This document shows, piece by piece, positions 1-64,000 of a DNA stretch of 64,000 bases. The stretch is from a virus, in the IMG/VR virus record IMGVR_UViG_3300020385_000008, positions 33,657 to 97,656 of that record; one strand, written 5' to 3'. The position numbers and the translations under genes are program-made. The notes below the pieces were generated by a model. The model did not search any database. It saw nothing but the letters and a program-made list of their open reading frames with translations, and had not been told where the DNA came from. Positions within the stretch are counted from its first letter, which is position 1. Every line of letters begins with the position of its first letter.

Positions 1-129
1 GTAAGGTGGATAGTTTTCCTTACTTTCGTGAACGGCACCCATTCGGTGAAACCATTCATCCATTCCAATAGAATGTCTTTCAATATCCTTGACGAACTTA
101 TCTAAGTCGCCAGCTCCGTACATCTTCAT
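1..129 (-). CDS. hsp20: Small heat-shock protein Hsp20 (N-terminal part, runs off the window)
   Basis: This is the first 43 codons of a gene that continues past the left edge. The segment SIGMDEWFHRM followed by ENYPPY matches the start of alpha-crystallin/IbpA-type small heat-shock proteins, which typically have SxGFDxLF and then YPPYN. Such ATP-independent holdase chaperones are common in T4-like cyanophages and are thought to protect host or virion proteins. I chose the ATG at 127-129 because GAGGAG lies five bases upstream; a second ATG at 121-123 lacks that spacing. A TATAAATA late-promoter element sits at 183-190. The core alpha-crystallin domain is outside the window, so the call rests on the N-terminus and the phage context. 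Confidence 0.8.
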   Translation of the reverse strand, partial: MKMYGAGDLDKFVKDIERHSIGMDEWFHRMGAVHESKENYPPY

Positions 130-182
130 TTGTTCTCCTCGTAAGCGAGATGTTGTGTGTGGACCCCGAAGGCATCCACCAC

Positions 183-190
183 TATTTATA
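183..190 (-). promoter_or_regulatory. Late promoter -10 element for hsp20
   Basis: The minus strand reads exactly TATAAATA about 55 bases upstream of the hsp20 start. This is the T4-type late promoter recognised by gp55 sigma with the clamp. It lies just downstream of the terminator at 203-232, as expected for a fresh late transcript. A second exact copy lies at 308-315. Confidence 0.6.
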
Positions 191-202
191 ATCCAAGGCA
201 TC

Positions 203-232
203 AAAAAGGGGGAACGGAAAACCGACCCCCTT
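203..232 (-). terminator. Rho-independent terminator after regA
   Basis: On the minus strand an AAGGGGG arm pairs with CCCCCTT around a loop that contains an inner CGG/CCG pair, and a run of T follows. It closes the clamp-loader/regA operon before hsp20. The rest of the 130-362 gap holds only this terminator and the two late-promoter elements. Confidence 0.7.
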
Positions 233-307
233 ACAAATACTATAGCTAATAATATATAATGTAGTTATTACACTCTTACACTTAACACTTGAGCCTTGAC
301 TCCAAAC

Positions 308-315
308 TATTTATA
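308..315 (-). promoter_or_regulatory. Second possible late promoter upstream of hsp20
   Basis: This is an exact TATAAATA on the minus strand in the gap after regA. It lies upstream of the terminator at 203-232, so a transcript from here would have to read through that hairpin. It may be a weak or chance site. Confidence 0.35.
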
Positions 316-362
316 AGGGTAATATAAAATTTGTTACATTGCTACACTTAATAATCTTGAAA

Positions 363-740
363 TCAAGATTTTCTGCCGCCAATATTATACTTGGGTTCCA
401 ACACCCATTCACCCTTCTCCTTATATGAAAGAACCTTAATTTGGTTCAAAGGAGCAATATCAATAATTTGATCCTCATTAGCAATGGTAACAAGATTCCA
501 ATCAACTAGAAGCTTAGTAATACGATTTCGACGCTGAAGGTCATTGAGTGTGATATTGGTATGCTTACCGTCAAGAGCAAAAAGCTCCTTAAAGTGAACA
601 ATAAAATACCTTCCCTGCTTGTGGAGGATATGACAAGACTGGTAGATTTTTTTCTCTCTACGAGAAGCTACACCAATACGAGTAAGTGTCTCTCTCACTT
701 TCAAAAAATCATCGGGCTCGGATAGAAAAATTTCTACCAT
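363..740 (-). CDS. regA: RegA translational repressor
   Basis: RegA binds the initiation regions of early phage mRNAs and blocks their translation. The 125-residue product follows T4 RegA almost along its length: an N-terminal ExFLxKPxDFLKVxETLTRxG-type segment, YQSCHILHKQGRYFIVHFKE around residues 33-52, and a C-terminal EPKYNIGG. The T4 protein has 122 residues. An upstream in-frame start at 785 would add 15 residues and overlap gp62. The ATG at 738-740 fits the family N-terminus and has GGGAG nine bases before it, so I prefer it. It is the last gene of the gp44-gp62-regA group, the same relative order as in T4. Confidence 0.95.
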   Translation of the reverse strand: MVEIFLSEPDDFLKVRETLTRIGVASRREKKIYQSCHILHKQGRYFIVHFKELFALDGKHTNITLNDLQRRNRITKLLVDWNLVTIANEDQIIDIAPLNQIKVLSYKEKGEWVLEPKYNIGGRKS

Positions 741-760
741 CTGGGAAGGCTCCCAGTAAA

Positions 761-1171
761 CTAAGCCCCTCTCGTCTGCTTGCATGGATTTAATCCCCCT
801 GTGTTAAGTTTTCGATAGATGTAATCAAGTTGCTCATTAGATAAAATATTCAAAGCTTGTTCTGCCTTTTCGGAGGAGAATCCGTAGTACTGACGTACCG
901 CTTCAATGTTCTTTATACTATCTTTCCTCAACCAGGGAGAGAATCTTTTCCTCTTCCTCAAACTATTTATAAGAAAATCATATTGAAGGCGCTTATCTAA
1001 GTTAGGAAACTTATTCATCTCATTAGATTGCATGAGAGAATCCATTTGACCAGACAGGCATTTGTTAATAATAAAGGGGGGATACTCTTTCTCAACACCA
1101 GGATCTTCATCCATAAGATTCTCCTTGGAGATGTTAATACTGTTCAGCCAATCTTTAAGGTCGATAGTCAT
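761..1171 (-). CDS. 62: Clamp loader small subunit gp62
   Basis: This 136-residue protein lies between gp44 and RegA, exactly where T4 and T4-like cyanophages encode gp62. That subunit joins four gp44 ATPase subunits to load the gp45 sliding clamp on DNA. Sequence similarity to T4 gp62 (187 residues) is low; the cyanophage forms are shorter. The central basic stretch (RKRKRFSPWLRKDS, about residues 72-85) resembles the conserved RGKRxxxWxK region of gp62. No ATPase motifs are present, as expected. The call depends on both gene order and weak similarity. Confidence 0.8.
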   Translation of the reverse strand: MTIDLKDWLNSINISKENLMDEDPGVEKEYPPFIINKCLSGQMDSLMQSNEMNKFPNLDKRLQYDFLINSLRKRKRFSPWLRKDSIKNIEAVRQYYGFSSEKAEQALNILSNEQLDYIYRKLNTGGLNPCKQTRGA

Positions 1172-1173
1172 AA

Positions 1174-1623
1174 TTAGTGTCCTCCATATTTAAGATCCCT
1201 TTCAGTGGGAAACCCAGCAAATTTAATCTTGTACTCATTAGTTTCAGAAATAATCGAAACATCGTACAAGAATAGTTTTTCATACTTTTCTCTATAACGA
1301 GGTATCCCCTCTATCAATTCCTCAAAGTTTTTATATATCGTGGATCTTGATACAATTGGATACTTTTCTTGTCTTTTCTCACAGAAATACAAATTGTTAG
1401 GAGAGCACATAAATTTATCAAATAATGATCCTATTTGAATTAATCTATCTTTAGAAGTTTCCTTTTCAACTTGAACAACATCCCCATTTTTTATGGGCTG
1501 TCGATTCCAATCTTCATCAATATACCCACAGGTGTATCGATCATACCACAGTTCAAATGACCACAAATTCTTACCATCATTATTAGGTGGACCATAAAGA
1601 TGTTGTTGAGTTGAATTGGTCAT
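1174..1623 (-). CDS. Hypothetical protein in the clamp-loader operon
   Basis: I do not recognise a family for this 149-residue protein. It starts two bases after the Sm-like gene ends and finishes two bases before gp62 starts, so it is clearly cotranscribed with the replication genes. It is rich in Tyr, Lys and Glu. Its C-terminal third (LFLYDVSIISETNEYKIKF) looks like a beta-rich segment. No membrane segment or signal peptide is visible. A role connected with replication or translation control is only suggested by its position. Confidence 0.75.
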   Translation of the reverse strand: MTNSTQQHLYGPPNNDGKNLWSFELWYDRYTCGYIDEDWNRQPIKNGDVVQVEKETSKDRLIQIGSLFDKFMCSPNNLYFCEKRQEKYPIVSRSTIYKNFEELIEGIPRYREKYEKLFLYDVSIISETNEYKIKFAGFPTERDLKYGGH

Positions 1624-1626
1624 GTA

Positions 1627-1920
1627 TCACTTGATAATTTTACCTGCGTTTGATGGTTTGATAATGGGAGAGAAGATGTCATTATAGTTACGAACTACAT
1701 CTTCATTGGGGTCTGTAACATATACAACGTAGTTGGCTCTAATGCGGAGCTCTTTTACATCGGGGGAGATTACTGGGGACCAAGGTGCGAAACCAACAGT
1801 ACCATCTCGTCCTGGGACTAACACAATGGGATTGTTTATGATCAATTCTTCAGCCTGCTCTTTGATTAGATCAGCAATAACATCCTCACCAGAATGCATA
1901 CGGATAAGTTTTACGTTCAT
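1627..1920 (-). CDS. Sm-like (LSm/Hfq-fold) protein of cyanophage type
   Basis: The 97-residue product begins with NVKLIRMHSGEDVIADL, a strand-strand pattern with the (S/T)GE(D/E)V signature of small Sm-like proteins seen in cyanophages. A crystal structure of a putative cyanophage Sm-like protein from marine metagenome data is known, and this protein appears to belong to that group. Sm-like proteins form rings that bind RNA. Binding of phage or host mRNA, perhaps alongside RegA in the same operon, is my inference. A second protein with the same N-terminal pattern is encoded at 19794-20207. The gene is packed between the glutaredoxin-like and 149-residue genes with gaps of 2-3 bases. Confidence 0.75.
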   Translation of the reverse strand: MNVKLIRMHSGEDVIADLIKEQAEELIINNPIVLVPGRDGTVGFAPWSPVISPDVKELRIRANYVVYVTDPNEDVVRNYNDIFSPIIKPSNAGKIIK

Positions 1921-1922
1921 AA

Positions 1923-2171
1923 TTAAATAAGTCCTTTTTCTTTTAGATAGTGTAATGTTTCTTTTAGTCCGCCAATGTGCTGGTAGCCAACGGCAACCTG
2001 GGGGAACTCGGCAGTATCACCAAACTCGGATCGGAATTGACGCTCATTGAAATCTTCGTCTAGTTGATATTCTAGGAACTCACCATTAAGGCTGATGAGT
2101 AGATCACGGCAACGGTCGGATTCTTGTCCGCCGTTGGTATATAAAACAATTGTATTACTTGGAAAATTCAT
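1923..2171 (-). CDS. Glutaredoxin-like protein with altered active site
   Basis: This 82-residue protein has the thioredoxin-fold layout of a glutaredoxin: an initial strand IVLYTNGG, an active-site helix, the cis-Pro strand EFPQVAVG, and a C-terminal GGLKETLHYL helix. The usual CPYC motif is missing. In its place is ESDRC, with a single Cys at position 21, so classic dithiol exchange is unlikely. It could still act as a monothiol or structural redox protein. Its ATG overlaps the gp44 stop codon as ATGA, showing translational coupling. T4 NrdC is the functional analogue, but identity is not close enough to use that name. Confidence 0.75.
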   Translation of the reverse strand: MNFPSNTIVLYTNGGQESDRCRDLLISLNGEFLEYQLDEDFNERQFRSEFGDTAEFPQVAVGYQHIGGLKETLHYLKEKGLI

Positions 2172-3118
2172 TGGAAGTCACATTCAATCATAATTTCAGT
2201 TAGGGCAGCTAGGAGGTTAATCTCCTGGTCAGCAACAAAGCTACTTTGATATTGATATTTCGCAATAATAAGAACAGCAGCAGCTATAGATGGTCCTTGA
2301 AGGTGGGAATACAAAGCATCATATACTTTACGGAGAATGGCATTTGTATCGTTGTCTAGGTTAGAAACAACCCACTTACGGACTTCAGTAAAGTTACTTG
2401 ACTTTAGGTCACGCATAAGATCCTCAACCTTGATCTCGGAGAATGAAGCGAGAATACCAGAGTCAATCTTACCGCCAGAAGAATAACGCTGAACCTCATT
2501 GAGGACACGACGGAAGTCTGGGAAGTGCTTTTGGACTAGCTCGGCTAGAACTTTAGGCTCTGCTTCAATACGTTCCTGCTCTAAGATGCCTGTAAGGCGC
2601 TTGAAGAAGGATGCTGCTACCTGCTGCTTGTCTTTACCCTTGAGGCTAAACTCAACGACAGCACAGCGGCTGTGGAGGGGCTCAATGATCTTGTTCTTGT
2701 AGTTACAAGTAAAGATGAAACGGCAGTTCTTATAGAACGCTTCCATATTTGCTCGGAGAAGAAGCTGAACATCGTTGCCAGTATTGTCTGCCTCATCGAT
2801 GATGATGACCTTATGCTTGGCTTCACTAGTCAAAGACATAGTAGAAGCAAAGTTCTTTGCCTGATTACGGACAGTATCAAGGAAACGACCTTCATCAGAT
2901 CCATTGATCACATAATAGTCAGCACCAATCTCATTGCATAGAGCTTTTGCAATAGTAGTCTTACCCACACCAGGAGGACCTGCGAGTAGTAGGTTAGGGA
3001 TTTCACCCTTCTCCACAAACTCTTTAAAGGTTGCCTTGATGTGATCGGGTAAGATACAGTCGTCAATTTTCTGTGGGCGATATTTTTCTGTGAATAGAAA
3101 GTCGGTGCGCTCACTCAT
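2168..3118 (-). CDS. 44: Clamp loader ATPase large subunit gp44
   Basis: This is an AAA+ ATPase of 316 residues, close to the 319 of T4 gp44. It works with gp62 to open and load the gp45 clamp. Walker A GPPGVGKT lies at residues 47-54, Walker B IIIDEAD at 105-111, a sensor-1 TCN at 137-139, and the SRC arginine-finger motif at 150-152. The C-terminal collar domain follows. It opens the operon gp44, glutaredoxin-like, Sm-like, unknown, gp62, regA. The start has no clear Shine-Dalgarno; it is preceded by a T-rich TTTTTATT leader like several other starts in this genome. Confidence 0.97.
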   Translation of the reverse strand: MSERTDFLFTEKYRPQKIDDCILPDHIKATFKEFVEKGEIPNLLLAGPPGVGKTTIAKALCNEIGADYYVINGSDEGRFLDTVRNQAKNFASTMSLTSEAKHKVIIIDEADNTGNDVQLLLRANMEAFYKNCRFIFTCNYKNKIIEPLHSRCAVVEFSLKGKDKQQVAASFFKRLTGILEQERIEAEPKVLAELVQKHFPDFRRVLNEVQRYSSGGKIDSGILASFSEIKVEDLMRDLKSSNFTEVRKWVVSNLDNDTNAILRKVYDALYSHLQGPSIAAAVLIIAKYQYQSSFVADQEINLLAALTEIMIECDFQ

Positions 3119-3139
3119 AATAAAAAGATAATAAAGTAA

Positions 3140-3664
3140 TCAAACCCAGGAGGGCTTGCGTTCAGGTTTGCGGAGATAGTTAGCTGAGACCCAGGGCTTT
3201 GAGGAGATATACATCTTGTATGCCTCAAAGGTAGAGATTGATTGGTCTAGCTTGAACTCATCAGGCATAGCACGGGCAAACCCGTGTGCTCCAGTATAGC
3301 ACGAAATTGGCTTTCCTGTAGTCCTTACAAAAACTTCTTCTGCGCCAAGCAGGGACTGCTCACAAGCGTGATGCTTACCGTAGCGGTGGGTATACTCGGC
3401 ACACAAGGCGTGACCGTGTGCGATGAGCCACGCTAGGTTCTCGTCACATAAAGAAGCCCATACAGTACAGGGGTGGTTACGAAAACCTCCCGTTGTCTTG
3501 TATGGGGTTCCATCAGCCTTGAAGACTTGACCACAGTCACGGTACCAATGTGAGTAAATCACGGATACCATTTGGCAGCATTCAAGCGGCATTTTTACAA
3601 CGTGCTTATCTGGGAGTACCAGTGCGCTGCCTGCGGGGTCTTGTTCGGTGCAGAAGATGTTCAT
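3140..3664 (-). CDS. Conserved phage protein of unknown function
   Basis: This 174-residue protein belongs to a family found in many large phages, with landmarks I recognise but no established function. They are an opening DKHVVKMPLECCQM, a central HPCTVWA, and EYTHRYGKHHAC. The conserved His and Cys residues suggest a metal-binding or catalytic site. I have a vague recollection of homologues labelled as DNA-glycosylase-like, but I cannot support that from this sequence. It sits just upstream of gp44, with a TGTGC-TATTAT promoter-like element before its start, and may be expressed early. Confidence 0.8.
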   Translation of the reverse strand: MNIFCTEQDPAGSALVLPDKHVVKMPLECCQMVSVIYSHWYRDCGQVFKADGTPYKTTGGFRNHPCTVWASLCDENLAWLIAHGHALCAEYTHRYGKHHACEQSLLGAEEVFVRTTGKPISCYTGAHGFARAMPDEFKLDQSISTFEAYKMYISSKPWVSANYLRKPERKPSWV

Positions 3665-3686
3665 ATAGGTTGCTTTCGCTTCCCAT

Positions 3687-3696
3687 ATAATAGCAC
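3687..3696 (-). promoter_or_regulatory. Putative early/middle promoter -10 (GTGC-TATTAT)
   Basis: The minus strand reads TGTGCTATTAT about 25 bases upstream of the start at 3664. It matches the TGTGC-TATAAT elements found before gp45, the DUF3310 gene, gp46 and gp55. No clear -35 box is visible. Confidence 0.5.
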
Positions 3697-3700
3697 ATCA

Positions 3701-4162
3701 TCAAACCAATGGCAGAGTATACACTGATGATAGTCCACTATTATCCATCAAATTATCCAAATATACTTGATCTTCTGAATCGGGCGGAACTAATTCTAAT
3801 AATTCATTAAAGGCTGCTTGGATGAGAGGCTGAATCCGAAGTCCATTTTTAGCATCCCCAATCAACGCAATAAACTCAGTGGCAACTACATTTACTGGAA
3901 GGCTATTAGAAGCACTAGCCCTAACCTTCATATAATATGGAGAGCTTATAAGACCCACCCAAAAACTAACATAATCTACAGGAATTACATCATCTTCTGG
4001 TACATACTCTGCTGCCGTTTCCGTTCCTATCGCAACAAATGCTTTGTATTCTTTATTATCCTCATCAACTGGGATAATATATTTTGCATCAACACCTTCA
4101 ATAAAACCAATAACTATAGTTTTTTCAAGGTCTCCCCACCGATATGAAGTTATGGAAGTCAT
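3701..4162 (-). CDS. Hypothetical protein
   Basis: I do not recognise this 153-residue protein. It is acidic and has no signal peptide or convincing membrane helix. The pattern of short hydrophobic stretches separated by charged turns (TIVIGFIEGVDAKYIIPV, then KAFVAIGT) suggests a small beta-rich fold in the N-terminal half. The C-terminal half looks more helical, and the last residues are hydrophobic. It lies between a mini membrane protein and the conserved 174-residue gene in a region that differs from T4. Function unknown. Confidence 0.65.
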   Translation of the reverse strand: MTSITSYRWGDLEKTIVIGFIEGVDAKYIIPVDEDNKEYKAFVAIGTETAAEYVPEDDVIPVDYVSFWVGLISSPYYMKVRASASNSLPVNVVATEFIALIGDAKNGLRIQPLIQAAFNELLELVPPDSEDQVYLDNLMDNSGLSSVYTLPLV

Positions 4163-4188
4163 AATATATTAGATATACAATTTATTTA

Positions 4189-4287
4189 TTACATAAAATA
4201 ATCACCAAAAATTGACAATATAGTAATGTAGATTAGTAATATCATAAAAAAACCAAAGATGATAAAGAAAGATAATTCTGGACCCAT
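4189..4287 (-). CDS. Mini membrane protein (32 residues)
   Basis: This short open frame encodes MGPELSFFIIFGFFMILLIY and a further hydrophobic dozen residues, so nearly the whole product is one membrane-spanning helix. It fills a gap between the tail fibre terminator and the next gene. A TGCTATATAAT element stands 20-25 bases upstream. No strong Shine-Dalgarno is visible, which is common here. Small one-helix proteins are frequent in cyanophages; the function is unknown. The hydrophobicity pattern and clean fit in the gap support it, but it could be chance. Confidence 0.5.
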   Translation of the reverse strand: MGPELSFFIIFGFFMILLIYITILSIFGDYFM

Positions 4288-4305
4288 AATTTAGTTGATA
4301 GTTTT

Positions 4306-4311
4306 ATTATA
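4306..4311 (-). promoter_or_regulatory. Putative promoter -10 after the tail-fibre terminator
   Basis: The minus strand reads TGCTATATAAT directly downstream of the terminator at 4318-4344. This terminator-then-minus-ten arrangement recurs at 10612, 10932 and 15158. It would restart transcription for the 32-residue membrane protein and its neighbours. Confidence 0.45.
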
Positions 4312-4317
4312 TAGCAT

Positions 4318-4344
4318 AAAAAAGCTAGGAGGTTAGTCCTAGCT
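4318..4344 (-). terminator. Rho-independent terminator after the tail fibre gene
   Basis: A perfect 7-bp stem GCTAGGA/TCCTAGC with a 6-base loop is followed on the minus strand by seven T residues. It lies just after the stop of the S74-type fibre gene. Confidence 0.85.
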
Positions 4345-4366
4345 TCAGTTAATCATAGTCAATTGA

Positions 4367-5797
4367 CTATCTTGATTTGTACTCGTCCAAAAGAACGGAT
4401 AGTTCATTGACTGCTTGAACCAATAAACCAACTAGACCATTGTAGTTAACGGTCATCCTGTTTTCGGTATCAGCTACGAGCTGCGGATAAACATACTGTA
4501 CTTCTTGAGCAATAACGCCCACAGAAGAGCCAGAACCATTTACCCAATCATATTCAACACCACGAAGCTGTTCTAATTTATATAGAGCAGATGTAATGCC
4601 TGTGATATTAGTCTTAAGACGTTGATCGGATAGAGCATTAAACTCTTTTGACTCTAGAGTTCCAGTAGATGGATTATAAGTCAACTCCTCATTAGCAGTG
4701 CTATCAGTATAGATAGTAGCACCAACGCCAACGTCACTTAAGAATGGCACTGGATAGGCAACATTATCTTGGTTGTCGAAGCTGGTTACAGAGGTAGCAG
4801 CGCCAGCCTGAAGACCGGTTAGGTTAGAACCATCACCGTAGTATGATCCAGCGGTGATAGAACCACCAATAGAAACATCATTGGTTACTGTTAAAGCAAT
4901 ACCAGGACCAGTAAGCTCTAGGCTAGCAAATGCCTGTGAACTACCACTACCAACAACATACTCAGCAATGGTTTTAGCACCAGCTGCTGATACCAAATCA
5001 ATATTATTTACATTTGCTGGATTATCACTGTCGAAGAAGACTCCGAGGAATAAATTACCAGCAAAACCAAAAGCAGGGGTGATTAGTGAACCAGCAGCTT
5101 CAATTGAACCACCAGCATACATGTTATTGGTTACTGTTAAACCAATACCAGCTCCAGTAGCCTCAAGTGAGGTTGTAGCTGTAATAATACCAGCCTGGAT
5201 ATTTCCAGTAGTGATGATATCTGAGTTTGGTCCTATAGTAGCACTAACATTAGTTAGTTTAGAACCATCACCTTCAAAGAAGGCGGCGGTCATGGTACTG
5301 GCGATACTAACATCGGCAGGTAAACCGATGGTTACAGTATCTGTTAGGGTGTTTATCCCTACAGTTACTTCATCAGTAGTGCCTTCAAATATTAACTTTT
5401 CAGTTGAAAGGTCAATAAGTGCTGTATCAACACCAACATTAACGCTTAATATAGAAGCGGAAGCTGCTGGGTTTGAATCAACCCAAATTGGACTGCCATC
5501 ATTATCGTATCTTGTGAATTGCCTTAATACACTAGAGTCATAATAAATGTCCCCTTCTTCTAAAGGAGATCCATTTTCTCTAGTTGTAGGAGCTTCTGTT
5601 GAAATAAAAGAAGCTGGGGGCAAATCGGTTAAACTCGCCCCGCTTCCTACAAATTCTGTTGCTGTGATTACGCCTGACTGGGCGTCTAATTGTATAGTTT
5701 CACCAACATAGAGGGCGGTGGTAATACCTGCGGTATTTACACCAATTAACTCTCTAGTATCGTTAATAATGACCAAATCTTGTAGTAGAAAAGCCAT
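4367..5797 (-). CDS. Tail fibre-like protein with C-terminal S74 intramolecular chaperone
   Basis: The 476-residue protein has a repetitive, Gly/Thr/Ser-rich shaft with repeated GDGSxLTxL-type turns (for example GDGSKLTNV and GDGSNLTGL), typical of trimeric phage fibres. Its last 87 residues form a peptidase S74 chaperone domain. This domain starts SDQRLKTNI, with the probable Ser390-Lys395 self-cleavage dyad, and continues with GVIAQEVQYVYPQLV. The domain folds the trimer and then is cut off. Two near-repeats of about 30 residues (about 208-236 and 290-318) are visible. It follows psbA and is preceded by a TATAAATA late element at 5828-5835, consistent with a virion protein that may contact the host. 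Confidence 0.85.
   Translation of the reverse strand: MAFLLQDLVIINDTRELIGVNTAGITTALYVGETIQLDAQSGVITATEFVGSGASLTDLPPASFISTEAPTTRENGSPLEEGDIYYDSSVLRQFTRYDNDGSPIWVDSNPAASASILSVNVGVDTALIDLSTEKLIFEGTTDEVTVGINTLTDTVTIGLPADVSIASTMTAAFFEGDGSKLTNVSATIGPNSDIITTGNIQAGIITATTSLEATGAGIGLTVTNNMYAGGSIEAAGSLITPAFGFAGNLFLGVFFDSDNPANVNNIDLVSAAGAKTIAEYVVGSGSSQAFASLELTGPGIALTVTNDVSIGGSITAGSYYGDGSNLTGLQAGAATSVTSFDNQDNVAYPVPFLSDVGVGATIYTDSTANEELTYNPSTGTLESKEFNALSDQRLKTNITGITSALYKLEQLRGVEYDWVNGSGSSVGVIAQEVQYVYPQLVADTENRMTVNYNGLVGLLVQAVNELSVLLDEYKSR
4861..5167. repeat. Pair of diverged direct repeats inside the tail fibre gene
   Basis: The 60-base segments at 4861-4920 and 5108-5167 match at roughly three quarters of positions and share an identical 16-base core. 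They encode the similar shaft motifs SLELTGPGIALTVTND and SLEATGAGIGLTVTNN. They suggest internal duplication of fibre shaft units. Confidence 0.75.
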
Positions 5798-5827
5798 TAA
5801 GGGATATTAAGTTTGTGTATACAGTAA

Positions 5828-5835
5828 TATTTATA
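5828..5835 (-). promoter_or_regulatory. Late promoter for the tail fibre gene
   Basis: An exact TATAAATA on the minus strand lies about 30 bases upstream of the fibre start and just below the psbA terminator. This fits late, gp55-dependent expression of a virion gene. Confidence 0.65.
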
Positions 5836-5851
5836 TTTTTTTATAGGTCAT

Positions 5852-5876
5852 AAAAAAGCCCCCCTTGCGGGAGGCT
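5852..5876 (-). terminator. Rho-independent terminator after psbA
   Basis: An 8-bp GC-rich stem (AGCCTCCC with GGGGGGCT, one G-T pair) with a GCAA loop precedes six T residues. The same hairpin occurs after gp45 at 8215-8240. Confidence 0.9.
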
Positions 5877-5894
5877 GTTGAAGTTGATTCAATA

Positions 5895-6971
5895 TCAACC
5901 GATGGAAGGAGCAACTAGAGCTACAGGAGTAGACTCAGTAGATGCTAAATCAAGTGGGAAGTTGTGAGCGTTGCGCTCATGCATGACTTCCATACCAAGA
6001 CCAGCGCGGTTTAGAACGTCTGCCCAGGTGTTGACTACCTTACCTTGTGACTCAACGATTGACTGATTGAAGTTAAAGCCGTTGAGGTTGAATGCCATTG
6101 TGGATACACCAAGAGCGGTGAACCAGATGCCTACAACCGGCCATGCGGCAAGGAAGAAGTGAAGTGAACGTGAGTTGTTGAATGAAGCATATTGGAAGAT
6201 CAAGCGACCAAAGTAGCCATGAGCAGCCACGATGTTATAGGTCTCTTCCTCTTGTCCAAACTTGTAACCGTAGTTCTGTGATTCGGTTTCAGTTGTCTCT
6301 CTTACAAGTGAAGATGTAACAAGTGAACCGTGCATTGCGCTGAACAATGAACCACCAAAGACACCAGCTACTCCAAGCATATGGAAGGGGTGCATCAAGA
6401 TGTTATGTTCTGCCTGGAAGACTAACATATAGTTGAATGTTCCAGAGATTCCAAGAGGCATCGCATCAGAGAAAGAACCTTGTCCAAAAGGATAGACTAG
6501 GAAGACAGCAGATGCGGCTGCTACTGGTGCGCTGTATGCGACCATAATCCAGGGGCGCATACCTAAACGATAGGATAGTTCCCATTCGCGTCCCATATAG
6601 GCGTAGATTCCAATAAGGAAGTGGAATACCACTAGTTGGAAAGGACCGCCATTGTAAAGCCACTCATCTAGTGAGGCAGCTTCCCAGATGGGATAGAAGT
6701 GTAGACCAATTGCATTTGATGACGGGACAACAGCACCAGAGATGATGTTGTTACCGTACATTAGAGAACCAGCTACTGGCTCACGGATGCCGTCAATGTC
6801 TACGGGGGGCGCTGCGATGAACGCAACGATGAAACAGGTTGTTGCGGCGAGTAAACATGGAACCATCAACACACCAAACCAGCCCACATAGAGGCGGTTA
6901 TTGGTGGATGTGACCCACTCACAGAAGGATTCCCAAGGGGAAGACTCGCGCATTGCGATTGAAGCTGTCAT
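5895..6971 (-). CDS. psbA: Photosystem II reaction-centre protein D1
   Basis: The 358-residue product is a full-length D1 protein. Phages use it to replace host D1 damaged by light, so photosynthesis continues during infection. The N-terminus [16 protein letters not shown], the helix-forming core, the C-terminal ligand region [14 protein letters not shown] (ends at residue 343), and a 15-residue tail removed by host processing are all present. The position equivalent to residue 130 is Glu (GREWELS), as in high-light D1:2 forms. The frame could extend upstream to 7076, but homology fixes the start at 6971. No intron or frameshift is present. It has its own sigma-70 promoter and a terminator. 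Confidence 0.98.
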
Positions 6972-7041
6972 ATTATATTCTCGTAGTAAGTAAAGATGTA
7001 CAAAGAAACGTAAAGTTTTGTTTCGCTTCCCTGACTTATAT

Positions 7042-7070
7042 AGTATAACAGAATGTTTGTGTGTCGTCAA
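7042..7070 (-). promoter_or_regulatory. Sigma-70 type promoter of psbA
   Basis: The minus strand carries TTGACG (7065-7070), a 17-base spacer and TATACT (7042-7047), a near-consensus host-type promoter. The predicted transcript starts about 60 bases upstream of the psbA ATG. It differs from the late elements nearby and suggests psbA can be read early by host RNA polymerase. Confidence 0.8.
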
Positions 7071-7090
7071 GCACACAAAGGGGAGTATTT

Positions 7091-8182
7091 TTACTCAATA
7101 ATTTGATACGCACTATTATTGAACCAACTATACCCATATCTACGTTCCCGCTTAACCTCTTCAATGCTATAAACAATATCATATTCCCTGTTGGCAAAAA
7201 TAGGTTTTAGACTATCCAACTCATAGAAACGTGCCCACTGACCATCTCCATCAGGATCACCCTGACCCTCAGGCAATTTTAAACTATAAATGAATTCAAT
7301 AGCAGATAACCAGGACTCGCGAACTTCTTTATCTTCTGGATAATAATCTAAATGATTTTTAAGTAAATTTATTACTTTCACACTCTCAGAAGTAGCATAA
7401 GAAGGCATTTCATAACTACGAGCCCAGGTTGGTTCAAGTGTATCGTGGTCATGTTGCTGACCCCAAATAGCTTTTTTTCCTTCGTGCTTAATCTGAGTAG
7501 ATAATATACAATCAATACCTTTCCTATAAACTGTTTCCAAATCCAATTCTTCTGAGATGTCTTCTAGATAAGTATATCTCCCATATTTATTTTTTTGAAT
7601 TGAAAGGAGTAGATTGAGAACACCAGGAATTACATTATCATTATAAGTAATATGTCTATGATTTTTATTTTCCCAAGAGCCATTTGGATGCTGGGACTTA
7701 ACAATAAAACGCAGAGCTTTTTTTATAGCATCAAGTATTACTTCATCTGCGGTTAGATCATATACACGAGACAGATATTCAATATGTCCCCAGGTGCAGC
7801 CATTATCAAAATCACTTCCATCCCTTTCATAGTCTGAGTTGGATGGTTGCTCATATATTTTCTGTAGTTGGCTTTTGCTATATTTATTTCTATAGTTGCC
7901 CTTTTTACTCCAACCACCATCTGGATTTTGAAAATGTAGTATGTTTTCTGCTATTTTAACAACTTCATTTTCAGAAAAAATAGCTGGTTTTGATCTATAA
8001 ATAGTACTTCGTATTCCAGTTTTGGGAAAATCAGCCTTAAGGTCAATATAATTATCTTCTAAGTATTGTCGTCTTTTGTTATAGGAGTCGTAATCAAAAT
8101 TTTTACTGAGAGGATCATCTTGTAGAACATCATCCCTCACAATACCAAGTAATTTTAGTATAAGTTGAATAAAGGCTTGCAT
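7091..8182 (-). CDS. Pectate lyase-like protein (polysaccharide lyase family 10 type)
   Basis: The 363-residue protein has the alpha/alpha-toroid signatures of family 10 pectate lyases: NPDGGWSKK (86-94), [16 protein letters not shown] (126-141), QHPNGSWEN (164-172), [20 protein letters not shown] (176-195), and the catalytic block [11 protein letters not shown] (248-258). By alignment from memory with characterised Pel10 enzymes, Asp126 and Asp182 would be calcium ligands and Arg255 the base, all retained. It would cleave polygalacturonate or a similar uronic polysaccharide. I chose the ATG at 8180-8182 because an upstream extension would run through the gp45 terminator. There is no clear signal peptide. 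It lies between gp45 and psbA. Confidence 0.75.
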
Positions 8183-8204
8183 TTTTTTTCTATGAATATA
8201 AAAA

Positions 8205-8212
8205 TATTTATC
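8205..8212 (-). promoter_or_regulatory. Possible late promoter for the pectate lyase gene
   Basis: The minus strand reads GATAAATA, one base from the late consensus, about 25 bases upstream of the start and just after the gp45 terminator. The position matches the late element that follows the psbA terminator. Confidence 0.45.
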
Positions 8213-8214
8213 AT

Positions 8215-8240
8215 AAAAAAAGCCCCCCTTGCGGGAGGCT
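8215..8240 (-). terminator. Rho-independent terminator after gp45
   Basis: The same 8-bp hairpin with GCAA loop as after psbA (5852-5876), followed by seven T residues. It directly follows the gp45 stop codon. Confidence 0.9.
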
Positions 8241-8247
8241 CTCTGCA

Positions 8248-8916
8248 TCAACCAAAGCTGGAATCTGGTTCAAGGGCAATAAAGTATTCCACATTATTTT
8301 TCTGTCCAGTGAACTGGGCTAGAAGTTTCTGGGAGATCACAACATCATAGTTGCCTGCGAGAATCTTGTTTGTGTTTTCCACCTTGAAATTAAAGCAGAA
8401 ATCATCAGAGGTCTCGCCAACATCAACAGAAAAGATATTAGAGGAATCATTCTTCTTATCGCGTACAACCAAGCTAATGGTTCCTTCTTCACCAACAACA
8501 GAAAGGTCAGGGAGCTTATAGACGCTGGCTGCCTTAACAAGCTGTAGAAGCTGTGAATGGTCTAGCTGGAAGCAAACATCCTGTGAAGGTAGTACAAGTT
8601 GCTTTTCTGGGGGTGCTACGATGACTTCTGGGTCGGCGAAGTGGTAGTTTACACGACGGCGACCTTCACGGATAACAACATAGGTGTCGTTGGAGAAATC
8701 AAGAGTATAGTCATCGTGGAGTGATAGACCGTTTAGGAACTCATTGAGATCATAGATCGCAAAGGTACGAGGGAAGGTCTCCTCAACAGTTGCTTCGGCA
8801 AGGATGTTCTTCATAACCGAAATAGTTCTCAAGGTGTTGCCTTCACCAACAATGATGCTCTGGTTGATGGAACTGAAGTTCTTAAGAACTGAAATAGTTG
8901 AGTCAGATAGTTTCAT
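8248..8916 (-). CDS. 45: Sliding clamp gp45
   Basis: This 222-residue protein matches T4 gp45 (228 residues), the trimeric ring that tethers DNA polymerase and also activates late transcription with gp55. The N-terminus MKLSDSTISVLKNFSSINQSI and the repeated beta-alpha-beta domains are typical. In T4, gp45 adjoins gp44; here 5 kb of pectate lyase, psbA, fibre and small genes separate them, so the two replication genes are in different transcription units. A GTGC-TATAAT promoter-like element lies at 8958-8967 upstream. Confidence 0.95.
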   Translation of the reverse strand: MKLSDSTISVLKNFSSINQSIIVGEGNTLRTISVMKNILAEATVEETFPRTFAIYDLNEFLNGLSLHDDYTLDFSNDTYVVIREGRRRVNYHFADPEVIVAPPEKQLVLPSQDVCFQLDHSQLLQLVKAASVYKLPDLSVVGEEGTISLVVRDKKNDSSNIFSVDVGETSDDFCFNFKVENTNKILAGNYDVVISQKLLAQFTGQKNNVEYFIALEPDSSFG

Positions 8917-8957
8917 AACAAATAGATATTTTTGAAGATTATTGATGGAGTATAATG

Positions 8958-8967
8958 ATTATAGCAC
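8958..8967 (-). promoter_or_regulatory. Putative promoter -10 for gp45
   Basis: The minus strand reads GTGTGCTATAAT in the gap upstream of gp45, an extended -10 shared with other replication genes. It starts right at the stop of the preceding gene. No matching -35 box was found. Confidence 0.6.
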
Positions 8968-8968
8968 A

Positions 8969-9430
8969 CTATCGCCCAGTTGGGCTAAATGTTTCTACAG
9001 CATCTTCAGTAAATGGAAGATCTGAGAAGTGATATAGAAGGAAAGCATAGTGAATAACCTTAAGGAGATCCTTTGGATTCTTACCATCCTTCTTACCAAA
9101 ACGAGAAAGATACTTAATAGCATTGGATCGGCAGAATGCTTCAGCATCACCAATAGAGTCAATAAGGTCAAGAGTCTGTACTTTAGACTCCTCACCTACA
9201 TAATGACCATTATAAGTGCTGGATAGATAAGCTTCCACCTCACGAAGGATTTTGCCTTCATCATACTTCCAGAAAGTAATATCCTTTGCGGTGTCTGTTA
9301 CAACAACTTCACCTAGCTCTTCACTAGTGAAATGCTCTCTACCCGCCCAGAATCCGTCAGCGGTCATTTCATAACCACGGTTGCGCATCTCTTCCATCTC
9401 TTCGTGTAGCATAGCCCAGGAGTTAGTCAT
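8969..9430 (-). CDS. DUF3310-domain protein
   Basis: The 153-residue protein carries a C-terminal DUF3310-like domain: VQTLDLIDSIGDAEAFCRS followed by NAIKYLSRFGKKDG and DLLKVIHYAFLL (about residues 84-135). This small helical domain is found in many phages, sometimes annotated as nucleotide kinase-related, but its biochemical role is not established. The N-terminal half has no recognised domain. It has its own GTGC-TATAAT element at 9445 and lies between CobS and gp45. Confidence 0.75.
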   Translation of the reverse strand: MTNSWAMLHEEMEEMRNRGYEMTADGFWAGREHFTSEELGEVVVTDTAKDITFWKYDEGKILREVEAYLSSTYNGHYVGEESKVQTLDLIDSIGDAEAFCRSNAIKYLSRFGKKDGKNPKDLLKVIHYAFLLYHFSDLPFTEDAVETFSPTGR

Positions 9431-9444
9431 AAAATTACCTCAAT

Positions 9445-9454
9445 ATTATAGCAC
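9445..9454 (-). promoter_or_regulatory. Putative promoter -10 for the DUF3310 gene
   Basis: TGTGCTATAAT on the minus strand, about 15 bases above the start codon, overlapping the end of the gap after CobS. Same motif as before gp45, gp46 and gp55. Confidence 0.55.
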
Positions 9455-9456
9455 AA

Positions 9457-10587
9457 TTAAAATTCAGATGGGTCAACTGAGGATGCAGTTACTTCACTGG
9501 ACTCAAAGTCAACGTCATTATCAACGGCACCGTAAAGGTCCATAAAGGACTGGCGTGTCTCATCGTCAAAGCGATTGAGGCAGATGTTGATAGCTTTTGC
9601 CTTATCACCAAAGATGCTGTAAGCACGGATGATATGGACTAGTCGGCGAGTGGAGATGATCTCATCAACACCACCATCATAGAAGGTCTTACGGATGATG
9701 TCACCCCAGTCAGCAAGACGCTTACAGAAAGTAGCATCGTCAATACCCAATGTCTTGGCGTATCCTTTGAGCATCTTGGTTTCGATTGCTACGGAAGGAT
9801 ATGACTGCTCAAAGGTGATTGGGAAACGCTCAAGGAAGGCTTCATTCAGAACGTTGGTGCCGATAAAACGACCGTCATCTGATCCCTTACCCTTTGTATT
9901 CGCAGTCGCGATAACATTGAATCCCTCTCTTGGAGTGATGTACTGTCCAATCTTCTTAAGGAATATCCCTTTACCCTCAAGAATGCTCTGCAAGCATAGG
10001 ATTTTGTTGGATGCCAGGTCAATCTCGTCAAGCAATAGGATTGCACCACGTTGGAGTGCCTCAATAACGGGACCGTTATGCCAAACAGTGGCACCATCAA
10101 CGAGGCGAAAACCGCCAATAAGGTCGTCTTCATCAGTTTCAATAGTGATGTTTACACGGATAAGCTCGCGTCCTAGTTGAGCGCAAGCTTGCTCTACACT
10201 AAAAGTCTTACCGTTACCGGAGAGACCAGTAATGAATGTTGGGTAGAACAAACCAGAACTAATAACTTGCTTCACATCAGCAAAGTTGCCGAAAGGAACA
10301 AAGGTTGAGTCTTTTTCTGGAACAAGGTTCTGCTCAACCATAGGAGTAGCTTTTACAGCGGAAGGAGCTTCTACTGTGTGCTCAAGTTCTGCTTTTACTT
10401 GGGAGATATTAAGATTCCACTTACCACGACCAGACTTATATTCTTCTAGGCGGCGGGTTACTGTCTGATAGGTCAGACCCTGAATAGCACAGAATGCACG
10501 AACATCGGCAGCAGAAATCTCCTCACTGAAATTAGAGCGTAGGTTATCCAGCATCTCTTGAGTAGTCATAGCGAGTTGGCGAGGCAT
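9457..10587 (-). CDS. cobS: CobS-like AAA ATPase
   Basis: This 376-residue protein is the CobS-type AAA ATPase carried by most T4-like cyanophages. Walker A GLSGNGKT lies at 121-128 and Walker B ILLLDEID at 183-190. The sensor region ATANTKG is also visible. In bacteria CobS works with CobT and CobN to insert cobalt in vitamin B12 synthesis, and related MoxR ATPases act as chaperones with VWA proteins. A CobT-like VWA protein lies 2.4 kb upstream, but no CobN. I placed the start at the ATG 10585-10587; an extension to 10719 would translate the terminator-promoter cassette. Confidence 0.88.
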   Translation of the reverse strand: MPRQLAMTTQEMLDNLRSNFSEEISAADVRAFCAIQGLTYQTVTRRLEEYKSGRGKWNLNISQVKAELEHTVEAPSAVKATPMVEQNLVPEKDSTFVPFGNFADVKQVISSGLFYPTFITGLSGNGKTFSVEQACAQLGRELIRVNITIETDEDDLIGGFRLVDGATVWHNGPVIEALQRGAILLLDEIDLASNKILCLQSILEGKGIFLKKIGQYITPREGFNVIATANTKGKGSDDGRFIGTNVLNEAFLERFPITFEQSYPSVAIETKMLKGYAKTLGIDDATFCKRLADWGDIIRKTFYDGGVDEIISTRRLVHIIRAYSIFGDKAKAINICLNRFDDETRQSFMDLYGAVDNDVDFESSEVTASSVDPSEF

Positions 10588-10611
10588 AGTGGGCTTGTGT
10601 TGTATGTGATT

Positions 10612-10617
10612 ATTATA
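10612..10617 (-). promoter_or_regulatory. Putative promoter -10 for CobS in a terminator-promoter cassette
   Basis: The minus strand reads GCTTTATAATAATCAC seven bases after the terminator T-tract at 10624. The leader that follows (about 25 bases) is nearly the same as that before the small membrane gene at 10907, so this control cassette has been duplicated. Confidence 0.55.
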
Positions 10618-10623
10618 AAGCAT

Positions 10624-10644
10624 AAAAAAGCCCCATAGTGGGGC
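10624..10644 (-). terminator. Rho-independent terminator after the small membrane protein gene
   Basis: GCCCC/GGGGC stem with a 5-base loop and six T residues on the minus strand. Near-identical copies are at 10944-10964 and 15169-15190. Confidence 0.85.
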
Positions 10645-10649
10645 AGTGG

Positions 10650-10907
10650 TCAGTTTAGGTAGTGCCCAATAATATAGACAGCAAAACTCATAACGATAAG
10701 GATAAGGGTAATGACCCACAGTCTTGTTATTTTCTTGTGTTGAGCTTGTTGGGTATAAGAGAGTCTTTCCGAGAATTCGCGTTTACGATCATGGAACTCT
10801 AACGCCTGTTGCCAGAAAAAGTCATTATCGTCAAAGGTTCCATTCTTCTTCTTCTCATCCCATAGTTCTTGGACTTTCTGTTCTAAATCAGTCTGCTGTG
10901 GAAACAT
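10650..10907 (-). CDS. Small C-terminally anchored membrane protein
   Basis: The 85-residue protein begins MFPQQTDLEQKVQELWDEK, continues as a charged, probably coiled-coil region to about residue 60, and ends with one hydrophobic helix (LWVITLILIVMSFAVYIIG). It therefore looks like a tail-anchored protein with most of its chain in the cytoplasm. I placed the start at 10905-10907, after the promoter element; an open frame continues to 10973 but would read back through the terminator. No family is recognised. It forms its own transcription unit between CobS and an oxygenase. Confidence 0.7.
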   Translation of the reverse strand: MFPQQTDLEQKVQELWDEKKKNGTFDDNDFFWQQALEFHDRKREFSERLSYTQQAQHKKITRLWVITLILIVMSFAVYIIGHYLN

Positions 10908-10931
10908 AGTTGACTTGTGTTGCATGTGATT

Positions 10932-10937
10932 ATTATA
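10932..10937 (-). promoter_or_regulatory. Putative promoter -10 for the small membrane protein gene
   Basis: The minus strand reads GCTCTATAATAATCAC right after the terminator T-tract. It is the sister copy of the cassette at 10612, with the same downstream leader. Confidence 0.55.
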
Positions 10938-10943
10938 GAGCAT

Positions 10944-10964
10944 AAAAAAGCCCCTTAGTGGGGC
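10944..10964 (-). terminator. Rho-independent terminator after the oxygenase gene at 10974
   Basis: GCCCC/GGGGC stem, 5-base loop, six T residues. It closes the methyltransferase, LOG-family and oxygenase mini-operon. Confidence 0.85.
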
Positions 10965-10973
10965 AGTGGACAC

Positions 10974-11642
10974 TTACCATTCTGTTTCTGTCATTCGATG
11001 AAAATTTGTAAGAATTGTTTCAGCCATAAATTCAGGATTTTGTATGGCTTCTTCTATTGAGGGTGGTCTTCCAGTTCTCATTAATTGTTTTCTTAAACTA
11101 TGTAAATGGCTATAAATATCTGTCATATAATCTGGAGGAAATTTACTATGGGTCCAGAATACACTAACATCACGCCTACCCCTAGTTACTTCACTTACTT
11201 CGTGAATAAATCCAGTATTATATGTAACGGCATAACCAGCATCTAGTTTATGTTCACTAATTTCATGATCATAAATCCTTAAGTATCCACCATCATATTC
11301 ATTGGGGTTATTTAAAAACACAGTAGTACTGTAATGACCTACTTCAGGAGCATCTTGGTGTGGTCTATAGAATCCTCCGACATTAGTTCTAGAATATATG
11401 GGCACATTTGTAGATTTAGCTGCGACTTTTCCCAAAAAAGGATAATCATGGTCTAAAGCTTCAAAAATTATTTTAGATATTTCTACAATATTTTCATTAC
11501 TACGACAGAACTCTGAATTATTTTTTAATGACAAATCAGTATGATCAGTTGAGTTGGTTCCATTTACCCACAAACCACCATCCATCATAGATTGTATCTG
11601 TGAAAGTTGTTCTTGATCCAACAATTTTCTAATATAAATCAT
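10974..11642 (-). CDS. 2-oxoglutarate/Fe(II) oxygenase, PKHD type
   Basis: The 222-residue protein has a complete facial triad: His95 and Asp97 in RPHQDAPE and His147 in GFIHEV, with Arg157 ten residues later to hold 2-oxoglutarate. The flanking STTVFLNNPNEYDGGYLRI (from residue 105) resembles PKHD-type hydroxylases such as PiuC/YbiX. These enzymes hydroxylate a protein or small molecule using O2 and iron; the substrate here is unknown. Its start overlaps the stop of the LOG-family gene by four bases, so it is the last gene of a three-gene operon. Cyanophages commonly carry several enzymes of this superfamily. Confidence 0.88.
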   Translation of the reverse strand: MIYIRKLLDQEQLSQIQSMMDGGLWVNGTNSTDHTDLSLKNNSEFCRSNENIVEISKIIFEALDHDYPFLGKVAAKSTNVPIYSRTNVGGFYRPHQDAPEVGHYSTTVFLNNPNEYDGGYLRIYDHEISEHKLDAGYAVTYNTGFIHEVSEVTRGRRDVSVFWTHSKFPPDYMTDIYSHLHSLRKQLMRTGRPPSIEEAIQNPEFMAETILTNFHRMTETEW

Positions 11643-12178
11643 TTGTTTAAATGCTCCAATAGTGCTGTGGCTTCACCAAAACGGTCAACATAGTGAACAT
11701 AATCCATCTCTTTATTAGATAGAAAACCATTCTCAACCATCTCTTCTTCTAACCAATCTTTGAGAGTTCTCCACATTCTACCAACACAAATTATTGGCTT
11801 CTGTTCAATATGGTTTACTTGGATTAGTTGATAGATCATAGCCATTTCTAGGAGAGTACCAATTCCACCAGGGGTAACAATAAAGGCATCACAATTTGAG
11901 AAAGTATCCAGTCTAGTGAAGAAATCATCGTGTTTTGTAAAGTCATAAACATACTGGTTGACTGCCTCTTCAAATGGTAAATAGATTGCTTCTGCTTCTG
12001 ACCTAGTAAGGTCAACAGACGCTGCACCCTTGTTTGCTGCTTCCATAGTACCTGGTCCACCACCCGTGACTACAATCCAACCAGTTTGAGCACAGCGCTT
12101 TCCTAGACGCTCTACAGCATCATAGAGCTTGCTGTCTGGATCAGTTCTAGATGAACCAAAAATTGCTACTTTTTTCAT
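11639..12178 (-). CDS. LOG-family phosphoribohydrolase (lysine decarboxylase-like fold)
   Basis: The 179-residue Rossmann-like protein has VVTGGGPGTMEAANKGA (36-52) and the hallmark TPGGIGTLLEM (102-112), with Arg89 and Glu111 as likely catalytic residues. The LOG family cleaves nucleoside 5'-monophosphates to a base plus ribose 5-phosphate. It was once called lysine decarboxylase, and its best-known members release cytokinins. In a phage it could salvage or alter nucleotides or make a signalling base; the substrate cannot be read from the sequence. Both ends overlap neighbouring genes by four bases, so it is coupled with the methyltransferase and the oxygenase. Confidence 0.87.
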   Translation of the reverse strand: MKKVAIFGSSRTDPDSKLYDAVERLGKRCAQTGWIVVTGGGPGTMEAANKGAASVDLTRSEAEAIYLPFEEAVNQYVYDFTKHDDFFTRLDTFSNCDAFIVTPGGIGTLLEMAMIYQLIQVNHIEQKPIICVGRMWRTLKDWLEEEMVENGFLSNKEMDYVHYVDRFGEATALLEHLNK

Positions 12179-12933
12179 TGTTCGTTTATTGCGATAAAGT
12201 TTGTTGTCATGTAATGCTCATCATACTCAGTATATCTATCTAACTTAAATGGACCAAATGGTGTAATTCGGTACATAGAGAAACCTAGTTCTTTAAAGTA
12301 GTACCAGAAATCACGATAATGAGTCTTAGTATCAATGTTACAACCACCGAATTCAAACTGAATAATTTTTGTTTTAGATAGGAGAGCACCAAAACCATCC
12401 AAAACATCTAACTCATGACCCTCCACATCAATTTTAACATAATCAATATGCCTATCATCCCAATAATTATCAAACCTAATGACTTCCACAGTTTCTTCTA
12501 GGTTCATTTTTATATTGACATGATCAATATTTCTTTTGGTGAGAGAAGCTAGTCCAGAACCAGGTTCGTTTGAGTAAAGTGTAAGTGTATCTTCTTTATT
12601 AGATAATGCTTTTCCATTTACAATGACATTAGAAAGTGAATCAAATTTAGCTTTTAGTATTTGTACGTTAGAAGAAGATGGCTCAAATATGTGACACTCT
12701 GTTTCAGGAAATCTTCTAAGAACTTCTTCGGTATAAAGACCTTTATTTCCCCCAATATCAACAAATACATTTGGTATACTTTCTGCTAGAGATACACAAG
12801 AATCCACTTCAGCAAAGATAGTTGCTGTTCCCCATCCCTTTCCTTGCATACTAGCTGCATATGTTTCCAACTCAAAAAAATCTTTTTGATTGATACAGAA
12901 ACTATGAATAGCGTTACGTAATTCTTGATTCAT
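12175..12933 (-). CDS. FkbM-family SAM-dependent methyltransferase
   Basis: The 252-residue protein shows the FkbM pattern: FVDIGGNKGLYTEE (57-70) for SAM binding, HIFEPSSSN as the acidic ribose loop, and VKIDVEGHELDVLDGF around residues 166-181. FkbM enzymes O-methylate sugars or small metabolites, and in phages and cyanobacteria they are often linked with glycan modification. It opens an operon with the LOG-family and oxygenase genes, joined by 4-base overlaps. A TGTTATAAT element at 12955 is its likely promoter. Confidence 0.87.
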   Translation of the reverse strand: MNQELRNAIHSFCINQKDFFELETYAASMQGKGWGTATIFAEVDSCVSLAESIPNVFVDIGGNKGLYTEEVLRRFPETECHIFEPSSSNVQILKAKFDSLSNVIVNGKALSNKEDTLTLYSNEPGSGLASLTKRNIDHVNIKMNLEETVEVIRFDNYWDDRHIDYVKIDVEGHELDVLDGFGALLSKTKIIQFEFGGCNIDTKTHYRDFWYYFKELGFSMYRITPFGPFKLDRYTEYDEHYMTTNFIAINEQ

Positions 12934-12954
12934 ATCTTTAATATGGGTATTCTA

Positions 12955-12960
12955 ATTATA
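12955..12960 (-). promoter_or_regulatory. Putative promoter -10 for the methyltransferase operon
   Basis: The minus strand reads AATGTGTTATAATTAG, an extended -10 about 22 bases above the start, in the short gap after the CobT-like gene. Confidence 0.5.
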
Positions 12961-12965
12961 ACACA

Positions 12966-15134
12966 TTATGCAATGAGTGAGATGAAATCACTCAACACCT
13001 TCTTGTTATTCTTCTTGCTTTTTAGTGACTTACTAAACGCTGATTTAATTTTAGCTTTAGTGGCTCCTTCATCCACATCAAATTCAGCAGACTCTTGGAC
13101 TGTATCAGAATCCACGATGTAGTACTTGTTATATCCAGCATTAGTTAGAGCAATTGTTTTTTCTTTCTTCCACTTCGCAATTTGTGCATCATCATATCCA
13201 ACTGCTTGGCGAACGAACCATCCACCACGTTTTTCTAGGATACGGAATCCAGTGAAGGTAGTTTGGGGGAACTCAAAACGTAAGTCCTCCAGAATTGTTG
13301 AGGTGACACCACACAACTTCTCCTTATCAATTTTACGAACAGTCCCTGTGACTCGGTTGCGAAGGTATCCATTTTGGTGACCCAATCGCCCTACACTTAT
13401 TTTAGTTTGACCATCATATGACTCGATTTCAGTGGTATACCTAGTCCAACTAGCTTCACCATCAGTGAGAACCATTACGTGTGCCTTCTCAACATTATTA
13501 CGTTGCTGGAAATCTGGAAGAATCTTACGTAAAGTGATTAGTGCTTCATTTAGAGGAGTACCAGAAAGACCCACTCTACTAGGAACAATATTTCCACCCC
13601 TAGTCGTATAAGAAGATGCGATCATAAAAATAGTTTCCATTTGGCGCAGCAACTCCTTACGGTTGACTGTACTAGTAAGAATATTCATCATACTAAACTC
13701 ATCACCAACAACTAACTCATTAGGAATATCACTGTTCGTATAATAGTTTGCATTATCGCGATTCCACTCGTTAGTAAATGCATAGACTTCAAATGGAATA
13801 TTTACTTTATCGCAGAACATAACGATAGAGAGTAGTTGCTTGATAGTATCTTCCAAGATATGACACATAGAACCAGACCAATCTAGAACAAATACCAGAC
13901 CGTGGTTCTTACCTTCAGGTAGAGTTGTGACCTTCTTAAAGATATCTTCGTTGTACTTATATGTGTGAAGTTTAGTGCAATCTAATACACCAGTCCTAGA
14001 TGTTGAAGAGCGAGAGTAAGCAGAGGCTGACTTCCTACATTCAAACTCCTTAACCATATAGTTGACTTCACTTTGGATGTTGCGCTTAAATTCATTGAAA
14101 TTCTTATCATATCCACCAAATAATGTCTTAATAAAGTAATCAGCATTTTCAGGATTCGTATTATAAAAAAATTCACGCTGCCTCTCAAATGAAGAGTTAA
14201 TATATTCGTGTATTTCTTTGTTAGAAGCAATATACTTAGCTGCAGAGAATGATGGATAAGTTAGATATAGGGGCTGATTATACGTATTAGTTGTAGCCAT
14301 ATCTTCAAGGTTCTCATTGAAGTTCTCCATTGTACTTACATTATCAGTAAGATTACCTGCGGTATCTCCACCACCAATTTCATCGTCACGTGACTCCATA
14401 CTTTCACCCTGCTCATCACTCTCACCATCCTCCTCCTGGGGGGAACCACCCTCACTTGATTCACCTTCACTATCGGATGGTCCCTCTTCTGGCTCTTCAC
14501 CCTCACCACCATCCTTCCCCTGTGGCTCTTCAGTGCCTTCAGGAGAAGAACTAGCATCTTCATCACCAGTTTGCTTCTGCTCCTCTTTCTGCTGCTCGTG
14601 GAGGGCATAGAGGGCTTCTGCTGCTGCAAGAGCATCATCAAAGGTGACTGCTGCAGCACATTGGTCCACAACAACCATTTCAGAAGATGTGAAAGGAACT
14701 TTAATGAAGTTGCCGATCTTAAAGTGTAGGTTTACGCGGTCAGCAATGTTCATAGCTGCTACATCTTCATCAGCAATACCAAAGAAGTCTTGGTCATGGA
14801 GTTCGTGGTATCCACGGAAGAATGTCTTGGGTAGACCCACATACTTCTTCTTCATCAATACTTCAATGCGCACATCTTCCGTGACGTTGACGAAGCCCTG
14901 TGGAACTTTAGTCTTCTTTCTCCAATCCTCATTGGGTGTAAAGAGAGCGTGAGCCACTTCGTGTGCAATAAGGAGGTTGAATACATTATTAGATGCTTTC
15001 TCCCATCGTGGGAGAGTGAGTACACGACTCTGGACGTTGAAGCTAGCTGTGCTTACATTCTTGTGCTCAACCAAGAGGTCTTCTGTTGCGAGCAGACGGG
15101 CAAGAGTGCCTTTGACTTCTAGGTTGACTGACAT
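12966..15134 (-). CDS. CobT-like VWA protein with N-terminal metalloprotease-like domain
   Basis: The 722-residue protein has an N-terminal domain with HEVAH (58-62), a zinc-protease-type motif. A long Asp/Glu/Ser/Gly-rich linker follows (about 185-270), then a C-terminal von Willebrand A domain with the metal-ion site DWSGSM near residue 418 and a later TDGEAS. The acidic linker plus VWA layout is that of cobaltochelatase CobT, while HExxH plus VWA recalls DUF2201-type proteins. It probably works with the CobS-like ATPase encoded downstream, as MoxR/VWA pairs do. Whether it serves cobalt insertion, iron or protein remodelling is not visible. Confidence 0.82.
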   Translation of the reverse strand: MSVNLEVKGTLARLLATEDLLVEHKNVSTASFNVQSRVLTLPRWEKASNNVFNLLIAHEVAHALFTPNEDWRKKTKVPQGFVNVTEDVRIEVLMKKKYVGLPKTFFRGYHELHDQDFFGIADEDVAAMNIADRVNLHFKIGNFIKVPFTSSEMVVVDQCAAAVTFDDALAAAEALYALHEQQKEEQKQTGDEDASSSPEGTEEPQGKDGGEGEEPEEGPSDSEGESSEGGSPQEEDGESDEQGESMESRDDEIGGGDTAGNLTDNVSTMENFNENLEDMATTNTYNQPLYLTYPSFSAAKYIASNKEIHEYINSSFERQREFFYNTNPENADYFIKTLFGGYDKNFNEFKRNIQSEVNYMVKEFECRKSASAYSRSSTSRTGVLDCTKLHTYKYNEDIFKKVTTLPEGKNHGLVFVLDWSGSMCHILEDTIKQLLSIVMFCDKVNIPFEVYAFTNEWNRDNANYYTNSDIPNELVVGDEFSMMNILTSTVNRKELLRQMETIFMIASSYTTRGGNIVPSRVGLSGTPLNEALITLRKILPDFQQRNNVEKAHVMVLTDGEASWTRYTTEIESYDGQTKISVGRLGHQNGYLRNRVTGTVRKIDKEKLCGVTSTILEDLRFEFPQTTFTGFRILEKRGGWFVRQAVGYDDAQIAKWKKEKTIALTNAGYNKYYIVDSDTVQESAEFDVDEGATKAKIKSAFSKSLKSKKNNKKVLSDFISLIA

Positions 15135-15157
15135 AGCGTATCCGTTTCAATGAAATT

Positions 15158-15163
15158 ATTATA
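15158..15163 (-). promoter_or_regulatory. Putative promoter -10 for the CobT-like gene
   Basis: The minus strand reads GCCCTATAATAATTTC five bases after the terminator T-tract at 15169. It is a third copy of the terminator-plus-TATAATAAT arrangement. Confidence 0.55.
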
Positions 15164-15168
15164 GGGCA

Positions 15169-15190
15169 TTAAAAAGCCCCTTGGTGGGGC
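15169..15190 (-). terminator. Rho-independent terminator after the oxygenase gene at 15203
   Basis: GCCCC/GGGGC stem with ACCAA-type loop and a T-rich tract on the minus strand. Confidence 0.85.
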
Positions 15191-15202
15191 AGTAGACAGT
15201 TA

Positions 15203-15913
15203 CTAAATTGTCTTTTCCATCATAGAAATATGTTCAGCAATTTCTGTAAAATCATTACCTCCAGCATTACATACCCTATAAGTGCCATATCGACAGCACC
15301 AACCAGTGAGTAAGTACTTAACACCACTAGTCAATTCTTCACCTCTATGTGTCCAAAATTGACTGGAAGGAAATAATAGTAACTTACCAGGTTCAGAAAT
15401 AATATTTTTACTTACTCCACAATTATAAAATTGAGTTTTTCCATTATCCAATTGATCTGACCTATCATTTAGATATAAAATATAAGTGAATATTCTGTTA
15501 TTGACAAATGCCACTTCATAATCAGTTTCTTTGTGGATGAAACTGCGTAGAGGAACAACTTCACTAGACGCATCATCATGCCAGTGGTAGTGTCCACCAG
15601 GAGTAGTTCTTTGAATCTGATACCCACGATCATGAAACATCATAGGTTCAGAATAATGAGCATCTTTAATAAGTAAATCCATATAGTTCGTAAAATATGG
15701 ATTAAATGCTTTGTATAATACATCATCAATGTCATCCCATTTTGGATCACCAGTGATAAGTAAATCATCGGAAATTTTTGAATTTGTTAAACCAGCACCA
15801 CTCTTTCCAGGTTTAACTTTTTCATCAGCTTCAAACCTATCAATTATCTCATCGCATAACTCCTTACTAACAACATTTGGGTATTCGATAATGTAATCTT
15901 CAAATGATCTCAT
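15203..15913 (-). CDS. 2-oxoglutarate/Fe(II) oxygenase
   Basis: The 236-residue protein carries a double-stranded beta-helix oxygenase core: YHWHDDAS with His112 and Asp114, distal His189 in FWTHRGEEL, and Lys199 ten residues later as the likely 2-oxoglutarate ligand. The N-terminal helix pattern (NVVSKELCDEIIDRFE) is typical of phage and cyanobacterial prolyl-hydroxylase-like enzymes. It differs in sequence from the PKHD-type enzyme encoded at 10974. The substrate is unknown. It is followed by a strong terminator, and a His-rich mini-gene lies just upstream. Confidence 0.87.
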   Translation of the reverse strand: MRSFEDYIIEYPNVVSKELCDEIIDRFEADEKVKPGKSGAGLTNSKISDDLLITGDPKWDDIDDVLYKAFNPYFTNYMDLLIKDAHYSEPMMFHDRGYQIQRTTPGGHYHWHDDASSEVVPLRSFIHKETDYEVAFVNNRIFTYILYLNDRSDQLDNGKTQFYNCGVSKNIISEPGKLLLFPSSQFWTHRGEELTSGVKYLLTGWCCRYGTYRVCNAGGNDFTEIAEHISMMEKTI

Positions 15914-15927
15914 AACAATTTAATATT

Positions 15928-16062
15928 TTAATGTAAGTGAACAACACCATTTCCATGAACGTGAGGAACAGAACCATCATATAGGTGTGGCTGTCCGTGG
16001 TCAAATCCCCCAGTAGCTAAAGAAAGGATACCAGCAAAGATTGCAATTTTAATATACTTCAT
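15928..16062 (-). CDS. Small exported His-rich protein
   Basis: This short frame encodes 44 residues: MKYIKIAIFAGILSLATG looks like a signal peptide or membrane helix, and the mature part GFDHGQPHLYDGSVPHVHG continues with another histidine pair at the end. Six His in about 26 residues suggest metal binding in the periplasm or membrane surface. It fills the gap between gp46 and the second oxygenase. No good Shine-Dalgarno is seen, but the signal-like start plus non-random His spacing make it a believable gene. Function unknown. Confidence 0.6.
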   Translation of the reverse strand: MKYIKIAIFAGILSLATGGFDHGQPHLYDGSVPHVHGNGVVHLH

Positions 16063-16077
16063 AAGGGAATAGTCAAT

Positions 16078-17793
16078 CTATTTTTTATTTAGTTTTGAAA
16101 ATCCCCTCTCTTTTTCAAACTTAAGAACAGAATCAAAGCGTTCGTATAGCTCTGTCTTATGGCTGATGATAAAAATATTAGCATCTTTAACAACGTAACG
16201 GATGATCTTAAGGAACTCTTCTGTACCAAATCCATCAAGTGAGCTGTCGAATACCTCATCCATAATAAGGAGATTTGTATTAATGGAATTGCGGACTCTA
16301 GCAACTTCTCTCCAAGTGAATAGAAGTGAAAGGTCAATACGCATTTTCTCACCCTCGGAAAATGAAGCGTATGAGAAACGTTCGTGGATAGGTGATACAA
16401 CAGTTTCGTTGAACTCCTCATCTAGATTGAAGTTAATGTAGAACTCCATCATCTGAAGGTACTTATTGACGTGCTTGTTAATAAGTGGGATATACTTCTT
16501 AATGATACTGGTCTTAACTCCACCATCCTTAAGTAGCTCATTCACAAACTGATGCTTCTCCATCTCAACTTTCAAATTAGATATCTCATCAACGCTACTC
16601 TTCAGATTTTTAATAATGGAGTTTAAGTTCTCTTTAGATTCAGCTTGATTATCAATAGACTCCCTAATTGTTGATATTTCAGAATGTAAGTTAGTAATAG
16701 TCTTATTGATATTAGAAATATCAGAATTACTTGAAGCCAATTTTTTGTTAAGCTCCAAAACTTCAGCAGATATATCATTAAAATTAGACTCTCTATTTTC
16801 TTCTTTTTCAATAGCAGCTTCTAATTCTTGATATCCACCTTTTAATTTTTTAGCATCTACACCAAGCTCAGTTAGTTTAGTTTGGCGTAGATTCTCATCA
16901 ATATCCTGGGTACAAGTGGGGCAAGTTTTATTATCATTAAAGAACTTATGGTTTTTGGACAGGGTGGTAATCTTTTGCTGAATTTTACCTTTAAGCCCAC
17001 CAAGCTCACGAAGCTTATCTCCAGCTCCCTTTAGCTCTTCTAACTCGGCATTAAGATGATCAATCTTACCTAGAACATCAATATTAGCTTCCTGTAGTTG
17101 TTGCTGATCAAGTAAATGCCGCTTAACAGACTCATTCTTTTTATTGATATTTGCCTCACCACTTTTTGTGATATCATCAATGAACTTGGCTTGCATTTGA
17201 CCTTTCTCTTTAAGAGAAGACTTCTTCAACTCAAGAATCTTTAATTGATCGCGGACAGTACGAACACGGTCCTTGACAATAGATGACATTGAGCTAAAGA
17301 CACGGATGTCTAGAAGATCTTCAATAACCTCACGACGGTGAGCAGCAGATAGCTGCATAAAAGGAACAAAAGTAGAACTACCAAGGATAACAATTTGGGT
17401 AAAGGACTTATAATTAACTTTAAGAATGTTCTCTTCTAGTGTGACTTGATTATCTCGGTCATCACCCCTTTTTTCAAGAAGCTTTCCATCAACTTCAATA
17501 TCAAATACGTTGGGCTTAATACCACGTCTAACTAAATACTGGCGGTTGTTGTTATTAAACTCAATCTCTACAAGACAATTTTTTTCAGTTACACTATTTA
17601 CCAACTGGGGTTTGTTAATCTTACGAAATGGCTTGTTAAACAATACAAAAGTCAAAGCATCCAGGATGGTTGACTTACCAGAGCCATTGCTACCGATAAT
17701 TAGATTTGTATTATTTGCTAGAAAATCAATCTCAGTGAATGAATCCCCAGAGGAGAGAAAGTTCTTATAGCGAAGCTTTTGGAAAACTAACAC
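16078..17793 (-). CDS. 46: Recombination endonuclease subunit gp46 (Rad50/SbcC-like)
   Basis: The 571-residue SMC-like ATPase matches T4 gp46 (560 residues). Walker A GSNGSGKST lies at 34-42, a long coiled coil is interrupted by a CPTC zinc hook near 291-294, and the signature SFSEGEKMRIDLS and Walker B LLIMDEVFD follow in the last quarter. With gp47 it resects DNA ends for recombination-dependent replication and helps degrade host DNA. It lies 37 bases after the DUF3110 gene, with its own GTGC-TATAAT element at 17817. Confidence 0.97.
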   Translation of the reverse strand: MLVFQKLRYKNFLSSGDSFTEIDFLANNTNLIIGSNGSGKSTILDALTFVLFNKPFRKINKPQLVNSVTEKNCLVEIEFNNNNRQYLVRRGIKPNVFDIEVDGKLLEKRGDDRDNQVTLEENILKVNYKSFTQIVILGSSTFVPFMQLSAAHRREVIEDLLDIRVFSSMSSIVKDRVRTVRDQLKILELKKSSLKEKGQMQAKFIDDITKSGEANINKKNESVKRHLLDQQQLQEANIDVLGKIDHLNAELEELKGAGDKLRELGGLKGKIQQKITTLSKNHKFFNDNKTCPTCTQDIDENLRQTKLTELGVDAKKLKGGYQELEAAIEKEENRESNFNDISAEVLELNKKLASSNSDISNINKTITNLHSEISTIRESIDNQAESKENLNSIIKNLKSSVDEISNLKVEMEKHQFVNELLKDGGVKTSIIKKYIPLINKHVNKYLQMMEFYINFNLDEEFNETVVSPIHERFSYASFSEGEKMRIDLSLLFTWREVARVRNSINTNLLIMDEVFDSSLDGFGTEEFLKIIRYVVKDANIFIISHKTELYERFDSVLKFEKERGFSKLNKK

Positions 17794-17816
17794 AGGATAC
17801 TAACATTATTAGCTCC

Positions 17817-17826
17817 ATTATAGCAC
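17817..17826 (-). promoter_or_regulatory. Putative promoter -10 for gp46
   Basis: CTGTGCTATAAT on the minus strand in the 37-base gap before gp46. It allows gp46 to be read separately from the gp55-gp47 operon. Confidence 0.55.
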
Positions 17827-17830
17827 AGAT

Positions 17831-18136
17831 TTATTGATCTGTTGGAGGAGGAATAAAAAGTTCGTCTATCTTTACCAATATGTACCTACGATCTTTAACT
17901 TTTAATATTTCAAGAACATTGTTAAAGTTGACTTCAGAAACAACCATCTTCAGCGTATCTCCTACTAGATACTCTTCATCCCGCTCCAACATTTGGACAT
18001 ATCTTTCAGCATCATCCTCATTCTCAAATATTAAAATTTCTGGTTCTACACCTTCATCCCTTAAAGAATAAATGTGAGTCTCTCCTTCAGAGTTTTTTAT
18101 TGTTAGTAAGTAACATTGCTGATCGTCTGGTTTCAT
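17831..18136 (-). CDS. DUF3110-like protein
   Basis: The 101-residue product resembles the small cyanobacterial DUF3110 family, with its characteristic ILIFENEDDAERYVQMLE (about residues 34-51) preceded by a strand with IYSLR. The family is of unknown function and common in cyanobacteria, so this gene was probably taken from a host. It is inserted between gp47 and gp46, which are adjacent or nearly so in T4. Its ATG overlaps the gp47 stop by four bases. Confidence 0.7.
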   Translation of the reverse strand: MKPDDQQCYLLTIKNSEGETHIYSLRDEGVEPEILIFENEDDAERYVQMLERDEEYLVGDTLKMVVSEVNFNNVLEILKVKDRRYILVKIDELFIPPPTDQ

Positions 18137-19188
18137 ACTTCACAGGCTTCCATATAAATTTCAGATAATAGTGATTTAATAGAATTCTTATCCAGTGAGC
18201 TCTCATCAAAGTCAGCTTCATCAACATAACGGTTTAAGATTGATAAGGTATTCTCTTCAGCATCACTAGCATCAAAGTCCTCTGTTTCTTGTACGTTGAA
18301 GTTCTCAACGACCTTCATATCAATCAGACCAACGTTGAATAGCTTGTCTAGGAACTTATCAAAGTCTTTCTGTTTGGTCTTCTTACGAACAACAACCTTA
18401 ACAATCTTACCCCGGTATGCGGTAGCATTGAATAATTGATGCTTTGTATCTTCATAATATACGATTGAGAATAGTGTGTTTGGATTGTTTACATACTCAA
18501 TCTCACCTGTCTCGGTATCAAATAGAACAAAACCACGAGTATCATTAACATCATTCCAATACATCTCATAGGGATTACCCATATAAAAGATCTTACCGTC
18601 ATCAGAACGTGTATGGAAGTGACCTGATAAAACTTTTTCAAACTTACTAAACTCAGAAGGCTTTACTAGCCCCTTATCATCCTCAAACTTATGACCGCGA
18701 TATGCCTCAAAACCACCGAGTTCTAGATGACCCATAGCATACTTTGCTTCACTATTGGTAATCATTTCCTTGGTTCTAGTAAGATTCTCGTCACATATCC
18801 AAGGCAACATTAGAATCTTTTCGCCATCTACTGTAATTTCAGTGGGATCTGAGTAGGTTTTTACATTCCCATAATCTTGTAGAAGAAGATCAGGGGAGTT
18901 GGTCCTATTCGTTGACTTGAAATAACAGTCGTGGTTTCCTACAACCATATGAACGTCAAAGTCTTTCATTGGATCAAAGACTACACGCTTGGTCCACTGT
19001 AAGGAATTGTATTCAATAGATTTTCTACTATCAAAAGCATCACCCAAGTGAAGGATAGTCTTTACACCACGAGCTTTTAGTGTAGGGAAGAATACTTCTG
19101 AGTAGAACTTCTCAAAATGGGCGTGTAGATAGTCAGCACCTTTACGTGCCCCAAAATGTGTATCCGTAATAATAGCAACTAAACTCAT
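18133..19188 (-). CDS. 47: Recombination endonuclease subunit gp47 (Mre11/SbcD-like)
   Basis: The 351-residue metallophosphoesterase carries the five Mre11 motifs: DTHFGAR (9-15), GDAFDSRK (49-56), GNHDCY (84-89), a GHLEL, and GHFHTRS in the second third. T4 gp47 has 339 residues. It is the nuclease partner of gp46. It overlaps gp55 upstream and the DUF3110 gene downstream by four bases each, forming the gp55-gp47-DUF3110 operon. Confidence 0.97.
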   Translation of the reverse strand: MSLVAIITDTHFGARKGADYLHAHFEKFYSEVFFPTLKARGVKTILHLGDAFDSRKSIEYNSLQWTKRVVFDPMKDFDVHMVVGNHDCYFKSTNRTNSPDLLLQDYGNVKTYSDPTEITVDGEKILMLPWICDENLTRTKEMITNSEAKYAMGHLELGGFEAYRGHKFEDDKGLVKPSEFSKFEKVLSGHFHTRSDDGKIFYMGNPYEMYWNDVNDTRGFVLFDTETGEIEYVNNPNTLFSIVYYEDTKHQLFNATAYRGKIVKVVVRKKTKQKDFDKFLDKLFNVGLIDMKVVENFNVQETEDFDASDAEENTLSILNRYVDEADFDESSLDKNSIKSLLSEIYMEACEV

Positions 19189-19661
19189 GAGTTAAGCTTG
19201 GTAATGATGTTTTCTTTGATTGCGTTGTAATCGTTACGATATTCGTTGGTTAGATTAGCATCAGAAGTCATTAGGGCTTCAAATCCACTCTTCTCTACAA
19301 TCTTAGTTTTAATATCAAGCTGTCTCTTCTCTCTCTGAATACGGCGTAGGAATGCAAAGTAACTAATTTGAGTGAAGTATGCGAATGGGTTCTTTGACTT
19401 AGCTGGGTCAAAGTTATGAATGTACTGTACGCAGTTCTCAATACCATCGGAGATCATATCCTCGCGGTACATATAGTTTACGAAGTTGGACTTATAGCTG
19501 AGATGGGTAGCAATCTTGAGAAAGCAAGATCCAATGTAATTGGTAATTCGTGGTTTGGGAAGATCTTTAGCAGCAGCTTCAGCTACGCTCTCTCGGTACT
19601 CAATGAGAGCATCAAGAAAGTCTCTATTATTAACGTAATGTTCTGTTTTCGCTTTAGGCAT
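19185..19661 (-). CDS. 55: Late-transcription sigma factor gp55
   Basis: The 158-residue protein matches T4 gp55 (185 residues), a minimal sigma factor that directs RNA polymerase to TATAAATA promoters with help from gp45. The segment YMYREDMISDGIENCVQYIHNFDP with AYFTQISYFAFLRRIQREKRQ is the sigma region 2 core. It reads the late elements listed throughout this window. It leads the gp55-gp47 operon behind a GTGC-TATAAT element at 19685. Confidence 0.95.
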   Translation of the reverse strand: MPKAKTEHYVNNRDFLDALIEYRESVAEAAAKDLPKPRITNYIGSCFLKIATHLSYKSNFVNYMYREDMISDGIENCVQYIHNFDPAKSKNPFAYFTQISYFAFLRRIQREKRQLDIKTKIVEKSGFEALMTSDANLTNEYRNDYNAIKENIITKLNS

Positions 19662-19684
19662 AGCACTTCTACTGCTTTAGGTAC

Positions 19685-19694
19685 ATTATAGCAC
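19685..19694 (-). promoter_or_regulatory. Putative promoter -10 for the gp55 operon
   Basis: CTGTGCTATAATG on the minus strand, about 25 bases above the gp55 start. It stands just below the inverted-repeat element at 19711-19798. Confidence 0.6.
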
Positions 19695-19710
19695 AGAATA
19701 CATGTAATTG

Positions 19711-19798
19711 CTTAAAGACTTGACAAGGGTCTCAAAATGGAGTACAATCAGCCTTGTCGGGGGTGATAAGTCACTTTAAGTACTTAAGAGTCTTTAAG
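19711..19798. other. Nested inverted-repeat element in the gp55 upstream region
   Basis: The outer arms CTTAAAGACT (19711-19720) and AGTCTTTAAG (19789-19798) are perfect 10-base inverted repeats. Inside are a perfect 7-base pair GACAAGG (19722-19728)/CCTTGTC (19752-19758) and a 12-base palindrome TTAAGTACTTAA (about 19775-19786). The whole could fold into a branched RNA on either strand. It overlaps the end of the Sm-like gene and fills the gap before gp55. It is not a tRNA: no T-arm GTTC or anticodon arm can be placed. Either a structured leader or a small RNA gene is possible. Confidence 0.55.
19720..19748 (+). promoter_or_regulatory. Sigma-70 promoter-like sequence on the opposite strand
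   Basis: The plus strand carries a perfect TTGACA (19720-19725), a 17-base spacer and TACAAT (19743-19748). It would start a transcript near 19755 running against the Sm-like gene and uvsW. It lies within the inverted-repeat element, so the match may be a by-product of that structure. Confidence 0.4.
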
Positions 19799-20207
19799 GT
19801 TTTTCATATGAATCTATATCTTTATAGAGTTTTTCTAGAGTAGTCTTAACTTCATTTACATTACCAACGTAACCAATTTTAGAACTAGAGTTACTATATC
19901 TTTCTGGTTTAGAATATAATTTAAGTTTTCTTTTAAAGAATGTTGAATAATCATTTAATATATCAACATCACTAATTTTATATACCGTTAGTATTTTAGT
20001 AATATCTATAACGTGTAATGTATCATTTTTAATGCATAACCAAGGTTCTAATGCATATTTTTTAGGTTTTCTTCTATCCCGTAACACAACTCTTACTGGA
20101 TCCTTAAAAGAAAGAACAGTGTATCCACTGTCATCTTCTAATTTTACTAGTGTGCATACAATTTCTTCACCAGATACTAACTTAATAGCTGCTATTTTGT
20201 CGCCCAT
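19794..20207 (-). CDS. Second Sm-like protein
   Basis: The first 45 residues (IKLVSGEEIVCTLVKLED then YTVLSFKDPVRVVL) match the strand pattern and (S)GE(D/E)(V/I) signature of the Sm-like protein encoded at 1627-1920. The rest of the 137-residue chain is an extra, Lys- and Tyr-rich extension not found in the shorter paralogue. An RNA-binding role is inferred from the fold only. It follows uvsW by five bases and ends inside the inverted-repeat element before gp55. Confidence 0.65.
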   Translation of the reverse strand: MGDKIAAIKLVSGEEIVCTLVKLEDDSGYTVLSFKDPVRVVLRDRRKPKKYALEPWLCIKNDTLHVIDITKILTVYKISDVDILNDYSTFFKRKLKLYSKPERYSNSSSKIGYVGNVNEVKTTLEKLYKDIDSYEKP

Positions 20208-20212
20208 TGGGT

Positions 20213-21673
20213 TTACCTTAGATTAATGTTTATTATGTCATAATTGAATTTTTCTTCATTATATGTCTTAATACGCTCAATCAAATGATTAAGTGTGTAA
20301 TTTTTATTACTATTTTTCGTTGTATCGTCAGCTATATCATATAGCATAGCTTTTGATTTGTTAGACCCTTTCCTAAGTACACGACCTATACTTTGTAAAT
20401 TTCTGATACGTGATTTTGACGGGGAAGCAAATATAACATTATGTAGATTTTTTATGTTAATTCCAGTACTGAATACACCATAGGAAGCGATAATAATCGC
20501 ATTATCTTCCCTTTCTGTGATTTCGCGTACTTGTTCTCTTTCTTCTACATCAACGCCGCCATGTACAAAGAATACGTGGCGCCCCTCTTCCTTCTTACTA
20601 TTTATAAGATCATTAAGTATTTTTCCGTGATTTTCTACTCTTGTAAACAAAACCAACGTATTTCCTGTAATGCCCAATGCTAGATTGCTGATAAATTTGT
20701 TTCTTTTCTCGTGACTAATGAGATATTGAATCTCATCCTCATACTTATTAAACTTTTGCTCATCATGTTTTAATAATAAAACTTTAATATCAAGTTTAGC
20801 TACGTGACCAGCTTCCATTAGCTCCTTTGTTCTAATGGTGTTATATGCTGGACCAAATAGTCCTTCCAGTACAAGCTTATTTGTTTGGGTGCCATCAAGA
20901 GTACCTGTGAAACCAAAACGATACTTTGCGTCACATAGCTTAGTCATAATGCTGACTAGACTTTTTGATTTAAAGTTATGTGCTTCATCACCAATAACCA
21001 CATTAAACTTTTGAAAAAATGGTTTAGGTAATTTGTAGACAGACTGCCAAGTAGTAATAGTAACTTGCTTATCACTATGTAACTCCTTACCACCATAAAT
21101 TTTATGACAGTAAGAACCTACGTCAAATCCATAATCCTCAAAATCTTTATACATCTGTTCTACAAGAGATGTAGTAGGGACTACAATAAGAATGTTCTCA
21201 TTGCGTTGAGCATAGTATGCCACTAGGGCATAGATCATTAGAGATTTACCAGACGCAGTTGGAGAAACGATAAGTTTCCTATTTGATTTGAGAGCGGTAT
21301 AGATCCCGTGGAGCTGATAATCTCTGGGCTTATATGAAGTAATGGATTTAACCCAATCAGTAACACCCATAGGTGAGATCTCTTCATTTTCTTCATAGGG
21401 TAAGCCATAAAACTTATTGTCCCTGAATTCATATGTGTAACCATACTGATCACAAAAAGCAATAACACGATCTAGCAACCCAACATAGATCTGTTTAGTT
21501 TGAGGAGAAAATAAATTAATCGTTCCATCCCAATGTCTTTTGCGGAATGATGGATGAAACTTTGCCCCTGGAACTTCAAATGAGAAAGCGTCACGCAGCT
21601 CATATTGAATATGTGGTTCACAATCAATTTGAAGAAACACCTCGTTCTTCTTGCTGATAATCAAGTCGGTCAT
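20213..21673 (-). CDS. uvsW: UvsW DNA/RNA helicase
   Basis: The 486-residue superfamily 2 helicase has Walker A SPTASGKS (137-144), DEAH (229-232), and a later SIGRVLRKG motif VI. T4 UvsW (503 residues) unwinds R-loops and branched DNA and shifts replication from origins to recombination intermediates. The N-terminal HIQYELRDAFSFEVPGAKFHP region is the double-stranded-DNA-binding domain of UvsW. It sits with uvsY and the gp46/47 nuclease genes, as in other T4-like cyanophages. Confidence 0.95.
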   Translation of the reverse strand: MTDLIISKKNEVFLQIDCEPHIQYELRDAFSFEVPGAKFHPSFRKRHWDGTINLFSPQTKQIYVGLLDRVIAFCDQYGYTYEFRDNKFYGLPYEENEEISPMGVTDWVKSITSYKPRDYQLHGIYTALKSNRKLIVSPTASGKSLMIYALVAYYAQRNENILIVVPTTSLVEQMYKDFEDYGFDVGSYCHKIYGGKELHSDKQVTITTWQSVYKLPKPFFQKFNVVIGDEAHNFKSKSLVSIMTKLCDAKYRFGFTGTLDGTQTNKLVLEGLFGPAYNTIRTKELMEAGHVAKLDIKVLLLKHDEQKFNKYEDEIQYLISHEKRNKFISNLALGITGNTLVLFTRVENHGKILNDLINSKKEEGRHVFFVHGGVDVEEREQVREITEREDNAIIIASYGVFSTGINIKNLHNVIFASPSKSRIRNLQSIGRVLRKGSNKSKAMLYDIADDTTKNSNKNYTLNHLIERIKTYNEEKFNYDIININLR

Positions 21674-21718
21674 TAGAAAAACATCAGCTAAACTTATTTA
21701 GTCGCTGTTCATATAAGG

Positions 21719-21910
21719 TTAAAAATTGTGAAAGGTGTAGTCAAGCATCATTGCATAGAGAGAATCTCTAACCTTCCATAGCTGCTCTTGCTCCTCTGGG
21801 GGTCTTGCTGGGGATCCTTCCCAATACTTAATACGATACTCAATGCATTGATGCATGAGCCTAATGTCTTCAATCGTAAGATCTACTGTATAGTCTGGTA
21901 TATTATCCAT
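21719..21910 (-). CDS. Small hypothetical protein
   Basis: The 63-residue product is mostly helical and includes IRLMHQCIEYRIKYWEG and a Pro-rich PARPPEEQEQLW, followed by a short helix. No family is recognised. Its start overlaps the end of the next upstream gene by eight bases, which supports translation in the uvsY operon. No membrane segment is seen. Confidence 0.65.
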   Translation of the reverse strand: MDNIPDYTVDLTIEDIRLMHQCIEYRIKYWEGSPARPPEEQEQLWKVRDSLYAMMLDYTFHNF

Positions 21911-22214
21911 TATTATAAGATCCTGTTAGATAATCGAATTGAATCCACCATTCTCGTTCATATGAGTTGTAATTATCATCCTGCCATTTAGGATCACTTT
22001 CGTCTAGATTTTTCTTCCACACTTTCACTGGGTTTTCTGGATCCGTCGTATCTGTTACCCAGTATCCATTATGAATAAATAAAAATAAATAAAAATAGAA
22101 GGTCCAAAAGCCCCCTAAAAACATAAGCCACTTTACAAAAATTTTATCTATTAGTGTGTAATCTTTTACGTCTTTATGTCTGAAGTCATTTCTGAACTTA
22201 TTGAAGTAATCCAT
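21903..22214 (-). CDS. Small membrane protein
   Basis: The 103-residue protein has one strong aromatic-rich membrane helix, FVKWLMFLGGFWTFYFYLFL (about 27-46). A soluble tail rich in Trp, Asp and Tyr follows. The N-terminal part is basic, so the tail is probably outside the cytoplasm. It overlaps the uvsY stop by one base. No family is recognised. Confidence 0.65.
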   Translation of the reverse strand: MDYFNKFRNDFRHKDVKDYTLIDKIFVKWLMFLGGFWTFYFYLFLFIHNGYWVTDTTDPENPVKVWKKNLDESDPKWQDDNYNSYEREWWIQFDYLTGSYNNG

Positions 22215-22648
22215 TAGAAACCCATCCCTGATTGAAATTTTAGAAAGTCGATACTATTTTTAACTTGATATCCTCTATTATGAATCATTTTTAGAATATC
22301 TTCCAAGAAAGAAATCATCACATCATAGTAATCCATTTTAAGCTTGATTTTTGCTAGCTTATCATCGGCATTCAAATGCATAGACATTGATTCCTTATCC
22401 CTTATTTTGTATGGAAAAGGTTCTTCAACATACACTTCTGCTGGCGCCTTACCACTGTAGTAGTTGTACCTCTCTAACCTAGTTTTTGCTAGGGTGTCAT
22501 TACATTTAGTTCTTAATAATTTAATTGTAGTATACAGTGTGTAATACTTTTGGTGTAGCTGTGGTATTTTTAGAGATTCGTCATGAAGATTATCTATATC
22601 AATCTTAGAATCTGCTTCCCACATTTCTTGGATTTTTTCTAAATTCAT
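22214..22648 (-). CDS. uvsY: UvsY recombination mediator
   Basis: The 144-residue protein follows T4 UvsY (137 residues): LEKIQEMWEADSKIDIDNL at the start, RLERYNYYSGKAPAEVY in the middle, and LEDILKMIHNRGYQVKNSIDF near the end. UvsY loads UvsX recombinase on single-stranded DNA covered by gp32. It overlaps both neighbours by one base and lies directly after the capsid region, as in other cyanophages. Confidence 0.92.
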   Translation of the reverse strand: MNLEKIQEMWEADSKIDIDNLHDESLKIPQLHQKYYTLYTTIKLLRTKCNDTLAKTRLERYNYYSGKAPAEVYVEEPFPYKIRDKESMSMHLNADDKLAKIKLKMDYYDVMISFLEDILKMIHNRGYQVKNSIDFLKFQSGMGF

Positions 22649-23229
22649 TAAAACCTTGGAGAATCAACATAATCAGGTGACAAAACTTTACCATTTTTGC
22701 CTAATATTTGCATATATGTAAATGCAAATGTAGCATTGGCGGTAAAGTAATTAACATCAGTATCTGTGGCAGTAAAGTCCATAGAAGATAATGAGGTTGG
22801 AAATATGTCCCAAAATTTAATTTGGGCAATTACATTGTAATTGCTATTGAGTATTTGGAGTGATGCATCACTATACTGCAACTCCATATCCCTACCCCCA
22901 TCTCTACCGGTAGTGATGTCTAAAAACTGCTCACAAGATTCTGGGAAACCTAAACCAGTAATCCAATTATGTATTAAAGTGTAATTTATCATATCCTCAT
23001 CAATGAGGAACTGTATAGGTAACTCACCATACTCAACTCTATCTCCTGGTTGAGCTAATGCCTTTAAGTAATTTGATTGATTCGCAATACCTAAGCTAAT
23101 TTGAGGCAATGCAGCAGTATTCGCAAAGAAACTTACTTTGGGAAACCTAGCAATAGAAAAATCAAATCCAAGAGGACTCATGTAATTTCTATTCTCTAGC
23201 TGCTTATAATAAATGTCAGACACAGGCAA
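22648..23229 (-). CDS. 3: Tail tube-fold protein, probably gp3 tail completion protein
   Basis: The 193-residue protein shows the tail-tube-like pattern seen in gp19: an N-terminal strand region and IKFWDIFPTSLSSMDF followed by NYFTANATFAFTYMQIL. Cyanophage genomes carry gp3, the tail completion and sheath stabiliser protein, between gp23 and uvsY, which is this position. I therefore name it gp3 with moderate confidence. An alternative is another tube-fold baseplate protein such as a gp54-like protein. It overlaps uvsY by one base. Confidence 0.65.
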   Translation of the reverse strand: MPVSDIYYKQLENRNYMSPLGFDFSIARFPKVSFFANTAALPQISLGIANQSNYLKALAQPGDRVEYGELPIQFLIDEDMINYTLIHNWITGLGFPESCEQFLDITTGRDGGRDMELQYSDASLQILNSNYNVIAQIKFWDIFPTSLSSMDFTATDTDVNYFTANATFAFTYMQILGKNGKVLSPDYVDSPRF

Positions 23230-23263
23230 ATGATATAATAGACCGTGTACTATTTAGAGGCAT

Positions 23264-23292
23264 AAAAAAGGAGCCCCTTTCGGAGCCCCCTT
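23264..23292 (-). terminator. Rho-independent terminator after gp23
   Basis: A long stem with some G-T pairs (GGGGGCTCC with GGGGCTCC) and a GAAA tetraloop precedes six T residues on the minus strand. It sits after the capsid gene, the most highly expressed late gene. Confidence 0.8.
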
Positions 23293-23325
23293 ATTACTGT
23301 GAAGATTAACTCGTCGGAGTTCAAA

Positions 23326-24747
23326 TCACATTAGGTTCTTGACCTGTACACGGCGGTAGTAGACGTTCGTGTTAACAGCGAGACGACCTAGACCTTGATC
23401 AAGTCCTTCTGCGAAGGGGTTAGCGACCATGCCGTAGCGGGTCTTAAAGCCGATACGAGGCTGGAAGCTGTCCTGACCAACTGCACGAACCATCTGGAGA
23501 GGCACGTAAGGGCAGTAGAAGAGTCCTGCGTCATAAGGTGAACTACCTTTGTAGCCCATAACGTAGTACTGCTGTGAGGAAACGTTAGCAGCATAAGGAT
23601 CGATATAGACCTTGTACTTACCTTGTAGAACACCAGCGAATAGGTTGCCTGTGTCGTCAACGTTAAGGTTGGCGTTAAGAGCAGGGGTGTAATCAAGTAC
23701 ACCAGCCATTGTTAGAGCGGAAGCAACGTCTGCAGAACAGATGATGATATTGCCCTTCCCACGACGTGTCTGCTCGGCGATTGCGTTAGCGTCTCTTTCG
23801 ATTTGGAAGATAAGTCCTTTGAACTTCTCAACAGACCAACGACCGTTGGAGTCAACGTCAAGGTCAAATACGCCAGCTTGAGCAACGTTAGCTTGAGCAC
23901 CAGGAACAGCAGTTTTGTATACTGTACGGATGACTTCTCTGTTGATTTCAGCCAAGATCTCTGAAGAGAGGATATTAGCTAGTTCAGCTTCAGCATTTAG
24001 ACCGTGGATAGCCTTAAGGTCTTGTGCTAGCTCCATGCTGTACTGAGCCTTGAGTGCGCGACTCTTAGCAGTAACAGTTAGCTTCTCGATTGAGAAACCC
24101 ATTTCGCGGAAAGCAGGACCACCATCGGTTCCAAGTGCTTCAGCTTCGTTTGTAGCCATGCCCTGACCCACGTTGTAACCGACTTGATCGCCGGGTAGGG
24201 GGTTAAGGATTGCTGGGTTAGATCCACTCTGTGAAGTGGTTCCTAGACCAACAGCAGGACCTTCATCGCCTGCGTTGTACTTACCCTGGAGGTTAGAAGG
24301 CTGACCAGAGTAGGCAGAGTTTGCTTCATCGTAGAAGGCTTCAGGACCAGCTTGACCTTCGTAGCGTGAACGCATTGCGAAGATTAGACCTGTAGGACCG
24401 TTCATTGGCTGAACGCCGCAGATGTCATATGCCATTAGGTTAGGCATTGAACGACGGATTAGGCTGACTAGTACTGGATCGAAACCAGCAACAGCGCCAC
24501 TAGCGTTTGCGTTACCAGAGAAACCTGCAGTATCTGCACCAGCGCCAGGAGGCGCGAGTGGGTTATTTGACTGGGTTGTGATTGGATTTTCGGAGAGGAA
24601 GCTACGCTCTTCTTGAAGGGCGATTGCTTGGTTCTCTAGGAGTTGTGCGGTTACTGCACGCTTGTGAGCGTCCTGAATACCTTCTCCGTGCTCTAGAACA
24701 GGAGCCCACTTCTCCATGAGCTGTTCTGCGTTAGCATTGTTATACAT
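23326..24747 (-). CDS. 23: Major capsid protein gp23
   Basis: The 473-residue protein is a clear gp23. Typical blocks are LVSLIRRSMPNLMAYDICGV, QPMNGPTGLIFAMRSRY, AEALGTDGGPAFREMGFSIE, and near the end FQPRIGFKTRYGMVANPF. The N-terminal ~65 residues are removed by gp21 in T4-like phages. The protein forms the HK97-fold hexamers of the head. It is followed by a strong terminator and preceded by scaffold gp22. No separate late promoter was found, so it is probably read from the gp22 promoter. Confidence 0.98.
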   Translation of the reverse strand: MYNNANAEQLMEKWAPVLEHGEGIQDAHKRAVTAQLLENQAIALQEERSFLSENPITTQSNNPLAPPGAGADTAGFSGNANASGAVAGFDPVLVSLIRRSMPNLMAYDICGVQPMNGPTGLIFAMRSRYEGQAGPEAFYDEANSAYSGQPSNLQGKYNAGDEGPAVGLGTTSQSGSNPAILNPLPGDQVGYNVGQGMATNEAEALGTDGGPAFREMGFSIEKLTVTAKSRALKAQYSMELAQDLKAIHGLNAEAELANILSSEILAEINREVIRTVYKTAVPGAQANVAQAGVFDLDVDSNGRWSVEKFKGLIFQIERDANAIAEQTRRGKGNIIICSADVASALTMAGVLDYTPALNANLNVDDTGNLFAGVLQGKYKVYIDPYAANVSSQQYYVMGYKGSSPYDAGLFYCPYVPLQMVRAVGQDSFQPRIGFKTRYGMVANPFAEGLDQGLGRLAVNTNVYYRRVQVKNLM

Positions 24748-24803
24748 TAGTTAAAACCTTTATTTGGTAAAGAATTGTTAGTTTGATCTTAATAATTTAA
24801 AAA

Positions 24804-25943
24804 TCACTTAGAAAATCTGTCGAGCTGTTCTACTAGTGAAGCCATTTGAGCGGATAACTCAGGTGCTGCTTCATAAGTACCAACTGATTCAGTTAGATCC
24901 TCGACGCTGTTTCTTGCGGTCACACTAGCAGTGCTCAAAGAGAAATAGCTCTCTTTTAGTGACTCTAGTTTTTCGCGATAACCTGTTTCACTATCAAACT
25001 CAACGTTCTCAGCCAAAGCTGCGAGCTTATCTTTTTGGGTCTCAGCGAGACCTTCAGATACATCGGCGAGAATGGTCTCAGAAACAGCACCACTTAGGCG
25101 GCTGTTAAGAGCTACATTACGCTCAATCTGCTCATTGAGGTTTGATTCCATTTCATCAAGTCTTTCAACCATGGACTCAACAACATCGAAACGCTCTTCA
25201 GGTACAGAGACATAATGCTCTGAGAAGAGTGAATGCATTCCCTGGAGGAAGCTTTCAGTCATTTCGGTGCGTAGACCATGTTCGACGGCAATGGCATTTT
25301 CAGCCATCCACTCGTCAGCTACGTACTCTAGGTAAGCGTCTACACGCTCACTTAGGCTGGTGCGAATAGTAGCTAGCTCTTCAGTTAGCTTCTCTTCATA
25401 TGCATCCTGTAGATCTTCTTTGACAATAGCAACCTTGTTACGGATGGCAGCTTCAAAGATGACGCGAGCTTTGCTCTGGAACTCTTCAGAGAGTTCTTCG
25501 CCACTTAGAAGTGCATTAACGTCTTCTTCAATATCTAGTTCAGCCATAGCGATATCACTAGAAGTGATTTCTTCTACAACTTCACCTTCAGTCTCGATCT
25601 CTTCCTTGCGGGTTTGACCGGGAACTACAGAAGCGGGTACTTTTTCGGCTTGTGAACCGGCGGGGTGAGCATCAGTAGTACCACCAGAATTGCTTCCGGG
25701 AACTACGTCAGCGTCTACCTTTTCCATACCTTGAGCTGGTTTAGCGCCTTTATTTACCACATCCCTAACTTGCTTAAGGGGTAAAGAGGCATCTCTGAGC
25801 TTGGCAGGACCATCTGGCTCATTAGTATAGTTCTCGGGGGTTGGACCACCGAGATCTTCGATTGTTTGTCCGGGAACTACGCTGGTCGGAACCTTTTCCA
25901 TTGGTTCAGCAGCCTTAGCACCTTTCGTTACTACGTTTTCCAT
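24804..25943 (-). CDS. 22: Prohead core scaffold protein gp22
   Basis: The 379-residue, highly acidic and helical protein is the internal scaffold that is digested by gp21 during head maturation. Long Glu/Ala/Leu coiled-coil stretches fill residues 120-379. The N-terminal 110 residues are different: they carry a repeated motif of the type TKGAKxAxxMEKVxxxVVPG at about 4-27 and 62-85, with a shorter copy at 99-111. T4 gp22 has 269 residues, so the N-terminal repeat region is extra. Late elements lie at 26004 and 26087. Confidence 0.88.
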   Translation of the reverse strand: MENVVTKGAKAAEPMEKVPTSVVPGQTIEDLGGPTPENYTNEPDGPAKLRDASLPLKQVRDVVNKGAKPAQGMEKVDADVVPGSNSGGTTDAHPAGSQAEKVPASVVPGQTRKEEIETEGEVVEEITSSDIAMAELDIEEDVNALLSGEELSEEFQSKARVIFEAAIRNKVAIVKEDLQDAYEEKLTEELATIRTSLSERVDAYLEYVADEWMAENAIAVEHGLRTEMTESFLQGMHSLFSEHYVSVPEERFDVVESMVERLDEMESNLNEQIERNVALNSRLSGAVSETILADVSEGLAETQKDKLAALAENVEFDSETGYREKLESLKESYFSLSTASVTARNSVEDLTESVGTYEAAPELSAQMASLVEQLDRFSK

Positions 25944-26003
25944 GTCTTGTAAAAATTAGTTGCTACCGACGAGTAAATTGATTTAACAGTATAAATCTAT
26001 AGT

Positions 26004-26011
26004 TATTTATA
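26004..26011 (-). promoter_or_regulatory. Late promoter for gp22-gp23
   Basis: Exact TATAAATA on the minus strand, about 60 bases upstream of gp22, in the gap after gp21. It probably drives both scaffold and major capsid genes. Confidence 0.65.
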
Positions 26012-26015
26012 AGAT

Positions 26016-26666
26016 TTATAGACTGAAGAAAAAATCAGTGAAAAGATTTAATTTCTTTTCCTGTAATTCTCTTGATGTCACTAGTTTATTTATAGTAGAC
26101 CTAGCGTCCTCTACTTGCTGCTCTTTTAGGATTCCTCCACACATAACCCACTCTTTTCCTTCCATAATTCCCTGGACAAAAGCATCAGGGGCACTAGGAT
26201 CAGCTACAATATCAGCAGCAGTGGAGAGCATAAAGTCTTCTCCAACTAACTTGTAACCTTCTTTAGTCTCGGTTAATGAACCAATACCACGAGAAGAAAC
26301 ACCTAAGGTTACACCTTCACCGACCAAGCTTTTGGCAATCTTGCCCATAGGGGTTTCAAGTAGCTTTGCTTTACCGATAAAGTTATTTCCTTCTTGAGTA
26401 AGTGAAATAATTTTATGTGAAACACGGTCTAGGTTTACAGTAGGTCCGTCAGGATGACCCAGTTCTCCTAGAGCACGACCATTATTTACATACTGTTCGT
26501 TATAGCGACCAACTTCACGTGCTAAAGTATCGGTCTTATAGACACGACCATTGCGGTTCTTTTGGTTGCCTTGAAGGAAAATACCCTCGATGAACATAGA
26601 TTTTTTACCGTTAATTTCCTCAACGATAAACTCAACTGAGTTAATTTCTTCTGTAATTAGTTTCAT
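26016..26666 (-). CDS. 21: Prohead core protease gp21
   Basis: The 216-residue serine protease matches T4 gp21 (212 residues). It has the family blocks FLQGNQKNRNGRVYKTDTL, YVNNGRALGELGHPDGPTVNL with its catalytic His, and a later VTLGVSSRGIGSL with the catalytic Ser. It cleaves capsid, scaffold and core proteins after assembly of the prohead. It is between the small core protein and gp22. An extra TATAAATA at 26087-26094 lies within its 3' end. Confidence 0.95.
   Translation of the reverse strand: MKLITEEINSVEFIVEEINGKKSMFIEGIFLQGNQKNRNGRVYKTDTLAREVGRYNEQYVNNGRALGELGHPDGPTVNLDRVSHKIISLTQEGNNFIGKAKLLETPMGKIAKSLVGEGVTLGVSSRGIGSLTETKEGYKLVGEDFMLSTAADIVADPSAPDAFVQGIMEGKEWVMCGGILKEQQVEDARSTINKLVTSRELQEKKLNLFTDFFFSL
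26087..26094 (-). promoter_or_regulatory. Possible second late promoter for gp22
   Basis: Exact TATAAATA on the minus strand within the last codons of gp21, about 145 bases above gp22. It may act in tandem with the element at 26004 or be a chance match. Confidence 0.4.
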
Positions 26667-26708
26667 CTTAGTAGTGCTTTCTCTAGTTATGTGTAATTGC
26701 TGACAAGA

Positions 26709-26879
26709 TCAGCCTTGATCTTCACCTCCCTCTTCACCTTGAAATAGGTTAGAGGCAGCGACTTGACGGAAATCATCAATTCTTTCACTACTTTTTGCGA
26801 AAAGAATATCTTTGATTTCTTGGGTTACTTCAGAAGGCGAAGAGCCTGATGCAATAGCATCAATAATGTTTGAGGACAT
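26709..26879 (-). CDS. Small prohead core protein (gp67/gp68-like)
   Basis: The 56-residue product (MSSNIIDAIASGSSPSEVT and on) is a short helical protein ending in an acidic tail (GEEGGEDQG). Its position between portal gp20 and protease gp21 is where T4 encodes the core proteins gp67 and gp68. In that group such proteins shape the prohead core and are cut by gp21. I assign the role by position and size, because similarity is too short to be sure. I take the ATG at 26877-26879; a TTG five codons upstream is less likely. Confidence 0.65.
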   Translation of the reverse strand: MSSNIIDAIASGSSPSEVTQEIKDILFAKSSERIDDFRQVAASNLFQGEEGGEDQG

Positions 26880-26914
26880 AATAAAAAAAACCAAGTTAAA
26901 GTTATTTAGTAAGA

Positions 26915-28633
26915 TTAAAATTCACCTTCACCTGATTTAGGTTTTAGAATTACGTTTGGATCTGTAGGTACAATACCAGCGGCACCATCAATTGCAGTTT
27001 GATCCATAGTAGCTGCTCCTTCATCAGCCATAGGTTCTCCGCTAGCAGCAGGTAGTGGCTCACCTGTGATTGGATCTAGAGTTGATGGATCTGGGATAGT
27101 ACCATCAGCAATCTCTTTTTCAATGAGTTTATCTTGCTCTTGCATCTCACCATCAGTCTGGCGAAGAATTTTATTGCGGACAAATTCTTGTGAATAATAC
27201 TTACCAATATAAGGTTCTGCTTGAGCTAATAGATTTAGACGCTCTTGGAAGAGTTCTGTTTCTTTTAGTTCAGCAAAGTGATTGTCATATAGGAAATCAT
27301 ACTGAATATTATCCTTGATACCTTCCCAATCATCTGGGGTAATAACATTTTTTAGGATAAGTTGAGTTTTTAGTATATCACTGAATAAACCAGCAAAACG
27401 CTTGCGAAGGCGAGCAACGAACTTGGAAAATTTTACCTCGTCTCGTAAAATCTCACTAGAACGTCCCATATTGAAACCTTCATTACCGCCTGGTTGGCGT
27501 GAAGCAGGAACTCCAAGAGCTGCGTATAATTTGTTACGGAAATACTCTAGGTCAGTGATCTCACCTAGGTTTTGACCCCCAGGTAGAGTTGAAATTTCTG
27601 TTCCACGACCACCTTCACGGCGAGGGAGCCAGAAATCTTCCAACATTGACATCACTTTCTTATCATTCTTCATCTCACCAGTCTGTGCGTTATAAGTTAG
27701 TTTATTCCTATAACGACTCATTACTTGCTGTAGATATTGTTCTGCCTTTACTTTCGGCAAGTTACCTACATCAATATAAAAAATACGACGTTCTGGTGCG
27801 CGAGATAAACGATAGATTACAATCGCATCCTCAATCATTTTTAGCTGATTTACTGCTTTAATTGCTTTATGTAACCAAGATAGAACTGTTTGATCATTTC
27901 TATTGACCAGACCCGAATTGCAGTAAGCAATAGAATCTTTAGCAATTTTTATGGATGAGGTTGAACCACTCCCATAACCTGTTATGGTATTAGCTCCAGG
28001 TGTATAAACATAATACTCATCAATATCTTGACTGAAAATATTATTACGCCCTAATGGATTTCGACCACCAATATTATTTTTGGTTAGGACTTGGGAAGCC
28101 AACTCGTTAGTTGCTGCTTTATCACTAAGTTTGCGAACAAACTTGATCTTCATAGGATCAACATAACGCAAATCCATAATCCCATCTTGTGGCTTCTCAA
28201 AGTCAATAACCTTGAGAAAATGCATTCTCCCATCAATGTACCAATTACGAAAAATTTCGTGGGATCGCTTATCAAAGTCCAATAGTTCTTTGATGTACTT
28301 AAACTCCTCACGTATAATATTTTTTACTTTATCGCTAGCATTGACATTGCTCAATTCAACCTGAACAGGTGATTCATATAGATCACTGACGATTGCTTCA
28401 TTAACAATGTCTTCAATAGCACTATCCACTTCTGGATATAATGCCATCTCTCTATAGCGGCGAATTAATTCATATTCTGTCCTATAGACACCCTCAATAT
28501 CAACATATGATCCCCCAAAACCACCGGAAGCAAAATATTCAACCCCATCAGAGTTGTTATCTGGAACGGGGCTGATAGATCCAGGACGTTGGACATCAGT
28601 ATCTTCAATTGAAAAACCAAATAGCTTTCCCAT
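26915..28633 (-). CDS. 20: Portal vertex protein gp20
   Basis: The 572-residue protein matches T4 gp20 (524 residues), the dodecameric ring through which DNA enters. Signature parts are YRTEYELIRRYREMALYPE, DSAIEDIVNEAIV, YRLSRAPERRIFYIDVGNLP, and the PRREGGRGTEISTLPGGQNL loop. The C-terminal 60 residues are acidic and Pro-rich. The ATG follows a T-rich leader with no clear Shine-Dalgarno. Confidence 0.97.
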   Translation of the reverse strand: MGKLFGFSIEDTDVQRPGSISPVPDNNSDGVEYFASGGFGGSYVDIEGVYRTEYELIRRYREMALYPEVDSAIEDIVNEAIVSDLYESPVQVELSNVNASDKVKNIIREEFKYIKELLDFDKRSHEIFRNWYIDGRMHFLKVIDFEKPQDGIMDLRYVDPMKIKFVRKLSDKAATNELASQVLTKNNIGGRNPLGRNNIFSQDIDEYYVYTPGANTITGYGSGSTSSIKIAKDSIAYCNSGLVNRNDQTVLSWLHKAIKAVNQLKMIEDAIVIYRLSRAPERRIFYIDVGNLPKVKAEQYLQQVMSRYRNKLTYNAQTGEMKNDKKVMSMLEDFWLPRREGGRGTEISTLPGGQNLGEITDLEYFRNKLYAALGVPASRQPGGNEGFNMGRSSEILRDEVKFSKFVARLRKRFAGLFSDILKTQLILKNVITPDDWEGIKDNIQYDFLYDNHFAELKETELFQERLNLLAQAEPYIGKYYSQEFVRNKILRQTDGEMQEQDKLIEKEIADGTIPDPSTLDPITGEPLPAASGEPMADEGAATMDQTAIDGAAGIVPTDPNVILKPKSGEGEF

Positions 28634-28681
28634 AATAATAAAAATTGGGTGTATACCGTCTTACACTTATATTTAGCGCAT

Positions 28682-28710
28682 AAAAAAAGGACCCCTTTCG
28701 GGATCCCGTT
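28682..28710 (-). terminator. Rho-independent terminator after gp19
   Basis: GGGATCCC pairs with GGGGTCCT around a GAAA tetraloop, followed by seven T residues on the minus strand. It limits read-through from the abundant sheath/tube transcript into gp20. Confidence 0.8.
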
Positions 28711-28727
28711 TGATAATTGTGAGTGAA

Positions 28728-29324
28728 TCAGAAGATGTCCTGACCACCTGCGTTGGGTCCAATGCCCTTAATGGCTTCCCACCACTGAACTTGCATCTCT
28801 ACGGTGAACTCTTGAATGGTATCAATAGTATCGTAGTTAAGTTCGATGGTTGAGATGTTTGTTGGGAACACATCGTGGAAGCGATAGGTGCGTAGAGTAG
28901 AACCGTCGCGGTCTAGCTGATAGACATAAGCATCAGATTGATACTCTGCGGGATCCTGTGTACCTGTAGCGTCTTCCATGCGATTCATCGTGTTCATCCA
29001 GTTCTCCATTGCGGAGCGGATTGCGAAGTCGGTGTCATTTAGGACGGTGATTGTCCAGGTGTCGAAGGTTCTGTCGCCAGCAATCTTCAATGTACGACCA
29101 CGGAAGGGGACATCAATAGGGGTGATGTTTGAAGCGGGAAGTGCCGCTGCCTTAACTAGGAAGCGTGACTTCTGTAGTGTATCTGTATCGGTAGGTGCCG
29201 AGAGTGGGAATTGTAGAACAACTTCAAATAGATTGGGGCGAGCACCGCCACCAGTCATTTTTGCTTTAAAGTCGCTGATAGTCCTCAATACTGGGGATTC
29301 TACCTGAACTCTTGTACTTGCCAT
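28728..29324 (-). CDS. 19: Tail tube protein gp19
   Basis: The 198-residue protein matches the T4-type tube (T4 gp19 has 163 residues). Typical parts are ISDFKAKMTGGGARPNLFEV, FLVKAAALPASNITPIDVPF, GRTLKIAGDRTFDTWTITV, and the C-terminal FHDVFPTNISTIELNYDT. It polymerises into the inner tube of the contractile tail. It follows the sheath gene by 32 bases and ends in a terminator. Confidence 0.95.
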   Translation of the reverse strand: MASTRVQVESPVLRTISDFKAKMTGGGARPNLFEVVLQFPLSAPTDTDTLQKSRFLVKAAALPASNITPIDVPFRGRTLKIAGDRTFDTWTITVLNDTDFAIRSAMENWMNTMNRMEDATGTQDPAEYQSDAYVYQLDRDGSTLRTYRFHDVFPTNISTIELNYDTIDTIQEFTVEMQVQWWEAIKGIGPNAGGQDIF

Positions 29325-29356
29325 TTGGGATTCTCCTTTTAGTTAGGTAGTAATAA

Positions 29357-31537
29357 TTAAACAGTGCCAACAATTTCTTCAAAACTAACACCCGTGCGAG
29401 TAGCAACGAAGGTTAGACCGATGAAGTTAATTGAACGTGTAGGCTTGACAAAGATGTCAGCAACAAACTCATTACGATCTACAACCGCAGGAGTGTTGTT
29501 TGTTTCATCACAAACCACTAGGAAGTCTGTAATTCCACGCTTCGACTTAATATCGCGAAGGAATGGCTCAACCGTATTAACGAAGTTGGTACGTGTGACC
29601 TCATCGTTGAATTCAAATAGCTGGTTGTTAGCAGCAGCAGAGATAGCATCTTCAATGTAGATGAACAAACGGCGAACGTTGATTCTATCAAATGAGGAGC
29701 TATTTGCTAGTCCAGTCTTATCACCGAATAGGGTGATACCACCAACATCATTGGAGAAAATTACTGGGTTAATGCGAGCAGAGTATAATCTGTCACGTTG
29801 AATTTGGGTTGGGTTGTATGCTAAGCGGGTTCCATTGAGGATAGCGCCACGAGTTGTACCAGCAGGAGAGAACCAAGGGAACGCAATCTGGTCAGTACGA
29901 GCACAGCATCCAGCGATGTCTCCATTAAGAGGAACATAACGGAACTTGTCTGCGAAACGATCATACATGTACTTGTATCCAGTGTCGAATACAACGAATG
30001 ATGATGAAGCAACTGTACTATAGAAACTGATTATATTACTAGTAATAATTTCAGAATCAATACTCACTTGAGCTCCAGCGGAGCTATCTGTAATTTGAGA
30101 AGAGCGATATGGGCTAATGAAAGCCATTGCATCTTTGCGTTGCTCGGCGATAGAAACAAGCTTATTTGCTAGTGACTGTGCTTCGGCTTCGCCATATGCG
30201 GCTGAACCCATTAGTAGGAAGTCAACATTGGTTTCGTCATTAGACTCAAAGTTGTCATATCCTACCGCAATGTCACCAACACTAACTTGTAGTGCTCCAA
30301 CTTGCTCAATATCAATTCCCCCATCGTAGTTTTTGCCGTTCTCTAGGATTAGTTGTAGATTTCCACAGCTAAGGAACTTGGTGTTACGAACTTGGCTATC
30401 CCAAGCACCACCAACATCAGGGATGAATGTACCATCAACGAAAGCAGTAGGTACAGTTTGTGCAGGTTGAGATCCGCCGAAGATATAACGGGATGTGTTT
30501 ACTAGGAACTTTCTCCAATAAGAAGGAGTGCCTACAGAGAATTCTGCGTCTCTACCTTTAGAAATACCGATGCTCTTCTCTAGAATAGTTCCCGCGTTTC
30601 CAGTTACTTCTCCAGTAGCATCAAAGATGACAATATGCATCTCATCGAAACGAGAGTTGCGACTACGTGCATACTCTGTTGTGGTGGGACGATTTGTTAG
30701 TGTGTTCCAGGGAAGTTCTACTCTTCCACTCTGCAATGAGACGGTCTGATCATCAAACCAATCTCTTGGAATGATTGTGTTACTAAGAGTAGTAACAACA
30801 CCTACTTGATCGCGGATAGTAAAATCGCTACCAACATAAGACCAAGTACCACCTTGCTGATACTCAACTTCTATCTCTGATCCACCTGTCGGAGTAAATG
30901 ATAGAATTTTTACTTCTAAGCTGTAGTCGGTGGCTGTTGAGGTTATGCCAGTGATAATACCCTTAAGCTCACCATCAACCAAGCTAGTTGTTCCTGCGCC
31001 TGCAGCAACTTTACTAATTTGTTGAGTAACTCCTTGACCTTGAAGTAGTGTGGCTCCATTGAGAGTAGAAATTCCAGTAAAAGTCTGATCTGCTCTACCA
31101 TCAATAAAAGCAACTTTTACACCGTTAGCCCAAGAACCTGGGTTTCTAGCAACGACGGTGTATCCAGGTATCGTATTTTCATCATATCCAAGAGCCTCAT
31201 AATCTTCTAGACTCTTAATTTTAATATCAGTTGTAGCTACACCTGCGTAGCTATTTTCAATTTTTGCGTTGTCAGAACGCACAACCTGCATAATACCACC
31301 ATATGAAAGGTATGACGCAATTGTTAGCCAACCTTCATACTGCCTATCAGTAGAAGATGGTTGACCGAAAACATCAAGTAGTTCATTTTCGCTGGCAATT
31401 AATACAGGCTCATCAACAGGTCCCCTGGCGAAGGGGGCAACAATTGCGCCGGTTTTATCAGATGAAGTTTGTACTTGACCTAGAGTTAGGTCAACTTCTC
31501 TGACTAAAACACCGGGCGATGCTAAGTTTACAGGCAT
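29357..31537 (-). CDS. 18: Tail sheath protein gp18
   Basis: The 726-residue sheath subunit resembles T4 gp18 (659 residues). Conserved blocks include LASPGVLVREVDLT at the start, RGPVDEPVLIASENELLDVFG, TGANSWANGVKV-like NPGSWANGVKVAF, and in the C-terminal domain FPWFSPAGTTRGAILN, with RLFIYIEDAI and FVADIFVKPTRSINFI. It contracts to drive the tube through the host envelope. A late TATAAATA element lies 40 bases upstream at 31578. Confidence 0.97.
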   Translation of the reverse strand: MPVNLASPGVLVREVDLTLGQVQTSSDKTGAIVAPFARGPVDEPVLIASENELLDVFGQPSSTDRQYEGWLTIASYLSYGGIMQVVRSDNAKIENSYAGVATTDIKIKSLEDYEALGYDENTIPGYTVVARNPGSWANGVKVAFIDGRADQTFTGISTLNGATLLQGQGVTQQISKVAAGAGTTSLVDGELKGIITGITSTATDYSLEVKILSFTPTGGSEIEVEYQQGGTWSYVGSDFTIRDQVGVVTTLSNTIIPRDWFDDQTVSLQSGRVELPWNTLTNRPTTTEYARSRNSRFDEMHIVIFDATGEVTGNAGTILEKSIGISKGRDAEFSVGTPSYWRKFLVNTSRYIFGGSQPAQTVPTAFVDGTFIPDVGGAWDSQVRNTKFLSCGNLQLILENGKNYDGGIDIEQVGALQVSVGDIAVGYDNFESNDETNVDFLLMGSAAYGEAEAQSLANKLVSIAEQRKDAMAFISPYRSSQITDSSAGAQVSIDSEIITSNIISFYSTVASSSFVVFDTGYKYMYDRFADKFRYVPLNGDIAGCCARTDQIAFPWFSPAGTTRGAILNGTRLAYNPTQIQRDRLYSARINPVIFSNDVGGITLFGDKTGLANSSSFDRINVRRLFIYIEDAISAAANNQLFEFNDEVTRTNFVNTVEPFLRDIKSKRGITDFLVVCDETNNTPAVVDRNEFVADIFVKPTRSINFIGLTFVATRTGVSFEEIVGTV

Positions 31538-31577
31538 CTTTGGGGTCTCCCTATGAAAGTCCGAAATAATCTAAAAA

Positions 31578-31585
31578 TATTTATA
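31578..31585 (-). promoter_or_regulatory. Late promoter for gp18-gp19
   Basis: Exact TATAAATA on the minus strand about 40 bases above the sheath start, in the gap after gp17. Confidence 0.7.
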
Positions 31586-31611
31586 AAAAAACACATTTAG
31601 ACCCCCCTTTT

Positions 31612-33261
31612 CTAGCTATAGTCCCACATATAACTCATACTCCCATACTCATCAACGGTGTTCCACCTTTCCCCTTGAGCATCAACAAAACTATCATTAT
31701 CATCCATAGAACTAATGAACCCAAATGGTGCCATATCTTGTTCAATTTGGTTTTCCTTATCATTATATATTTCTTTACGGACATCATTGTCGGTCATTTC
31801 CCTAAAGTAATCTTGGGCAACACACCAGGCAAAAATAACCATACACATAGCAAGGTCATCATTACAGCCATCTTCAGCCGCAAATGAGTTATTCCTAGCA
31901 ATAAATGTAGTAAGTTCCTGAACAATATTAAAATCACAGAACTCTAATTTCTTTTCCTCCACCAGAGCCTTCAGATTAGAGCACCCGAGCTTCTTCGTGG
32001 CTACGCTCATCTTTACGCCTAATTGTGTTTTAGAGCCGCTGAAGCCCGCTCCAAGCTGCTGTCCTGCCCTTCCACGCATCGCACACATCATTACGTTGGG
32101 ATATTCCAAGTCATAGTTCAAAATAGAAGCAACTTGATCACCAATATCATTAACTTCGATGAGAACGTGAGCTTTATTATAAGATTTAGCAACTCTCTCA
32201 ATAATACTTGGGAATACCATAGGTTTGATTTCGTTGTCCCTATACTTCGCAACCACCGCATATGGGAAAGTTGTAGTATCAAATACCACGAAAGCAGAGT
32301 AGTCTTTTCCAACACCACGAGCAACGTCAGCTGTCAAAACGTATGTGTGGTCATCTTCTGGGTCTGTAAAAATATCTAATCCTTTATTTTTTGTAATTGG
32401 CTCTCTATATTCCATAGCCCTTAACGCCATTGGAGATATTAGCGTATCAACGGATCCAATGAACTCACACTCAAACTCAACCTTGAACTGTTCTTCACTC
32501 GTATTCTTAATAGTCGTCTCTTTCCACACTTCATCCCTACCAGGAACCTGTGACCAGTGAACTTCAATTGGGTTGTAATCATTCCTCCCCTTTTCAGCAT
32601 CATTCCACATTCGGTAGAAGTGGTTCATACCGTGAGGGGTAGAAACGATAATAACTTTTGTAGATTTACCAGAAGTAATCGTTGGATATACAGACGCGAA
32701 GAACTGGTCAGCAATGTTGTTTTGAACGAACGCAAATTCGTCCAAGAAAATAATGTTGAAGGACATACCACGAACAGCAGATGCTGATGTGGAAGCAGCT
32801 AAGATAGTGGAACCATTCTCAAGTTCAACAGAACCTTTGTTCCAGGAGATAATGCCGTGTTGCATCCATTGGGGTAAGTTCTCATAAGCCAACTGTAAAC
32901 GCCCAAGAATCTCTCTCGCAGTGGACGCTTTGTTAGCTAGGATGCCGATAGTAACGTTGTCGTTAAAAATTAGATAGTGTAGTAGGAATGCAACGCAAGT
33001 GGTAGACTTACCAGTCTGACGAGGCATCTTACATATAGTAAATCTCTTCTCGTGAAAGCTTTTGATTAAGTTTTCTTGAAAGTCATATAGCTTGAATGGA
33101 ATAATGCCATGGTCAAGTGATACAATCTTAATATAATTAAGTGCAAAATAAATAGGATCCGTCTTACACTTCATCAACTCCTGTACTTGCTCATATGTAA
33201 ATTGAACAGATACATTTGTTTTCTTTAGATTTGGGTTACCAAGATACTGAGTATCGGGCAT
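31612..33261 (-). CDS. 17: Terminase large subunit gp17
   Basis: The 549-residue packaging motor has an N-terminal ATPase with Walker A PRQTGKST (80-87) and Walker B NIIFLDEF (169-176), and a C-terminal nuclease with TADVARGVGKDYSAFV and later acidic residues. T4 gp17 has 610 residues. It pumps phage DNA into proheads and cuts concatemers. The start codon lies nine bases after the T-tract of a hairpin at 33264-33295, with no Shine-Dalgarno. Confidence 0.97.
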   Translation of the reverse strand: MPDTQYLGNPNLKKTNVSVQFTYEQVQELMKCKTDPIYFALNYIKIVSLDHGIIPFKLYDFQENLIKSFHEKRFTICKMPRQTGKSTTCVAFLLHYLIFNDNVTIGILANKASTAREILGRLQLAYENLPQWMQHGIISWNKGSVELENGSTILAASTSASAVRGMSFNIIFLDEFAFVQNNIADQFFASVYPTITSGKSTKVIIVSTPHGMNHFYRMWNDAEKGRNDYNPIEVHWSQVPGRDEVWKETTIKNTSEEQFKVEFECEFIGSVDTLISPMALRAMEYREPITKNKGLDIFTDPEDDHTYVLTADVARGVGKDYSAFVVFDTTTFPYAVVAKYRDNEIKPMVFPSIIERVAKSYNKAHVLIEVNDIGDQVASILNYDLEYPNVMMCAMRGRAGQQLGAGFSGSKTQLGVKMSVATKKLGCSNLKALVEEKKLEFCDFNIVQELTTFIARNNSFAAEDGCNDDLAMCMVIFAWCVAQDYFREMTDNDVRKEIYNDKENQIEQDMAPFGFISSMDDNDSFVDAQGERWNTVDEYGSMSYMWDYS

Positions 33262-33263
33262 AA

Positions 33264-33295
33264 TAAAAAAAGGCTCCTATGTTATATAGGAACCT
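33264..33295 (-). terminator. Hairpin with T-tract between the repeat protein gene and gp17
   Basis: A 10-bp stem AGGTTCCTAT/ATAGGAGCCT with a 5-base loop is followed by seven T residues on the minus strand. It has full terminator form, yet it sits right against the gp17 start, so it may act as an attenuator or partial terminator that lowers terminase expression. Confidence 0.65.
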
Positions 33296-33300
33296 TAATC

Positions 33301-33615
33301 TTAGGGGGAGTTTGGAATTGGAGGTGGGTTGGGGACTATGTTATTGTCCTCATCGTACCTTACGTATGGAGGGGTTGCTATTGGGTTGTTGTTCTCATCG
33401 TGCCGCTGATATGGTTGAGGCGCAGGAGCAACATTGTTGTTCACATCATAGCGCACATAGCCAGCATTGAAATCCAAGAAATTTAAATTGGACCATCCTT
33501 CACCAGGATCACTATCATTATCAGTTGATGCGGGATTTGCTATCGGATTATTATCTTCATCAGATCTCTGATAGTAAAAATTCATTGACCCGATTCCAGC
33601 CGCATAATCAGCCAT
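33301..33615 (-). CDS. Small tandem-repeat protein
   Basis: The 104-residue protein is built from four copies of a 14-residue unit: YQRSDEDNNPIANP, YVRYDVNNNVAPAP, YQRHDENNNPIATP and YVRYDEDNNIVPNP. The units are Asn/Pro/Asp-rich and likely unstructured or fibrous, with a Gly/Ser-rich spacer after the first. It is located among packaging and virion genes, so it may be a minor virion or capsid-decorating protein. No family is recognised. Confidence 0.75.
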   Translation of the reverse strand: MADYAAGIGSMNFYYQRSDEDNNPIANPASTDNDSDPGEGWSNLNFLDFNAGYVRYDVNNNVAPAPQPYQRHDENNNPIATPPYVRYDEDNNIVPNPPPIPNSP

Positions 33616-33620
33616 ATTTT

Positions 33621-33698
33621 TTACCTGGATAATTTAATAATATTTAGAATAAAGATGAATGCGAATAGAAAGGCAGCGCTTTCGTAGAAATGACCCAT
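33621..33698 (-). CDS. Possible mini membrane protein (25 residues)
   Basis: A short frame encodes MGHFYESAAFLFAFIFILN and six more residues (IIKLSR), a single hydrophobic helix with a basic end. It ends five bases before the repeat protein starts. The ATG lacks a Shine-Dalgarno, so coding is suggested only by the hydrophobic pattern and the tight fit in the gap. Confidence 0.4.
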   Translation of the reverse strand: MGHFYESAAFLFAFIFILNIIKLSR

Positions 33699-33732
33699 TG
33701 GGGGTTAAGAAGTATTAAAGACGCATTATATA

Positions 33733-33840
33733 TCATTCTCGGTGTATGTACATTATACCTAGTGTGGGAACCATAACAAGAATGTAGCACACTAGTCCTA
33801 GGAACCACTTATGACCTATTGCATGTATCAGCATTTCCAT
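33733..33840 (-). CDS. Possible mini membrane protein (35 residues)
   Basis: This frame encodes MEMLIHAIGHKWFLGLVCYI and a further hydrophobic stretch ending IMYIHRE, so one membrane helix. It overlaps the end of the DUF6321 gene by 13 bases, the usual type of gene junction here. Function unknown; it could be a chance frame. Confidence 0.45.
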   Translation of the reverse strand: MEMLIHAIGHKWFLGLVCYILVMVPTLGIMYIHRE

Positions 33841-34685
33841 TTATCTAGTGCAAGTTTTTTACGTGTGGGTTTTCCCTTCTCATCTTTGAGGGGACCTTTC
33901 ATACCCCCCATTCTAGCGCAAAATGATTTTTTGCGTGGACCACCTTCTGGCTGTGGTGCTTTTAAGTCACTGCCGGGATTCTCTCGTTCGTAGGATTTGC
34001 GTCCTCTCTCGTTAAGTCCCCCGGCTTTATTCTTTCCCTCTTTACGTTGCCAAGCAGACTCACCAACATTTTGGATATAGTCACTCTTATCAAGCTCATC
34101 TTGGGTCTTTTTGACTTTATCTAGGGCATCATAGCCATCTTTCTTGGCTTTCTCTCCCTTCTCATCCCAACTTTTCTTTCTTGCTTTGAGATTTGCTCTC
34201 ATCTTATCAGCAATAGCACCTTCGCCAATCTGCTGTTTCCAACCAGTCATTGGCTCTGGTAGGATTAGATCAGTAATTTCAGCAACTAAATTACCATCAA
34301 TGTCAAGAATCTCTACAGATTCTTTACGAGTCTTTTTTGTGGAAGTCTGCTCCTTACGCTTTTCTGCAAAATTATCAGCTAAAGCTTTGAATCTCTTTCT
34401 ATAATCTGAGTCAGTCTCAATACGAGACTTGCCTTCAGCACAAAATTCTGCGAAAGTCTTAGTTTCCTTCACACAATTAGGAACTTCTTTACCGTCTTTT
34501 TTCTTCGTGCCTTTGGCTTTATAACCATCCCAACATGTAGAAGCTCCTACATTTTTGCGAGCTGTCTTCATACTTTCGCCAATATCTAGCGTCTTTGGAT
34601 AGTCTTTACTGCCTTTTTTAGCGGGGGACTCTCCACGTTTACGTTTGGCGTGGATATTATCCCATAGACCCTTTTTCTTAGCCAT
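33828..34685 (-). CDS. DUF6321-like basic protein
   Basis: The 285-residue, very Lys/Arg-rich protein ends with a block I associate with the DUF6321 family of marine phages: GGLNERGRKSYERENPGSDL, then RKKSFCARMGGMKGPLKDEKGKPTRK. An N-terminal block KNVGASTCWDGYKAKGTKKK and PNCVKE adds Cys residues that may bind metal. The centre (100-210) is charged and probably helical. It lies upstream of gp17 between the terminase subunit genes. The charge suggests DNA binding or packing in the virion, but this is inference. Confidence 0.75.
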   Translation of the reverse strand: MAKKKGLWDNIHAKRKRGESPAKKGSKDYPKTLDIGESMKTARKNVGASTCWDGYKAKGTKKKDGKEVPNCVKETKTFAEFCAEGKSRIETDSDYRKRFKALADNFAEKRKEQTSTKKTRKESVEILDIDGNLVAEITDLILPEPMTGWKQQIGEGAIADKMRANLKARKKSWDEKGEKAKKDGYDALDKVKKTQDELDKSDYIQNVGESAWQRKEGKNKAGGLNERGRKSYERENPGSDLKAPQPEGGPRKKSFCARMGGMKGPLKDEKGKPTRKKLALDKWKC

Positions 34686-34782
34686 ATCTAATAACAGGAT
34701 TAAATAAAATAATATGAAAGGCTCAAGAACTTCATCGGCGACATAAAAAATCGCCCTTCATTATATTGCCTTTCGCATATAT

Positions 34783-35190
34783 TTAGTCGTATGTCTTTTT
34801 ACCGCCTTTAATGTAACCAGAGCCTTTGGAGTCATAGAAACGAACACCTTTTCTGATTGTAGTTGCCCTTAGCTCATCATTCTCATCTTTATACTTCTGA
34901 CGTTTTTTGGCGTCGTCAGCAGCAGCTTTGAAATTTGACAATGTTTTCTCCTTTTTTTCTCTAGATGAACCACGCATTGACTTGTCGGCATCGGAAGGTG
35001 CTTGAGGCATCCTAATGCCCTCAGACACTCCACCGCCAGCATCTCCAGCATAATCCATGTGGTCCCCATCCATATCGGTGTCGTTCATATCTCTACCATA
35101 CCATCCACTGTACCTCTTATTTCCTTTTTTGGGGGGACACTTACAGTCACTTCCCATACCTTCACACTCTTTACACTTTTGTTTAGCCAT
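34783..35190 (-). CDS. Hypothetical Cys-rich/basic protein
   Basis: The 135-residue product starts with a compact CKECEGMGSDCKC cluster that could form a zinc knuckle. A Gly/Asp-rich linker, a charged helical region and a C-terminal RFYDSKGSGYIKGGKKTYD follow. The last block also occurs at the ends of other small marine phage virion proteins, as far as I can recall. It ends 97 bases before the DUF6321 gene and begins one base after gp16. Possibly a minor virion or packaging protein. Confidence 0.65.
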   Translation of the reverse strand: MAKQKCKECEGMGSDCKCPPKKGNKRYSGWYGRDMNDTDMDGDHMDYAGDAGGGVSEGIRMPQAPSDADKSMRGSSREKKEKTLSNFKAAADDAKKRQKYKDENDELRATTIRKGVRFYDSKGSGYIKGGKKTYD

Positions 35191-35191
35191 T

Positions 35192-35641
35192 TTAGGAATC
35201 CGTTAGTTTTTTCATCATTCCCTCTTTTATCATTTTTTGTAATTCGGTTGTAGAACCAACAAAGACGGAATTATTTGTAACATTGGTTTGGTTATTATTT
35301 ACAGTAACCGCATCCAAATCTTTAACTTTTTTCTGTAAGTCCATAAGCTTCTCTGCAACTTCTGACATACTCTTTACGCCATTAAGAGCCACTTCATAGG
35401 AGCGAGCACTTCCACCCTCTTGAGCAAGCTCTAGGGCACCTGTGACAGCCTCTTGACCTTTCTCTATGAGTGTATAAAGCTGCTGTCTAGTATATTCATA
35501 ATCTTTTTGATCATCACTAGTATCGCTGACCTCAAGATCATCATTAGAATTGGTAATCTGGGGTAGTTCAGCTTTTTTTGGTTGCTCAATAATCTCAGAC
35601 TCAATGTCTAACGCATCATCAATAGGATCAAAATTACTCAC
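35192..35641 (-). CDS. 16: Terminase small subunit gp16
   Basis: The 149-residue protein follows T4 gp16 (164 residues). It has an acidic N-terminus, a central helical region DYEYTRQQLYTLIEKGQEAV to GGSARSYEVALNGVKSMSEVA, and a C-terminal NNSVFVGSTTELQKMIK similar to the NATVFMGSPTDLM of T4. gp16 recognises DNA and stimulates gp17. A GATAAATA late-like element lies 22 bases upstream. Confidence 0.88.
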   Translation of the reverse strand: MSNFDPIDDALDIESEIIEQPKKAELPQITNSNDDLEVSDTSDDQKDYEYTRQQLYTLIEKGQEAVTGALELAQEGGSARSYEVALNGVKSMSEVAEKLMDLQKKVKDLDAVTVNNNQTNVTNNSVFVGSTTELQKMIKEGMMKKLTDS

Positions 35642-35661
35642 AGGAATACTTCTTACTAGGT

Positions 35662-36471
35662 TTATTTATCGGGAGTATAGTCTATATTTTGTGTTGGGCT
35701 ATAAACTTTACTATCATAGAAAATTTCAGTTTTACCATCAAACCCAAAATTATCATTTGGACCAGCATCAATTGGATCTGGTACTACAGTGTAACGTACA
35801 TCTCTTGGGGAATTTCTCTTATGAGATGTATGATAATCGACCTGAACTTTTTTGATAAGACCACCGCCAGTAGAATCCAATGGACCAAATAAGTATGTTT
35901 TGGCAGTGAAAGACAATGTATAGATTATAATGTGGCGACCGGCAAAGTCACCTTCGTAGTCATCAGTAAAGTTAATGCTGTTTAAAACTACTGGAATATC
36001 CCTCTCCTCTCCAATTTCTTCTAATAAATCAACAGTAGTTGTACAAGCTGGTTGAAAATATGGTAAAATTTGCTCAACAATTTGTAAACAATCTTCATTA
36101 AGTTTTGCCATAATACTGAGTTCAAATTCAATATTATATGGAACTGGTAGATACACTTTGCGAAGTGTCTCACCCTCAGCGCCAGTTGCCTTAAATGTTT
36201 GTGTTGGTTTAGTTTTTCTTGTGGCATCGTATGAAATACCAGTCATCTCAAATGACATACGAGGTAGAGTTGTCTGTACTGGCTGATCTAACTCACCTTG
36301 CTGATTCAAACGTGCTAAAAACTTTTGAATTGGACCATATCCAAGACCCACTTTCATTACATTAATAACATCATCTGCGTTATTAAACTTTTGAATCTGT
36401 ATGCCGTTAAATAAATTTCCAAAAGCAACAACAGTTTTTTTAATTATACCGTGGTAAAAATATTCTCCCAC
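35662..36471 (-). CDS. 15: Tail sheath stabiliser gp15
   Basis: The 269-residue protein matches T4 gp15 (272 residues), the ring that ends the tail and joins it to the neck. Shared pieces include MGEYFYHGIIKKTVVAFGNL at the start and DCLQIVEQILPYFQPACTTT in the middle, near-identical to the IVEQILPYFQP of T4. It lies between gp14 and gp16, as in T4. Confidence 0.95.
   Translation of the reverse strand: MGEYFYHGIIKKTVVAFGNLFNGIQIQKFNNADDVINVMKVGLGYGPIQKFLARLNQQGELDQPVQTTLPRMSFEMTGISYDATRKTKPTQTFKATGAEGETLRKVYLPVPYNIEFELSIMAKLNEDCLQIVEQILPYFQPACTTTVDLLEEIGEERDIPVVLNSINFTDDYEGDFAGRHIIIYTLSFTAKTYLFGPLDSTGGGLIKKVQVDYHTSHKRNSPRDVRYTVVPDPIDAGPNDNFGFDGKTEIFYDSKVYSPTQNIDYTPDK
35663..35670 (-). promoter_or_regulatory. 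Possible late promoter for gp16
   Basis: GATAAATA on the minus strand, one mismatch from consensus, about 25 bases above the gp16 start and overlapping the gp15 stop. Confidence 0.45.
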
Positions 36472-36497
36472 AAAATCACACAGAAATACTATGCTCT

Positions 36498-36505
36498 ATT
36501 TATTC
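36498..36505 (-). promoter_or_regulatory. Possible late promoter for gp15
   Basis: AATAAATA on the minus strand overlapping the gp14 stop, about 30 bases above gp15. It is one mismatch from the consensus. Confidence 0.35.
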
Positions 36506-37963
36506 TCCAAATGGATTGTCCTCTGAGAAATAGTTCTCATTTGGATTAAAGAACTGATTATATTCGGAAGTATCAACTATAACATCAGCTTTTTCCTGAA
36601 TTACCTCATTTTGACTGTAACCATCTAGTTGTGTTTGTTCTGAGTCGAATGCCTTGAGAGAATACCTAGCACCACTATCCTCACCCTCAATAATTTCACC
36701 TGGTTGAAAATTAATAACGCTCCCTTTAGGTTCCAAATTAGTAATTTCTAATTGATAAGTCTCCGCATTCCACCCACGTACACGTGCCTGCATACCCGAT
36801 TCCCTACCGACAATTACTTCATTATATAAGTAAATACCCTCACCTACACTTGCAGGAGCAGAAACTACAACCTTAATATCCTCAGGTAAATCAGCTCCTG
36901 GGTCAGTAACCACAGCAGAGACAATTTTCTCACCATCAGTAAGTGCTAGTCCTTGAGCTAATGGATTATTGTCTAGATCATATACAATAATGTCAGCATC
37001 TTCGGGGTAACCATTACCCTCATTAGTAATTTCAAATTCAATAACACCTAATGAGTTTGAATTAATACCTGCTCTAATAATAACATCTGTACCACCGCCC
37101 CCGACAGCAACCACTTCTGGGTCTTCAGTATAACCAGATCCTCTAGAAAAAGATACCAACTGTTTTATTGCCTTTTCAACCAGATTAGAATCTGGGCGAG
37201 TTAAGAGTGCAATAACTTTAGGATCTGTTCCCCCTTTTGGTGGGGAATCTATCTTAATTGATGGTGGCTGATTGAAACTATTTCCTTCATTCAATATGAT
37301 CAATTCTCTAATATAACCAGTATCAGTTTTTGCAACAACCTCTGCTCTATTACTTAATGGTATTAAATCTAGAGTAGTAATAAATCCTTTGTTGATTATT
37401 GTAGTATCAATCTCACCAATTGTGGTGTCAAGGACTTCATCTTCGTATTCAAATAGTTGACACTGCAACTCGTAAGTATATCCATTACCTAGTTGGTAAA
37501 ATGGTTGCTCGTGTTCTACAAATTTAATTTCAAATAGTCTTCTGCCTAGTGGAAAATAGATTAGGTCCCCTTCCCTAGGTCTTTGAATTGTTTGTAATGT
37601 TCCCTCATCTTTGGGGGAATTCATAAGAAATAGCATCCTAGAATTCAAGAAAGGAGCGATATAGTCTTCATAACGCTCTCTTGAAATAGTCAGGGTGACT
37701 TCATCTTTGACTTGAATGCCAAACTTTGACATAATATCACCCTGACCACCATACCCATCATAATTATTGAGGTATGATTCAATAATAAAATAAGACCTAA
37801 AGGCAGAAGAAGTTACCTCCCTGATAATGGTTGCTTCCCTAATAAAAGTACGAGGAATATAATACACATCCATCCCATACATACGAATCTGTTCATTGAC
37901 CAGATCCTGCTGTAAGTTCTGTTCTTGTGTAGAACCGTGTAAAAAGAAGGGATTAACAACCAT
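36500..37963 (-). CDS. 14: Neck protein gp14 with inserted Gly-Tyr repeat region
   Basis: The first ~190 residues match T4 gp14, with PFFLHGSTQEQNLQQDLVNE, YYIPRTFIREATIIREVTSS, and NSRMLFLMNSPKDEG. gp14 and gp13 form the head-tail neck. At 487 residues it is nearly twice the size of T4 gp14 (256). The surplus (about 208-420) contains repeated GNSFNQPPSI, GSGYTEDPEVV and GNGYPEDADIIV units, of the kind also seen in gp7, gp8 and the DUF4815 protein here. The C-terminus (DTSEYNQFFNPNENYF) returns to the gp14 pattern. Confidence 0.93.
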   Translation of the reverse strand: MVVNPFFLHGSTQEQNLQQDLVNEQIRMYGMDVYYIPRTFIREATIIREVTSSAFRSYFIIESYLNNYDGYGGQGDIMSKFGIQVKDEVTLTISRERYEDYIAPFLNSRMLFLMNSPKDEGTLQTIQRPREGDLIYFPLGRRLFEIKFVEHEQPFYQLGNGYTYELQCQLFEYEDEVLDTTIGEIDTTIINKGFITTLDLIPLSNRAEVVAKTDTGYIRELIILNEGNSFNQPPSIKIDSPPKGGTDPKVIALLTRPDSNLVEKAIKQLVSFSRGSGYTEDPEVVAVGGGGTDVIIRAGINSNSLGVIEFEITNEGNGYPEDADIIVYDLDNNPLAQGLALTDGEKIVSAVVTDPGADLPEDIKVVVSAPASVGEGIYLYNEVIVGRESGMQARVRGWNAETYQLEITNLEPKGSVINFQPGEIIEGEDSGARYSLKAFDSEQTQLDGYSQNEVIQEKADVIVDTSEYNQFFNPNENYFSEDNPFGE

Positions 37964-37968
37964 TTTTT

Positions 37969-38856
37969 TCAGCCTACAAAGTCTAGGGGTGGTAATTCAT
38001 AGGTGCTAGACATCTCTCGCTTGATTTCTTCAAGCTCTCTAACACCATCATCATATAATTGTCTTCCATTCATTTCAATTCCACCAGGCAATTTGGTGCC
38101 AGTGAATTTAATTAAGTTTTGACCCCATTGCTTCTTAATAGCAGAAACAAGGTATTTTTTAACCCAGCTATCATTATAGATCTCACAGAATTGCTGTGGA
38201 TCTAAAGCTCTATAGCAATCAATAACAATGATGCTTCCTACAGCAATATTTTGCCAATTAACATCTAGATACAAACGATCTTGACGCTTATTAAAACGAA
38301 TTATGGATGGTGGATTGTTTAAGAAATCAAATGTTGATCTCCACATTCCTGCGATATATGCAGTAATCATATCACCACCCCATAGGTAGCCTATACCACC
38401 CAGATATCCATATCCATTCAGTCCATAATAGGATGCCCCTGGACCAAGGAGCCCTCCTCCACCGATTAATCCTCCTAGAGGACCACCAGTAGCGCTGGGA
38501 GGAGTAAACACCTTTTCCACACCAATAATATGTGGAGGAAGTTGAATATAATTTGAGTTTTCAACATATTTGTCTACTGTGGGACCAGTAGCACCTGGAT
38601 ATGTTTGAATAGCAGTACTAATTCCAGGATTAACAAATGGATTATACTTTGATCCTCTGTCAATATCCTCTTGAGTAAATTCATACTTTAAGTAAGTACG
38701 AATTACCCCATCATAATGCCTCTCGTGGAAGTGCTGGATGGTGTCGTCAAGAATATCATCCAGTTGCTCATCAGCAACGTTAATCTCCAATACAGGGGCA
38801 CCTAGACGCCTTAGAGCGTACTCTACAAGCTCTTGCCTATTAGTTGGCTTTGACAT
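37969..38856 (-). CDS. 13: Neck protein gp13
   Basis: The 295-residue protein matches T4 gp13 (309 residues), which sits with gp14 on the portal. Typical parts are NRQELVEYALRRLGAPVLEI, DDTIQHFHERHYDG, and PAIIRFNKRQDRLYLDVNW-like PSIIRFNKRQDRLYLDV. A Gly/Tyr-rich loop (about residues 120-165) is specific to this phage group. It overlaps the 85-residue gene upstream by one base. Confidence 0.94.
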   Translation of the reverse strand: MSKPTNRQELVEYALRRLGAPVLEINVADEQLDDILDDTIQHFHERHYDGVIRTYLKYEFTQEDIDRGSKYNPFVNPGISTAIQTYPGATGPTVDKYVENSNYIQLPPHIIGVEKVFTPPSATGGPLGGLIGGGGLLGPGASYYGLNGYGYLGGIGYLWGGDMITAYIAGMWRSTFDFLNNPPSIIRFNKRQDRLYLDVNWQNIAVGSIIVIDCYRALDPQQFCEIYNDSWVKKYLVSAIKKQWGQNLIKFTGTKLPGGIEMNGRQLYDDGVRELEEIKREMSSTYELPPLDFVG

Positions 38857-39113
38857 TAAAAGAATCCCCCATCTATGGTATCTGTGAATCCTGTAATGTT
38901 AGTAACAGGATCAACAGTAAGAATACAAGATGATGTACTTAATTGACAGCTATTTACTATTGGACTAAAAACATCACCATTCCATACTGGAACAGATCCA
39001 ATTTTAATGTCAGTAAAATCGGTATCAGTCAGTCCCTCTAGGGATGATGGGACACCATTAGAAATAACACGGACAACATTTCTTTGTCCAATTTGATCGA
39101 GTAGATTTGCCAT
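38856..39113 (-). CDS. Small virion-region hypothetical protein
   Basis: The 85-residue protein is beta-rich and Thr/Ser/Asp-rich, with phrases such as VPVWNGDVFSPIV that resemble short structural proteins of marine phages. It is packed by one-base overlaps between gp13 and the 177-residue protein, so it is expressed with the neck genes. No defined family is recognised. It may be a minor tail or neck component. Confidence 0.7.
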   Translation of the reverse strand: MANLLDQIGQRNVVRVISNGVPSSLEGLTDTDFTDIKIGSVPVWNGDVFSPIVNSCQLSTSSCILTVDPVTNITGFTDTIDGGFF

Positions 39114-39646
39114 TAGTCGCTTCTCTCGTTATCTTTACTAGATGGGTTAGTCTGTACCCACTGTGAACTATCTTTATCGGTATAGTAGATGTACATACGA
39201 CCTTCAAGTGTGTTCCACCAGAGATTTCCTTCGATTGGATTTTCTGGGGGATGCTGACCAACCGTAACTGGTGGTGTTGATGGTGGGATAATTCCTGATT
39301 GCACGTCTGTTACTCCTGGATTTACTAGAGCCATGCCCTCAACAGCTCGGTAAACTTTACCGTCTGTTTTATTAATCAATATAACATCATATACATATCT
39401 ACCCTCTTTGAGAATAGAAGTTTGGGCGGCGGTGAGCGAAATAATAATTTCACCGGACTTTGGTTTTAGAATAGAGACATCGAATCCCAATCCAAATTTA
39501 GCACCAGAATGCTTTCTCAATTGACTAACACCCCTAAATTGGGTCAAGTTAATTGGGATAGAAGTTCCAGCGTCGTCCAACTTAAAGCTAGCCGAGAAGG
39601 TGGCACCTTGATCAATAGTAATATTTGATACGTAGGCACTAGCCAT
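39113..39646 (-). CDS. Putative virion structural protein with Ig-like N-terminus
   Basis: The 177-residue protein begins YVSNITIDQGATFSASFKLD and continues in strand-turn pattern to about residue 110, like beta-sandwich modules at the start of phage fibre or decoration proteins. Its end, ENPIEGNLWWNTLEGRMYIY, is a short repeat-type motif frequent in phage fibre and virion proteins of marine phages. A CATAAATA late element lies 30 bases upstream. The exact role is unknown. Confidence 0.7.
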   Translation of the reverse strand: MASAYVSNITIDQGATFSASFKLDDAGTSIPINLTQFRGVSQLRKHSGAKFGLGFDVSILKPKSGEIIISLTAAQTSILKEGRYVYDVILINKTDGKVYRAVEGMALVNPGVTDVQSGIIPPSTPPVTVGQHPPENPIEGNLWWNTLEGRMYIYYTDKDSSQWVQTNPSSKDNERSD

Positions 39647-39674
39647 GGAAGTTAAGTTCTATTGTATACTACTT

Positions 39675-39896
39675 CTATTTATGGATTATCTGTTTTATTA
39701 AAGATTTAAGCTCTTCAATTTCAGATTTAGCTATTTCTAATTGAAGTGTAAGAGATTCTAGAGTTTGATTTTTAGACCTAGAATACTCTCTTTTCCGAAT
39801 ATATGCGTCATATGCGTCTCTATTTGTATTTACAATAGCTCCCTCTGGAGTACGGTAGAGGTGATCAGTACCCTCTACCCTCATCTTTTTACTCAT
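39675..39896 (-). CDS. Small coiled-coil protein
   Basis: The 73-residue protein has an N-terminal globular portion (GTDHLYRTPEGAIVNTNRDA) followed by a Leu/Glu coiled coil (LTLQLEIAKSEIEELKSLIK). Related short proteins occur near baseplate genes in cyanophages, to my recollection, without assigned function. It is separated by two bases from the DUF4815 gene. It may be a structural or assembly helper. Confidence 0.65.
   Translation of the reverse strand: MSKKMRVEGTDHLYRTPEGAIVNTNRDAYDAYIRKREYSRSKNQTLESLTLQLEIAKSEIEELKSLIKQIIHK
39676..39683 (-). promoter_or_regulatory. Late promoter for the 177-residue virion gene
   Basis: CATAAATA with flanking G on the minus strand, one mismatch from consensus, about 33 bases above the start. 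Confidence 0.5.
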
Positions 39897-39898
39897 AA

Positions 39899-42800
39899 TT
39901 AACCTAATGCGATTGCTCTGATATCACTTAGTGAAGGTGACCTTGCCTCGTTAGTTCCACTGAATACAACCTTGATTTGGAAACCAGAGAATTCTGGTAG
40001 TGAATCAACGTCATATTGATACTCTAGATCTTCAAATCCATCTGGTCCAATCAAGCGACTAGCTCTAACTTTTTTGTTAGGTAGTCCACTATTCTTGGAT
40101 GGATCAATAATCCTATCACCAAATCCATCGCCATTAGTATCAATTAGATTATCATAGCCAGGGAACAATATCCACCCAGGTTCAGTAGCACCTTGAGTAT
40201 CACCAGCAAACAAACGATAACAAACACGGAAGTCTGCTGTTTCATCCCTATAAGCACTCAATAGAACTTTCAGAGCTGTTGCTGGATTATCTAGAATTAC
40301 TTTCTGTGATACGTAGATTGATCTATGTGGATCACCAATAATTCTATTTGTTCTAGGATCATCTGGGTAATTAGTGACTGGATTGTTTAAAGCAGAACGA
40401 AGTGTGAATAGAGATACTTGATTCATATCCATTACTGGAGACAAGTTAGCATCATCGGAACGCATAGTCAAAGCCATAGTCAATGACTTATCATTGGGTA
40501 GTCCTTCTAGATACTCAACTTCATTTACTAGTGAAGCAACTAGTCTTGGGGAGGGGAATGAGGTAAACGCATTCAAGGCGATTGGAGTATTACCCTGATC
40601 AACAAATGACTGTTCATTACCACCCGCACTAGTACCACTAACCGTTCTTATCTGGGTACTAACTTGTGTTGTATCACCAGGAGTAAGAAGACCTATGGAT
40701 GGATAGAGTGTATTAAATTGGAAGTTTTGGGATGTTCTTACTTTAGAACCTCCCGCCTGCTGATCCTGATTAAAACTCAATTGTGGTATGTATGGATTAA
40801 TACCAAAATCATTTGCTCTTGATCCTCTATCAATAACTAGAGGCAGAATCCCAAAGTCTCTAGTAAATCCTAGAATTTGGTTTGATGGTAATTGATGAGT
40901 GGTGTTAATTCTCCTCAAGGATACTCCACTCATTTCATATTTAAATACTCTAGAGCCTTGGTCGTGAATATTAACAGGAGTATTGTCAACGCCACGTGAT
41001 GTGATACCAAGAGTACCATCACCATTGTTGTCATACTCCATAACCTCACCACCAACCACTAGATAGCCAGTGCTTGTAGAAATTCCTTCAAAGGTATCAA
41101 ATAGTGCCTGATTAGCAATAGTTATTTGGTTGGATGAGATAGTAATACCTTCAACCAAGTCAGTTCCTTTTGTATCGGGAGCTGTATTGATAATTGAGAC
41201 TACATTATTATCTGCCATCATCCCGTGAGATGGTAGATCAACAACAAAGACATCTCCACCCGACATTGGATCAGCAACTTCACTCGTTTCAGTGAGCTGT
41301 ACTCCAGTATCAGTTAGTGTGTTAGTTGCTGCGTCGTATTCATTTAATGTATCAGTAGTAATAATACTCTGCCCTATTACATTGGTTAAAATAATAGTGT
41401 CTATGTTATTAATAGAATTAACATCAACTACGGCATCTCCACCAACACCACCAACATTTGCAGTAGTAATACCTAGAGTGTCGCCGACAAGATATCCAGT
41501 GCCAGGATTAATAATAGACAGTGAGCTTACGACTCCACCAGAAATAGTAACATCAGCGACAATATTTTTACCATCAGATGCGATGTTGAACAATGGAACT
41601 GATGGGAAAGTGCCATCAATATAACCAATACCACCAGAATTATTTGCTACATCCAATGTTTGAGCAGGACCACCTAGTGATTCAATATCACCAATTACTC
41701 TTGCGTCATTGGGAAAACCAGAAGCGGTAGATGCTATTTTTTGCCCAACCTCAAAAGGATAAGAAGTATTTCCAACTAGAAGACTCAACCTTCTAGGTAA
41801 AGTTCTCATTGGATTATTGGGGATTAGTGTATCATCTAAGATTGGTGGATTGTTTAGGAATACAGTACCAACGGAATCAAAGGCAGCCTTGTATAGGATA
41901 AACTTAAGATCTTCAAACTGGTTGGCTGTCCAAAGTGAGCCATTTTGAGACTTAAATAATGAACCATTCAAATACTGTTGAGAAATAATAGCTGTGCCAC
42001 CAACATTAGTGGTTGGGCTAGTAATATTCTCTTCACCCATCCTAGCAATCCATGCAGTGTATAGATCAGTAGTAGGAGCAAGCAATACTAGAGCGTAAGT
42101 TAAATCTGGCTCCAAATAAATTGGTGATGGGAATGTAACTCTAGTAGGAACTGACGCATCTGAAGAAACATTAATCTCATCAGGGGACAATACAACTTGA
42201 GCATAATTTTGAACCAAATTGCTATTTGGTGTTGCCAATTCTGTTGGTCTAATTTCAACTGTTAGATTATCTACTTCGGACTTGGTAGCCATAAAGATAT
42301 CTAAAGATGTCAAGAAAGCACCAGTCTCATCCACGCGGAATGTTTGTGCCAAAGGATCCCTAGGGGGAGCTGGGCGTGGTGGTGGGGGTGGTCTCCTAAT
42401 AATATTAGTGACATTTGTAACATTAGTAACGTTAGTAATAGGTTGTCTAACGATTACAAGAGGTCTTGGGGGTGGTGGTGGAACGCGGACGGTAACCACT
42501 GACGTGATTCTATTTTCAATAGTACCTCCAGACGTATACGTAGCTTCCGCGAATGAGATAATGGTTTGCCCTAGTTCTGGCTCTTCATTAGTTGAGCTAG
42601 AACTCAATCGCAATGTTCTGATACCCGTTCTCAATCTAAATGCGGGAGCAGGAACATTCAAGGGATCTCTAAAGAAGATAGAACCAGCTAGGTCGCAGAA
42701 AGCATCAGAGACTAATCTTAGCCTTGGAATATCTGCAACAGCACCACTCCTAGTTCCAACAATCCTCAAACCAGCAGAAATGTATCCAAAAAATCTTTGA

Positions 42801-45800
42801 TCTGCGATATCAGCTAGTGAAGAAATATCAATATTTAATATTGTAGATGATGCAGAATAATCATCAGAAATTTGTTCTGTTCTGATGTATGGATTTGTAG
42901 TATATTTCTGTGTTGGATCATCAAAAGGACCAGACTTGTGATTTTGTCTAGCAACACGAGCACTAAAGATCCGTGTGTTACCACTGAATACTTCAACCGT
43001 TTCTCCAACCTCAAAGGTACCTGATCGCATTGCGATCTCAACTAGTTTAGGTATAAAGTCTGCTCCAGACGCTCCCTCAAAGAATGGGAAGAATTCTGTT
43101 AGTGGTTTGATAGCACTAGCTCGGAATTCAATATTTCTTTCGCGCATAAACTGCGCAGTTTCCGTACTTTGAATAAAATTCTGCTCAAATGTAGCTACTT
43201 CAGGACCAAATACAGTCTCTCTTCTACTGCCAATAGTTCTAGAGACAATAAAATCATCACTAGAGGGAGAAACTATTAATTGACCATCATATAAAATAAC
43301 ATTAAATGGATTAACATTTTCGGTACGTGATGCTAAAGGCTGCTCTAACCAAGGTATTTCGTCATAGTTAAGTGTGACTAGATCTCCAGTTTTTTTAGTT
43401 GATGAATCAACCAAAGCCAAGTTCTGGTCTAGTGATGCATCATCGGGATTGATGAGAGGATCTAACTGCAACTGTAGAGCAATCGTAGCAAACTCAAATT
43501 GGCAGTCTAGAGTGCCAGTTCGGGAAGATACGTTTACGCTTGTTTCTGGATTGTCAAAATCTACAAAATCCGCAGTTCTAAAATCATCAGCAAAAAATCC
43601 ACTCTTAAATCTATCATTACCATCAGCATCCAGTACCTGTAGAGAATCTGTCCTTCTCTCCAATAGTGATAGAGATGTAACTTCTTCTAAAGACTCAATT
43701 CTATCTTCTAGATTTCCAATATCTCGCATCGTATAACGTCTATTATCGATAGTCTGAATAACAATATCGTCAATATTATATACATATGGTGGGTATGTAA
43801 TACGAGCAATCTCCATAGCAGCTTCTGCTGCTTCAGGTAACTTTGGTTCAGGTGCTGGGGCACCAAAAATTAACTTTAGTCCTCCTAATTTGTTTAGGAC
43901 TAATCTATCTTTTCTTCCAACATAAAAGTCATAGCCCAGAACCATACTCTCACCTGGAGCAGTTACTCTAACTACGGTTGATCCAGATTCAGCAAAATCT
44001 CTAGATGAATAATCAAATGGTGAAGCTGTAATTGATGTAAAGTCAGAAACACGTGGGCGGAAGTCTAGGGTGTCAGAAGCACGCAAAGTACGATTACGCA
44101 ACAATGGAACCCCTGTAGCAAAGATCTCTTCAACATAAGAATTTGCTGTGTAGAAATCGCCAGAATCATCAACAGGAACACCAAACTTATCGAAGATGAT
44201 AAGAATTCTTTTATTTGGTGCCGTGGCGCCACGACTCCTAATTAGGCGAGAAAAATCATAAAACTGCTCTCTTTGACCTTTATCTAAACTAAACTTATCA
44301 GTAATATTTTTATAGTTTCCTGGTTGGATTGCCTGTAAGTTTGTTTTAATATTGGACTCACTAAATACCAATGTTTCTCCAACAGTAAAGGTATTCTGAC
44401 TCAAATAAACTATTTTAACTGTGGAAGGAGTATTAGCTTCTACTAGTTTAGCAACAGCCCCACTAGTATTTCCTCTAATAAGTTCACCTTTAACTGTTGT
44501 AGTTTCTAGAGATAATCCATTAGTGAATCCCAATATATCTAATGTGGGGGGAGTGGCATCAAGTGATTCATATACTGCGGTAAGGGATTCAACATCAGCA
44601 GTATTTAATGAAATCTCTTCATCATCAACTCGTAATCCATAATAATCATTCTGAACCATTCCAAATTCTGGAGAGGTGATTTGGCTAATCCTATCCACCA
44701 AGAGAGTTTGACTCTTAATCAGAATTTTAGATTTTGATTTGATAGAAGGTTTAATAGCTGTTACATTTACAGTTATTCCAGCCTCATTAATCCTACTTAA
44801 CCCATTAAAAGTAATTACTGTACTATCACCTGTAATTTCAAACTGCTCAGAACCAACAGTTTCAATAACACCATCGCTATAGACAATAGAGTATCTTTCT
44901 TGGTCAAAAGGAACAAATAGCGCATCATTTACGCCAGTCAAAGTTCTATTGATAGTTAGAGTTGATCCTACAGTGGTTTCTTGATATACTTGAGTTGTAA
45001 AGTATAGTTGTGAGTTATTTAGATTTACCTTGGAGATATTCTTTTTCTCCATTTCAATGTACAACGCAGAATTCTCAGTATTGAGAAGTCTAGATTCTGA
45101 TGCTCTTAAGTTTACACTAGTTCTAGTGCCAGATGGTAGGGCTCCACTAGCGACATTGGGTACAGAAGCGACTGGACCAACGGTCATATTTAGATCGTTG
45201 AGACCAAGAGACAATACTCTATTGTAAACTAATGTGGAATTTACAGTATCTTGCCATATTACAATATCACCAACATCAAATCCATCAAATAATCTACCAG
45301 GACAAGTAATTAATCCACCTGCAGTAACAGTAAAGCTATCTGAAGCGGTAAAATTATTGGGAACTCTTGGATATAATTTAGTATCAGCCCTAAAATCTGT
45401 GGAAATATTTGGATTAATAGATGTAGTATCTTGGAATAATGACTTTACTTGATTTTGCTTGTAAATAATTACGTCAGTTGTTGAGAATCTATCTTCAGTA
45501 GATCCATTTACAGAGAATTGCTCTCCACGAATAAATTCTCCACTGGTATCTGTTAAGAAAATCTCTTGTCCAACTATGCTTCTAACATAACCAGAAGCAT
45601 TTGAACTCAAACCTTGTAATCTGAATCCTGGAATAATCTTACTGCCAATAGGAACATTGGCGGTAATGCGAGTAAAAATTTGTAAGTCATATAGATACAC
45701 ATTCCAAGGGGTCTGTGGTCCCGTGAAAGCAGCGTCTTCTAGTGAATAGCTATAAATCCTAGCCTCACCAATTAAGCTTCCTGTGGGGTTCTTAGAGCCG

Positions 45801-47071
45801 TCTAGGCGACCGTCATACATTTGAACAATATTGTCAGCAATATCTAATCCAACGACTGGAGTACTGATAACGTTATTCACCAAATACTTACTACCAAGTT
45901 CAAATGGTACGGCAGTATTTGATTGAGTTTCTGTTGTTCTGGGTTTGGGAGCATCTAAATTAGTAGTTCCTGTCTTCTTAATATCAAAACCACGAACATA
46001 TGCCTTACCAGGAGACACTTTCAAAATTGCCAAACCTGGGGAAGGAGTACCACCTTCTTCTGTAGTTTGATTTGCTAGGTAGATACCATTATTGCCGATA
46101 TTATTATTTAACGACTCATCTGCTGTTGTCCTGATGCCTTCTACAATGTAATCACCAGACTCTTCATAAGTTCTTTCGGCAATGTAATCTTTTAGTACAT
46201 TATAAGTGGCACTAATTTCAAGTTTCTTAACTTCACCCTTATCGAGGCGCAATAGTTCTACAAAATTTGTATCATTAAAATCATTTAGAGGTTTCTTTGT
46301 TAGTGTAAGTTCAATCTTTAACCTATCCGCACCTGGAGCCGAGAAGTTATTAAATCCTTTCGCATTGTCGTATAGTGTAGGATCTTGACCAGCAGTAACA
46401 ATTTGCTCGGTAATTTGAAGCCCAACTCTATATGATGGATATACTGAATATGGATCAAGAACAATAGAATTGCTAGTTACTTGTACAAATGTTCCACGCA
46501 CAAAATAAACACCATCAGCAATTTCAGCAGCACTACCAACAGCTGTTGGATTAGTTGAAATTGTAGTAGCAAATGTACTATTGGTGGTAATTGTAGTATT
46601 TCCGTAGACAACAGGCTCTTCTAATATAAGAGACTCATTACTTGTAAAGAAAATAGTCCTATCGTCATTACCACTATCAGTGTATGTTACAAAAATAGTG
46701 GGATTGTTAACACCATCTCGTGGTGGAATCAAATAATCAATAACTCTTGCGCGAACACCAGTAACATCACCAACAATTGTTTTACCTACTAGTTGATCTA
46801 TGTACAGAGTTACATCAATACCACCCTGCTGTGGGTTTAGAATGACAGCAGTATATTGTGGGTTATATGAAATTCCTCCAGGAATTACCATAGAGCCTTC
46901 TTTAAAGAAATGCTCCCCAAACGTACTAATTTGGTTTTGTAGGATTGACTGTAGAGTTGTTAGCTCACGTGCCTGTACAGGAAATCCTGGCTTAAATAAG
47001 ACTTTATAATAGTCTTTATCAGCATCAAAATCGTCAAAGTATGGGCTGGTATCTAGATTGATCTGAGACAT
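39899..47071 (-). CDS. Large virion structural protein, DUF4815 type
   Basis: The 2390-residue protein starts with INLDTSPYFDDFDADKDYYK and PVQARELTTLQSILQNQIST, the signature of DUF4815 proteins carried by T4-like cyanophages. It occupies the place of T4 gp9-gp10, so it is likely a baseplate or fibre-attachment protein. Near residues 1528-1570 two PPPPPRP runs flank a TNVTNVTNVTN tandem. After it comes a DPLAQTFRV domain, and near 1850-1880 a GTGYLVGDTL unit as in gp14. The frame is intact over 7.2 kb. Function is inferred from family and position. Confidence 0.85.
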   Translation of the reverse strand: MSQINLDTSPYFDDFDADKDYYKVLFKPGFPVQARELTTLQSILQNQISTFGEHFFKEGSMVIPGGISYNPQYTAVILNPQQGGIDVTLYIDQLVGKTIVGDVTGVRARVIDYLIPPRDGVNNPTIFVTYTDSGNDDRTIFFTSNESLILEEPVVYGNTTITTNSTFATTISTNPTAVGSAAEIADGVYFVRGTFVQVTSNSIVLDPYSVYPSYRVGLQITEQIVTAGQDPTLYDNAKGFNNFSAPGADRLKIELTLTKKPLNDFNDTNFVELLRLDKGEVKKLEISATYNVLKDYIAERTYEESGDYIVEGIRTTADESLNNNIGNNGIYLANQTTEEGGTPSPGLAILKVSPGKAYVRGFDIKKTGTTNLDAPKPRTTETQSNTAVPFELGSKYLVNNVISTPVVGLDIADNIVQMYDGRLDGSKNPTGSLIGEARIYSYSLEDAAFTGPQTPWNVYLYDLQIFTRITANVPIGSKIIPGFRLQGLSSNASGYVRSIVGQEIFLTDTSGEFIRGEQFSVNGSTEDRFSTTDVIIYKQNQVKSLFQDTTSINPNISTDFRADTKLYPRVPNNFTASDSFTVTAGGLITCPGRLFDGFDVGDIVIWQDTVNSTLVYNRVLSLGLNDLNMTVGPVASVPNVASGALPSGTRTSVNLRASESRLLNTENSALYIEMEKKNISKVNLNNSQLYFTTQVYQETTVGSTLTINRTLTGVNDALFVPFDQERYSIVYSDGVIETVGSEQFEITGDSTVITFNGLSRINEAGITVNVTAIKPSIKSKSKILIKSQTLLVDRISQITSPEFGMVQNDYYGLRVDDEEISLNTADVESLTAVYESLDATPPTLDILGFTNGLSLETTTVKGELIRGNTSGAVAKLVEANTPSTVKIVYLSQNTFTVGETLVFSESNIKTNLQAIQPGNYKNITDKFSLDKGQREQFYDFSRLIRSRGATAPNKRILIIFDKFGVPVDDSGDFYTANSYVEEIFATGVPLLRNRTLRASDTLDFRPRVSDFTSITASPFDYSSRDFAESGSTVVRVTAPGESMVLGYDFYVGRKDRLVLNKLGGLKLIFGAPAPEPKLPEAAEAAMEIARITYPPYVYNIDDIVIQTIDNRRYTMRDIGNLEDRIESLEEVTSLSLLERRTDSLQVLDADGNDRFKSGFFADDFRTADFVDFDNPETSVNVSSRTGTLDCQFEFATIALQLQLDPLINPDDASLDQNLALVDSSTKKTGDLVTLNYDEIPWLEQPLASRTENVNPFNVILYDGQLIVSPSSDDFIVSRTIGSRRETVFGPEVATFEQNFIQSTETAQFMRERNIEFRASAIKPLTEFFPFFEGASGADFIPKLVEIAMRSGTFEVGETVEVFSGNTRIFSARVARQNHKSGPFDDPTQKYTTNPYIRTEQISDDYSASSTILNIDISSLADIADQRFFGYISAGLRIVGTRSGAVADIPRLRLVSDAFCDLAGSIFFRDPLNVPAPAFRLRTGIRTLRLSSSSTNEEPELGQTIISFAEATYTSGGTIENRITSVVTVRVPPPPPRPLVIVRQPITNVTNVTNVTNIIRRPPPPPRPAPPRDPLAQTFRVDETGAFLTSLDIFMATKSEVDNLTVEIRPTELATPNSNLVQNYAQVVLSPDEINVSSDASVPTRVTFPSPIYLEPDLTYALVLLAPTTDLYTAWIARMGEENITSPTTNVGGTAIISQQYLNGSLFKSQNGSLWTANQFEDLKFILYKAAFDSVGTVFLNNPPILDDTLIPNNPMRTLPRRLSLLVGNTSYPFEVGQKIASTASGFPNDARVIGDIESLGGPAQTLDVANNSGGIGYIDGTFPSVPLFNIASDGKNIVADVTISGGVVSSLSIINPGTGYLVGDTLGITTANVGGVGGDAVVDVNSINNIDTIILTNVIGQSIITTDTLNEYDAATNTLTDTGVQLTETSEVADPMSGGDVFVVDLPSHGMMADNNVVSIINTAPDTKGTDLVEGITISSNQITIANQALFDTFEGISTSTGYLVVGGEVMEYDNNGDGTLGITSRGVDNTPVNIHDQGSRVFKYEMSGVSLRRINTTHQLPSNQILGFTRDFGILPLVIDRGSRANDFGINPYIPQLSFNQDQQAGGSKVRTSQNFQFNTLYPSIGLLTPGDTTQVSTQIRTVSGTSAGGNEQSFVDQGNTPIALNAFTSFPSPRLVASLVNEVEYLEGLPNDKSLTMALTMRSDDANLSPVMDMNQVSLFTLRSALNNPVTNYPDDPRTNRIIGDPHRSIYVSQKVILDNPATALKVLLSAYRDETADFRVCYRLFAGDTQGATEPGWILFPGYDNLIDTNGDGFGDRIIDPSKNSGLPNKKVRASRLIGPDGFEDLEYQYDVDSLPEFSGFQIKVVFSGTNEARSPSLSDIRAIALG
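42361..42486. repeat. Proline-rich and Asn-Val-Thr tandem repeat segment
   Basis: The DNA for the DUF4815 protein contains two GGTGGTGG-type runs encoding PPPPPRP, flanking a nine-base repeat encoding NVT three to four times. It forms a short, symmetric low-complexity linker. Confidence 0.7.
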
Positions 47072-47074
47072 TGT

Positions 47075-48622
47075 TTAGAATTCCAAGATGATCTTAACGT
47101 CTTCTTTTTGGCGTGGGTTGCGTGGCACCAAAGGACGGTTGTCGAGAAATAAAATCTCTCCGCTAGGTTTATTTATCTCCGATCTAGCAACGCCATCTGT
47201 GAACTCTACACCAAGCTCAACAGTTCTATTACCAACAACAGTTGTAGAACCAGTAAATGTTGTATCTATAGATGCTTGGAAACCAGGTGCGGTAATTGCG
47301 TTTGTATTTGATACAAAAGGAAATTTATTTCCATTAGTAGAAATGCCAACATAGTCCGTATTGTCATACGTAACTGGGTTGTAGTATAGGGACCTATCTT
47401 GAATGTACTTTAATACTAAAGTTTCTTCATTAAATGAAACAGCATATCCTCTAGCTATACCAACATCAGTTTGCTGTTCAATAATATCACCCACCTCAAT
47501 GGGTCCACTAACGCTACCAGGTTCAAGTTTTAGAGAATCTGCTGCTGTAAATGTATTATCAGTAAATATAGTCTCTGATTCCGAAATAGTTGGATTTCTA
47601 AGAATACCAATTTGGGCGAATTGAGTATCGATAGGAAAATCTTCGTTGGAATCATCAAAACGAGCATATACCAATACTCTATCTGTACCTAGCTCTACGT
47701 AGATATCATATCCATGACCAAGTGATGGTGGAATAATAACATCCAATTTAGCAGCTTCAGATGCACTTGTATTAATGGTACCAAGATCAACTAGACCCCA
47801 AGTATATCCTTTGCCCCCTTTGGATACAATGGCTTTACTGATTTGACCAGAGTTAACATCAATAACGGCTCTGGCGCCCGTACCATCACCGATAATGTTA
47901 AGCTCTTGCCCAACACCGCCAGAATAACCTGCTCCCCTCTTATCGATATATATTTCTTTTAGTTGTGCGTCATTAACTGGGGAATCACCACTTTCTCTAA
48001 TTGCAACAATTTGTGGAGAGTTGGATGTTAGCCAATCGCTGGGGACTGTGATATACTCTGTACTATCAAACTTAACAACGTCTGCAGGAGAGACTGTAAA
48101 TAGATACTTCCAAATATATCCATCACCACTGGAACCAGCTGCTGATGGTTCTGAGTCCACAAAAGTTGGCTCATCTTCGGAACCATTACCTTTGGGGTTA
48201 TCTCCACTAGAACCATTGCTTAAGCACTCATATACACGGAAATCACTATTAATAACATAGTAATTTGCATCATATAATCTAGTAGAGCCTGTATTGGGAG
48301 AGACATTATATACACTATAGTCATCTCTATATTGTTCATATCGAGTTCCTTTAGTCCACTCAACACGGCGAATTACTCTACGAATATTCCCTGGAGTAAT
48401 TCTTCTCCCATATAGCATCCAATCATAACACCCACGAATATATGAAAAGTTATCAATAGGTGATAGTGGATCCGTATTCCAATCTAATGAACGTCCATAT
48501 TCTGGTCCTACCGGATTCGGCAGACCAACAAAAATGTAGTACGCATTATCGGGATCTGTGACAGATTTGATAAAGTTGTCAGCATTAAATAGCCTAAACT
48601 CATCAGTGATTAAAGCAGCCAT
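47075..48622 (-). CDS. 8: Baseplate wedge protein gp8
   Basis: The 515-residue protein follows T4 gp8 (334 residues). It shares the initial ITDEFRLFNADNF-type start, RRVIRRVEWTKGTRYEQY, the GDGYIWKYLFTVSPADVVKF block, and a C-terminal SGEILFLDNRPLVPRNPRQK that resembles SGEMIYMENRPPI of T4. An insertion of about 65 residues (211-277) carries GAGYSGGVGQ and GGKGYTWGLV units like those in gp14 and gp7. gp8 is a wedge part linking baseplate layers. A late element lies at 48658. Confidence 0.92.
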   Translation of the reverse strand: MAALITDEFRLFNADNFIKSVTDPDNAYYIFVGLPNPVGPEYGRSLDWNTDPLSPIDNFSYIRGCYDWMLYGRRITPGNIRRVIRRVEWTKGTRYEQYRDDYSVYNVSPNTGSTRLYDANYYVINSDFRVYECLSNGSSGDNPKGNGSEDEPTFVDSEPSAAGSSGDGYIWKYLFTVSPADVVKFDSTEYITVPSDWLTSNSPQIVAIRESGDSPVNDAQLKEIYIDKRGAGYSGGVGQELNIIGDGTGARAVIDVNSGQISKAIVSKGGKGYTWGLVDLGTINTSASEAAKLDVIIPPSLGHGYDIYVELGTDRVLVYARFDDSNEDFPIDTQFAQIGILRNPTISESETIFTDNTFTAADSLKLEPGSVSGPIEVGDIIEQQTDVGIARGYAVSFNEETLVLKYIQDRSLYYNPVTYDNTDYVGISTNGNKFPFVSNTNAITAPGFQASIDTTFTGSTTVVGNRTVELGVEFTDGVARSEINKPSGEILFLDNRPLVPRNPRQKEDVKIILEF

Positions 48623-48657
48623 GGTATAAATTTAAAGGGGCAATAATACCTTTTCCT

Positions 48658-48665
48658 TATTTATA
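48658..48665 (-). promoter_or_regulatory. Late promoter for gp8
   Basis: Exact TATAAATA on the minus strand, overlapping the stop of the giant gp7-type gene and 36 bases above gp8. Confidence 0.7.
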
Positions 48666-51600
48666 CTCTCTTCGCAAGACCACCTCTGTCACGCAATCCA
48701 CCCTTCGTCCTAGATAGAGTTGGGAAGTTAATCATATCGCTTGTATATGTTGGGTTTGGAATATCAAAGGGAATCGATACGTCAAAGTCGCGAATGACTG
48801 AACCAATTGCCCCAAAAGACATATAGCCAAGCTGATCGCCAGTGCCACTCACACCTGACTGATTTGTCCTAACATTTACATCAACAAATCCCTCAAGAGA
48901 GTTTATGTAAGTAACGCTTGCGACTTTGTAGACACAATCTAGGAACTGTGTTCCTACCCCAACAACATCAAGAATGTTTTGACCAATAGCCTCCACCCCA
49001 TTTCCAATCACGGATTCGCTTACGACAATATAGTCTCCAACAAATAGTGAGGTGATTAGTTCAAATTGATCAATCTTTCTAAAGAAGAATCTAATAGAAC
49101 CATTACTACCTTGTATTTGAGTAATGATTGAGGAATATCCCCTAATGAAATCTCCATTAATTTTAACTTTATTTTCGTAGACGATACTAGGTTCTTCAAT
49201 TAAGACTGTTGGGGGTTTGGCTGGATCATAACCAGAGTTATTGAATGGAACTTGGACGAATGCAATCTCACCCGTGATTGGTTGGATTGAAATTGTTCCT
49301 ACTGTTGCTCGGTTTCCAGGACCATTTGGTGGGGCAATAGTTATCTTTGTATTGCCTGGATATCCTCTGCCATTATTACCATTAACAAAGTTAATTCCAG
49401 TAACAGTACCCGAAGCATTTACTACAGCCACTGGCTCTGCTGGAACAAACTCCGTTCCTGAGGAAGTAAATATATTTGGTTGAGAATATATTCTCCCAGC
49501 AATATTTTCAAGATTTGTTACACTATCAAAAGCATCTTCTTCATATCTGAATAGCTGTGCGCTTTCAATATAGAACGTAGAACTTGTATTTGTTAGGGGT
49601 GCAAGAATTGCGGGATCAGGTCTGATAATAGACTCAATACTATCTCTAGTTTTAAATATTGGCTGACCATAGATGAACAAATCTCTTTTCTGCTTATCCC
49701 AAGCAACCTGTCGTGGATTAGTATCATCTATATCGTTATTGCCAACATAGACATTAGTTCTAGCAGTATCTGATGAGGCGATTTCGGTTACAAGACGAAT
49801 GTCTTGTGTCTTACTACCTTCAAAAACATCATTCTTTCTAATTTGTAACTGATCACCAGGGCGAACTGTTTCATTTACATCAGTCACAGTCGCACTATCA
49901 ATTCCTCTCTTGCCACGGTAGAAGTAGATATCAATATTATCTTGTGGTAATGGGGCTTGTGTGAACTCAAAAGATGTACCACCCTCAAAGAAGTAATTTA
50001 TATTTGGTGTTTGAAGGACAGTATTAACATAGATCATCAGAATTGAACTTAGATCAATTGCGTCTGAGTCTTCATCTTCGGGGTCTTTTTCAAACGAGAA
50101 TTGTTCTCCATTGTAAATCAATGGGAATCTTGTTCTGGTCCCGTCCTGTAGAGATTTAATACTATCAATGTAGTCTTGCTGACCATAGTTCCAATAAGCA
50201 AAGTTATCGGTGAATATAGTCAATACGTTCAATTGGAATGGGTTAAATGGTTGAGTCAATGTTTTGTCAGTTACTAGCCCAACAACCTCAACGATGTCAC
50301 CTTCAGCAAAACCAAAACCTTGATTGCTGATCTCATAACCAGTTACTTCAAAGTAATCCGATCTTCCGACAGCAGTAGTTCTTGCTCCACCAACATCACA
50401 CGTAATGAATAAATTCTCACCACTGGTTATTGAACCATCTCTACGGAATACTGTCTTAATAGGTAGATTGAAGTAACTAGGTGAAGGAGCCCAGATATAT
50501 GGATCAACATAACCAGTACCAGGATTATCAACAATAATCTGTAGCTCACCACCAGGACCGGGAACACCACGAATAGAAGCAGCAACTCCAGTGTGACCTT
50601 CTTCAGTAACACCAATAGATACCGCTGTGTTATATCCAGAGCCAACATTATTTTTTGTAATTTGACCGATAATTCCTCCGCTCACGTAATTATGAACGAT
50701 AGTAGAAAGACCGACTTGTAGATTAAAGTGAGCATCATCCAATCTATTAATGACTGGAACGTTATCAACTCCAGGTACTGGGAAGACTGTGGTTGTTAAG
50801 CCAGCAGTTTGTCCGCTTGGGCATTCAAAGATAAGACCATTTAGAGCAACGAAACTTGGATTTAATAATTCATTACCAAACTCAAATGGTCTAAACTTCT
50901 GCCAATTACCACCAGAAACATATGTATGGTCAATCGTTGAGATTCCGACATTAACTGAGAATGTATTATCAGTAATAATATTTTCAACAGAAAATACTGA
51001 TTCTTTATCTGGATAAATCGCAGTACCCGAACTACAAGATAATAGGATGTTGGACAGCTGAATAATGTCTCCTCTACGGATGTTCTGACCGCTCAGAGAC
51101 TGTGCTGTATTAATTATTAGCCTACCACTCTCTTTAAAGTAGATGGCTCCAGAAATCGGTTCTAGACCCGTTACATTGGTACCAATTGCAGTGACTAACA
51201 ATCTACCATTTTGATTATCATATTCTGCCCATTGTACATCAGTTGCTGGTCCAAATGTATTGTCCGTAAATACACCAACAATACCACCACCCGAAACTTC
51301 TGGTTCAAGAATCGCATCATATAAAGGAGCATAGCCAAGACCTGGAGTTGAACCGAGAGATACTATCAAACCACCTCTAGGTACCTGTGTTTGGTTGACA
51401 TCAAACTGGGAGACAACTCTCTGTCCATTTTCGGAAGTAATACCAGTAAAGACTACTGTTGATTTTGGAATTTCTGGACTAAATGTTACTTCAATTGAAC
51501 TGCCACTGATAGTTCCAGGAGGAGGAAGAAATCCAGAGATAATAGAACCATTTACAAATTTAATAGTATTTAATGTTGCTAATCGCTCACCGCGATATAC

Positions 51601-54600
51601 AAACTCGCCATTAGCAAACTTCACATTTATATCATAAATTAAACCATCATCTATGGAATCAAAGTAATTTTTCCTATCAACATTATTGGCATCAATGTTA
51701 TTGAGACCCAAATTAGCATTGCCAGCACTCAACCTCAACTCACCAATGTCAGCATTAGCAGCATCGGTATTATCACTCCAAAGATAACCAATAACTTGCT
51801 GAGCACCAGTAAAGAAATAGTCGTTGCCTTGATTGTTATCGGTTGAAGGTGTTTGATATATGTCGTTGATGACTAAACAACCACCACCATTCTCAATACC
51901 ACCCGTAGAAATACCATTACTTGTTAGAACGAACTCATTAGTATTACCATTAAACTGATCACTAATGTCATCAAAAACGGCAATGTCATCATAATTTTTC
52001 TGTAAGAAAGTTCTTCCTTGGAAAGTTGAGTTAGTTACAACTAAATTGTTTTCATTTGGCTGCTGTGGTCCTCTTCCATTCGGAGCTGCGGTAAAGATAA
52101 TATCCGAAGCAACAATATTATAGTTACCTCTATATAACTCCATCTCGCTATTTGCGGGATGTGATGTGGCAGCAGAGCCAATGACACCACGATCAGCCTT
52201 AACAAGAGGAATAACTCCCGTATTAGAGATTGGTCCTAATGGAGATGTGGCAAAACCAACGTTATCAATGAGAACAAACTCTTCATCAATCAATAGCAAA
52301 TCACCAGAACTCAATGTTCCAATTCCCGCAAGTACTAGGAACTCTTCCTCACTATTAATTGTATTTGTCAATTCATACTCAAAGTTGGTAGTTGCGATTG
52401 GTGCCTGAATAACCCCATCAATTGTAAATAGAGATTTCTCAAGTTTTTTCTCCATCCCAATGATATGAGCATTCCCACTACCAAATCCAACAAAACTAAT
52501 AAAAGTTCTATCAATCGCATCTTGTAAAGTTGCTGCCAATTGGAATCTATTTAAGTCTAGTTTGATTGACCAGACTTTAGGTGGCAATTTATCTGTAGTA
52601 ACTCCAAGATAGTCCACTGTCGGAACAATCTCTATAGGAGTAGCACTACTTGGATCTATACTATCTCCAGGAATATAGTATAGTTCTTCTGCGGGACTAA
52701 AGAAATGTGAAGTTATTGTAATTATGTTATTTAATTCATCAATGACCTGTACGGGATCAAATATTTTTTCATAAATTGGAATTCCATTATAATTCAAAGG
52801 GAAGCGAACTTTATTCGTCCTTTCACCCAATGGGGCATTATATAGATCTAGTAAGTATGACTCCTGATTAGCCTGATAAAGAAGAGGTCTTGGATCATAA
52901 TTGATAGTATCGTATTTCCTATAGAAAGCTTCAGCATATACTGTGATGTTGATGGGCTCTACTGGATTACCTCCGATATCGGGCTTAAACTTAAGAATCC
53001 AGTCTGGACCAATAAGTTCCGCAGTAAATTCCCCAATACCCCCTTCACCGTCAGCACCATCACCTTCTGTCAGGAATGGATATGCATTAGTGTATGATGA
53101 ACCGTCAGAATTTGCTATCATAATTTGATGAATAGCACCGAGAGTAGATCCTTGAATATAAGCAACAACTTTGGCTGTCTGGAATAGTTCAGGATCTAAA
53201 GTAAGAACATCAATTGAAGCATCTGCAGTACTTCCAGTTACTTTATTTGAAAGTAGGTTGAGTCCTCTTTCAGAACCTAAAGGTATATTATCTTTCTTGA
53301 ATGGGTATGGATTATCACCTGATGCATTTGGCTTAAATTCTATTTCTTTGGTTTCAATTCTAAGTATTTTATCAGTTGGGTTTATGACATTAACACGAAT
53401 ACGTCCACCACCCAAATTAGTAGTAAACTGATATCCAGCCTCACTAACATCTTGTAATGCAGTGCCATCAAATGAATAGATAGCTGAATATGTATCGGAA
53501 CCGATCCGCACAACATAAACTTCATAGTAAGAAGGAATACCGTCACCATTTAGAGCATAGACATGTAGAGCAACAGCATCAACTGAAGTATTAGGAGCAG
53601 CGTAGATTTGTTGTGTTGTGGTTGGAGGTACATTAGAAATCACCCCACCCAAAGTAACGTATCCGATTTGTTTTGGGGGTAATGAATTTGTTTCAAACTT
53701 TTGAACCAATAGCTTAAGGTCCATATCAAATGTATCTGGCTCAGCTGGGGTAAATCTCAATGAATAGTCACTATTGTTTAGTGACTTTGACTCAAAGTCG
53801 CCGTGTGGGACATCACCATCAAATACATCAGCCTTATTCATAGTAAAGGCTTTATTATCATAAGTAAGGGAAACAATTTCTGATAGTTGAACTTCATCCG
53901 TATTTGGATTTCTAACTTGAATTATACCCGCAGTAAAGATATCAGTGATTACATTAAATTCGATATACTCATTTTGACCACGAAGATTGTCACTATCAAT
54001 AAAGTCATTACTAACATTATCAATCAACAATACTCTGTTAGTCTTAACTTCAATGTAATCAGTCAACCTCTTATATGGCACAGCACTATTAAATCTAATA
54101 GCATTTGTTTTGTTATTGATAACATTATCATCATATCCCAAATCAAATACATTAATTCTATCTACACGCAGAGGTGTGCGAGCAACATCAGTCAATCCAA
54201 TAAAATCAAGAATAAGAGTTGTGTCGGTAGAAATAGCAGTTGTTCCAAAACCAGCATTGCCAAAAGCCTCAATTCGGGTATCGGAGAAGTTCTTCAATCC
54301 TATAGGATGGACCAATCTATTAACTGGACCAATAAGCTCTTCAAAGTTGATTGTGCTCTTAATGGAGTATGATAGATTCTGGTAATAATTGTTATCTGGA
54401 ATTACTTGAAACTCATCATCAAGGAATCCAATAGCATCACTCCAACCTGCACTGGTACGACTGATAGTCTCAATTTTATATCTACAGAAGCTCTTATCAA
54501 TATTAGTTACAGTGGCTATAACACCACTAACGTTTCCTCTAACAGAATCTCCCACTAATAGATTAAAGTTCCCTTTAATTTTAAAGAAGTTTGTGTTTGA

Positions 54601-57600
54601 TTCTTCTACAACCAAATCAGTTTCCTGAACTACTCCATTATCAATTAAGGAGAGTCTTTCCCCCTCAATGAATACCGCAGTAGTTTGATTGACTTGGAAT
54701 ATTGGATATATCTTTTTATTGACAATTGAAGAGAATGCGTTTTGGAAGGTAGCGGCAACTCCAACATTAGTGTCAGGATACTGAACTCTAATAACAACGG
54801 GATTAGTAGCCTGAACAGCAACAACATCAAAGAACGTATATCCATACTCCGATGAATTCATATTTGTGTCTTGCACTGCTGTGTTGATAGCAAAAATATT
54901 TTCAATGAATACCTTATCACCAACCTCAAATGGCGCATCAAGATATCCCGCAATTGGGGTCTGCATCAAATAATCAACAAAACCAGTTCCCTGATTAGCA
55001 ACCTGATTTATGATTTGTAAAATTGGTACGCCATTACTATTATTTGTAGTAAAGAATTCGTGGGAATTTTTAGATAGACCAGATGGAGCAACATCTATTT
55101 CAACGTCAACAACTTTGGATGATTGTGTTTGAACAAAAATTGAACCGCTGTTAATAACATCTCTCGTTACAGAGTCAATTAGAACACCGTCTGGATCAGA
55201 CTGGTATCCAATACCACCATTCAAAACTTCAATACTAGTAATAAAATCAGAATCTGTAAATTCAATACTAGGCTGAACGATACCCTTTGGTCTTATCGTT
55301 CTATCAGCAGAGTATGCCCAACCTGGGTTCTGAATTCTAAAAGAAGAAACTTCTCCAATATTACTAGATGATGCTCTCAACGAAGCATTGGTTCCAGTTG
55401 GACTTTGAATTGTTATAAACTCTGGTAGAGTATCAAAGTTTTTGCCAGACGAAATAATCCTAATGGTACCAACAGGTCCAGTAGTATTAATGGATGATGT
55501 TAAATACTTTAAATTAGCTTGGGATGGAAGATACTTACTAACTTCAGGTCTCTGGGGAAGTGATAATGAGAATACCGAGTCCCCTTCTACAGTAACAGTT
55601 CCCCTAATGCTATAAGTACTATTCACATAACTAATTGAGTTATATGAAATGGCGTTAGTATCTGCAGTGGAAATGTATCCTCCAGACTCAAGACCATAAT
55701 AGATAACACCAGGATTGTTAGTAGAATATCTAATATTTTTCTCGCCATCAGGAAATCCTTCGGTAGAAATACCACTAACAACAAACACCCTGTCAATACT
55801 GTTGTTTTCAAAAACTTCAGTTAGTGATTGATCATAAAAGAATTTTAACTCTTTACCAAATAATGTGGGTGATGACACATCAAAGTTGATGTCATGGTTA
55901 CTGATGATATTGAGTTCTGGATTTACTTTGGCAAATACTTGATTACCTACGCCCTGCGAATTTAATTCGATTGGATTTTCAGAACCAATTTTAGTATCAA
56001 TTTCAGTTTGGGCAACGTAGAATCTGTCAGAATCAAATGGAATTACAAAGTACTTACCATTATTGGTTAACCCAGAAATAACAGTGTCAGCAGCAGTGTA
56101 GAGAATATAATCAGCAAGAATATATCCGTGATTTTCAATAGTAATTAGATTTAGTGATGTATCAACATCTGCAGGAAGAGCTATCTCAGGATCAATTATT
56201 AGAGACTGTGATACCTCATTAAATTCAACTACAATAGAAGAGTTTGATCCAATGCCAGCAGGACCAAAAGGAATTACACTCACATCTACAGCATCTCCAT
56301 TCTCTAGTTGATGGGGTTCTATAGTCGTAATATTAGATCTAATTCTATCAAGGTTAGCTGTTTCAGCAAATCTATCAGTGATGATATTATAGCGGAAAAG
56401 ATCACTACCATCAGAAAGAATAACTAAATCCTCTTCTTCTGGACTAAACCTAAGTCCAATCAAATCTTTTGATACATTATGAACATATAAAGTTTCTTCA
56501 TCACCAATCTGTGGAATAATTTGAATGTTACCTGCATTATCCCTAACTTGAATAGGTGCCCCAAGTGCTGGCTTAATAAAAGTAACTTTTTCTAAGTTTC
56601 TAAACTGATGTGAAGGTGCGTAGATAGAAGCAGCAGGAATAGAAATTTCATAATTAATATTACCAATTGAATAGATTCTTTCTGTTGTTTCCCCTAACTC
56701 ACTAGCAGTACTAAACGTCTGCCTTGGATTGAAGAAGTAATCTTCATTCAACTCAGATTCAAACTCATCGGTTCTTACATCAATATCAAAGAAATTTTTG
56801 ATAGGGAATACTCTTGCTCCAATAGGAGCAACAGTTGATGTTGCTTGTGATCTATAAACTCTAAGAGCTTTATTTATGGGGAAAATATTTAATACGCTTA
56901 CTTCCTCAATATCATTACCACTTCCAATAGTCAAAGAAGAACCAACGCTGACATTTGATGAAATATAATTTACGAAAATGTCTATCGCACCTTCAGAAAC
57001 AGCTGCTGGAACTGGATTATAAAGACTCATTGACGTATTGTCAATACTAACAATACGTGAGCCGCCAATAACGGAAGTGAACGTAGTTAGACCACTAATG
57101 ATAACAGAGTCGCCCTCGCGATAGGCGTGAACAGGATCAACATAAATGCGAACAGTACTTTGATCAACTCTAATAACTTTTGTTACTAATTTACTATATG
57201 ACAAAGTATCTTCGTCAATAGTTGATATACCAAACCCAACTACCTGACTAACAATAGAACTGACAGAATCTTCACTACTATCAAAGATAGGAATATCACC
57301 AACACCGTAACTATTTCCAGCACCAACAATAGCAATGCCATCAATCTCACCAGGAGAAATTGATTCAACAATCTGGTCTTGAGTGTCAAACAAATATGAT
57401 TGAACTAAGAATTCACTACCAGCGAATGGGCTACCCACATAATACGGGAAAGTATTTCTAAAGATTGGCTTATCATTAACATCAAAGTCTTGATCAATAT
57501 TAGTACTTGAAGGTTCAATAGCAGAGTCTCTGAATTCTGGACCAATGAAGTATGGGAATTGTGGTTCTCTGGCACTTGACTGCTGATCAGCGGCGATACC

Positions 57601-60600
57601 AGCAAAGTATGCATACACGCCATCAGGGAATTCGGGAGTAGAACAGTATCTACCATTATACTCATCTAGGTCTCCTCCATCAACATACTTATAGTCTTCG
57701 GTAAAGAAGCCAGCTGGATAAGATTGTTGTCTTGGTCGTCCAAATACATCCTCAGGGGCTAAAATATATGCGGTCTCCATAGCTCTAATACCAGAGTTAG
57801 TATCTCTGGGATCAGAATAGCCAAAACCACCATAAATTGGGTTACCATCATTAGCCCAACCAATGATAGGGGAATGAATGTTACCATCGTCATTATATAC
57901 ATCTTCTCTTAACTTTCTATCATAGGCTACAATTCTATAGTTGTTCTGACTTAGAACCTCAAATCCAAACCTAGCATATAAGTTAATTGTTAAGTCTCTA
58001 ATCCTAGGAATAATGATAGCATCTTTACCTGGATCAACCACTTTAATTTTTGTAGTGGTTTCTCCATAGCTGATACCAGGATTAATGATAATGACCTCTT
58101 CAATTTTACCATCAACAACAATAGCCCTTAACTTACCACCAACACCACTATCAGATGAATCTTCAATAATTAGATTTGGACTATCCGCATACTCTTTACC
58201 AGAATTTAAAATTTGAATTCCAGTAATCCTACCTTCAACAATTGATGGTACGATAGCAGCACCAGTTCCAGATGATAATTCAACATTTGGAGTTTTTTGG
58301 AAGTTTGTGATGTCACTACCATAGTAGCCACCGTCATTAGTGTAAACTTGCTCAATAGATCCTCTAATAACTGGAGTAGCTTTAACTTCTCCACTAAAAG
58401 TACTAGCATAAGAAACAACAACTTCGGTTGTAATATCTGGATACTTAATATTGTGCTTACCAGTTCCCTCACTGGTTAAATCAACAAACTCCAATCTTTC
58501 ATAGTTACTGCTAATAGTAGCACCAATACCTGCATCAGACAACTTAAGAATATTGTCATCTACTTTATAAACGTAGTATTGATTTGAAGTTGATAGCCCA
58601 CCAATTGGGATCCCAGTAGTACCATACTCAACAATATCACCACTCTCAAAACCGTGCTCAAAATATCTAATTTCATCATACGCAGTAAAGACGTTTGATG
58701 GCTCAAACTCCATATTTCTATAATAGAAAAAACCACCATCATCGGAGATAGTAGCTCCAATAATTGTATTTTTCCTTAATGTGTCAAATGATTGAATACC
58801 ATAACCATTTAAGTTTTGTGAGAGGTATACTGGATCACCGCCACTCTTTAGTTTATCTAGAGTTTCGTATAATCTAACTGTTCTTATATTTAAGACTTCA
58901 ACATAGTAAATACCACCATTAGACAGTGTAGTTCCAGTACTAATTGCTGGTACAGCATTTTTTGAGGTACCAATACTTTTTGCGCCTTTATTGTTATAGA
59001 CAACAGCATCTCCATCAGACAAGTTATGGGGTACCTGGAATAAAATACTATCGTCAGTATAATTAACACCCCCACCAAGTTCAGTAACTCTACTGTCAAA
59101 AGGAATAATTCTATTTTGCCTGTCAACAACAGGGATTGCTGTAGCACCTCTACTATTACCACCGCGCACAGTAATACTGAATGCTTGATCAATATCAAAA
59201 TCTTGTGGGTCAATTACAATTTCCTCTAGCTTCCCTTTAACTACAGGAGTACCAAAAGCTCTAGTAGGAACAACAGGAGGGGCTACTAACTCATAGATTA
59301 ATACATCGGGTTCTGCAATTTCAACTTTTGGTGGAGTAATTACACTGTAACCTTCTCCCCGTGCGACCGCATCTAATTTCTCAATAGGTCCCAAATATAC
59401 TTTATCGGGGGACTTATATGATACAATCTCCACACCATTAGTAAGTACGGCGATAGCACCAGGTCTAGTGGGCTCTGGCTCTCTATCAATAGAAATTAAA
59501 GTATCAGATACTGGAATTTTTCTGAATACTCGCTTTGTAGTAATTTGGCGAGTTTTCTGACTCTCCAATGTGAAGAAATGCGTTCCAATTCCAGTAGTCT
59601 CGGTAAAGCCAACAAAACTTGTACTGCCAATAAAAGATGGAGACACATATAATTTAATTTTTCTCCTATCCTCTAGAATCTGAACATAATACTCACCAAT
59701 ATCAATTAGTGGAACAGTATCCTTACTGACAGTATATGAGATCAAATCTCCCGTATAGAACTGAACTTCTTCTGGAAAAACGAGAGTGGAGTACTCATTA
59801 GTAAAGCTATTAAAATCTTCAAAGCTATCTGGAGTAGGATCGACTATCGTACTCTCAACGATGTTGGATGTGATTTCATATGATGGAAGTGAATTCGTGG
59901 CAACATAATAATTAGAATCAAACTCTCTAGCATCATACAAATTCAAGACATTAGATAGTACCGCATTGTTACCATAATCAATGGGTGTACCGGTGCTATT
60001 AGCATACTTCTGGTTTCTTCTAATATCAAGTGGTTGATTGGTGGGAACACCGAAAGTGTCATTAATAGTCACTGTAGAATTGACAAAATCAACGCTATTT
60101 ACAAGACGATTAGTGACATAAGCAATCTGACTACCACGTTGGAGAATATCTACAGTATCTCCAGGAGCAATACTAGCTTTATCTAAGTAATTAGCAGATA
60201 AGGTAAATTCTGTACCCTCAACTTCTCTTACCTCAAATCTTACACTGGTGTTGTAAATGAAGCTGTTGGCAATAGTTTGTGGAACTGTCTGTGTTCCTCT
60301 AACTGCAATAGGACCAAGAATATTTTCACCAAGAGTATCTACTCTAATTTTCTCTCCAATAAAGTTGAATGGAACTTCATTGTCAAATGTTAGGTCGGAA
60401 ATAACACCAGTCAGTCTTACAATAATTTCTTCACCATCTGAACTAGTTCCCCTTACAACAATATTGTCAATAATCTCATCTTTGATCGCTACAGTTTTTA
60501 AAGGATCGGAGCAGGTTACACCCAAGAACTGATTGACGCTCTTTTGCTCATATTCAAATTCAACACCATCTTTGGTAATAAACTTACCGTTATTGCGGAA

Positions 60601-61596
60601 ACCAATAGTACTATCTACTGTAATAGTAGTGTCGCCTGGATTCCAAGGTCTTTGAGTATATGATCTAGCCGGTACAGTGAATAACTTCTTCTCATTTCCA
60701 ATTTCATCATTGGATACGAAGAATAATATTCTGTAATATAAATTTTGATCTCTAGTAAAGGTCTCAATTTCAGAAACAGCGCCAAATACGCTTGGATTTC
60801 CTACTTCAAATATAGTTCTTCCTTGTAGCTGTGTGGGATTACCTTTAACTGGAATAGCAACAGCATAATCTCTTCTTGAGTATTCTGCGGTTGATGGTTT
60901 GATTAGAAAATTTTCTAGATCAACAACTCTAGGTGTCTCTCCATATAATACTTTAAATAGAATGACGATAGATTCTTCACTTCCTTTAGTTTGGAAGAAT
61001 GAACGTACATTTCTAATCCAGTTACCCGCATTAAGATCATCAGCAATGTCTAGATCCTCAAAGCCTGGAGCAAACGTAGCTTTAAGCTTATCAAAAAATG
61101 CCTTGAGGAATAGGACGCTTAAGTTCTCTACAGGTGCCCCAGCAAGGTGCGCAGAAGCCTCTGAAGTCTGGAATACTAACTCTTGAGGGGCACCATCAGC
61201 GTGAAGGTCTGTAATACCACTGAATCCCCTCACAACCCCAGTAAAGGTGTTGGTAGTGATACCAGTGTATGTCATTATCTCATTACCAACCTTTAGAAGT
61301 CCCCAGGATTCAGGAAAACTATTAGTTGTGGTTACATTAACAATATCCGATTCTGGTGTTATGCTTTCAGTTAGAGCATACGTACCATATAATGCTTGAG
61401 ATGATGTATTATTAATATCAAGGTACTGATCCAAATTTGTGGCAAAGTCCATTGGACCGCCCTGAAACTCCTGGGAGATATAGAATTGTTTTAAGAAGTC
61501 ATCAGTTAATGGTGCTTCACTTAAAATAAAACTAGGGAGTTGGGAAGAAACGATGTCCTGGATCTTCACTCTCACTTCAATACCAGTACCAATCAT
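48661..61596 (-). CDS. 7: Giant baseplate wedge protein, gp7-type (4311 residues)
   Basis: This gene takes the gp7 position between gp6 and gp8 but is four times the size of T4 gp7 (1032). Its N-terminal part has VRSFFQTKGSEESIVILFKV and LYGETPRVVDLENF, close to the FYSTKGIEASYKFLFKVLYNE region of T4 gp7, so a wedge core is present. The remainder consists of repeated modules: many GxGY units, at least five units of type HxxxxGDxVxY, and a YHYH-like domain around residues 1240-1355. No stop or frameshift interrupts 12.9 kb. It probably builds large projections on the baseplate that touch the host. Confidence 0.85.
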   Translation of the reverse strand: MIGTGIEVRVKIQDIVSSQLPSFILSEAPLTDDFLKQFYISQEFQGGPMDFATNLDQYLDINNTSSQALYGTYALTESITPESDIVNVTTTNSFPESWGLLKVGNEIMTYTGITTNTFTGVVRGFSGITDLHADGAPQELVFQTSEASAHLAGAPVENLSVLFLKAFFDKLKATFAPGFEDLDIADDLNAGNWIRNVRSFFQTKGSEESIVILFKVLYGETPRVVDLENFLIKPSTAEYSRRDYAVAIPVKGNPTQLQGRTIFEVGNPSVFGAVSEIETFTRDQNLYYRILFFVSNDEIGNEKKLFTVPARSYTQRPWNPGDTTITVDSTIGFRNNGKFITKDGVEFEYEQKSVNQFLGVTCSDPLKTVAIKDEIIDNIVVRGTSSDGEEIIVRLTGVISDLTFDNEVPFNFIGEKIRVDTLGENILGPIAVRGTQTVPQTIANSFIYNTSVRFEVREVEGTEFTLSANYLDKASIAPGDTVDILQRGSQIAYVTNRLVNSVDFVNSTVTINDTFGVPTNQPLDIRRNQKYANSTGTPIDYGNNAVLSNVLNLYDAREFDSNYYVATNSLPSYEITSNIVESTIVDPTPDSFEDFNSFTNEYSTLVFPEEVQFYTGDLISYTVSKDTVPLIDIGEYYVQILEDRRKIKLYVSPSFIGSTSFVGFTETTGIGTHFFTLESQKTRQITTKRVFRKIPVSDTLISIDREPEPTRPGAIAVLTNGVEIVSYKSPDKVYLGPIEKLDAVARGEGYSVITPPKVEIAEPDVLIYELVAPPVVPTRAFGTPVVKGKLEEIVIDPQDFDIDQAFSITVRGGNSRGATAIPVVDRQNRIIPFDSRVTELGGGVNYTDDSILFQVPHNLSDGDAVVYNNKGAKSIGTSKNAVPAISTGTTLSNGGIYYVEVLNIRTVRLYETLDKLKSGGDPVYLSQNLNGYGIQSFDTLRKNTIIGATISDDGGFFYYRNMEFEPSNVFTAYDEIRYFEHGFESGDIVEYGTTGIPIGGLSTSNQYYVYKVDDNILKLSDAGIGATISSNYERLEFVDLTSEGTGKHNIKYPDITTEVVVSYASTFSGEVKATPVIRGSIEQVYTNDGGYYGSDITNFQKTPNVELSSGTGAAIVPSIVEGRITGIQILNSGKEYADSPNLIIEDSSDSGVGGKLRAIVVDGKIEEVIIINPGISYGETTTKIKVVDPGKDAIIIPRIRDLTINLYARFGFEVLSQNNYRIVAYDRKLREDVYNDDGNIHSPIIGWANDGNPIYGGFGYSDPRDTNSGIRAMETAYILAPEDVFGRPRQQSYPAGFFTEDYKYVDGGDLDEYNGRYCSTPEFPDGVYAYFAGIAADQQSSAREPQFPYFIGPEFRDSAIEPSSTNIDQDFDVNDKPIFRNTFPYYVGSPFAGSEFLVQSYLFDTQDQIVESISPGEIDGIAIVGAGNSYGVGDIPIFDSSEDSVSSIVSQVVGFGISTIDEDTLSYSKLVTKVIRVDQSTVRIYVDPVHAYREGDSVIISGLTTFTSVIGGSRIVSIDNTSMSLYNPVPAAVSEGAIDIFVNYISSNVSVGSSLTIGSGNDIEEVSVLNIFPINKALRVYRSQATSTVAPIGARVFPIKNFFDIDVRTDEFESELNEDYFFNPRQTFSTASELGETTERIYSIGNINYEISIPAASIYAPSHQFRNLEKVTFIKPALGAPIQVRDNAGNIQIIPQIGDEETLYVHNVSKDLIGLRFSPEEEDLVILSDGSDLFRYNIITDRFAETANLDRIRSNITTIEPHQLENGDAVDVSVIPFGPAGIGSNSSIVVEFNEVSQSLIIDPEIALPADVDTSLNLITIENHGYILADYILYTAADTVISGLTNNGKYFVIPFDSDRFYVAQTEIDTKIGSENPIELNSQGVGNQVFAKVNPELNIISNHDINFDVSSPTLFGKELKFFYDQSLTEVFENNSIDRVFVVSGISTEGFPDGEKNIRYSTNNPGVIYYGLESGGYISTADTNAISYNSISYVNSTYSIRGTVTVEGDSVFSLSLPQRPEVSKYLPSQANLKYLTSSINTTGPVGTIRIISSGKNFDTLPEFITIQSPTGTNASLRASSSNIGEVSSFRIQNPGWAYSADRTIRPKGIVQPSIEFTDSDFITSIEVLNGGIGYQSDPDGVLIDSVTRDVINSGSIFVQTQSSKVVDVEIDVAPSGLSKNSHEFFTTNNSNGVPILQIINQVANQGTGFVDYLMQTPIAGYLDAPFEVGDKVFIENIFAINTAVQDTNMNSSEYGYTFFDVVAVQATNPVVIRVQYPDTNVGVAATFQNAFSSIVNKKIYPIFQVNQTTAVFIEGERLSLIDNGVVQETDLVVEESNTNFFKIKGNFNLLVGDSVRGNVSGVIATVTNIDKSFCRYKIETISRTSAGWSDAIGFLDDEFQVIPDNNYYQNLSYSIKSTINFEELIGPVNRLVHPIGLKNFSDTRIEAFGNAGFGTTAISTDTTLILDFIGLTDVARTPLRVDRINVFDLGYDDNVINNKTNAIRFNSAVPYKRLTDYIEVKTNRVLLIDNVSNDFIDSDNLRGQNEYIEFNVITDIFTAGIIQVRNPNTDEVQLSEIVSLTYDNKAFTMNKADVFDGDVPHGDFESKSLNNSDYSLRFTPAEPDTFDMDLKLLVQKFETNSLPPKQIGYVTLGGVISNVPPTTTQQIYAAPNTSVDAVALHVYALNGDGIPSYYEVYVVRIGSDTYSAIYSFDGTALQDVSEAGYQFTTNLGGGRIRVNVINPTDKILRIETKEIEFKPNASGDNPYPFKKDNIPLGSERGLNLLSNKVTGSTADASIDVLTLDPELFQTAKVVAYIQGSTLGAIHQIMIANSDGSSYTNAYPFLTEGDGADGEGGIGEFTAELIGPDWILKFKPDIGGNPVEPINITVYAEAFYRKYDTINYDPRPLLYQANQESYLLDLYNAPLGERTNKVRFPLNYNGIPIYEKIFDPVQVIDELNNIITITSHFFSPAEELYYIPGDSIDPSSATPIEIVPTVDYLGVTTDKLPPKVWSIKLDLNRFQLAATLQDAIDRTFISFVGFGSGNAHIIGMEKKLEKSLFTIDGVIQAPIATTNFEYELTNTINSEEEFLVLAGIGTLSSGDLLLIDEEFVLIDNVGFATSPLGPISNTGVIPLVKADRGVIGSAATSHPANSEMELYRGNYNIVASDIIFTAAPNGRGPQQPNENNLVVTNSTFQGRTFLQKNYDDIAVFDDISDQFNGNTNEFVLTSNGISTGGIENGGGCLVINDIYQTPSTDNNQGNDYFFTGAQQVIGYLWSDNTDAANADIGELRLSAGNANLGLNNIDANNVDRKNYFDSIDDGLIYDINVKFANGEFVYRGERLATLNTIKFVNGSIISGFLPPPGTISGSSIEVTFSPEIPKSTVVFTGITSENGQRVVSQFDVNQTQVPRGGLIVSLGSTPGLGYAPLYDAILEPEVSGGGIVGVFTDNTFGPATDVQWAEYDNQNGRLLVTAIGTNVTGLEPISGAIYFKESGRLIINTAQSLSGQNIRRGDIIQLSNILLSCSSGTAIYPDKESVFSVENIITDNTFSVNVGISTIDHTYVSGGNWQKFRPFEFGNELLNPSFVALNGLIFECPSGQTAGLTTTVFPVPGVDNVPVINRLDDAHFNLQVGLSTIVHNYVSGGIIGQITKNNVGSGYNTAVSIGVTEEGHTGVAASIRGVPGPGGELQIIVDNPGTGYVDPYIWAPSPSYFNLPIKTVFRRDGSITSGENLFITCDVGGARTTAVGRSDYFEVTGYEISNQGFGFAEGDIVEVVGLVTDKTLTQPFNPFQLNVLTIFTDNFAYWNYGQQDYIDSIKSLQDGTRTRFPLIYNGEQFSFEKDPEDEDSDAIDLSSILMIYVNTVLQTPNINYFFEGGTSFEFTQAPLPQDNIDIYFYRGKRGIDSATVTDVNETVRPGDQLQIRKNDVFEGSKTQDIRLVTEIASSDTARTNVYVGNNDIDDTNPRQVAWDKQKRDLFIYGQPIFKTRDSIESIIRPDPAILAPLTNTSSTFYIESAQLFRYEEDAFDSVTNLENIAGRIYSQPNIFTSSGTEFVPAEPVAVVNASGTVTGINFVNGNNGRGYPGNTKITIAPPNGPGNRATVGTISIQPITGEIAFVQVPFNNSGYDPAKPPTVLIEEPSIVYENKVKINGDFIRGYSSIITQIQGSNGSIRFFFRKIDQFELITSLFVGDYIVVSESVIGNGVEAIGQNILDVVGVGTQFLDCVYKVASVTYINSLEGFVDVNVRTNQSGVSGTGDQLGYMSFGAIGSVIRDFDVSIPFDIPNPTYTSDMINFPTLSRTKGGLRDRGGLAKRV
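57530..57880 (-). other. YHYH-like domain inside the gp7-type protein
   Basis: The encoded segment reads SPIIGWANDGNPIYGGFGYS, then GDLDEYNGRYCSTPEFPDGV and YAYF, and finally FPYFIGPEF. These are the landmarks of the YHYH domain (IGWAFDGFPIYG, LDECNGR, YHYH, YPYTIG). The key YHYH is altered to YAYF, so any metal or ligand binding by those His is lost. The domain makes up about 115 of the 4311 residues. Confidence 0.65.
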
Positions 61597-61612
61597 ACTA
61601 AGATACCTGTTT

Positions 61613-63541
61613 TTACCTTGTTAATTTGCCGTTTCCGTAACTTGATGTTACTGGGAAACCAACGCCAGAGATCTGTTCACCACTGGCAATTGTATCCCTA
61701 ATCATATTTATAGGGCTCTGAGAAACATCAAACGAGACATAGAGATCTTTAAGACCAATAACATCATTAGACTGTGGAAATGCCTGTATCTCAATAATTT
61801 TATTATCTAGGTTTGTTGAAGCTATGTTTACCGTAAATAATTGTATCTCACCTTTGGTGTAATCAACAATACCTGCGTTTGAAACTACAGTTGTATAATT
61901 AGATTCTCCATCACTAGCATTAAGATTTTCACTAATGTATGATATGACACCTTTACCTGATCCGTCTAGCTGACCAGCAGCATCCGTATTTGGAATATCG
62001 GTAATAAAGAGATTTGCTGAATTTCCAGTAATCTTAAATCCACTACTCTTTATAGTTCCACCACCAGGAATAATATGGAACGCATTACCATAGCATAACT
62101 CATATTGAGCAAACTGATTTTCAGCAGCATTGAGATTTCTTCTAATAATAACTTTAGTAATGTTTGATGTTACTGCGGTTGAAGTGTCATCAATAACTTT
62201 CTGACATTTGGAGTATTTAAATCTACCGCCAAACTTATTAATATCAATAGAACCCGCATATGCGTTGAGAGACCGAATAACAGCAGTTTTCAAAGTATTT
62301 GCTGTAGTTGTTTTTGTAGTGTCATAGTAAACAGCACTATTAATCTCAACAAATAGAATTTTAAGATCAACAATCTGTTGATTGATCCCAGCAATTGTAT
62401 ATTGCTTCAATCCATCAAGAATGTTCTTCTTATCAAAGTCACTAACTTCAATACCATTGACAGGTTTGATGCTAATTAAGACATTGCCGAATTGTGGGGG
62501 TATTAGCTCTTCTCCACCCACCACAGAGATTGATTCTGTATTTGGATATAGCTGTTTAATGATGCCTTCATAGTCGCGCCCCGTCACAGCCCTGTATTGG
62601 GCTCCATAGACGCGGGGAGCATAGTATTTGATGGATTCTACACTCTCTACAGCGGCGCCGTTTCTAGCGGCTGTTATGGTAGTTACATCAACCACGTTTG
62701 ATGGCGAAACTGGATTACCAAGATCATCAACCAAAGAGCCAGAAAAGCTAAATTGGCTAGCTCCATCACCAGCTTTACCATCACCGATAATATAGGTGGA
62801 TTCAATTGTTTGATTATTGACTAGAGCTTTACCAAAAATATTATCTCCAAACAAAAGTTCATAATTTTGCTGGTTTACTTCTGCTAAGAAATAAACTTCA
62901 CTATTTTTATCAATTCTAATAATATTTTTTACTCTTTCCCATTGTTGACCCAACCCAGTATCATTCTCATCTCTCACTCTTACTATGAGTGTACTAAAAT
63001 CAACATCTGGATTATTAATAATGTATCTTTGGTTTAATGAGGTATCTACAGGAAATGAGGTCCTAGCAAATGTTCCCTGATAAATTGTTATTGGATCACT
63101 ATCTATACCAAACACAGCAACACCTTCATTCACAGTAGCTGTTATAGGCTCTGGAATGGAAAATACGTAACTACTGTTGTCTTCTGTACCAACGCAGACC
63201 AAACCAGCCTTCAAGGTCAACGTGGACGTGTTAGAGCCCGTGTCTACACTAAACGTAACCTGAGCTTGAGCGGATTTCTGTGATCTAGGCAAATATCCAA
63301 TGTTTCCCGCCAAAGAAACTACATTTCTACGGAGAGTGGCAGAATCCAAAAAGGATTCATTAACGATCATATTGGCATTCACTGAATTGATATAGGCATT
63401 GTATGCCAAAGTATCAATAAGGACACTAAAGTTGGATCCATCAAAATCAAACCCAGTAAAATTGGAGTTTGCTCTTAAATAGTCTTTAATAGACTCTCTA
63501 ATTTGATCATAGTCTAAATTTGTAAACTTAGTAAATGCCAT
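61613..63541 (-). CDS. 6: Baseplate wedge protein gp6
   Basis: The 642-residue protein matches T4 gp6 (660 residues), the ring-forming core of the baseplate wedge. Typical blocks are TNLDYDQIRESIKDYLRANS, FDGSNFSVLIDTLAYNAYIN, and ESFLDSATLRRNVVSLAGNI at the start. In the middle, AVTGRDYEGIIKQLYPNTES matches the baseplate J-like domain. It overlaps gp25 by one base. A late-type TATAAATA (61705-61712) lies within its 3' end. Confidence 0.96.
   Translation of the reverse strand: MAFTKFTNLDYDQIRESIKDYLRANSNFTGFDFDGSNFSVLIDTLAYNAYINSVNANMIVNESFLDSATLRRNVVSLAGNIGYLPRSQKSAQAQVTFSVDTGSNTSTLTLKAGLVCVGTEDNSSYVFSIPEPITATVNEGVAVFGIDSDPITIYQGTFARTSFPVDTSLNQRYIINNPDVDFSTLIVRVRDENDTGLGQQWERVKNIIRIDKNSEVYFLAEVNQQNYELLFGDNIFGKALVNNQTIESTYIIGDGKAGDGASQFSFSGSLVDDLGNPVSPSNVVDVTTITAARNGAAVESVESIKYYAPRVYGAQYRAVTGRDYEGIIKQLYPNTESISVVGGEELIPPQFGNVLISIKPVNGIEVSDFDKKNILDGLKQYTIAGINQQIVDLKILFVEINSAVYYDTTKTTTANTLKTAVIRSLNAYAGSIDINKFGGRFKYSKCQKVIDDTSTAVTSNITKVIIRRNLNAAENQFAQYELCYGNAFHIIPGGGTIKSSGFKITGNSANLFITDIPNTDAAGQLDGSGKGVISYISENLNASDGESNYTTVVSNAGIVDYTKGEIQLFTVNIASTNLDNKIIEIQAFPQSNDVIGLKDLYVSFDVSQSPINMIRDTIASGEQISGVGFPVTSSYGNGKLTR
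61705..61712 (-). promoter_or_regulatory. Possible late promoter for the gp7-type gene
   Basis: Exact TATAAATA on the minus strand within the last part of gp6, about 110 bases above the giant gene. It could boost expression of this 13-kb gene. Confidence 0.45.
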
Positions 63542-63948
63542 TACCTAGTACTCGTTAAAATAAATGTATAATTTTGGGGTGGGAACTCTTCACCTACAAT
63601 ATTGTAAGCAACACTAACGCCTACTTCATTCTGATCTGTAAAAAGATCAACTTTAACCACTATATCATCAATTCTAGGCTCAAAGTTCTCCAAAGAAACT
63701 GTTATTTGGTCTTCAATGGCAAAGGCTGTAGCATAATTTGCGTTTTCAAACAGCTGACCTCTAACATCAGACCCAAAAAGTGGTTCAAAGAACTTTTCAC
63801 CAGGAATAGTTTCTACAATGTTGCGTACTGACTGCCTAATTGCTCTAGCATCTCTTAAAACACCAAGATCACCCGTTACTGGGTGAGGTAAAAAGGATAA
63901 ACTAATATCCTTGAATGACCTAGAAACGCGATTTACGTCAGCCATCAT
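63541..63948 (-). CDS. 25: Baseplate wedge protein gp25
   Basis: The 135-residue protein belongs to the gp25/lysozyme-like baseplate family (T4 gp25 has 132 residues). It has SFKDISLSFLPHPVTGDLGV, the REAI-type DARAIRQSVRNIVETIPGEK, and EPLFGSDVRGQLFE with the conserved EPxFG. The C-terminal half carries FEPRIDDIVVKV. gp25 sits at the inner baseplate and helps start sheath assembly. Start is at 63948 (MM) or one codon later. A CATAAATA late element lies at 63969. Confidence 0.95.
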   Translation of the reverse strand: MMADVNRVSRSFKDISLSFLPHPVTGDLGVLRDARAIRQSVRNIVETIPGEKFFEPLFGSDVRGQLFENANYATAFAIEDQITVSLENFEPRIDDIVVKVDLFTDQNEVGVSVAYNIVGEEFPPQNYTFILTSTR

Positions 63949-63968
63949 AAAAATACGACATTTATCAG

Positions 63969-63976
63969 TATTTATG
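63969..63976 (-). promoter_or_regulatory. Late promoter for gp25-gp6
   Basis: CATAAATA on the minus strand, one mismatch from consensus, about 22 bases above gp25. The start of a T-tract and stem (AAAAAAGC on the plus strand) at 63993-64000 suggests a terminator of an upstream gene that is cut by the window edge. Confidence 0.55.
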
Positions 63977-64000
63977 TCAAAAAATTAGCCATAAAAAAGC

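Follow-up and report, generated by a model that had tools for sequence, protein, structure and literature searches.

The region between the Sm-like gene and gp55 of a T4-like cyanophage near Synechococcus phage S-CAM7 raises the question of why a short gap should carry a strong promoter directed against the genes beside it. The stretch of DNA analysed (64,000 nt, referred to here as the window) has uvsY, uvsW, the Sm-like gene, gp55 and gp47 in this order on the minus strand, with the gap at nt 19662–19793. The Sm-like protein (phrog_471) matches PF16243 with an E value of 3e-4, which is below the curated cut-off. The original prediction placed nested inverted repeats in this gap (a 10-base outer arm pair, a 7-base inner pair and a 12-base palindrome), along with a plus-strand TTGACA-17-TACAAT promoter, and all of these pieces are present (Table 1). 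The timing of uvsW and of the late sigma factor, and the sites of replication start, are the questions in T4-like cyanophages and pelagiphages on which this promoter bears.

Table 1. Features of the uvsW–gp55 region of the window.
Feature	Position (nt)	Strand	Remarks
gp55 (late sigma factor)	19185–19661	−	
Extended −10 TGCTATAAT of the gp55 promoter	19685–19693	−	23 nt upstream of the gp55 start codon; points away from the antisense promoter
Left outer arm of the original prediction	19711–19720	+	pairs with 19789–19798 (10/10); not conserved
−35 box TTGACA	19720–19725	+	
Left inner arm of the original prediction	19722–19728	+	pairs with 19752–19758 (7/7); part of the −35 box and spacer
−10 box TACAAT (17 nt spacer)	19743–19748	+	
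Hairpin CAGCCT-TGT-CGGGGGTG	19749–19765	+	imperfect in the window; covaries in relatives
Conserved downstream box ATAAGTCACTTTAAGTACTTAA	19766–19787	+	common to the dispersed copies, and partly to Pelagibacter phage Mosig
12-base palindrome TTAAGTACTTAA	19776–19787		inside the conserved downstream box
Sm-like protein gene	19794–20207	−	often annotated 'methylamine utilization'; antisense overlap with the predicted transcript of the plus-strand promoter
uvsW helicase gene	20213–21673	−	further downstream, on the antisense side of the promoter

Shuffling the gap 300 times gave a perfect 10 bp inverted repeat in 3 cases, and the 88-mer spanning the arms folds better than shuffled sequences on both strands (z −3.6 for the plus strand, −3.4 for the minus strand), the whole 139 nt gap reaching only z −1.3 and −2.2. 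The right outer arm overlaps the stop codon of the Sm-like ORF (ORF end at 19794) and is therefore only partly intergenic. A covariance check in the gaps of relatives had been proposed, and the nested arms proved not to be conserved. In an alignment of ten close relatives, 60% of the cells in the outer helix are paired, one pair is kept in just 2 of the 10, and the nested stems show 3 double changes against 2.8 expected from shuffling, which is no excess of covariation. With the outer helix not kept and double changes at the level of shuffles, the nested fold was rejected as a conserved RNA. The inner arms are nearly invariant in the same relatives, without covariation, since each side coincides with promoter or start-site sequence. 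The left inner arm consists of −35 box sequence and three spacer bases and differs in sister copies of the element (TTGACAGGGGG, TTGACAAAGGT); the pair was discarded as a real stem, being just the −35 region matching CCTTGTC. The predicted transcription start near nt 19756 lies downstream of both left arms, so that a plus-strand RNA could never hold the nested fold.

The plus-strand promoter matches the consensus at 11 of 12 positions, the only one of 18 candidates between 17 and 22.5 kb to do so, and a promoter of this quality with 17 nt spacing appeared on the plus strand once in 2000 dinucleotide shuffles of the gap. Two other sites with this spacing are of such quality in the window, 14188(−) at 11/12 and 57044(−) at 12/12; the latter, a perfect TTGACA-17-TATAAT, is probably the psbA-type promoter named in the original prediction. 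A set of 89 gp55 loci was assembled (80 from IMG/VR and 9 from isolates; 76 distinct), and TTGACA is exact in 84 of them, with a spacing of 17 nt to a TATAAT-like box (TACAAT, TAGAAT, TATAAT or close) in 88. The orientation is constant in all 89, away from gp55 and into the Sm-like gene and uvsW, and in every relative inspected these three genes share one strand with the promoter on the other. TTGACA-17-TANAAT is found antisense in essentially all of the 80 IMG/VR loci, and in 9 of the 9 cultured marine cyanophages first tested. Cultured carriers are Syn9, P-SSM2, S-RIM2, S-RIM8, S-RIM44, ACG-2014b, ACG-2014f (−35 box TTGCCA), S-PRM1 and Sf-FS3, to which S-RSM4, S-MbCM25 and S-WAM2 can be added. 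A blastn search with the Syn9 gap matched 111 phage records, nearly all cyanophages among those listed. Beyond cyanophages, the match is perfect (12/12) in the Sinorhizobium phage phiM12, in each of 12 phiM12-like loci and in two phages of Pelagibacter, HTVC008M and Mosig; the promoter was found in 124 of 159 distinct SAR11/OM43-like gaps, and Methylophilales phage Melnitz-2 carries no more than a degenerate form.

Across the gp55 loci, information content is about 2 bits at every −35 and −10 position, whereas a large part of the spacer is variable, so that selection here acts on a promoter. By sequence comparison, it is the opposite-strand promoter, not the nested fold, that selection keeps, and it is a putative host sigma-70-type promoter, with boxes at 16–18 nt spacing retained while the spacer varies. 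The arrangement, a promoter opposite the genes that it overlaps, is a predicted cis-antisense one. No intrinsic terminator was detected within 900 nt downstream of the gp55 copy in almost any of 91 loci, and the transcript would therefore run far into the Sm-like gene and uvsW; the suggestion that the gp55 copy is a small RNA gene is not borne out by these loci. A host origin of the element was considered and set aside, a pattern scan of genome contigs having returned scattered promoter-like matches and one phage contig in a metagenome-assembled genome. This contig, NYUL01000008.1 (loci L174 and L175), is filed as a Gammaproteobacteria MAG, bears phage copies and is as long as IMG/VR 2778260978_000004; it is a phage contig binned with a bacterium.

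A covarying structure does exist, but not the one proposed: the nested arms are not conserved in relatives, and a different hairpin, at the start site, covaries. This hairpin lies directly 3′ of the −10 box and has a stem of 4–6 bp with a TGT loop (or ATGT, TATGT); that of the window carries one mismatch (G-G). Stems of other phages include AGGC[ATGT]GCCT, AACGG[TGT]CCGTT, CAGGA[ATG]TCCTG, AGACT[ATGT]AGTCT, GGTCT[ATGT]AGACC and CCGG[TATGT]CCGG. With kinship ignored throughout, perfect stems of at least 4 bp occur in 62 of 163 distinct sequences against 13.3 (sd 3.4, maximum 24) after swapping of the 3′ halves; in 28 of 80 against 5.3 (maximum 11) when one sequence is taken per distinct 5′ half; four Watson-Crick pairs occur in 11 of 50 against 1.1 (maximum 5, 2000 swaps) when selection uses the xTGT loop only; and a hand-chosen panel of 25 gives a covariation score of 0.43 against 0.16 (reached in 0 of 500 shuffles). 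RNAalifold returned no consensus fold on the mixed-register alignment of this panel, presumably because the register of the hairpin varies. These comparisons indicate that the stem is kept through compensatory changes. Covariance models matched no Rfam family and no tRNA was found. The cyanophage data, with arms near AACCCT/AGGGTT, had suggested a sequence-specific operator in place of a hairpin, a reading that was dropped because the arms in SAR11, OM43-like and Sinorhizobium phages are unrelated yet still pair.

Transcription is expected to start at the G of the TGT loop (nt 19756). With the start at this normal distance, the RNA would include only the downstream half of the stem, so the hairpin would form in the DNA of the melted promoter. 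For a sigma-70 promoter, a covarying hairpin placed exactly on the start site would be an uncommon design.

Back to back with this promoter is that of gp55 itself, whose extended −10 (TGNTATAAT or a close variant) is found in the 76 distinct loci, 20–36 nt before the start codon. At 45 of these 76, TTGTCA (the −35 region read on the other strand) stands 16–18 nt from the TATAAT of gp55, so that two divergent promoters share one −35 region. In P-SSM2 both match at 11/12, on the two strands, with a common −35 region. The −35 box of the window is not common to the gp55 promoter, the distance of about 29 nt being too long, but the polymerase footprints of the two promoters would still overlap. Taken together, the promoter, its orientation and spacing, the hairpin and the divergent gp55 promoter are kept across the T4-like phages of cyanobacteria, and less completely in those of SAR11, OM43-like and rhizobial hosts.

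The element is not confined to gp55. Copies number four in S-CAM7, two in Syn9 (52741+ and 123733−), two in phiM12 and one each in P-SSM2, Mosig and HTVC008M. The genome that contains the window has a second copy outside it (L091; G000:C1, about nt 7480–7546, minus strand), which precedes small ORFs and a GIY-YIG gene of the SegE type; since an entire intrinsic terminator (AAGACCTCC...GGGGGTCTTTTTTT) lies in its spacer, the terminator overlaps the promoter. Three contexts can be distinguished. The first is the antisense position next to gp55. In the second, the unit has the same orientation as a GIY-YIG endonuclease gene or a small early ORF, and its spacer often includes the terminator of the upstream gene (AAGACCTCC...TTGACAGGGGGTCTTTTTTT). 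In the third, it lies between a tail gene and glutaredoxin and meets a strong terminator about 65–75 nt after the start, so that the product would be a small RNA. Since sister copies keep both promoter and hairpin elsewhere, some of them sense to genes, the two form one unit. A fixed-pattern whole-genome search allowing 3 mismatches missed even known copies, because the arm sequences vary.

Several copies deserve mention on their own account. A candidate small RNA gene of about 70 nt, with promoter, hairpin CUCUAAGUACUUAGAG and strong terminator, lies at nt 1503–1610 of L095 (S-CAM7, KU686213, about nt 208267–208370), and this copy folds better than shuffles (z −3.1). The same candidate is found between the tail gene and glutaredoxin in L110, L111, L115, L126, L127, L134, L136, L142, L146, L148 and L151, with terminator stems that differ among phages yet stay paired. 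Two of the contigs bearing it also have matches to the glutamine riboswitch RF01739 (L134, nt 7333–7433, plus; L115, nt 2993–3041, minus). Copies directed against their flanking genes occur in a non-coding gap of about 1 kb in S-CAM7 (KU686212, about nt 64120, minus) and in one of 646 nt in phiM12 (KF381361, nt 156313, minus).

The promoter beside gp55 is probably an overlooked control or replication-start signal. From the conservation of promoter and hairpin we infer a function, and the preferred reading, which has about an even chance of being right, is that the promoter is the antisense half of a divergent pair and that its untranslated transcript affects the timing of gp55, the Sm-like gene and uvsW. 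The T4 regulators of middle transcription, MotA and AsiA, are to our knowledge missing from T4-like cyanophages and pelagiphages. Early in infection, the antisense promoter would be fired by unmodified host polymerase, giving a long transcript, untranslated and complementary to the Sm-like gene and uvsW. Antisense transcription, combined with competition between polymerases at the overlapping divergent promoter, would hold back these two genes until later, and likewise read-through into gp55, so that late functions would be delayed. The hairpin straddling the start would tune initiation, acting on DNA (the non-template strand once the promoter is open) and not in the RNA. Antisense regulation of uvsW and the Sm-like gene, as originally suggested, is supported by comparative sequence as to its promoter, present in practically every related phage; the regulation is what the preferred reading supposes. 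A full-consensus promoter directed against the genes it overlaps, in practically every such phage of a group abundant in the ocean, offers a definite site for experiment. The promoter can, however, be conserved for other reasons, such as priming of an origin or expression of a small protein, as in phiM12. A broader proposal, possible if unlikely, is that this 'hairpin-start' unit (a full sigma-70 consensus with a covarying non-template hairpin at the start, antisense to uvsW and the Sm-like gene and back to back with gp55) is ancient in marine and soil T4-like phages, a switch or primer that would link early transcription by host polymerase, origin firing and the start of late transcription.

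The main rival to timing control, in our view an unlikely one, is a replication origin of the T4 oriF [ori(uvsY)] type, where the untranslated RNA would stay as an R-loop and prime leading-strand synthesis. T4 oriF is an R-loop origin made up of a MotA middle promoter and an AT-rich stretch, and UvsW acts on R-loops (PMC3016281). The gp55 locus resembles it in having a promoter near the uvsY/uvsW cluster and, clearly in the genome of the window and in S-CAM7 but weakly or not at all elsewhere, AT-rich sequence downstream; it differs in its full sigma-70 consensus, its start-site hairpin and its antisense direction, and an origin role is putative here. The R-loop would sit in the AT-rich downstream stretch, later to be removed by UvsW, which is encoded next door. 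A strong promoter without a downstream terminator and the adjacency of uvsW suit this idea, and a non-template-strand hairpin would favour a bubble that stays open. The first 400 nt downstream have 28.0% GC compared with 39.0% for the genome of the window, at the bottom of the GC distribution, as they also are in S-CAM7, and are low in P-SSM2 and phiM12. Over 48 cyanophage loci, however, the downstream stretch is only slightly AT-richer than its neighbours (30.7% against 32.3% GC), in Mosig and HTVC008M it is not AT-richer, and S-CAM7 has several copies of the unit, some heading protein genes. There is also no change in GC skew at the site, which is weak evidence.

A short trans-acting regulatory RNA, with the conserved 5′ stretch GUCGAGGUUGAUAAGACACU as its active part, is quite unlikely at gp55. 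That stretch is common to all copy classes in the clade of the window, and the tail gene/glutaredoxin copies do end in strong intrinsic terminators, but the gp55 copy is without one in practically any phage, its predicted RNA in the window folds no better than shuffles (z 0.3), phages outside the clade do not conserve the 5′ stretch, and there is no Rfam match. The unit could also be a promoter, cryptic or left over, that belongs to a small divergent gene, for which phiM12 provides a model in an annotated same-strand ORF of 50 aa downstream of its promoter, and the unit precedes early genes in Syn9 and among other copies; a comparable ORF is not seen in cyanophages, where the promoter is conserved near-perfectly without the gene, making this very unlikely. 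The proposal of a structured leader or terminator in the sense mRNA, formed by the nested fold on read-through from uvsW and the Sm-like gene into gp55, is contradicted by the pattern of conservation and highly improbable. The minus-strand 88-mer does fold well, as given above, but the arms forming its outer helix are unconserved, the gp55 promoter intervenes between the structure and gp55, there is no T run, and the start-site hairpin accompanies the plus-strand promoter at other loci as well.

Antisense RNA in cyanophages is already known, and sigma-70-type early promoters are expected. For Syn9, Doron et al. (2016) are said to have described host-like promoters at middle genes and, for the control of early genes, a novel element; the two Syn9 copies of the unit may or may not overlap theirs. 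No description of the gp55-gap promoter or hairpin was found in the literature searched, which did not extend to Doron et al. (2016), and an earlier description is therefore possible. Hairpin promoters are used by the virion RNA polymerase of phage N4, a phage polymerase that reads short stems with 3 nt loops upstream of the start. The gp55 hairpin is similar in its short stem and 3 nt loop, and differs in accompanying host-type −35 and −10 boxes and in lying over the start site. The antisense RNA cfrI of cyanophage S-PM2 was reportedly described by Millard et al. in 2010. It is an expressed non-coding RNA, antisense to psbA and a homing endonuclease (PMC5931967, PMC2984593). The two cases are alike in concerning an antisense, non-coding RNA of a T4-like cyanophage; expression has been shown for cfrI, whereas the gp55 promoter is at another locus, is conserved group-wide and has a predicted RNA.

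Another start-site motif, TATAAT-N3-5-AGGTAA(T/A/G)CAA, is found repeatedly ahead of genes in S-CAM7 (160155+), Syn9 (130405+, 162105+ and 165837+), P-SSM2 (192795+) and the genome of the window (G000, 828−), and may represent a second class of early promoter.
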